Assembly: GCA_030538605.1 (NCBI GenBank) | Contig: JAUNTQ010000030.1 | Span: forward strand, 1-34,206 | Source: Pseudomonadota bacterium | GTDB lineage: Bacteria > Pseudomonadota > Gammaproteobacteria > Burkholderiales > Burkholderiaceae_C | Direction: 5' to 3' | Length of the DNA: 34,206 nucleotides | In this document: positions 1-34,206 of the stretch, piece by piece | Position numbering within the stretch: the stretch's first letter is position 1 | How the letters are laid out: every line of letters starts with the position of its first letter | Notes under the pieces: generated by a model | Databases searched by the model: none | Seen by the model: only the letters and a program-made list of their open reading frames with translations | Told to the model about the DNA's origin: nothing | Program-made: the position numbers and the translations under genes

Positions 1-489
1 GACCCCGCCGTGGTGCTGCTGTGGCTGGGCTGCGCGCTGGCGGTGGTGGCGCTGGGCTGGCAGCTGTGGGCACCGCTTGACCGCACGGTGCAGCTGCTGG
101 CCGACGCGGCATCGCCCGTGGCGCTGTTCACCATTGGCGCGGTGCTGGCGCGTTCGCAATTGCAGGCGCGCGTGAGTGAAAGCCAGGCCAGGGCGGCGCG
201 GGCGGGCGACGCGGCGGACGTGGGGCTGGTCACCGCCGCCAAGCTGCTGCTGCACCCGGCGCTGGTGTGGGGCGCGGGCACCGTGGCGGTGTGGGCCGGT
301 GTGCTGACACCAGCGGCGCTGGCCGCGCTGGTGCTGGTGGCGGCGCTGCCGTCGGCCAGCAATGTGTCGCTGCTGGCCGAGCGCTTTGGCGCCGACAACG
401 GGCGCGTGGCGCGCATCATCCTGTGGACCACGGCGCTGGCTTTCTTCAGCTTTGCGGGGGTGGCAACCTGGATGAAGACCATGTATTGA
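1..489 (+). CDS. AEC family transporter (auxin efflux carrier type), 3' part only
   Basis: The reading frame is open from the first base, so the gene begins outside the window and only about 162 C-terminal residues are visible. They are very hydrophobic, with about four membrane segments. The segment AALPSASNVSLLAERFG matches the conserved C-terminal half of the AEC (auxin efflux carrier/malonate transporter) family, a set of inner-membrane secondary carriers for small organic acids or amino acids. The substrate cannot be told from this part. The stop codon lies one base before a long intergenic hairpin shared with the convergent alr gene. The family call is good; the substrate is unknown. 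Confidence 0.82.
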   Translation, partial: DPAVVLLWLGCALAVVALGWQLWAPLDRTVQLLADAASPVALFTIGAVLARSQLQARVSESQARAARAGDAADVGLVTAAKLLLHPALVWGAGTVAVWAGVLTPAALAALVLVAALPSASNVSLLAERFGADNGRVARIILWTTALAFFSFAGVATWMKTMY

Positions 490-490
490 T

Positions 491-566
491 AGCTGCTTGC
501 GTATGTTTTAAAATGAATTCAGATACAAACCTATCTGAATTTCAATTAAAACGTACGCAAGCAGCT
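491..566. repeat. Intergenic hairpin, AGCTGCTTGCG family, copy 1
   Basis: Arms at 491-525 and 532-566 are 35 bases each, with a few mismatches and a 6-base loop. The outer ends read AGCTGCTTGCGTA and TACGCAAGCAGCT. It lies between the stop of the transporter (489) and the stop of alr (616), which converge on it. A T-rich stretch follows the right arm. It could act as a two-way transcription terminator. Related copies are at 4435-4516, 16415-16500, 26559-26637 and 27600-27680. Confidence 0.85.
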
Positions 567-615
567 CCTTTTTTATTTCTTCACGAACCGGTTAACCCCC
601 TTGCCGCGCCTGCTT

Positions 616-1719
616 TCAGGCCACCTCCACCGGCACGCGCGCGGCCAGCGCGCACATGAGTTCGTAGCCCAGCGTGCCCGCCGCGTGGGCCACTTCGTCG
701 ATGGGCAGCACCGCGCCGCCATGCGCGGGCGCGGCGCGGCCCCAGAGGGTGACGGCGCTGCCCACGTCGGCCTGCGGCAGGGCGCTCAGGTCGACGGTGA
801 GCATGTCCATGCTGACGCGGCCCACGGTGCGGCTGCGCTGGCCGTCGACCAGCACGGGGGTGCCGGTGGGGGCCACGCGGGGATAGCCATCGGCGTAGCC
901 GCAGGCGACGATGCCGATGCGCATGGGGCCGTCGGCGGTGAAGCGCGCGCCGTAGCCGGTGCTCTCGCCCGCCTGCAGGGTTTGCACGGCGAGCACGCGG
1001 GCGGTGAGGCTCATGACCGCTTGCAGGCCCCAGTGGGCGGCGCTGTGGTCGGGATGGTCGGGCGAGGAGCCATAGGCGGCGATGCCGGGGCGCACCCAGT
1101 CGGCCTGCACGGCGGGCAAGTGCCCGTAGCGCAGCGTGGCGGCGCTGTTGGCCACGCTGCGCTCGCCGGGCAGCCCTTCGGTGGCGTGGGCAAACGCGGC
1201 CAGCGGCGCGGCGATGCCCTCGGGGCCGTCGGCGGTGGCGAAGTGGGTCATGTGGCCGATTTCGCCCACCTGCGGCAGCGCGGCCAGGCGCGCATAGGCG
1301 GCGCGGTAGCGCGCAGGCGCAAAGCCCAGGCGGTTCATGCCGGTGTTGAGCTTGAGAAAGACGCGCTGGGGCTGATGGCTCTTGTGCATGGCCAGCCAGT
1401 CGATTTGCGCGTCGCTGTGCACGGCGTGCCACAGGTCGAGGCGCGAGCATGTTTCGAGATCGCGCGGCTCGAACACGCCCTCCAGCAGCAGAATGGGGCC
1501 GCGCCAGCCAAGGACGCGCACGCGCTCGGCTTCGGCCAGGTCGAGCAGGGCAAAGCCGTCGGCAGCGCGCAGGCCGTCGAACGCGCGCTCGATGCCGTGG
1601 CCGTAGGCGTTGGCCTTGACGATGGCCCACACGCGCGCGCCGGGGGCGGCGGCGCGCAGGCGCGCGATGTTGTGGCGCAGCGCGTCGGTGTGGAGGGTGG
1701 CGTGGATGGGGCGGGGCAT
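616..1719 (-). CDS. alr: Alanine racemase
   Basis: This PLP-dependent enzyme interconverts L- and D-alanine in the cytoplasm and supplies D-alanine for peptidoglycan. The protein has about 367 residues, normal for the family. The cofactor lysine is K35 in the motif VKANAYGHG near the N-terminus. The second catalytic residue is Y256 in STGYGARF, in the C-terminal beta domain. The GMNRLGF and CGYADGYPR segments are also typical. The frame stays open upstream to about 1812, but homology begins at [17 protein letters not shown], so the ATG at 1719 is preferred although no strong ribosome site is visible. The gene diverges from lplT and converges with the AEC transporter. It could equally be named dadX; nothing nearby suggests a catabolic role. 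Confidence 0.93.
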
Positions 1720-2005
1720 GGGGCGATGGGGCGAATGGGGCATTGGGCCAAGGGCGTGTGTCACGGATTCTGGCACCCGCATGCCCCGGCAAACCCTTCC
1801 ACCGGGGTGCAAACCTGCGTGCTATAACCCGGCAGCTTTTTCAAGAGCAGACACATTTTGGCAGTCACCCCGTCCCGCGTTGGCCAGTGCGCATGCGCCA
1901 GCGCCGCTTCAGCCCTTCTTCCTGATCTCGTCACCGATGCGCGGGTGGGAACGGCTGTGGCTCCCTCGCCGGCCGGGGCTTGCACGCCGAAGGGGCCGCT
2001 GCCTC

Positions 2006-2085
2006 GTAGGCTGGGTAGAGCGAAGCGAAACCCAGCGTTCTCGCGAGCCGGTTTGCTGGGTTTCGCTTCGCTCTACCCAGCCTAC
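2006..2085. repeat. Perfect 31-bp inverted repeat, TAGGCTGGGT type
   Basis: Arms at 2006-2036 and 2055-2085 are exact reverse complements, with an 18-base spacer. Each arm starts GTAGGCTGGGTAGAGCGAAG and ends AAACCCAGC. The right arm ends 47 bases before the lplT ribosome site. Each arm looks like one unit of a dispersed repeat in head-to-head orientation. It has no T-run, so a simple terminator is unlikely. Related TAGG-headed units are at 26483-26551 and 33705-33733. Confidence 0.85.
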
Positions 2086-2132
2086 CAAGATGCGTGCGTG
2101 CACAAGCCCCTCACTGCGTGCCGCCGCGCATC

Positions 2133-2139
2133 AGGAGGG
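2133..2139 (+). promoter_or_regulatory. Ribosome binding site fixing the lplT TTG start
   Basis: AGGAGGG lies 8 bases before a TTG codon at 2148. The reading frame continues upstream to an ATG at 2094, but this strong site and the start of family similarity (KRGFYTIMAAQFF) both point to TTG 2148 as the true start. Confidence 0.75.
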
Positions 2140-2147
2140 CCACCGGC

Positions 2148-3419
2148 TTGAAACGCGGCTTCTACACCATCATGGCCGCGCAGTTTTTCAGCTCGCTGGC
2201 CGACAACGCGCTGTTCGTGGCGGCGGTGGAGCTGCTGCGCGCCAGCGGCTCGCCCACCTGGCAGGGCGCGGCGCTGGTGCCGATGTTTGCGCTGTTTTAC
2301 GTGGTGCTGGCCCCTTGGGTGGGGGCGTTTGCCGACTCGCGGCCCAAGGGGCAGGTGATGTTCATCAGCAATGCCATCAAGGTGGTGGGCTGCGTGGCCA
2401 TGCTGTTCGGTGGGCACCCGCTGCTGGCTTACGCCATCGTGGGGCTGGGGGCGGCGGCGTATTCGCCGGCCAAGTACGGCATCCTGACCGAGCTGCTGCC
2501 GCCGTCGCAGCTGGTCAAGGCCAATGGCTGGATCGAGGGGCTGACGATTGCCTCCATCATCCTGGGCGTGCTGCTGGGCGGGCAGCTGGTGGGGCCGGCG
2601 CTGTCGTCGCTGCTGCTGGGCATCGACTTCCCGTTCTTCGACACGGGCATCACCACGCCGCCCGAGGCCGCGATTGCCACGCTGATGGGGGTGTACGCGC
2701 TGGCGGCGGCGATCAATCTGCGCATTCCGCACACGGGGGTCGAGATGCGCCCCATGCCCCGCAACAAGCTGGCGCTGCTGCCCGACTTCCGCCGCTGCAA
2801 CGCGCGCCTGTGGCATGACAAGCTGGGCCAGATCTCGCTGGCCACCACCACGCTGTTCTGGGGCGTGTCGGGCAACATGCGCTACATCGTGCTGGCGTGG
2901 GCGGCGGCGGCGCTGCATTTCAACACCACGCAGGCGGCCAGCCTGGTGGGCGTGGTGGCCATCGGCACGGCGGCGGGGGCGATTTACGCCTCGATGCGGG
3001 TGCGGCTGGACCGCGCCACCACGGTGATGCCGCTGGGCATGCTGATGGGCGCGCTGGTGGTCTGCATGGTGTTCATCAAGCACCTGTGGGTGGCGGTGCC
3101 GTTTCTGATCGTGATGGGTGCCTTGGGCGGCTACATCGTGGTGCCGATGAACGCGCTCTTGCAGCACCGGGGGCACAACCTGATGGGCGCGGGCCGCTCC
3201 ATCGCGGTGCAGAACTTCAACGAGCAGGCCTGCATTCTGGTGCTGGGGCTGATGTACAGCGCCAGCACCGGGCTGGGGCTGTCGGCCTTTGGCGCGATTG
3301 CGCTGTTTGGCGCGGTGGTGGTGGCGTCGATGGGGCTGGTGCAGCTCTGGCACGGGCACAACCTGCGGCACCACGCCACGGAAGTCGAGAGCCTGCTGCA
3401 CATCGCCAGGAAAGAATGA
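2148..3419 (+). CDS. lplT: Lysophospholipid transporter LplT
   Basis: This inner-membrane carrier of the major facilitator superfamily brings lysophospholipids back into the cell for re-acylation. The protein is about 423 residues from the TTG start, with about 12 hydrophobic segments. The N-terminus (FYTIMAAQFFSSLADNALF) and the segments AYSPAKYGILTELLPPS and NAWIEG-like KANGWIEGLTI are characteristic of LplT rather than of general drug exporters. In enterobacteria lplT sits next to the acyltransferase gene aas; here it stands alone and faces away from alr, so any acyltransferase partner is elsewhere. The start is supported by a strong ribosome site. The family call is confident; transport itself is inferred from family. 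Confidence 0.9.
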   Translation: MKRGFYTIMAAQFFSSLADNALFVAAVELLRASGSPTWQGAALVPMFALFYVVLAPWVGAFADSRPKGQVMFISNAIKVVGCVAMLFGGHPLLAYAIVGLGAAAYSPAKYGILTELLPPSQLVKANGWIEGLTIASIILGVLLGGQLVGPALSSLLLGIDFPFFDTGITTPPEAAIATLMGVYALAAAINLRIPHTGVEMRPMPRNKLALLPDFRRCNARLWHDKLGQISLATTTLFWGVSGNMRYIVLAWAAAALHFNTTQAASLVGVVAIGTAAGAIYASMRVRLDRATTVMPLGMLMGALVVCMVFIKHLWVAVPFLIVMGALGGYIVVPMNALLQHRGHNLMGAGRSIAVQNFNEQACILVLGLMYSASTGLGLSAFGAIALFGAVVVASMGLVQLWHGHNLRHHATEVESLLHIARKE

Positions 3420-3460
3420 TCCCCTTGCGTACGGGGTTGCGCGGGGATGAGCAATGACTT

Positions 3461-3555
3461 CGCTTCGCTCAATGACGAATGACGAAAGCACGGTGCAGCC
3501 CGGTGCTGTAGGTCATTTGTCATGCGCTTGCCGGAGCGCCGTCATTCGCCATGCA
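3461..3555. repeat. GTCATTCGTCAT modular repeat, copy A
   Basis: The spacer between lplT and the next gene contains AATGACGAATGACG, a GC-rich middle segment, GTCATTTGTCATG, CTTGCCGGAGCGCC and GTCATTCGCCAT. The last module contains the ATG of the downstream transporter. The same modules, in related order, fill the spacer between ptsH and ptsI at 29713-29820. Confidence 0.65.
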
Positions 3556-4432
3556 TAGCCCCGCTGCACTGCCCGTGCTGGCGCTGGTGCTGAACGCGCT
3601 GGTGTGGGGGCTGTCGTGGATCGCGTTCAAGGCGCTGCATCAGCATGGGCTGCATCCGCTGTGGGCCACCTCGCTGATTTATGGCGGGGCGCTGGCGCTG
3701 CTGCTGGCCGTGCGGCCTGCCGGGCTGCGCGGGGTGCGGCAGCACCCGTGGCTGCTGCTGCTGGCGGTGTCGGCGGGGTTGACCAACGTGGGCTTCAACT
3801 GGGGCGTGACGATTGGCGACGTGATGCGCGTGGTGCTGCTTTTTTATCTGATGCCGCTGTGGTCGACCGGGCTGGCCTGGTGGCTGCTGGGCGAGCGGCC
3901 CACGCCAGCGGCGCTGCTGCGGCTGGTGCTGGCGCTGGCGGGTGTGGCGCTGGTGCTGGGCCGGCCCGCCGCTGCCGGCCCTGCGGGTGAAGCGCCGCCG
4001 GGCCTGGCGGACGCGCTGGCGCTGATGGCGGGCTTTGGCTTTGCGCTGACCAACACGCTGCTGCGCCGCTGGCGCGCCACGCCGGCCGATGCGCGCGCGG
4101 TGGCCATGTTTGGCGGCGGCTTTGTGCTGTCGACCACGCTGGCGCTGCTGGTGGTGGGCGCGGCCGGCCAGCCGCCTGCGCCCAACTGGGAATGGACACC
4201 GTGGGCGTTGCTGCTGGGTCTGGCATTTCTGAGCGGCAACCTGGCGCTGCAATACGGGGCGGCACGCCTGCCGGCGCAGGTCACCTCGCTCATCATGCTG
4301 TCGGAGGTGGTGTTTGCCAGCGCCTCGGCCGTGCTGCTGGGCGCGTCCTGGCCGGATGCGGCCACCTGGCTGGGCGGCGCGCTGATCCTCGGTGCAGCCT
4401 TGCTGGCAGTGCTGCGAGGACGATCACAATAA
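3551..4432 (+). CDS. EamA/DMT family transporter
   Basis: The product is a 293-residue inner-membrane protein with about ten hydrophobic segments in two repeated halves, the layout of the drug/metabolite transporter (EamA) family, which mostly exports amino acids and small metabolites. The first half has the typical NALVWGLSWIAFKAL start and the second begins near LADALALMAGFGFALTN. ATG 3551 follows directly from the repeat that fills the preceding spacer and no ribosome site is visible, so translation may be weak or the start slightly different. The stop is only a few bases before a strong hairpin. The substrate is not predictable. Two other EamA genes occur at 17139-18056 and 26703-27593, but the three are not close copies of each other. 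Confidence 0.85.
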   Translation: MHSPAALPVLALVLNALVWGLSWIAFKALHQHGLHPLWATSLIYGGALALLLAVRPAGLRGVRQHPWLLLLAVSAGLTNVGFNWGVTIGDVMRVVLLFYLMPLWSTGLAWWLLGERPTPAALLRLVLALAGVALVLGRPAAAGPAGEAPPGLADALALMAGFGFALTNTLLRRWRATPADARAVAMFGGGFVLSTTLALLVVGAAGQPPAPNWEWTPWALLLGLAFLSGNLALQYGAARLPAQVTSLIMLSEVVFASASAVLLGASWPDAATWLGGALILGAALLAVLRGRSQ

Positions 4433-4434
4433 AA

Positions 4435-4516
4435 GATAGCTTCTTGCGTACGGTTTAAAGCATTTTCAGATACATTAATGCCTGAAAATGCTTTAAACCG
4501 TACGCAAGAAGCTATT
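4435..4516. repeat. Intergenic hairpin, AGCTGCTTGCG family, copy 2 (likely bidirectional terminator)
   Basis: Arms at 4436-4469 and 4482-4515 are perfect 34-base reverse complements with a 12-base loop. The right arm runs into seven T residues, so on the plus strand it has the form of an intrinsic terminator for the EamA gene ending at 4432. The minus strand has AAAA before the left arm, giving a T-run for the convergent gene that stops at 4556. The ends read GATAGCTTCTTGCGTACG, a one-base variant of the family. Confidence 0.88.
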
Positions 4517-4555
4517 TTTTTGTTATATCCCGCTTGTCATGGTGTGCGGATGCAC

Positions 4556-5626
4556 TCAATCCACGGCAGGCAGCGTCAATCCACGCCGAGCGAAAAAGGC
4601 TATCAGCCGTTCGCGGTTCAGCGGCACGCTCATCCAGGTGCAGCTGGTCATGCGGGCGCGCAGGCGGTCGAAGACCGAGCCGCCATGCGCCACCACCACC
4701 AGATAAGGGGCCTGACCCGGCACCGCGCGGCCCACGTTGACGGCGCGCGCCAGCGGCAGCAGCTGATCGCCGAGCGAGGCGTGGTCAAGAAACACGAAGC
4801 GGGCCGTGCCGCGCCGGATCTCGGCCAGGGCTTCGCGCACGCTGCCCATGACGCGCACGCTGCAGCCCATGCGCCGCAGCCCGCGCGGCAAGGTGGACGC
4901 CTCGGGCAGCGGGCGTAGCGAAACGACCAGCACGTCGGCAGGCGGCTCGGCCCACATGTCGCCCGGCACCGAGGGCGGCGGCTCGGGCATCGCACGGCGT
5001 GCGATGGCGGGTGCCACGGGCACCGGCTCGGACACGGCCCAGGTGTGGCGCGCCGACATCGGCACGCGCGCCGCTGGCGCTGCAAGGGCAGGCGGCGGCT
5101 GCGTGCTGATGGGCGCAGAAGCGGTGGTGGGCGCAAACGGCGCGGAATCGCCCGCGGCCACGACGGCAGACGCCACGGAAGCTGCCGCCGCAGGCGCGCG
5201 CATGGCCTCGGGCCGCGGCGGCGCAGGTGCGGCGGGCGGCGGGAGCGGTTCGCTCGGCGGATAGGTCGACGTGCCGAAGGTGTGGTCAAAACCCGTGGAG
5301 GCAGCGCTCTGCGCGCCATCGGGCCAGTCCAGCGTGCCGAGCACGGCCACCGCGCCCGCCACACTGAGTGGCCGACGCATCACGGGCAGGTGCGCCAGCG
5401 CATGGCGCGCAGCGGTGGGCGGCTGGCCCACCAGCACCAGCAAGGCGGCAGGGTTTTCCGCGCGCACGCGCTCGATGGTGGCGCGGTCATCGCCGTTGAC
5501 CAGCAGCAGGTGCGCATCCTGCGTCCGGTTGACGCGCCGCAACTGCTCGCCCTCCTGGGCGAACAGCGCGTCAAGCAGCGAGCGCTCGCTGGGTGTAAGG
5601 CCCACTAGGGCGTAACGATGGGACAC
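4556..5626 (-). CDS. Hypothetical protein with two degenerate receiver-like domains
   Basis: I do not recognise a named family. From a GTG at 5626 the product is about 356 residues; an ATG at 5704 would add 26 residues, but that stretch is less GC-rich and looks non-coding. Residues about 1-100 (RYALVGLTPSERSLLDALF, LLLVNGDD, LLVLVGQ, RRPLS) have the alternating strand-helix pattern of a response-regulator receiver but lack the phospho-accepting aspartate and the late lysine. A proline/alanine-rich linker of about 120 residues follows. Residues about 235-356 form a second receiver-like unit, where FVFLDHASLGD keeps an aspartate at the expected place but the later lysine is lost. There is no DNA-binding or enzymatic output domain. 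A role as a protein-interaction scaffold is a guess. Confidence 0.6.
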   Translation of the reverse strand: MSHRYALVGLTPSERSLLDALFAQEGEQLRRVNRTQDAHLLLVNGDDRATIERVRAENPAALLVLVGQPPTAARHALAHLPVMRRPLSVAGAVAVLGTLDWPDGAQSAASTGFDHTFGTSTYPPSEPLPPPAAPAPPRPEAMRAPAAAASVASAVVAAGDSAPFAPTTASAPISTQPPPALAAPAARVPMSARHTWAVSEPVPVAPAIARRAMPEPPPSVPGDMWAEPPADVLVVSLRPLPEASTLPRGLRRMGCSVRVMGSVREALAEIRRGTARFVFLDHASLGDQLLPLARAVNVGRAVPGQAPYLVVVAHGGSVFDRLRARMTSCTWMSVPLNRERLIAFFARRGLTLPAVD

Positions 5627-5867
5627 GGGGATGAACGGGGGAGATTTAACAACTCGAAACAGTCGGGCCGATTGTCTTCGGATGCCGTGTTCTTGTCGAT
5701 GCATGGCCCCAAAAGCCAGCGGCCTGAAGGGCTACATTCGTGCGCGCTGCACTGCGGTGTGGTGCCCAGGCCGCGCCTTCATGCAGAGCATCACGTTCGC
5801 CCTGGCGGCCACGCCGTGCGTCACCATGAAAGTGGTGTCTCGCGGTGGCCGCGTGTGCCTCGGCTCG

Positions 5868-6377
5868 TCAGGGCATGCCTGGCCGCGCGGGCCGCAGTGG
5901 CACCGTGGCCCACACCGCGTCCCACACCGCCCAGAACCGGCGCAGCTCGGGCGATGGCGGCACCTGGCCTGTCACCTTCACCGTCTTGCGCTTGCCACCG
6001 GCCTGCATCGTCAGCACATGCAGGCCCGTGGTGCCTTGCGCTTGCGGCGCGCCTGTCATGTCGGTCAGCGCCTCGAAACCGTGCTCACGCGCCCGTTGTT
6101 CAATGGCGGCCAGTTCGTCCGGATGGAGAAAATAGCGGCCCTGAATCTGCCCGTGCGGCGAGCCGTTGGCGATGAGGTGGACATAGGCCGCGCCATCGGG
6201 CGCGAGCAAGAGGCTCCAGCTGTTGCCCCCGGACAGTCCGCCATCGTGGTATGCCGACACGAGCGTGTCGGCCCGCCCCTCGTCGCCGCACAAGGCACCG
6301 GCATCGCCGCCAGCGCCCCAGACGCCAAGCGACGCCACGCCCAGCGCCAGTCCAGCCAAGCCGCGGCGCAGCTTCAT
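5868..6377 (-). CDS. Exported protein of unknown function (paralogue B)
   Basis: From ATG 6377 the protein has 169 residues. The first about 22 (MKLRRGLAGLALGVASLGVW) form a classic secretion signal, so it is probably periplasmic. The mature part has a beta-rich stretch (SWSLLLAPDGAAYVHLI), a helix (HPDELAAIEQRAREHGF) and the ending RRFWAVWDAVWATVPLRP. That ending is nearly the same as in the gene just upstream, so the two are diverged tandem duplicates. The start codon overlaps the upstream stop as ATGA, implying coupled translation. No catalytic motif is evident. I see no name for the family. Confidence 0.7.
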   Translation of the reverse strand: MKLRRGLAGLALGVASLGVWGAGGDAGALCGDEGRADTLVSAYHDGGLSGGNSWSLLLAPDGAAYVHLIANGSPHGQIQGRYFLHPDELAAIEQRAREHGFEALTDMTGAPQAQGTTGLHVLTMQAGGKRKTVKVTGQVPPSPELRRFWAVWDAVWATVPLRPARPGMP

Positions 6378-6892
6378 GGCTGCTGCCTCAGATCGCGGCC
6401 GGGCCGCACCGGCGCGTGTGCCCACACCGCCTCCCACACCGCCCAGAAACGGCGCATTTCGTCGCTGCGCAGCGGGTCGCCAGGCGCGTCAAGGTCCACG
6501 CGGTGCCGCCGGCTGGCCGCACGGACATCCACCCAGTAAGCCGGTGCGTGCAAAGGCTGCAGCGGCGGGTTGATGCGCCGGGGCAGCCCCCAGAAGTCGT
6601 GCGCCCGGAGCACGTCGGACAGCATCGGCAGCACGGCGTCCGAAAGGTCGAACTGGCCCAGCGAGGAGCCCCCGGGACGGGTCGATGACTGATAGAAGTA
6701 CGCGGTGCCGCCGGGCACGATGTGCAGCTGCCACCAGGCGCCGTGCACCTGCCCTGCGCCAGCGGCGATGCCCATCACCGCATCCGGCGTCGCGCCCGCC
6801 GCCACAGGCAAGGCCGCAAGAATGCCCAGGACGTGCCGGCGACGGACGGCGGCAGGGAACAGGGGGTGCTTGCGGGGACGCCTGTCTATCAC
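6374..6892 (-). CDS. Exported protein of unknown function (paralogue A), possible Tat signal
   Basis: The protein is 172 residues from a GTG at 6892; no ATG is available nearby in frame. The N-terminus has a basic region and a short hydrophobic stretch (VRRRHVLGILAALPVAAGA), which resembles a twin-arginine export signal but could be a normal Sec signal. The mature part contains WWQLHIVPGGTAYFYQ, a middle helix (DAVLPMLSDVLRAHDF) and the C-terminal RRFWAVWEAVWAHAPVRP, matching the downstream gene in order and ending. It starts 13 bases after the cyclic-nucleotide-binding gene and overlaps its paralogue by 4 bases. Function unknown. Confidence 0.68.
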   Translation of the reverse strand: MIDRRPRKHPLFPAAVRRRHVLGILAALPVAAGATPDAVMGIAAGAGQVHGAWWQLHIVPGGTAYFYQSSTRPGGSSLGQFDLSDAVLPMLSDVLRAHDFWGLPRRINPPLQPLHAPAYWVDVRAASRRHRVDLDAPGDPLRSDEMRRFWAVWEAVWAHAPVRPGRDLRQQP

Positions 6893-6905
6893 ATGCGCGT
6901 TCCGT

Positions 6906-7526
6906 TCAGCCGGGCGGGGCAGACGCCCGGGAGGCAGAGCGGCTCAGGCTGGCCAGCTGGTCGAGCAGGCGCTTGTTCACGCCGTGGGCCGCGTCCAGCT
7001 CCTGTTGCAGCGCCTTGCTGACCTGGGCGAAGGTCATCAGTTTGCGGTTGGTCTCGCGCAGGTGGTCGGCAATGCGCTTGGACATGGCCATGAGCAGGCG
7101 CGCGGCCACGGCCGGGCGTTCGTCCATCAGCCGGGTCATGGCCTGGCGCGTGAGCACGGCCAGGGCCAGATCGGTGGCCGCCGTGCAGGTGGCCGAGCGC
7201 GGGCGCCCGTCAATGATCCCCATGTCGCCAATCAGGCTGCCGGGGCCCAGCACCGACACGACCATGCTGTCGTGCGCGGCGGCGACGGTGTTTTCCACCG
7301 TGACCTCCCCGTCCAGCAGCAGCGCCATGAAGTCCGTGTGCGTGGCCTCGCCTTCGCGAATGACCACCGCACCGGTCTTGACGAGCTGCGGGCGCATGTA
7401 GCCGACGATTTCGCGTGCGTCGGACGCGCTCAGCTCCACCAGCGCTCCCTCGGTGACGAGAAGCGCCGCCGCCTTGATCTGGACGTTTTCACCCGCCCGA
7501 GCCTTGCCTGCGAACATCCTTGCCAT
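6906..7526 (-). CDS. Cyclic nucleotide-binding domain protein without HTH
   Basis: Residues about 20-140 form a Crp-type cyclic-nucleotide-binding beta roll: VVIREGEATHTDFMALLLDGEV, then LGPGSLIGDMGIIDGRPRSA at the place of the phosphate-binding cassette. The usual GE of that cassette is GD here, while the R-S-A end is kept. The C-terminal about 60 residues are helical and charged (coiled-coil-like, ALQQELDAAHGVNKRLLDQ) and replace the DNA-binding domain of Crp/Fnr regulators. So it probably senses a nucleotide or an interaction partner without binding DNA itself. The start is uncertain: ATG 7526 or ATG 7517; a TTG at 7568 is unlikely. It is the first gene of a unit with the two exported paralogues. 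Confidence 0.75.
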   Translation of the reverse strand: MARMFAGKARAGENVQIKAAALLVTEGALVELSASDAREIVGYMRPQLVKTGAVVIREGEATHTDFMALLLDGEVTVENTVAAAHDSMVVSVLGPGSLIGDMGIIDGRPRSATCTAATDLALAVLTRQAMTRLMDERPAVAARLLMAMSKRIADHLRETNRKLMTFAQVSKALQQELDAAHGVNKRLLDQLASLSRSASRASAPPG

Positions 7527-7564
7527 TCTAGGAACGTGCCGCTGGCGCTGCCAGGCACTATTTG

Positions 7565-7595
7565 TCAAAAAGAAAGCCCGCCTTGCGGCGGGCTT
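7565..7595 (-). terminator. Rho-independent terminator of the atp operon
   Basis: The stem AAGCCCGCC / GGCGGGCTT (7574-7582 and 7587-7595) has a 4-base loop and, read on the minus strand, is followed by TTTCTTTTT-like sequence. It lies about 70 bases after the atpC stop and just before the next minus-strand gene. Confidence 0.85.
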
Positions 7596-7665
7596 CGGAC
7601 GGCAGGCAATGGCCTGCGAGCGAGAACGGCTGAGACATGGCTCGTTCCGGCGCGCAGCCAGGCTT

Positions 7666-8085
7666 TCAGCGCTTTTGGCGGTACTTGCGCAAGGCCGCGA
7701 TCTGGGCCGCCAGCACGGCCAGCTCGGACGTGGCGCGCGCCATGTCGATCTCGCTCTTGGCGTTCTTGAGCGCTTCTTCGGCCTGCTGGCGCGCTTCGCT
7801 GGCCTTGGCCTCGTCCAGGTCCTTGCCGCGAATGGCGGTGTCGGACAGCACGGTCACCGTCTGGGGCTGCACCTCCAGAATGCCACCGGCCACGAAGACG
7901 AACTCTTCCTCGCCATTGGCCTTGGTGATGCGCACCGAGCCGGGCTTGATGCGCGTGATCAGCGGCGTGTGGCGTGGGTAGATGCCCAGCTCGCCCTGCT
8001 CGCCGGGCAGCGCGACAAAGGTGGCATCGCCCGAGAAGATGGACTCTTCCGCGCTAACCACATCAACATGAATGGTGTTGGCCAT
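7666..8085 (-). CDS. atpC: ATP synthase F1 subunit epsilon
   Basis: The 139-residue product is the epsilon subunit of the central stalk, which couples rotation to catalysis and restrains ATP hydrolysis. The N-terminal beta sandwich is clear ([56 protein letters not shown]) and the C-terminal about 50 residues are the two-helix hairpin ([19 protein letters not shown]). ATG 8085 has AGGAGAG just upstream. It is the last gene of the operon, separated from atpD by an unusual 93-base repeat-rich spacer instead of the usual short gap. Confidence 0.97.
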
Positions 8086-8178
8086 GTTCTCTCCTGGTTG
8101 AGCGCCGAGCGTTGAGCGTTGAGTGTGAAAACACGATCAACACGCTCAACGCCGAACGCCGAACGCCGAACCCGAAGG
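8086..8178. repeat. Short tandem and inverted repeats between atpD and atpC
   Basis: In plus-strand reading the spacer has GAGCGTTGAGCGTTGAGTG on the left and AACGCCG three times in tandem (about 8149-8170) on the right, with ATCAACACGCTCAACG between. The left and right halves can pair imperfectly. On the transcript this would place a hairpin between two subunits that are needed in different amounts. Confidence 0.7.
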
Positions 8179-9648
<1,470 letters not shown>

Positions 9649-10527
9649 TCAGACCGCTGCGGCACCCGCCACGATTTCGGACAGTTCCTTGGTGATTGCC
9701 GCCTGGCGGGTCTTGTTGTAGACCAGCTTGAGTTCGTTGATCACGTTGCCGGCGTTGTCGGTGGCAGCCTTCATGGCCACCATGCGTGCCGATTGCTCGG
9801 AGGCCATGTTCTCGGCCACGGCCTGGTAGGCCAGCGATTCGACGTAACGCACCAGCAGGTCATCGATCACGCTTTGCGCGTCGGGCTCGTAGATGTAGTC
9901 CCAGGCATGTTCCTGGCCGCTTTCACGGGTTTCTTCCTGCATCTTCTCGCCCGACAGGGGCAGCAGCTGCTCGATCACCGCTTCCTGTCGCATGGTGTTG
10001 ATGAAGCGGGTGTAGGCGATGTACACCGCACTCAACTCGCCCTTCTCGTACTGGTCGAGCAGGGTTTTCACCGGCCCGATCAGCTTTTCGAGGTGGGGGG
10101 TATCACCCAGTTGGGTCACCTGAGACACCACCTTGGCACCCACCCGGGACAGAAAGCCCAGGCCCTTGTTGCCGATCGCCACGGTGTCCACGGCGACGCC
10201 TGCGGCCTGCCACTCGCGCAGGCGGCCGGTCACGGCGCGCAGCACGTTGGTGTTCATGCCGCCGCACAGGCCCTTGTCCGTGGTCACCACGATGATGCCC
10301 GCCTTCTTCACGTCGTTGACCTTCATGAAGGGATGGACGTATTCGGGGTTGGCTTCGCCGAGGTGGGCCGCGATGTTGCGCACCTTCTCGGCGTAGGGGC
10401 GGGCGGCGCGCATGCGATCCTGCGCCTTGCGCATCTTGCTCGCGGCCACCATTTCCATGGCCTTGGTGATCTTCTTGGTGTTTTCCACCGATTTGATCTT
10501 GCCGCGGATTTCCTTGCCGACTGCCAT
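9649..10527 (-). CDS. atpG: ATP synthase F1 subunit gamma
   Basis: The rotor shaft of F1, 292 residues. The N-terminal helix [20 protein letters not shown] with [16 protein letters not shown] and the C-terminal helix ([31 protein letters not shown]) together form the coiled coil that turns inside the alpha/beta ring. The central [11 protein letters not shown] segment is also conserved. AAAGGAC lies upstream of ATG 10527. Confidence 0.98.
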
Positions 10528-10553
10528 AGCTCAGTGTCCTTTCGTCAAGCGGA

Positions 10554-12113
<1,560 letters not shown>

Positions 12114-12170
12114 GACTCTTTCCTTGTCCTAAAGGGTTTTATCGAGGAGCCTCGGGCCTGATGCGCGGCA

Positions 12171-12701
12171 TCAGGCCGTGAGGGCTGTCTTCATTTGTTC
12201 CAGGCGGGCCTTGACGGAGGTGTCCAGCACTTCGTCGCCCACCGCCACGCGCACGCCGCCGATCAGCGAAGGATCGAGTTGCACCGTGGCGCGCAGCTTG
12301 CGGCCAAAGCGCTGCTCCAGCGTGGCGACCAGCGCGCCCAGCTCGGCATCCCCGATGGGGAAGGCGCTCTGGATCACGGCGTCGGACGTGCCGCTGACCT
12401 CGTTGGCAAGCGCGCGAAACTGGCGCGCCACTTCGGGCAGCACGGGCAGGCGATCGTTGTCGATCACCGTCCGCAGGAAGTTCACGCCGCGCTCGGGCAG
12501 CGGTGCTTTCAGCACGCTGGTGACGACGTGGAACACCTGGCTGGCGTTGACCCGCGGGTTGGCGGCAAATTGCAGCAACTCATCGTTGCCCGCCGCCACG
12601 GCCAGGCCGTCCAGCCAGGACTGCGTGGCCCCCGGGTCGGCACGCGAGACCTGGAACAAGGCCTCGGCGTACGGTCTTGCAATGGTGGCGAGTTCTGCCA
12701 T
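12171..12701 (-). CDS. atpH: ATP synthase F1 subunit delta
   Basis: The peripheral-stalk subunit that fixes F1 to the b subunits, 176 residues as expected. The N-terminal helical domain begins with [15 protein letters not shown], and the C-terminal part holds [25 protein letters not shown]-type sequence ([18 protein letters not shown]), the most conserved piece of the family. AAAGGAAAC precedes ATG 12701. It sits between atpF and atpA in the normal order. Confidence 0.97.
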
Positions 12702-12733
12702 GGTCGTTTCCTTTGCCCCTTGCCCTGAGTCGC

Positions 12734-13204
12734 TCAGAGCTCGGTCTTCAGACGGGACAGCAGATCCGCATGCACCGTGGGGTTGACTTCCTTGCGCAGA
12801 ATTTGCTCGGCACCCTTGACGGCAAGCGCAGCCACCTGCTCGCGCAGGGCTTCACGCGCCTGCACGGCCTGCTGCTCGGCCTCGGCCCTGGCAGCGGTGA
12901 TGATCTTGCCGGCTTCATCGGTGGCGCGCGATTTGGCGTCTTCGATGATCTGCTGGGCGCGGCGCTCGGCGTCGGCCAGGCGGGTCGCCGTCTCGTTGCG
13001 CGAGGTGGCCAGCTCGGCCTCGACGCGCTTGTTGGCGGCGGCGAGCTCGGTCTTGGCCTTGTCGGCGGCAGCGAGGCCGTCGGCGATTTTCTGCGCCCGC
13101 TCGTCCAGCGCCTTCGCGATCGGGGGCCACACGTATTTCATCGTGAACCACACCAGGATCGCGAAGACAACGGCCTGCAGGAACAGGGTCGCGTTGATAT
13201 TCAC
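12734..13204 (-). CDS. atpF: ATP synthase Fo subunit b
   Basis: The peripheral-stalk subunit, 156 residues. One N-terminal membrane segment ([20 protein letters not shown]) is followed by a long charged coiled coil rich in alanine, glutamate and arginine ([21 protein letters not shown]). The start is a GTG at 13204 rather than an ATG; an AAAGGAG at about 13212-13218 supports it. There is one copy only, so the stalk is a b homodimer. Confidence 0.96.
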
Positions 13205-13240
13205 GTGTTGACTCCTTTCAGTCGCGAAAGGTCCAGGCGA

Positions 13241-14429
<1,189 letters not shown>

Positions 14430-14450
14430 GTGTCACCAATTCTTTGAAAT

Positions 14451-14975
14451 TCACTTTGCTTGCACGGCCAGCCGGCACGCCGACATCAGCCACAAGGCCG
14501 CCCAGGCGGCCTTGATCGTCACCACAAAACCGGCCAGCAAGGCCAGCCAGTGCACCTGCGCCAGAACCTTGGGTGCTGCCAGCAGCAGCGCCACGGTCAA
14601 GGCGATTTTGATTGCCTCCCACACCATCAGCGCAAGCAGTGCGCTGGCGGCGTGGGTTTGCAGTCGCATCCGGCGGGCCACCATGCGGGCGAACATCGCC
14701 GCAGGCAACCACGCCGCCAGCGCGCCGTAGGCAGCCGACCGGGTGGCAGGCATATCGCCCGCCGACACCAGCCACGCCAAGGCCACGACGATCAGTGCGG
14801 CCACCGCCTGAACCCCGACCACTGGCCAAGGGGAAAGTGGCGGATGCGCGGCGCGCCATGCGTGCGCCTCTTCGGCGCTCAAGGGCTTGAAGGTGGCTTC
14901 AGGGGCATCATCTGCCTCTTGCGCCCACCCGCCTTGCGCTGGTTTGCCTGCGCTGGCAGCATCGATTCTGACCAT
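14451..14975 (-). CDS. atpI: ATP synthase subunit I
   Basis: A small membrane protein of 174 residues at the head of the operon, with four hydrophobic segments after a polar N-terminal stretch of about 45 residues. The family is thought to help assemble the c ring. The usual features are weakly conserved; I recognise it by position before atpB, by membrane pattern, and by the segment AAWLPAAMFARMVARR followed by ALMVWEAIKIALTVALL. The polar N-terminus is longer than in many relatives, but no better start is visible. Confidence 0.85.
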   Translation of the reverse strand: MVRIDAASAGKPAQGGWAQEADDAPEATFKPLSAEEAHAWRAAHPPLSPWPVVGVQAVAALIVVALAWLVSAGDMPATRSAAYGALAAWLPAAMFARMVARRMRLQTHAASALLALMVWEAIKIALTVALLLAAPKVLAQVHWLALLAGFVVTIKAAWAALWLMSACRLAVQAK

Positions 14976-15022
14976 CGCGAATTACACGCAGTTTACGTCT
15001 GGCTACGACTGCAAAGCCTCTG

Positions 15023-15028
15023 ATTATA
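15023..15028 (-). promoter_or_regulatory. Candidate -10 box for the atp operon
   Basis: Read on the minus strand, an exact TATAAT lies about 50 bases before the atpI start. No good -35 element is visible 16-18 bases upstream, so this is only a candidate. A short palindrome, CTGTCTGACAG, lies at 15056-15066 at about the -45 position and could bind a regulator. Confidence 0.5.
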
Positions 15029-15151
15029 GTGTGTCGCCGATGGGTGGAGGGCATACTGTCTGACAGACCGGCGTTGCCGTGCGGGGCGCGGGGCTTGCGG
15101 GACAATGGCTTTCCTTCATTGACTCCTGCGGCTTGCGCCGCGCTGTTTGCC

Positions 15152-16078
15152 ATGGCCCATGACTTTGCCGCTCATTTGCCGCCCTTGCCGTGTTTTCTGA
15201 ACGGCGAGATCACCTCTTTGCCCGAGGCGCGCATCAGCCCGCTGGATCGGGGCTTCATTTTTGGCGACGGGGTGTACGAGGGCATCGCGTATTACGGGCA
15301 GCCGGCGCTTGCCCCACGCGGTTTTCGCTTCGAGCAGCACATGGCGCGGCTGGAGCGCAGCCTGGCGGAAACGCGCATTCCCAACCCGTATTCGCGCGCG
15401 CAGTGGAACCAGATTGCGCTGGATCTGATCGCTGCCTACGGCGCATCGGCAGGCGCTGACGCGCAAGAGCCGCCTCTGGACTGGTTTTTCTACTTCCAGG
15501 TCACGCGTGGCGTGGCGCTGCGCGATCACCCGATGCTGCCCGGGCTGACGCCCACGGTGTTCGGCACCTGCCTGCCGATGAAAGCGCCCACGCCCGAGCA
15601 GCGCGCGCAGGGTGTGGCGTGCGTGACGGCGGATGACTTTCGCTGGCAGAAGGCGCACATCAAGTCGATCAGCCTGCTGGGCGCGGTGTTTGCGCGGCAG
15701 ATCAGTTTCGAGCAGGGTGCGCTGGAGACGGTGATGTTTCGCGATGGCTGCCTGAGCGAGGCGGCGGCCAGCAATGTGTGGGTGGTGAAAAACGGCGCGG
15801 TGGCCGGCCCGCCCAAGAGCAACCTGGTGCTGGAAGGCATTCGCTACGGCGTGATCGAAGAGCTGTGCGCCGAGGCGGGCATCGGCTTCGAGCTGCGCCG
15901 CATCACGCGCGGTGAAGTGCTGGCCGCCGACGAGCTGATGCTGTCGTCGGCCACCAAGGAGGTGCTGCCGGTGACCACGCTCGACGGCCAGCCCGTGGGC
16001 AGCGGCCAGCCCGGCCCGGTGTATGCGCGGCTGCACGCCGGTTACCAGCGCGCCAAGGAGGCGCTTTTCAAGCCATGA
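15152..16078 (+). CDS. dat: Class IV aminotransferase, probably D-amino acid transaminase
   Basis: A PLP enzyme of 308 residues that moves amino groups between D-amino acids and keto acids. ISPLDRGFIFGDGVYEG near the N-terminus and the lysine K171 in AHIKSISLLG (binds PLP) mark fold-type IV. SEAAASNVWVVKNG and ELMLSSATKEVLPVT are the usual C-terminal motifs. Branched-chain aminotransferases share this fold, but the motif details and the downstream ybeD favour the D-amino acid type. The frame runs upstream to 15029; similarity begins after ATG 15152. The last bases overlap the ybeD start as ATGA. Confidence 0.87.
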   Translation: MAHDFAAHLPPLPCFLNGEITSLPEARISPLDRGFIFGDGVYEGIAYYGQPALAPRGFRFEQHMARLERSLAETRIPNPYSRAQWNQIALDLIAAYGASAGADAQEPPLDWFFYFQVTRGVALRDHPMLPGLTPTVFGTCLPMKAPTPEQRAQGVACVTADDFRWQKAHIKSISLLGAVFARQISFEQGALETVMFRDGCLSEAAASNVWVVKNGAVAGPPKSNLVLEGIRYGVIEELCAEAGIGFELRRITRGEVLAADELMLSSATKEVLPVTTLDGQPVGSGQPGPVYARLHAGYQRAKEALFKP

Positions 16079-16404
16079 CCCCACCCGACACGCCCCCGCC
16101 ACCCGGCAACGGCACCACGCCGACCGTGACGCTCAGCCCCGAGCAGCGCGAGTCGCTCATCGACTATCCCAGCGCCTTTCCGATCAAGGTGGTGGGGGTG
16201 AACGAAGACGGCTTTGCCGAGGCCATGACGCACATCGCCCGGCAGTTCGACCCCGCGTTCGACGCCAGCACCATCGAGCAGCGCGAAAGCGGCGGCGGCA
16301 AATACCTGGGCCTGACGCTCACCGTGACCGCCACCAGCCGCGAGCAGCTCGACGAGCTGTACCGCGCGCTGTCTACCCACCCGATGGCGCGTTGGGTGTT
16401 GTGA
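16075..16404 (+). CDS. ybeD: YbeD family protein (DUF493)
   Basis: A small cytoplasmic protein of 109 residues. After a proline-rich N-terminal tail of about 20 residues come DYPSAFPIKVVGVNEDGFAE, then KYLGLTLTVTATSREQLDELY and LSTHPMARWVL, the complete DUF493 ACT-like fold. Its function is unknown, but in many proteobacteria it sits directly before lipB. Here lipB is about 4.6 kb further on. The start overlaps the dat stop by four bases, so the two are translated together. Confidence 0.9.
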   Translation: MTPPDTPPPPGNGTTPTVTLSPEQRESLIDYPSAFPIKVVGVNEDGFAEAMTHIARQFDPAFDASTIEQRESGGGKYLGLTLTVTATSREQLDELYRALSTHPMARWVL

Positions 16405-16414
16405 TATAAAATAA

Positions 16415-16500
16415 ATGATAGCTGCTTGCGCACGTTTTAAAACATTTTAATATATAAACGTATCTGAAAATTTTTAAATACGTACGCAAGCAGCTATCAT
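16415..16500. repeat. Intergenic hairpin, AGCTGCTTGCG family, copy 3
   Basis: The ends ATGATAGCTGCTTGCG (16415-16430) and CGCAAGCAGCTATCAT (16485-16500) are perfect reverse complements. The inner part is AT-rich and pairs imperfectly. It lies 10 bases after the ybeD stop and 39 bases before the stop of the convergent lipoprotein gene. Confidence 0.85.
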
Positions 16501-16539
16501 GATATTCACTCCTCCAGCATACACATCGCATGGCCGCAC

Positions 16540-17106
16540 CTACTGCCCATAGCGGTTCACCCAGGTCACGCGCAGCCCCTGCCGCTGCGCGGGCCAGCCG
16601 CCGGGCAGCGACACGGCCATGCGGCCCTCGCGCTGCCAGACGATGAAGCCATCGGGCACGGGCGGCGGCTCTTCATTGCCCGCCTGGTGCGCGGGGTTGA
16701 GCACTTGCAGGCGCACGCCCTCCAGCGTGTCGAACGGCTGGCCCGCCGCGTGCTGAAACTGCACCTGCACCGCGTGCGGCCACACCCCGCGCAGCGGCCA
16801 CAGCTCCATCTGCCCGCGCCCGTCCACACTGGTGACCACCACGCGCACGTCGCGGCCTTCGTGCTCGACCTGCACGTCATCGCCCGGCCCACGCGGCGCG
16901 GGCTGGCGCCAATGCACCGAAAAACCGCCGCTCTGAAAATGCGCCGGCAGCGCCGCAGGGGCCGCGGGGGCCGACGCCGCGCCAGAGGCAGCAACAGCAG
17001 GCGCAGCCACACCCTCGGCAGCCACATCCGGCCCGCCCTCTGCCGTCGGCACCGCCTCGCAGCCCGCCAGCAGCGCCGCCAGCGCGGCGGTGGCGCACGC
17101 CTTCAT
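16540..17106 (-). CDS. Putative lipoprotein of unknown function
   Basis: From ATG 17106 the protein has 188 residues. MKACATAALAALLAGC is a lipoprotein signal with lipobox LAGC, so the mature protein should be anchored to a membrane through that cysteine. An alanine/proline-rich linker follows, then a beta-rich domain (GFSVHWRQPAPRGPGDDVQV, VRVVVTSVDGRGQMELW, GFIVWQREGRMAVSLPGG). I do not recognise the domain. ATG 17121 is an alternative; AAGG before 17106 favours the shorter form. It is 32 bases downstream of the EamA gene on the same strand and is probably in one transcript with it. Confidence 0.72.
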   Translation of the reverse strand: MKACATAALAALLAGCEAVPTAEGGPDVAAEGVAAPAVAASGAASAPAAPAALPAHFQSGGFSVHWRQPAPRGPGDDVQVEHEGRDVRVVVTSVDGRGQMELWPLRGVWPHAVQVQFQHAAGQPFDTLEGVRLQVLNPAHQAGNEEPPPVPDGFIVWQREGRMAVSLPGGWPAQRQGLRVTWVNRYGQ

Positions 17107-17138
17107 CCCTTGCCTTCGCATCACATCTGTTTGTTCGT

Positions 17139-18056
17139 TCACCTGGGGCCGCCATCGTAGTAAACAGCGCGCCTGGCCCACAGCGTCAGCCCAATGCCCA
17201 GCGCAATCAGCGCCAGCCCGCCCCACACCTGCGGCGCATAGCGCTCGCCCAGCAGGCCCGCGCCCACCAGCACGCCCACCCCCGCGCCCACGGTGCCGAT
17301 CTGGCTCAGCAGCACCGGCCCGCCCGCCTGCTGCAAGCGGAAAAACAGCGGAAACATCAAGGCACTGGCGGCCGCCTGCCCTGCCGTCAACCACGGCAGC
17401 TGCGCCAGCGACGGCAGCGCGCCCAGCTCCCCCGTCATGGCCGCCGCCGCCAGCAGCAGCACCAGCGCCACGCCGTGGCTGCCCACGGCCAGCCAGGTCG
17501 CGTCGGCGCGCGCGGGCCAGTCAAGGCTGCGGTACACATTGCCCACCGCCAGCAGCAGCGGCACCAGCAGCCCCAGGCCCACCCACAGCCAGTCTGCCGG
17601 CCGCTCCACCTCGCCCCGCGCCGCCGCCACCAGCGCCGCGCCCGCAAAGCCGAAGGCAATGCCCGCATATTCCAGCCGGCTGGGCGCGCGCAGGTGCGCC
17701 AGGCGCGACAGCAGCGCGGTCAATGGCGGCGACAAGGTGAACAACATCGCCGTCACGCCCGCGCCCAAATGCACGATGACGGCAAACACCAGCAGATTGG
17801 GCAGCGCATAAGACACCAGCGCCGTCACCGCGAAATAGCGCGCGTGCTGCGCATTCAGCACCACACGCCGGCGCACCAGCAGCAGCCACCCCCCCAGCAC
17901 CGCAAACGCGCTGCCCGAAATCAGCAGCGCCCACACCAGCGCAGGCACACCCCCTTCGCGCGCCAGCCGGGCCAGCGGAAAGCCCACACCCAGCAACACC
18001 CCCACCGCCAGCAACAGCGCCCCCGGCGTGGCCCACAGCGCACCCTGCGCCCTCAC
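17139..18056 (-). CDS. EamA/DMT family transporter
   Basis: An inner-membrane protein of about 305 residues with ten hydrophobic segments in two halves. The first half begins GALLLAVGVLLGVGFPLARLA. The GTG at 18056 is chosen because it gives the usual family length and begins just before the first membrane segment; no ATG exists near it in frame, and a TTG at 18083 is another option. The frame stays open far upstream, but that part is only the opposite strand of other genes. An ATG at 18136 lies in a different frame and soon meets a stop. The substrate is unknown. It diverges from the DUF1963 gene. Confidence 0.8.
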   Translation of the reverse strand: MRAQGALWATPGALLLAVGVLLGVGFPLARLAREGGVPALVWALLISGSAFAVLGGWLLLVRRRVVLNAQHARYFAVTALVSYALPNLLVFAVIVHLGAGVTAMLFTLSPPLTALLSRLAHLRAPSRLEYAGIAFGFAGAALVAAARGEVERPADWLWVGLGLLVPLLLAVGNVYRSLDWPARADATWLAVGSHGVALVLLLAAAAMTGELGALPSLAQLPWLTAGQAAASALMFPLFFRLQQAGGPVLLSQIGTVGAGVGVLVGAGLLGERYAPQVWGGLALIALGIGLTLWARRAVYYDGGPR

Positions 18057-18185
18057 CCGCCGCGCCCCCAGCGCAAGCGACAACAGCCAGCGGCATGCGC
18101 GCCCGCATCGGCTTGAAGAAACAGCGGCAAGGTCATAGATACACCCCCAGAGGCTTATGATTTTCCGGCACCCTGCCACGGCTTC

Positions 18186-19133
18186 ATGACGCACCCCGCC
18201 CACCCCACCCCAGCGCCGCCCGGCCCCGACCCGTTCTCGCTCGCCAGCCACCCCGCGCTGCACGCGCAATTGGCCGCGCTGGCGGCCCAGACCAGCGCGC
18301 ACGCACAAGCCCGGCGCTTCGTTCTCACCGAAAGCCGCCTCGCCGTGGTGGCCGACGCCGCCCCACCCCCGCAGCCCCTGCCCCTCGGCGCCTCCCGCAC
18401 CGGCGGCGACCCCGACCTGCCCGAGGGCATGGCGCACCCCGCCGATGCCGACGGGCGGCTTTACCAATTCCTTGCGCAGCTGCACCTGCCCGATCTGGCC
18501 CCGCTGCAACCCTGGCTGCCCCGCACCGGGCTGTTGAGCTTTTTCGTGGGCGACGCGATGGACGGCAGCGCCCCGCACGTGCTGCACCTGGACGTGCCGC
18601 GCGAGCACCTGCGGCGCTGGCGCTATGGCCCGGACAGCCGTTGGCTCAACCCCGACCTGGACGCAAGCACGCAGCCCGACGCCCCCGACTGGCTGCGCCG
18701 CCCGCCCGAGCAGGCGCTGCACTGGCGGCTGGCCGCCTCGCTGCCCTGGCCCTGGAGCCGCCCCCACCACCTCGCCCTGCGGCACCCGCACTGGGCGCAC
18801 GCCCTGGCAAGCGAAACCCCCGACCACTGGCAGCCCGCCATCGCCGAGCTGACCGAGCACCTGCTCACCGCCGACGAAGGCAGCGCCCCGCCACTGCTGG
18901 CCAGCGAGCAAGCGCATGCCCTCAACGGCTGGATCGCCACCCAGCACGCCAGCCCCGAGGAACAGGCCGCCGAAACCCTGGGTGGCGAACCCGTCGACTG
19001 GCTCGTGCTGCTGGCCTTGCGCAGCGCAGGCGGCCTTGGCTTTGGCGACGCGGGCACGCTCAGCTTCTGCATCCAACGGCAAGCGCTGGCAGCAGGCGAC
19101 TTCAGCGCCGTGCATGCCAGCGTGGAAAGTTAG
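18186..19133 (+). CDS. YwqG family protein (DUF1963)
   Basis: A 315-residue cytoplasmic protein. SRTGGDPDLPEGMAHP (near residue 70), YQFLAQLHLPDLAPL, LPRTGLLSFFVGD and the C-terminal LRSAGGLGFGDAGTLSFCI with DFSAVHASVES are the ordered hallmarks of the YwqG/DUF1963 fold. The function of the family is unknown. It ends 18 bases before the AlbA_2 ATPase gene on the same strand, so the two may be co-expressed. It belongs to the accessory block that separates ybeD from lipB. Confidence 0.85.
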   Translation: MTHPAHPTPAPPGPDPFSLASHPALHAQLAALAAQTSAHAQARRFVLTESRLAVVADAAPPPQPLPLGASRTGGDPDLPEGMAHPADADGRLYQFLAQLHLPDLAPLQPWLPRTGLLSFFVGDAMDGSAPHVLHLDVPREHLRRWRYGPDSRWLNPDLDASTQPDAPDWLRRPPEQALHWRLAASLPWPWSRPHHLALRHPHWAHALASETPDHWQPAIAELTEHLLTADEGSAPPLLASEQAHALNGWIATQHASPEEQAAETLGGEPVDWLVLLALRSAGGLGFGDAGTLSFCIQRQALAAGDFSAVHASVES

Positions 19134-19151
19134 GGTCGGACGGACGCAGCC

Positions 19152-21029
19152 ATGCATGCACAAGACCTGCTGGAAAGCCTGACCCTGCTGGACGAAAACG
19201 AGCGCGTTGAAGCCAAGCGCGCGCAGGACGTCGGCAAGTCGCTGCTGGAAACCATTTGTGCCTTTGCCAACGAACCCCGGATGGGTGACGGCTGGCTTTT
19301 GCTCGGCGTGGCACCGGACGAGCAGGCGCTGTTTCCCGGCTATGTGGTCGAAGGCGTGGCCGACCCGGACAAGCTCAGTGCCGACCTTGCCAGCCAGTGC
19401 GCCTCGGTGTTCAACATGCCCCTTCGAGTAGACATTCGCACCGAATCGCTGGAGGGCAAGCCCGTCATCGTGGTGTGCGTGCCCGAAGCGCCATCGCAAA
19501 ACAAGCCTGTCTATTTCAAATCCACCGGCTTGCCCAAAGGCGCGTGGCGTCGTGTTGGCAGCACCGACCAGCGCTGCACCGAGGACGATCTGGAGGCTCT
19601 GTATGCATCGCGCCAGCATGAGAGCTTCGACGCAGGCCTGGTGGCCGACGCCACGCTGGACGACCTCGACGAAGAGGTCATCGCCGATTACCGCCAGGCC
19701 CGCGCCGAAGCCAACCCGGACGCGGAAGAACTTCGCTGGCCCGACCTTGACCTGCTGCGTGCGCTGAACGCCGTTCGGCGCGATGCCGCCGGGGCATGGA
19801 AGCCCACGGTAGCGGGCTTGCTGCTGTTTGGCACAGCCGTCGCCCTGCGGCGCAGCTTTCCGATGACGCGGGTGGACTACATCCGTGTGCCGGGGCGGGA
19901 ATGGGTGCCGCACCCGGAGCGCCGGTTCGATACGGTGGAGCTGCGCGCACCCATGTTTTCGCTGCTGCGCCGGGTTCAGGCCGCCATTCTGGATGACCTG
20001 CCCAAGTCGTTCGGGCTGGAGGAGGGGCAGTTGCAGCGCAGCGATCAGCCGGTCATCCCCCTGCGCGCCCTGCGCGAAGTGCTGGTCAATGCCCTGATGC
20101 ACCGCAGCTACCGCGCGCATGCGCCGGTGCAGGTCATTCGCTACGCCAACCGGCTGGAAATCCGCAACCCCGGCTTCTCGCTCAAGTCGCGAGACCACCT
20201 GGGCGAGCCGGGCTCCATGTCGCGCAACCCGCACATTGCCGCCGTGCTGCACGAAACCCGTTTCGCAGAGACCAAGGGCAGCGGCATTCGCGCGATCCGC
20301 GAAGCGATGGACAAGGCCGGACTGGTGCCGCCGCTGTTCGAGTCCGACCGCAGCCAGGATCAGTTCAGCGTGCTGTTCTTCTTCCACCATTTTCTGGGCG
20401 AGGACGACGTCCGCTGGCTGGCGCAGTTCCGGGATTTGCACCTGGGCAATGAGGAAGCCCGTGCGCTCGTGGTGGCCCGCGAAGCGGGCGGCATCGACAA
20501 CGCGACCTACCGCGCGCTGAACAAGGTTGACACGCTCACTGCCAGCAACGCGCTGCGGCGACTGCGGGATGCGGGCCTGCTTTCCCAGCAGGGCAAGGGG
20601 TCGGCCACGTGGTACCAGCCGACGAAGAAGTTGACCAAGCCTGATGATTTGCCCAGTGATTCTGGTGCCTTATCCAGCAAGCCAGAGGGCTTATCCAGTA
20701 AGCCAGACACCTTGTCTAGCAACCCAGCCGCCTTATCCAGCAACCCCGACCCCGCACGCGTGGCCTTGCTGAACGAGCTGCCTGGCGAGTTGGCCGCCCG
20801 CGTGGGCGGCATCGGCCACCGGCACCCGCCAGAGCGCATGCGCGATCTGGTGGCCGATCTCTGCGCCCACCGATCCTGGCGGGTGGATGAGTTGGCACTG
20901 CTGCTGCAACGCAACCCTGAATCCATCCGCCAAAACTACCTGCGGCCACTGCTGGCGCAGCAGCGCATCGCCATGACCCTGCCGAACACGCCGAACTCGC
21001 CACAACAGGCCTATCGCAGCGCCAGGTAG
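19152..21029 (+). CDS. AlbA_2-type DNA-binding ATPase (RecG-like/divergent HATPase protein)
   Basis: A 625-residue protein. Residues about 5-155 form the AlbA_2 (Schlafen-like) domain: ENERVEAKRAQ, LLETICAFANEPRMGDGWLLLGV and KPVYFKSTGLPKGAWRRVGS. Residues about 285-400 match the HATPase_c_4 ATP-binding region: LREVLVNALMHRSYRAHAPVQ with N and H conserved, then RLEIRNPGFSL and ETKGSGIRAIREAM. A winged helix follows (YRALNKVDTLTASNALRRLRD). Residues about 499-533 are five heptads of type ALSSKPE/ALSSNPD. A final helical domain (RNPESIRQNYLRPLLAQ) resembles another winged helix. Such proteins are called transcriptional regulators or RecG-like proteins and often occur in mobile or defence regions; the exact role is unknown. 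The lipB start lies 12 bases after it. Confidence 0.85.
   Translation: MHAQDLLESLTLLDENERVEAKRAQDVGKSLLETICAFANEPRMGDGWLLLGVAPDEQALFPGYVVEGVADPDKLSADLASQCASVFNMPLRVDIRTESLEGKPVIVVCVPEAPSQNKPVYFKSTGLPKGAWRRVGSTDQRCTEDDLEALYASRQHESFDAGLVADATLDDLDEEVIADYRQARAEANPDAEELRWPDLDLLRALNAVRRDAAGAWKPTVAGLLLFGTAVALRRSFPMTRVDYIRVPGREWVPHPERRFDTVELRAPMFSLLRRVQAAILDDLPKSFGLEEGQLQRSDQPVIPLRALREVLVNALMHRSYRAHAPVQVIRYANRLEIRNPGFSLKSRDHLGEPGSMSRNPHIAAVLHETRFAETKGSGIRAIREAMDKAGLVPPLFESDRSQDQFSVLFFFHHFLGEDDVRWLAQFRDLHLGNEEARALVVAREAGGIDNATYRALNKVDTLTASNALRRLRDAGLLSQQGKGSATWYQPTKKLTKPDDLPSDSGALSSKPEGLSSKPDTLSSNPAALSSNPDPARVALLNELPGELAARVGGIGHRHPPERMRDLVADLCAHRSWRVDELALLLQRNPESIRQNYLRPLLAQQRIAMTLPNTPNSPQQAYRSAR
20646..20750 (+). 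repeat. Five 21-bp tandem repeats inside the AlbA_2 ATPase gene
   Basis: Five units of 21 bases encode heptads of the form x-LSSKP-x or x-LSSNP-x. The first unit is degenerate (LPSDSG). Three of the repeats use TTA for leucine, a codon rare elsewhere in this GC-rich window. The units join the winged helix to the C-terminal domain and may vary in number between strains. Confidence 0.85.
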
Positions 21030-21041
21030 AAACCCACCGCC

Positions 21042-21806
21042 ATGCCCACCTTGCCCTTCAAGCCCTGCCAGCCAGCCGCCTCAGGCACTCTCGTGCAGCC
21101 TGGCATGAGCCTGGACGCGCGTTTTCTCGGCCGCGTCGATTACGCGCCCACCTTCCAGGCCATGAAAGACTTCACGCAGTCTGCCTTGGTGGACATGCGC
21201 GATGAGCTATGGATTTGCGAGCATCCACCCGTCTTCACCCTCGGCCTGGCGGGCAAGCCGGAGCATGTGCTGCTGCCGGGCGACATCGCGGTGGTGCCCA
21301 CCGACCGGGGCGGGCAAGTGACTTATCACGGGTCGGGGCAGGTGGTGGCGTATCCGCTGATCGACCTCAAAAGGCGCGGCATCTTCGTCAAGGAATACGT
21401 CTACCGGCTGGAAGAAGCGGTGATCCGCACGCTGGCGCACTTTGGCGTGACGGGGCACCGCGTGGGCGGCGCGCCGGGCATTTACGTGCGGCTGAATGAC
21501 CCGTTCAGCCACGCCGCGCTGGCGCAAAAGCCGCAGCGGCGCGTGCCCGGCTCGCCCGCGCCGCAGCCGGATTTCACCGGGCTGGGCAAGATCGCCGCTT
21601 TGGGCATCAAGGTGAGCCAGCACCGCGCCTACCACGGCCTGGCGCTGAACGTGGCGATGGATCTATCGCCCTATCAGCGCATCAACCCTTGCGGCTATGC
21701 GCAGCTGGCGACGGTTGACCTTTCTACAATCGGCGTTTCGGCCTCGTGGGACGAGGCGGCGCACCAGCTGGCAGCACAGTTGCAGCGGCTTTTGGCCCTT
21801 TCTTGA
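21042..21806 (+). CDS. lipB: Octanoyl-[acyl carrier protein]:protein N-octanoyltransferase
   Basis: LipB moves the octanoyl group from acyl carrier protein to the lipoyl domains of dehydrogenase complexes in the cytoplasm. The protein has 254 residues. The substrate-pocket motif [12 protein letters not shown], the catalytic lysine K183 in [11 protein letters not shown] and the catalytic cysteine C217 in RINPCGY are present. A proline-rich insert of about 25 residues precedes the lysine motif, longer than in E. coli. It follows the AlbA_2 ATPase by 12 bases instead of following ybeD, so its transcription may now depend on that unit. The TGA stop is part of the inverted repeat at 21804-21903. 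Confidence 0.95.
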
Positions 21807-21903
21807 ACGCAAAGGGCGCAAAGGCTTCGCCAAAATCGCAAAAAAGAAATGCAAGGTTTTCTTTTTTGCGTTTCTTGCGTGACCTCTGCGCCCTTTGCGT
21901 TCA
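21804..21903. repeat. CGCAAAGG-type inverted repeat between lipB and lipA
   Basis: Outer arms 21804-21820 and 21887-21903 (TGAACGCAAAGGGCGCA and its complement) and inner arms 21837-21849 and 21858-21870 are perfect. The element begins at the lipB stop codon and ends 18 bases before the lipA start. A related element is at 27859-27943. Confidence 0.85.
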
Positions 21904-21921
21904 AAAAACCTACCCATCACC

Positions 21922-22928
21922 ATGACCCAACCCACCGGCCCGCACGCCCCCGTTGTGCGCGAAGCCCAATCTTCCGCAAGCTACGACGCCACCGCCAAGC
22001 AAAAGGCCGGTGCCAAGCTCAGCCGCATCCCCATCAAGGTGCAGAACGATGCCCCGGCGCTGAAAAAACCCGAGTGGATTCGCGTCAAGGCCGGCTCCAG
22101 CAGCACGCGCTTTTACGAGATCAAGGACATCCTGCGCCAGAACAATCTGGTGACGGTGTGCGAAGAAGCCAGCTGCCCCAACATCGGCGAATGCTTCGGC
22201 CACGGCACGGCCACCTTCATGATCATGGGCGACAAGTGCACGCGCCGCTGCCCGTTCTGCGACGTGGGGCATGGCCGCCCTGACCCGCTGGACGTGAACG
22301 AGCCGGCCAACCTGGCGGGCACCATCGCGCAGCTCAAGCTGAAATACGTGGTCATCACCAGCGTCGACCGCGACGACCTGCGCGACGGCGGCAGCCAGCA
22401 CTTCGTCGATTGCATCCGCGCCACGCGCGAGAAGTCGCCCGGCACGCAGATCGAAATCCTCACGCCCGACTTCCGTGGCCGCGACGACCGCGCGCTGGAA
22501 ATCCTCAAAGCCGCGCCGCCCGACGTGATGAACCACAACCTGGAGACGGTGCCGCGCCTCTACAAAGAGGCGCGCCCCGGCAGCGACTACGCCTTCAGCC
22601 TCAACCTGCTGAAAAAATTCAAGGCGCTGCACCCGAACGTGCCCACCAAGAGCGGCCTGATGGTGGGCCTGGGCGAGACGGACGACGAGATCCTGCAAGT
22701 GATGCGCGACTTGCGCGCGCACGGCGTGGACATGCTCACCATCGGCCAATACCTGGCGCCCAGCAGCGCGCACATTCCCGTGCGCCGCTACGTGCACCCC
22801 GACGTGTTCAAGATGTTCGAGCGCGAGGCGTATGCCATGGGCTTCACCCACGCCGCCGTGGGCGCGATGGTGCGCAGCAGCTACCACGCCGACCAGCAGG
22901 CCAGCGGCGTGCTGGCCCAGGCCGCGCC

Positions 22929-22932
<4 letters not shown>
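21922..22932 (+). CDS. lipA: Lipoyl synthase
   Basis: A radical SAM enzyme that inserts two sulfur atoms into the octanoyl chain. The protein has 336 residues. The auxiliary cluster ligands are in [12 protein letters not shown], the radical SAM cluster ligands in CTRRCPFC, and the third auxiliary ligand is the serine of the RSSYHAD ending. The frame is open upstream to 21895, but similarity and the context favour ATG 21922. The last four bases overlap the next start as ATGA, coupling it with the SNF2 helicase. Confidence 0.96.
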
Positions 22933-26462
<3,530 letters not shown>

Positions 26463-26482
26463 CGCCAGCCCAGGCAACACGC

Positions 26483-26551
26483 AGGGTGGGTGCTTGCACC
26501 CACGCGGTTGAGGTGCCCCGCAGCGTTCACGTGGGTGCAAGCACCCACCCT
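26483..26551. repeat. 22-bp inverted repeat, TAGGGTGGGTGC type
   Basis: Arms 26483-26504 (AGGGTGGGTGCTTGCACCCA, plus CG) and 26530-26551 are perfect reverse complements with a 25-base spacer. Each arm is itself nearly palindromic around TGCTTGCA. A decayed half copy (AGGGCGGGTGCTTGC) lies at about 32344-32360. Confidence 0.8.
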
Positions 26552-26558
26552 ACAAAAC

Positions 26559-26637
26559 GATAGCTTCTTGCGCAACCAATACGTTATTTCAAATGCTTTT
26601 TATTTGAATTTGATGTATTACGTACGCAAGCAGCTAT
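26559..26637. repeat. Intergenic hairpin, AGCTGCTTGCG family, copy 4 (decayed)
   Basis: GATAGCTTCTTGCG on the left and CGCAAGCAGCTATA on the right pair with mismatches; the inner AT-rich region pairs only in part (ATACGT/ACGTAT-like). It is the only copy between genes pointing the same way, and it lies upstream of an EamA gene rather than directly after a stop codon. Confidence 0.75.
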
Positions 26638-26702
26638 ATTTTTATTGATATCACGCACAAGCAGCCGTGGTGACCACGTGGTCGCCGATACCATCGCGGG
26701 CC

Positions 26703-27593
26703 ATGACACCCAAGCCCCACCACGCCAACCCCAGCGCCGCCGCCAACCTGCTGGCGCTTGCCACCATCGCCCTGTGGGCCAGCCTGGCCGCGCTGGGTGC
26801 GGCGCTTTCGCACGTGCCGCCGTTTCTGCTCACGGGCCTGGGGCTGCTGGCGGGCAGCCTGATCGCGCTGCCCATGGTGCGCTTTGACCTGCGGCGGCTG
26901 GCCGTGCCGTGGCCGACGCTGGCGGTGGGGGTGTACGGGCTGTTCGGCTACCACTTTCTGCTGTTCACCGCGCTGCAGCTGGCGCCGCCGGTGGAGGCCA
27001 ACCTGGTCAACTACCTGTGGCCGCTGGGCATCGTGTTCCTCGCGCCGCTGCTGCTGCCGGGCGTGCGGCTGACGGGGCTGCACATGCTGGCGGCGTTGAT
27101 GGGTTTTGCGGGCGCGGCCATCGCCATCCTGGGCCGCGGCAGCGCGGGTGCAGCGGCTGGGCCGCACGCGGCGTGGGGCTATGCGGCGGCGCTGGGCGCG
27201 GCCTTCATCTGGGCCACGTATTCGCTCTTGACCAAGCGGCTGACCATGACCGGGCGCGGCTTTCCCACGGCGGCGATTGGCACGTTTGGCGTCGTGTCGG
27301 GCGTGCTGGCGCTCATCTGCCACGCGCTGCTGGAGCCAGCCGTGGCCTTGAGCGCGCGCGACGTGCTGCTGATCGCCGCGCTGGCGCTGGGGCCGCTGGG
27401 CGGCGCGTTCTTTTTGTGGGACGCCGCCCTCAAACGCGGCGACGCGCGGCAGATCGGCGTGCTGGCGTATCTGACGCCCCTGCTCTCGACCCTGGTGCTG
27501 CTGCTCACCACGCGCCAGCCCCTCACGCTGAACGTGGCACTGGCCACCGGGCTGATTCTGGCGGCGGCGGTGTTGGGCACACGGGCGAGATGA
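26703..27593 (+). CDS. EamA/DMT family transporter
   Basis: A 296-residue inner-membrane protein with ten hydrophobic segments in two halves. The segments LFTALQLAPPVEANLVNYLWP and ALGAAFIWATYSLLTKR are typical of the EamA family, and the first is reminiscent of aromatic amino acid exporters such as YddG, although that assignment is weak. ATG 26703 is preferred over an in-frame GTG further upstream because the upstream bases are AT-rich and belong to a repeat. The stop codon lies directly before a long hairpin. Confidence 0.83.
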   Translation: MTPKPHHANPSAAANLLALATIALWASLAALGAALSHVPPFLLTGLGLLAGSLIALPMVRFDLRRLAVPWPTLAVGVYGLFGYHFLLFTALQLAPPVEANLVNYLWPLGIVFLAPLLLPGVRLTGLHMLAALMGFAGAAIAILGRGSAGAAAGPHAAWGYAAALGAAFIWATYSLLTKRLTMTGRGFPTAAIGTFGVVSGVLALICHALLEPAVALSARDVLLIAALALGPLGGAFFLWDAALKRGDARQIGVLAYLTPLLSTLVLLLTTRQPLTLNVALATGLILAAAVLGTRAR

Positions 27594-27599
27594 AAAATC

Positions 27600-27680
27600 G
27601 AAGCTGCTTGCGTACGTTAAAAGCCAGTTTCAATATCAAAATATATTGAAACTGGCTTTTAACGTACGCAAGCAGCTATC
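27600..27680. repeat. Intergenic hairpin, AGCTGCTTGCG family, copy 5, with flanking direct repeat
   Basis: Arms 27602-27636 and 27643-27677 are perfect 35-base reverse complements with a 6-base loop. The element GAAGCTGC...GCAGCTATC is bounded exactly by AAAAATC at 27593-27599 and again at 27681-27687, as a target duplication would be. It lies just after the EamA stop and may also terminate transcription. Confidence 0.88.
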
Positions 27681-27723
27681 AAAAATCTTTACGCACCGCC
27701 CCAAGGCAAGGCCTTGGGCTGTT

Positions 27724-27828
27724 GGCTCCTTCCCCCGCTGGGGGAAGGCTGGGATGGGGGCTGACCACCTTCGATGCATCCACCGTGGCTGGTCCCCACC
27801 CCAACCCTCCCCCAGCGGGGAAGGGAGC
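27724..27828. repeat. Imperfect inverted repeat, GCTCC-TTCCCC-GCTGGGGG type
   Basis: The left unit (about 27725-27766) and the reverse complement of the right unit (27787-27828) align along about 42 bases with the pattern GCTCC, TTCCCC, GCTGGGGGA, GG, TGGG, TGGGG. Two copies of one dispersed repeat thus stand head to head. Confidence 0.75.
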
Positions 27829-27858
27829 AAGAGACGTCTGATTGTTTGTGCGTTTGGC

Positions 27859-27943
27859 TGAAACGCAAAGGACGCGAAAAACACCGAAAAAATTGGCTGT
27901 TCCTTTCGCGTCCTCTGCGAATCCTTTGCGTCCTCTGCGTCCG
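27859..27943. repeat. CGCAAAGG-type repeat, second element
   Basis: ACGCAAAGGACGCGAAAAAC on the left is answered by TTCGCGTCCTCTGCG and CCTTTGCGTCCTCTGCGT on the right. It is the same type as 21804-21903, but with G-to-A and other differences that keep much of the pairing. Confidence 0.75.
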
Positions 27944-27976
27944 GCTGTTCGCTTGCCCCCACCCAACCCTGAACCG

Positions 27977-29716
27977 TCATTCCCCCAGCAACGCAGCAGG
28001 CTCCTCGCTTTGCAGCACGGCCTGCGCCCAGTGGCTGAGCTTGCCGGCGTCGGCGCGCAGGATTTCCTGCTTCACGGGCAGGATTTGCGAAGGGTGCATG
28101 GAGAAGCTGCGCAGGCCCAGGCCCAGCAGCAGGCGGGTCATGGCCGGGTCGCCCGCCATTTCGCCGCACACGCTGACGGGCTTGCCGCAGCGCGCGCCCT
28201 CGGCCAGGGTGCTGGCCAGCAGTTGCAGCACGGCGGGGTGCAGCTGGTCGTAGAGGTGGGCGACGGATTCGTCGGCGCGGTCGATGGCCAGGGTGTACTG
28301 GATCAGGTCGTTGGTGCCGACCGAGAGAAAGTCGAAGTTGCGCAGGAACAGGCGCGCTTGCAGCGCGGCGGCGGGGATTTCGATCATCGCGCCGATCTTC
28401 ACCGGGCCGTGCACCGCGCCGCGCGCGTCGAGCTGGGCGCGGGCCTTGTCGATGAGCTCCAGCGTCTGGCGGATTTCGCTGGCGTGCGCGAGCATGGGCA
28501 CGAGCAGGTGCACCTGCCCATGCGCGGCTGCGCGCAGGATGGCGCGCAGCTGCGAGAGGAACATGGTGGGCTCGGCCAGGCTCCAGCGGATGGCGCGCAG
28601 GCCGAGCGCGGGGTTGAGGTGGGCGGCGTCGCGGCGGGTGTCGTCCAGCGGCTTGTCGGCGCCCACGTCCACGGTGCGGATGGTGACGGGCAGCCCCTGC
28701 ATGCCTTCGACGGCGGCGCGGTAGGCGGCGTATTGCTCCTCTTCGTCGGGCAGGCGGCCCTGGCGGCCCATGAACAGGAATTCGGAGCGGAACAGGCCCA
28801 CGCCCACGGCGCCCACGGCCAGCGCGGCGGCGGCGTCCTGCGGCTGCTCGATGTTGGCCAGCAGCTCGATCCTGCAGCCGTCGAGCGTGACGGCAGGGGT
28901 GTTTTTCAGGCGCGCCAGGCGCCCGCGTTCGATCTCGCCCTGGCGCTGCTTGAAGGCATATTCCTCGCGCACGATGGGCGAGGGGTCGACGATCACCACG
29001 CCCGCGTCGCCGTCGATGATGACCCAGTCGTCGGCGCGCACCAGGTGGCTGGCCGCGCGCGCACCCACCACGGCGGGGATGTCCATGCTGCGCGCGACGA
29101 TGGCCGTGTGGCTGGTGCGCCCGCCCACGTCGGTGACGAAGCCGGCGAACAGGCTTTTCCTGAACTGGAGCATGTCGGCGGGCGACAGGTCGTGCGCCAC
29201 CAGCACCAGCGGGTCGTCGGCGGCGGGCAGCGGGTCAGCCGGCACGGGCGCGATGGGCAGGGCCGCGCCCCTGAGGTGGCGCAGCACGCGCTCGACCACC
29301 TGCTCCACGTCGGCCTTGCGCTCGCGCAGGTAGGCGTCCTCCATCTCGTCGAACTGGCGCACCAGCACGTCGAGCTGGCTGGTGAGCGCCCACTCGGCGT
29401 TGTACAGGCGCTCCTTGATCCAGCGGCGGATTTCGTAGGCCAGGCTCTCGTCCTGCAGCAGCATGAGGTGCACGTCGAGCATGGCGGCCAGCTCGGGCGG
29501 CATGTCGCGCGGCATGTCGGCCTGCATGCGTTGCAGCTCCTCGATCACCGCATCGCGCGCCACGCGCAGGCGCTCGAACTCGGCCTGCACCTCGTCGGGC
29601 TTGATGAAGTAGTGCGCCACCTCCAGCCGGCTTGAGGCCACCAGCACCGCGCGACCGATGGCGATGCCGCGTGCGACGGGCAGGCCGTGAATGGCGAAGG
29701 TCACGGCTTGCCCCAT
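27977..29716 (-). CDS. ptsI: Phosphoenolpyruvate-protein phosphotransferase (enzyme I)
   Basis: Enzyme I takes phosphate from phosphoenolpyruvate and passes it to HPr. The protein has 579 residues from ATG 29716. The N-terminal domain carries the phospho-histidine H203 in GGRTSHTAIVARSMDIPAV. The C-terminal barrel has LFRSEFLFMGR, the NDLIQYTLAIDRAD segment and the catalytic cysteine region VSVCGEMAG. No ribosome site is seen; the start codon is embedded in the repeat at 29713-29820. It is the last of five genes that run on this strand from 32308. Confidence 0.95.
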   Translation of the reverse strand: MGQAVTFAIHGLPVARGIAIGRAVLVASSRLEVAHYFIKPDEVQAEFERLRVARDAVIEELQRMQADMPRDMPPELAAMLDVHLMLLQDESLAYEIRRWIKERLYNAEWALTSQLDVLVRQFDEMEDAYLRERKADVEQVVERVLRHLRGAALPIAPVPADPLPAADDPLVLVAHDLSPADMLQFRKSLFAGFVTDVGGRTSHTAIVARSMDIPAVVGARAASHLVRADDWVIIDGDAGVVIVDPSPIVREEYAFKQRQGEIERGRLARLKNTPAVTLDGCRIELLANIEQPQDAAAALAVGAVGVGLFRSEFLFMGRQGRLPDEEEQYAAYRAAVEGMQGLPVTIRTVDVGADKPLDDTRRDAAHLNPALGLRAIRWSLAEPTMFLSQLRAILRAAAHGQVHLLVPMLAHASEIRQTLELIDKARAQLDARGAVHGPVKIGAMIEIPAAALQARLFLRNFDFLSVGTNDLIQYTLAIDRADESVAHLYDQLHPAVLQLLASTLAEGARCGKPVSVCGEMAGDPAMTRLLLGLGLRSFSMHPSQILPVKQEILRADAGKLSHWAQAVLQSEEPAALLGE

Positions 29717-29820
29717 GACGAATGACGAATGACGGCGCAGCAGGGCTGCGCGCATGACCCATGCGCGGTTTCATTCGCCATTGACGCCGCGCCAGCGGCA
29801 AGGTCATTTGTCATGGCTCA
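29713..29820. repeat. GTCATTCGTCAT modular repeat, copy B, filling the ptsH-ptsI spacer
   Basis: On the plus strand it reads CATGACGAATGACGAATGACG, then the hairpin GCGCAGCAGGGCTGCGC, then CATTCGCCATTGAC, a second small hairpin GCCGCGCCAGCGGC, and GTCATTTGTCATGG. It includes the ptsI start codon at one end and the ptsH stop at the other. Copy A, before the EamA gene at 3551, has the same modules in another arrangement. Confidence 0.7.
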
Positions 29821-30087
29821 CTCGCCTTCGCCGAACTTGTCGTTGATGAGCGCCAACAGCGCATCCATCGCCTCCTGCTCGCGCTCGCCGTCGGTCTCCA
29901 GCGTGACGGTGGTGCCGATGCCGGCGGCCAGCATCATCACGCCCATGATGCTTTTGGCGTTCACGCGGCGCTCGCCCCGGCTCATCCACACTTCGCACGG
30001 AAAGCCGCCGGCCAGCTTGGTGAGCTTGGCCGAGGCGCGGGCGTGCAGGCCCAGCTTATTGCTGATGGTGATGTCGCTCTTGATCAT
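29818..30087 (-). CDS. ptsH: Phosphocarrier protein HPr
   Basis: HPr accepts phosphate from enzyme I on H15 (NKLGLHARAS) and passes it to EIIA proteins. The protein has 89 residues, the usual size. S46 in NAKSIMGVMML is at the regulatory position phosphorylated by HPr kinase in organisms that have one. The start at 30087 lies 32 bases inside the EIIA gene, in a different frame. No separate ribosome site is visible, so it is probably translated by coupling. Confidence 0.96.
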   Translation of the reverse strand: MIKSDITISNKLGLHARASAKLTKLAGGFPCEVWMSRGERRVNAKSIMGVMMLAAGIGTTVTLETDGEREQEAMDALLALINDKFGEGE

Positions 30088-30502
30088 GGGAGGGTCTTCT
30101 GGGCTGGTTCTGCGGCGCCGCGGTGGCCACCGGCATGATGGCCTGCGCGCCGCCCAGCAGGGCGCGCTCGGCCATGCTCTCCAGCGGCTCGTGCCGGTAG
30201 CTGACGGCGCGCAGCACCATGGGCAGGTTGGCACCGGCCAGCAGGCGGGTATGCACGCCGTCCACCAAACGCTGTGCCACGTTGCAGGGCGTGGCGCCAA
30301 ACATGTCGGTGAGCACCAGCACGTCGCCCGGCGGCAGATGCGCCAGCGCGGCGGCGGCCGTGGCCTGGGTTTCGTCGGGCGGCACGTGGGGGTGCACGTC
30401 CACGGCGGCCACCACATCCGCCAGGTCGGGGAACACGTGCAGCACGCCCTGGCGCAGCGCGTGGGCCAGCGGGGCGTGGGCGATGATGAGCACGGCGTTC
30501 AT
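30056..30502 (-). CDS. PTS EIIA component, mannose type
   Basis: The 148-residue protein has the EIIA(Man) fold: AVLIIAHAPLAHAL with the phosphate-accepting H9, the LVLTDMFGATPCNVAQ motif, and GANLPMVLRAVSYR. No EIIB or EIIC permease gene is near, so it likely regulates rather than transports, as proposed for the incomplete PTS of betaproteobacteria. The last dozen residues (SHDQERHHHQQ) are an out-of-frame reading of the ptsH start and are unlikely to be part of the fold. It begins 13 bases after the MFS gene. Confidence 0.9.
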   Translation of the reverse strand: MNAVLIIAHAPLAHALRQGVLHVFPDLADVVAAVDVHPHVPPDETQATAAAALAHLPPGDVLVLTDMFGATPCNVAQRLVDGVHTRLLAGANLPMVLRAVSYRHEPLESMAERALLGGAQAIMPVATAAPQNQPRRPSHDQERHHHQQ

Positions 30503-30515
30503 GGACAGGCGCCGA

Positions 30516-31769
30516 TTATCTGCGCCCCGTGCGCACGAAATGCGCCCAGCACGCCAGGCTGACGAGGCCGAACACGCCCATCGCCCCGCGCAGCGCATCG
30601 CCCGGGCCCCAGCCCAGCAGGGCCTCGAAAGCGTCGGCCCCCAGGCCAATGCCCCACTGCACCACGAAGATGCCCACGAAAATGACCAGGTTGAACGCCG
30701 ACAGCGCCCGCCCCGCCAGCGCAGGCGCAAACGCCATGCCCACCACCGGCTGCACCTGCGCCGACGGGGTGCTGAGCATGCAATACAGCGCCAGCAGCGC
30801 AAAGCTCCACGGCCCCAGCGCCGGGCCTGCGGCCACCAGCACGGCCAGCGCCACATAGCTGAGCGGCTGAATGGCCGCCACCAGCCGGTCCACATGCACG
30901 CCGCGCGCGGCCAGGCGCGGCAGCCACATGCCCCAGGCCCAGAAGGTGAGCAGCATCCCCAGGTTGAGCCAGAACAGCCCCGTGGCCGCCTCCAGCGGCG
31001 TGTGGCCCGCCACGCGCGTCATCCACGGCCCGGCCCACAGCGACTGAATGGCCACCATGCCGCCAAAGCTGATCGCGCCCAGCGGCGCGGCGCGGCGGAA
31101 GTAGGCGTTGGGCCATATCTGGGCATAAGAGCCGCCGGCACCCGCCGCATCCGTGGGCGTGCCGCTGGCAGGCGCGGCGGTGTGCCAGCGCGGCACCAGC
31201 CAGGCGATGACCAGCATCGACACCAGCACCAGCGCCGCCAGCCCCCAGAACAGGCCGCGCCAGCCCAGCACGGGCAGCAGCCACTGCACCGGCAGCGTGC
31301 TGGCCAGCATGCCGAGCGAGCCGGTCATCAGCATCCACGCGTTGGCGCGCATCAGCATGGCGGGGCTGAACCAGCGGCGGTAGCCCGTCAGCGGCGCCAT
31401 CAGGCAGGCGGCCACGCCCACGCCCATCAGCACGCGCGCGGCCATCAGCCCCGTGAAGCCGCCCGCCAGCGCAAACACCGCGCAGCCCGCCACGGCCACC
31501 GTGAGCAGGCCCAGGATGACCTTCTTCGGCCCATGCCGGTCCAGCCACGCGCCCAGCGGCAGCTGCACCGCCGAGAAACCCAAGAAGTAGCCCCCCGCCA
31601 GCAGCCCCAGGTCGCGCGCATGCAGGCTGAACTCCTCGGTGAGCACGGGCGAGAGCGTGGCCGTCACCGCGCGCAGCAGCGCCGACAGAAAGTAAGCCCC
31701 CGCAAAGGCCAGAAAAACGGCAATGGCCGCGCGGCGCGGCAGCGTGTCGTGCTGCAAGGGTTCGGTCAT
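30516..31769 (-). CDS. MFS transporter
   Basis: A major facilitator protein of 417 residues with about twelve membrane segments. The loop between segments two and three reads LGAWLDRHGPKK, the family signature (G-x-x-x-D-R-x-G-x-K/R), and ARVLMGVGVAACLMAP is the fourth segment. The substrate is unknown; the general look is that of the metabolite/H+ symporter and sugar-phosphate antiporter branches. ATG 31769 overlaps the stop of the lipoprotein gene as ATGA. The frame stays open upstream, but only as the shadow of that gene. Confidence 0.87.
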   Translation of the reverse strand: MTEPLQHDTLPRRAAIAVFLAFAGAYFLSALLRAVTATLSPVLTEEFSLHARDLGLLAGGYFLGFSAVQLPLGAWLDRHGPKKVILGLLTVAVAGCAVFALAGGFTGLMAARVLMGVGVAACLMAPLTGYRRWFSPAMLMRANAWMLMTGSLGMLASTLPVQWLLPVLGWRGLFWGLAALVLVSMLVIAWLVPRWHTAAPASGTPTDAAGAGGSYAQIWPNAYFRRAAPLGAISFGGMVAIQSLWAGPWMTRVAGHTPLEAATGLFWLNLGMLLTFWAWGMWLPRLAARGVHVDRLVAAIQPLSYVALAVLVAAGPALGPWSFALLALYCMLSTPSAQVQPVVGMAFAPALAGRALSAFNLVIFVGIFVVQWGIGLGADAFEALLGWGPGDALRGAMGVFGLVSLACWAHFVRTGRR

Positions 31770-32308
31770 GGCCAGGCGAGGGATTGGAAAAAAGTGTCGG
31801 CCACATCGGGCCGGGGCGTGGGCGCGTAGACCACGGCGTGCAGCAGCTCGGTGCCGCCGCCGGGCGCGGTACGCGCGGCCCACACGGCGTGCGCGGCCAC
31901 GGCCTGGCCATCGGCACGGCGGCCCTGCGCGGCCAGGCGCTGCGCATGCGGCAAGGGCAGCGCGCCTGCGGGCACGAAGGGCTGGCGCGCCACGCCGCCC
32001 TCGGCCTGCATGTTGGCCAGCGTGGCCTGCTGCCAGCCCGCCAGCACCTCGTCCGGCATGCGGCCCGCAGGCAAGGCGGCGGTCATCACGGCAAACGTGG
32101 CACCGCCCGCCTCGCAGCCCGCCACGTGCAAATCGGTGTCCACCCCGCCCAGCGGCACGCTGCGCGTGGCGCGGTCGGGCTTGCAGGGCAGCAGCGCGGC
32201 AGCGGCGGTGGGTGGCATGAGCACCTCGCGCCAGTTGAGCGCAGGCGTGCAGCCTGCGGCCAACACCGCGCACACCAGCACCCCTTGAACGACACGACAC
32301 ACCTGCAT
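31766..32308 (-). CDS. Putative lipoprotein of unknown function
   Basis: From ATG 32308 the protein has 180 residues. MQVCRVVQGVLVCAVLAAGC is a lipoprotein signal with lipobox LAAGC and C20 as the anchor. The mature part has the motif LNWREVL, two cysteines (LLPCKP and VAGCEAGG) that might form a disulfide, and ends DTFFQSLAWP. I do not know a family name; the gene may take part in the job of the MFS transporter that it overlaps by four bases. It is the first gene of the run that ends with ptsI. Confidence 0.7.
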   Translation of the reverse strand: MQVCRVVQGVLVCAVLAAGCTPALNWREVLMPPTAAAALLPCKPDRATRSVPLGGVDTDLHVAGCEAGGATFAVMTAALPAGRMPDEVLAGWQQATLANMQAEGGVARQPFVPAGALPLPHAQRLAAQGRRADGQAVAAHAVWAARTAPGGGTELLHAVVYAPTPRPDVADTFFQSLAWP

Positions 32309-32375
32309 GCGCCGGATTATCAAGCGCGGCCTAACCGGACACGCAGGGCGGGTGCTTGCTCCCCAGGCACACACC

Positions 32376-32381
32376 CATAAT
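32376..32381 (+). promoter_or_regulatory. Candidate -10 box close to the CoA-transferase start
   Basis: CATAAT lies 7 bases before the start codon at 32389. If used, transcription would begin at or near the ATG and the mRNA would be almost leaderless, in agreement with the lack of a ribosome site. No good -35 is seen (TTGCTC at 32356 leaves a spacer of only 14). Confidence 0.3.
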
Positions 32382-32388
32382 CCCCCGC

Positions 32389-33642
32389 ATGAACACAACC
32401 GCATTGCAAGGCGTTCGCGTCCTCGATCTTTCGCGCGTGCTGGCGGGCCCCTGGGCCACGCAGACGCTGGCCGATCTGGGCGCTGACGTGATCAAGGTCG
32501 AGCGCCCCGGCACGGGCGACGACACGCGCGGCTGGGGCCCGCCCTTTCTGGCCGCCGACGACGGCAGCGCCACGCGCGAAGCGGCCTATTACCTGGGGGC
32601 CAACCGCAACAAGCGCTCGGTCACCTGCGACATCGCCACGCCCGAGGGCCAGCGCCTGATCCGCGCGCTGGTGCCGCACTGCCAGGTGTTCATCGAGAAC
32701 TTCAAGGTGGGCGACATGGCGCGCTACGGGCTGGACGAAGGCAGCCTGCGCGCGCTCAACCCGCGCCTGGTCTATTGCAGCCTGACCGGCTTCGGCCAGA
32801 CCGGCCCCTACGCCCCGCGCGCCGGCTACGACTACGCCATCCAGGGCATGGGCGGGCTGATGAGCATCACCGGCGAGCGCGACGACTTGGGGGGCGGCCC
32901 GCAGAAAGTCGGCGTGGCCGTGGCCGACCTCTTCACCGGCATGTACAGCACCGTGGCCATCCTCGCCGCGCTGCGCCATGCCGAGCACACCGGCGAAGGC
33001 CAATGCATCGACATGGCCCTGCTCGACGTGCAAACCGCCATGCTGGCCAACCTGGGTGCCAGCTACCTCGTCAGCGGCAAGGTGCCGGGTCGCGCGGGCA
33101 ATGCGCACCAGAACATCGTGCCCTACCAGGTGTTTGAAGTGGCGCCCAAGCCCGATGGCACGCCCGACCACATCATCCTGGCCGTGGGCAACGACAGCCA
33201 GTTCGCCAAGTTCTGCGAAGTGGCCGCCCTGCCCGCGCTGGCCCGCGATGCGCGCTACGCCAAAAACAGCGACCGCGTGCAAAACCGCGCCGAGCTGGTG
33301 CCCCAGCTCGAAGCGGTGATGCGCACCCGCCCCAAGGCCGATTGGCTGCGCGCGCTGGAAGCCGCCAAAGTGCCCTGCGGTGCCATCAACAACCTGGCCG
33401 AAGTGTTTGCCGACCCCCACGTGCAAGCACGCGGCATGCTCACCCACTGGCCCCACCCCCTGAAAACCACCCTGCCCCTGGTCGCCAGCCCCCTCAAACT
33501 CAGCGCCACCCCCGTGCGCGGCCCGGACAACGGCGGCACCCCGCCGCCCATGCTGGGCCAGCACACGCACGAAGTGCTGCACGAGCTGCTGGGCCTGGGC
33601 GCGGACGAGGTGGATGCGCTGCGGGCGCAGGGCGTGGTTTGA
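32389..33642 (+). CDS. Class III CoA-transferase (CaiB/BaiF family)
   Basis: A 417-residue cytoplasmic enzyme that moves CoA between carboxylic acids. GVRVLDLSRVLAGPWATQTL at the N-terminus, GADVIKVERPGTGDDTRGW, and YDYAIQGMGGLMSITGE are family hallmarks. The catalytic aspartate is most probably D180 in VGVAVADLFTGMYS. NIVPYQVFEV and VPCGAINNLAEVFADPHVQARG complete the fold. The substrate (formate, carnitine, succinate, glutarate or others) cannot be settled from sequence alone; no acyl-CoA dehydrogenase is nearby as a clue. The frame opens at 32356, but the ATG at 32389 is where similarity starts. Confidence 0.92.
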   Translation: MNTTALQGVRVLDLSRVLAGPWATQTLADLGADVIKVERPGTGDDTRGWGPPFLAADDGSATREAAYYLGANRNKRSVTCDIATPEGQRLIRALVPHCQVFIENFKVGDMARYGLDEGSLRALNPRLVYCSLTGFGQTGPYAPRAGYDYAIQGMGGLMSITGERDDLGGGPQKVGVAVADLFTGMYSTVAILAALRHAEHTGEGQCIDMALLDVQTAMLANLGASYLVSGKVPGRAGNAHQNIVPYQVFEVAPKPDGTPDHIILAVGNDSQFAKFCEVAALPALARDARYAKNSDRVQNRAELVPQLEAVMRTRPKADWLRALEAAKVPCGAINNLAEVFADPHVQARGMLTHWPHPLKTTLPLVASPLKLSATPVRGPDNGGTPPPMLGQHTHEVLHELLGLGADEVDALRAQGVV

Positions 33643-33704
33643 GATGGCCCGTTAATTGGGGTCAGATCACTATTGATTCAGGTCTTGGCTGGGCCGCTGG
33701 CGTT

Positions 33705-33733
33705 GGCGGAATCCCCTCGGGGTTCCGCCCTAC
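33705..33733. repeat. Short hairpin, TAGGGCGGAACCCC type
   Basis: GGCGGAATCCCC and GGGGTTCCGCC (33705-33716 and 33719-33729) pair with one bulged T. On the minus strand it reads TGTAGGGCGGAACCCCGAGG, sharing the TAGG head with the repeats at 2006-2085 and 26483-26551. It has no T-run. Confidence 0.65.
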
Positions 33734-33826
33734 AGCTTGCAAATCAAATCGCCCATTAGCGCTTTATTCACAGGCGCGGATAGCTATTAAATATAAAGCG
33801 TGCTCACGCACGTCCAGCCGCCCAAC

Positions 33827-33849
33827 AAAAAAGCGCCCGCAGGCGCTTT
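33827..33849 (-). terminator. Rho-independent terminator of sodC
   Basis: The stem AAAGCGCC / GGCGCTTT (33830-33837, 33842-33849) has a 4-base loop and, on the minus strand, is followed by a run of T (complement of 33827-33832). It lies 43 bases after the sodC stop codon. Confidence 0.85.
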
Positions 33850-33892
33850 GAAAGGGATGCGACGGGTGGGATGCTCCCGTCGATGGCGGGCA

Positions 33893-34206
33893 TCAGCCCT
33901 GCGTGATGACCCCGCACACCAGTCGCGCACCGGCGTTGCCGGTGGGCTGTGCGGTGACGTCATCCGGGGCCGCGTGGACGATGACGGCTTTGCCGATGAT
34001 GCTGTGCGGGCCGCGCAGTTTGAGCGACTGGCTGTTGAAGGCGATGGTGGCGTTGCCGTTGGCGTCGGCCATCAGCTCGGGCATGTCGCCCAGGTGGTGT
34101 TGGCCCGCGCCGTGGGCACCGTGCGGCTGGCCAGTGGGGTTGAAGTGGCCACCGGCGCTGTTGAAGTCGGGCGACGAGCAGTCGCCTTTTTCATGCACGT
34201 GGAAGG
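33893..34206 (-). CDS. sodC: Cu/Zn superoxide dismutase, 3' part
   Basis: The N-terminal part lies beyond the right edge; about 103 C-terminal residues remain. FHVHEKGDC gives two copper-binding histidines, GGHFNPTGQPHG and HHLGDMP give the bridging and zinc ligands including the aspartate, and KAVIVHAAPDD gives the last copper histidine, so the metal sites are complete. The second cysteine of the disulfide is in RLVCGVI. Such enzymes act in the periplasm; the signal would be in the missing part. A terminator follows the gene. Confidence 0.93.
   Translation of the reverse strand, partial: FHVHEKGDCSSPDFNSAGGHFNPTGQPHGAHGAGQHHLGDMPELMADANGNATIAFNSQSLKLRGPHSIIGKAVIVHAAPDDVTAQPTGNAGARLVCGVITQG

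Follow-up and report, generated by a model that had tools for sequence, protein, structure and literature searches.

A dispersed family of 76-bp palindromes at gene ends in an Ottowia genome as candidate bidirectional terminators

The window analyzed here is a stretch of 34,206 nucleotides on contig C150, part of the 3.77-Mb draft genome of an Ottowia. It has a G+C content of 68% and carries five palindromes with A/T-rich inner arms and fold loops of 5-12 nt. When we searched the window for the 18-base end sequence with up to 3 mismatches, we obtained ten matches that form five inverted pairs, against a shuffle mean of 0.06. All five elements listed in a first-pass annotation are present, and it is the whole palindrome of 74-76 bp, counted from AGCT to AGCT, that makes the family, beyond the ends alone. 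The ends, described there as shared, agree within 0-3 mismatches each and are not exact. In the list below, an outward T run is TTTT within 12 nt of the core, z is the RNA fold score, and gene orientation comes, as throughout, from a home-made gene caller and not from annotation.

488..569 (core 491-566), no strand assigned: 76-bp palindromic element in the convergent gap 489/616; outward T run on the right only; z -12.4
4435..4516 (core 4438-4513), no strand assigned: 76-bp palindromic element in the convergent gap 4432/4556; outward T runs on both sides; z -17.0
16415..16500 (core 16420-16495), no strand assigned: 76-bp palindromic element in the convergent gap 16404/16540; outward T run on the left only; z -9.9
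26559..26638 (core 26562-26635), no strand assigned: 74-bp palindromic element in a tandem gap; outward T runs on both sides; z -5.6
27599..27680 (core 27602-27677), no strand assigned: 76-bp palindromic element in the convergent gap 27593/27977; outward T run on the left only; z -17.1
33751..33788, no strand assigned: weak short hairpin, found by eye, resembling the short form S defined below, in the window's fifth convergent gap; fold -8.8 kcal/mol; contains GATAGCTAT

The gene calls bear out the earlier placement of four of the five elements between convergent genes, with the fifth (26559) in a tandem gap. Seen from the gaps, four of the five convergent gaps in the window contain an element of the family, and the remaining one holds the weak S-like hairpin together with a minus-strand terminator-like hairpin. 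Starts 0-11 bases after a stop codon had been reported; this holds for three of the convergent-gap elements (2, 10 and 6 bases), and the element at 488 begins inside the stop codon, its GATAG end overlapping the TGA of the left gene. The element at 26559 lies 96 bases past a stop and adjoins a GC-rich palindrome of a different family. T runs on both sides, said to occur in several elements, are found at two of the five (4435 and 26559); the other three are one-sided only. The fold scores range from z -5.6 to -17.1, and none of 200 shuffles folded as well for any element, which counts in favor of a terminator. On the other side, a consensus terminator scanner, which seeks short GC-rich stems, called none of the five. 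An Rfam scan of the window gave no match at the gathering score. Sigma-70-like promoter matches at 486-514 and 16449-16500 fall inside or across the A/T-rich palindromes and probably reflect their composition.

The family extends throughout the genome. A paired pattern with exact ends (74-77 bp allowed) occurs at 205 places, and the half-site, which includes the form AGCTGCTTGCG, has 311 matches when up to 2 mismatches are allowed, compared to 0 for the same pattern read backwards. We then defined copies in a sample of 1,162,254 bases from 17 contigs or contig parts, window included, by at most 3 mismatches per end, at most 5 in total and 60% Watson-Crick pairing. This gave 127 copies, with 109 at 76 bp, 15 at 75 and 3 at 74 although 70-82 bp were allowed. 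A covariance model built on 38 copies, which does not demand exact ends, yielded 258 strand matches, the weakest at 33-50 bits. If both strands match, these are 129 places, compared to 127 by the end rule, so few decayed copies lie within reach of the model. The whole-genome covariance search scored 150 of 1,761 candidates and so provides no copy count. Pairwise identity among the 109 copies of 76 bp averages 0.73 and the best pair reaches 0.91, which indicates that the sample holds no recent duplicates.

The mean G+C content of the 38 copies is 34%. Among the 109 copies, AGCT, TTGCG, A13, G15, T19, T28, T29 and A31 are 93-100% conserved, the share of the end bases being inflated because the search needed them, and arm positions 12, 14, 16, 18 and 20 reach 58-69%. 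Positions 12-21 alternate, such that 13, 15, 17, 19 and 21 are conserved and 12, 14, 16, 18 and 20 are variable. Near-invariant bases such as AGCT are not required by a simple terminator, and this is a point against the terminator reading. The exact half-site AGCTKCTTGCG occurs 215 times in the sample; 190 of these are inside counted elements, and 2 of the remaining 25 are parts of a single element with poor pairing.

Standard pairs make up 84.6% of stem cells in the 38 aligned copies. In this alignment, 22 of 35 pairs changed on both sides and 91 cells covaried compared to 49.5 after shuffling, with none of 500 shuffles as high; we count this for a terminator. The strongest well-populated excess of complementarity, taken over 109 copies, falls on cross-arm partners (26-51, z 5.5; 18-59, z 4.6). 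A cloverleaf fold within each arm, considered on account of CTTG-N5-CAAG in relatives, was rejected, since the best intra-arm pair (18-21) reached only z 1.9 compared to 5.5 for the cross-arm pair 26-51. Stem pairing is higher in convergent copies than in tandem copies (0.817 vs 0.770, p 0.017), again in favor of termination. Two strand-specific comparisons count against it: G-U and A-C mismatches on the transcribed strand numbered 126 and 102 (p 0.13), and fold energy did not differ by strand (p 0.23).

The first-pass annotation had proposed that the genome be searched and the orientation of flanking genes tabulated, and in the 1.16-Mb sample the convergent bias is indeed present. The 127 copies lie in 67 tandem, 43 convergent and 12 divergent gaps, at 4 contig edges and, once, within a called gene. 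Counted by gap, 43 of the 141 convergent ones contain an element, as do 66 of the 747 tandem and 11 of the 138 divergent ones; the gap rule left out one tandem copy and one divergent copy. The convergent share clearly exceeds that of the other gaps (43/141 vs 77/885, p 3e-11), which favors a terminator, and the bias holds against the intergenic bases remaining after element removal (p 2.5e-4). No gap in the sample contains two elements. The nearest stop is within 30 nt for 62 of 111 copies, and nine sit at -2 to +1, with their end abutting the stop codon or overlapping it. Elements of 42 convergent gaps are closer to a stop than under uniform placement, with 0.4% of 500 simulations as close, and of 65 copies in tandem gaps, 49 occupy the stop-proximal half. 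With the elements masked, other terminator-like hairpins show only a weak depletion in gaps that have an element (14/86 vs 44/166 ends, p 0.08), a result counted against termination.

Outward T runs are a regular part of the element. Among the 127 copies, TTTT lies within 12 nt outward on at least one side in 97% and on both sides in 59%, compared to 4.3% in control intergenic DNA, and T makes up 80-86% at positions +5 to +8 past AGCT; the excess over control DNA counts for a terminator. A census made without regard to sequence, and with wider flanks, found T runs on both sides in 55 of 108 family members and on either side in 102 of 108. The same census gave 0/56 and 11/56 for five other named palindrome families and 3/25 and 7/25 for miscellaneous palindromes. 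The T runs of the 67 tandem copies are symmetric: a run lies where the upstream gene would need it in 56 and on the opposite side in 54, and the one-sided copies divide 12 vs 10, a point against a terminator.

Other palindromes of the same genome share part of this placement. The CTGGGTAGAGC palindromes, with 21 copies in convergent, 13 in tandem and 2 in divergent gaps, are even more convergent than the 76-bp family, and convergence alone therefore proves nothing. The median distance to a stop is 21 nt for the 76-bp family, compared to 94-102 nt for three other palindrome families; as near or nearly so are CACCGCAGAG (19 nt), CCCCCGCTGGGG (36 nt) and the miscellaneous group (13 nt). Three palindromic families other than the 76-bp one, with additional copies in the genome sample, are present in the window, namely GTAGGCTGGGTAGAGCGAAGCG (~1999-2094), AACGCAAAGGGCGCAAAG (~21806-21901) and GGGTGGGTGCTTGCACCCAC (~26470-26564), and motif counts are mostly convergent for GTAGGCTGGGTAGAGCGAAGCG (21/36) and GGGTGGGTGCTTGCACCCAC (7/10). 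A further repeat, GGGGTCAGATC, occurs once near window position 33655, in the last convergent gap. It lies beside Y1 (RAYT-like) transposase genes in 4 of 10 loci (L058:1019-2028 of the same genome, L055, L059 and L060) and flanks them on both sides in 2, so that the Y1 transposase and GGGGTCAGATC are candidates for a REP-like pair.

The strict paired pattern, applied to 60 genomes, was found only in the genome that holds the window. A looser pattern (62-86 bp) matched 4 of 12 other members of the genus, in each case at 74-76 bp, with 26 matches in the congener Ottowia beijingensis GCS-AN-3 (G060), 2 in G015 and 1 each in G077 and G078. In a family-level search restricted to 74-77 bp, matches occurred in 9 of 200 genomes and 7 of 141 genera, own genome and genus counted. 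Outside the genus 18 places were listed, and in 13 of them one or both arms have TTTCA at their centre. A genome-collection scan whose pattern needed a perfect centre returned O. beijingensis as the sole match, in a collection from which the records of the present genome may be absent. Spread by plasmids was set aside after one 95-nt query gave no match. Among 200 genomes, 21 carry the short form S, ATAGCTGCTNGCGCNTG-loop-CANGCGC, and these represent 15 of 141 genera. S motifs also occur in called coding genes (L084:6316, L084:7619, L073:9117 and L074:13023); four of six coding motifs examined translate in a single frame to PA(Q/S)Q(A/T)Q(E/A)A linkers, resembling protein-inserted palindromic elements.

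Next, we compared gene ends with O. beijingensis. The set of 25 copies from this species, which omits L167 (it fails the pairing rule) and a copy at 3634500, comprises 16 tandem, 9 convergent and 0 divergent placements, with gap types of 109/23/22 in a 160-kb run. Sixteen of the 25 are within 30 nt of a stop and several end in CAATA...TATTG. Their tails are weaker, with TTTT on either side in 15/25 and on both in 3/25, which counts against a terminator. Among 42 orthologous gene ends, 10 have an element in the present genome; O. beijingensis also carries an element at four of these and a half or short form at three, and the other three are empty. Of the 32 ends without one, two have an element in O. 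beijingensis, one has a short form there and 29 are empty. Sharing is thus 7/10 vs 3/32 (p 4e-4), in stretches of O. beijingensis that were partly picked around its elements and with one element possibly counted for two genes; we count this in favor of termination. After the gene that stops at 27593, nine relatives could be aligned near the end. The corresponding site carries a short hairpin or a remnant of the motif in 7 of them, clearly in G015, G060, G063 and G064 and partially in G061, G077 and G084; G073 has nothing and G065 is interrupted by N. After gene B of contig C153, TAGCT follows immediately at the stop in 5 of 9 relatives.

Over the inner 54 bases, identity is 0.64 among copies of the present genome, 0.61 among those of O. 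beijingensis and 0.55 between the two. Since copies are more alike within than between species, each of the two species has its own dialect. Inner identity for three comparable orthologous pairs is 0.48, 0.52 and 0.69, a fourth pair differing in length, and on this small number of pairs orthologous copies are not closer than random ones. In another Ottowia, G061 (loci L176-L205), there are 43 exact AGCTGCTTGCGCAGG sites, and 9 of the 10 read continue as GTGGTTGTAGGGC variants. These represent a species-specific short form with yet another interior.

Several known systems resemble the family in part. DNA uptake sequences have species dialects, and the short motif is common outside hairpins too. 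In Neisseria and Pasteurellaceae, paired uptake sequences of ~9-11 nt are reported to act as terminators and to be enriched in tail-to-tail gaps (PMC1852404). The present elements are likewise dispersed inverted motif pairs that make hairpins, and their middle sequences parallel the dialects; unlike uptake sequences, they repeat as whole palindromes of 74-76 bp, and only 25 of 215 exact half-sites are outside counted elements. We rejected an uptake signal because half-sites are seldom alone in the 1.16 Mb (190/215 within counted elements). REP and REPIN sequences are extragenic palindromes, many per genome and species-specific in sequence, whose RAYT gene is flanked by the repeat. The many extragenic palindromes seen here are similar, but the family motif (up to 2 mismatches) lies within 500 bases of a Y1 match in only 2 of 10 loci (L058 of the same genome and L057 of G061), each time on a single side. 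Of 29 genus genomes, 21 have Y1-transposase matches; G065, G071 and G075 have none despite many motif matches, which together with the one-sided motifs makes a RAYT/REP link unlikely for the 76-bp family.

Single bidirectional intrinsic terminators are palindromes preceded by an A run and followed by a T run, and are normally unrelated in sequence from site to site. The present elements differ in being one repeated family with conserved length and motifs. The beta-proteobacterial repeat element BRE is 75-91 bp at full length, mostly intergenic and reported from Comamonadaceae among other hosts, has a mean G+C content of 69% and can occur in tandem (PMC3110155). Compared by these features, the present family is similar in length and intergenic location and differs in its low G+C content and in placing no two copies in one gap of the sample. 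No description of such a repeat appeared among the papers listed by searches of the open PMC literature, outside of which most subscription journals lie.

On DNA evidence, dispersed bidirectional intrinsic (Rho-independent) terminators are the best explanation for these elements, which are probably, as candidates, of this kind. Transcription of either flanking gene would form a ~35-bp stem in the RNA, and the far-side T run would become the U tail of the transcript. With a stem and a far-side T run for either direction, one palindrome could end transcripts from both sides. We infer that RNA polymerase stops at the elements and that selection for termination keeps the copies. This reading is preferred because it best unites the hairpin, the T runs, the proximity to stops and the retention of sites. 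The two-way terminator suggested at the outset is upheld in part: hairpin, T runs, stop proximity and convergent bias fit, but tandem copies (67) outnumber convergent ones (43), unrelated palindromes are also biased to convergent gaps, and signs of directional termination were not found.

The symmetric T runs of tandem copies (56 vs 54 of 67) and the convergent preference shared by unrelated GC-rich palindromes leave room for a tolerated repeat, that is, a selfish or neutral MITE-like palindrome that lands anywhere, persists where no promoter or gene is harmed and has the T runs as part of its unit. Amplification in one species, combined with rarity or absence in most relatives searched, also fits such a repeat; the patterns used had no match in 8 of the 12 genus members and in 191 of the 200 family genomes. 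We nevertheless consider it unlikely, given that there is no direct-repeat excess at the element ends of the kind that MITE target-site duplications would give (offsets 3-15, threshold more than 8 matches above shuffled pairing), that recent duplicates are absent from the sample and decayed copies few within reach of the covariance model, that elements are close to stops even within convergent gaps, and that gene-end occupancy is common to O. beijingensis. Survival only at such sites, the other suggestion made at the outset, may contribute to the placement. A long double-stranded stem shortly after stops, on both strands, would suit a REP-like stabilizer of mRNA 3' ends or an RNase III processing site instead of a terminator; neither needs outward T runs, which nearly all copies have on one side or both, and we regard this option as improbable. 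Least probable, and by our estimate very much so, is a DNA-binding site for a nucleoid, uptake or mobilizing protein, for which the bases are read and not the hairpin. At least 95% conservation of AGCT, TTGCG, A13, T28, T29 and A31 next to paired positions that vary and are partly compensated is in its favor, with the end share inflated by the search, and the rarity of lone half-sites speaks against it.

It is conceivable, though we hold it only tentatively and incline to doubt, that the terminator family evolves in concert, such that hundreds of gene ends share a species-specific middle sequence while the same places in a relative have S or an element whose middle is that relative's own. If true, a process such as conversion, trans-mobilization into old terminators or template switching would rewrite terminators genome-wide. 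The dialects prompt one to ask how scattered palindromes stay uniform inside a species, yet differ from those of another, when no recent duplication is apparent. In conclusion, the genome offers several hundred candidate two-way terminators, nearly equivalent and alike in design, as natural replicates on which to study termination, how convergent genes are insulated and how regulatory repeats spread.
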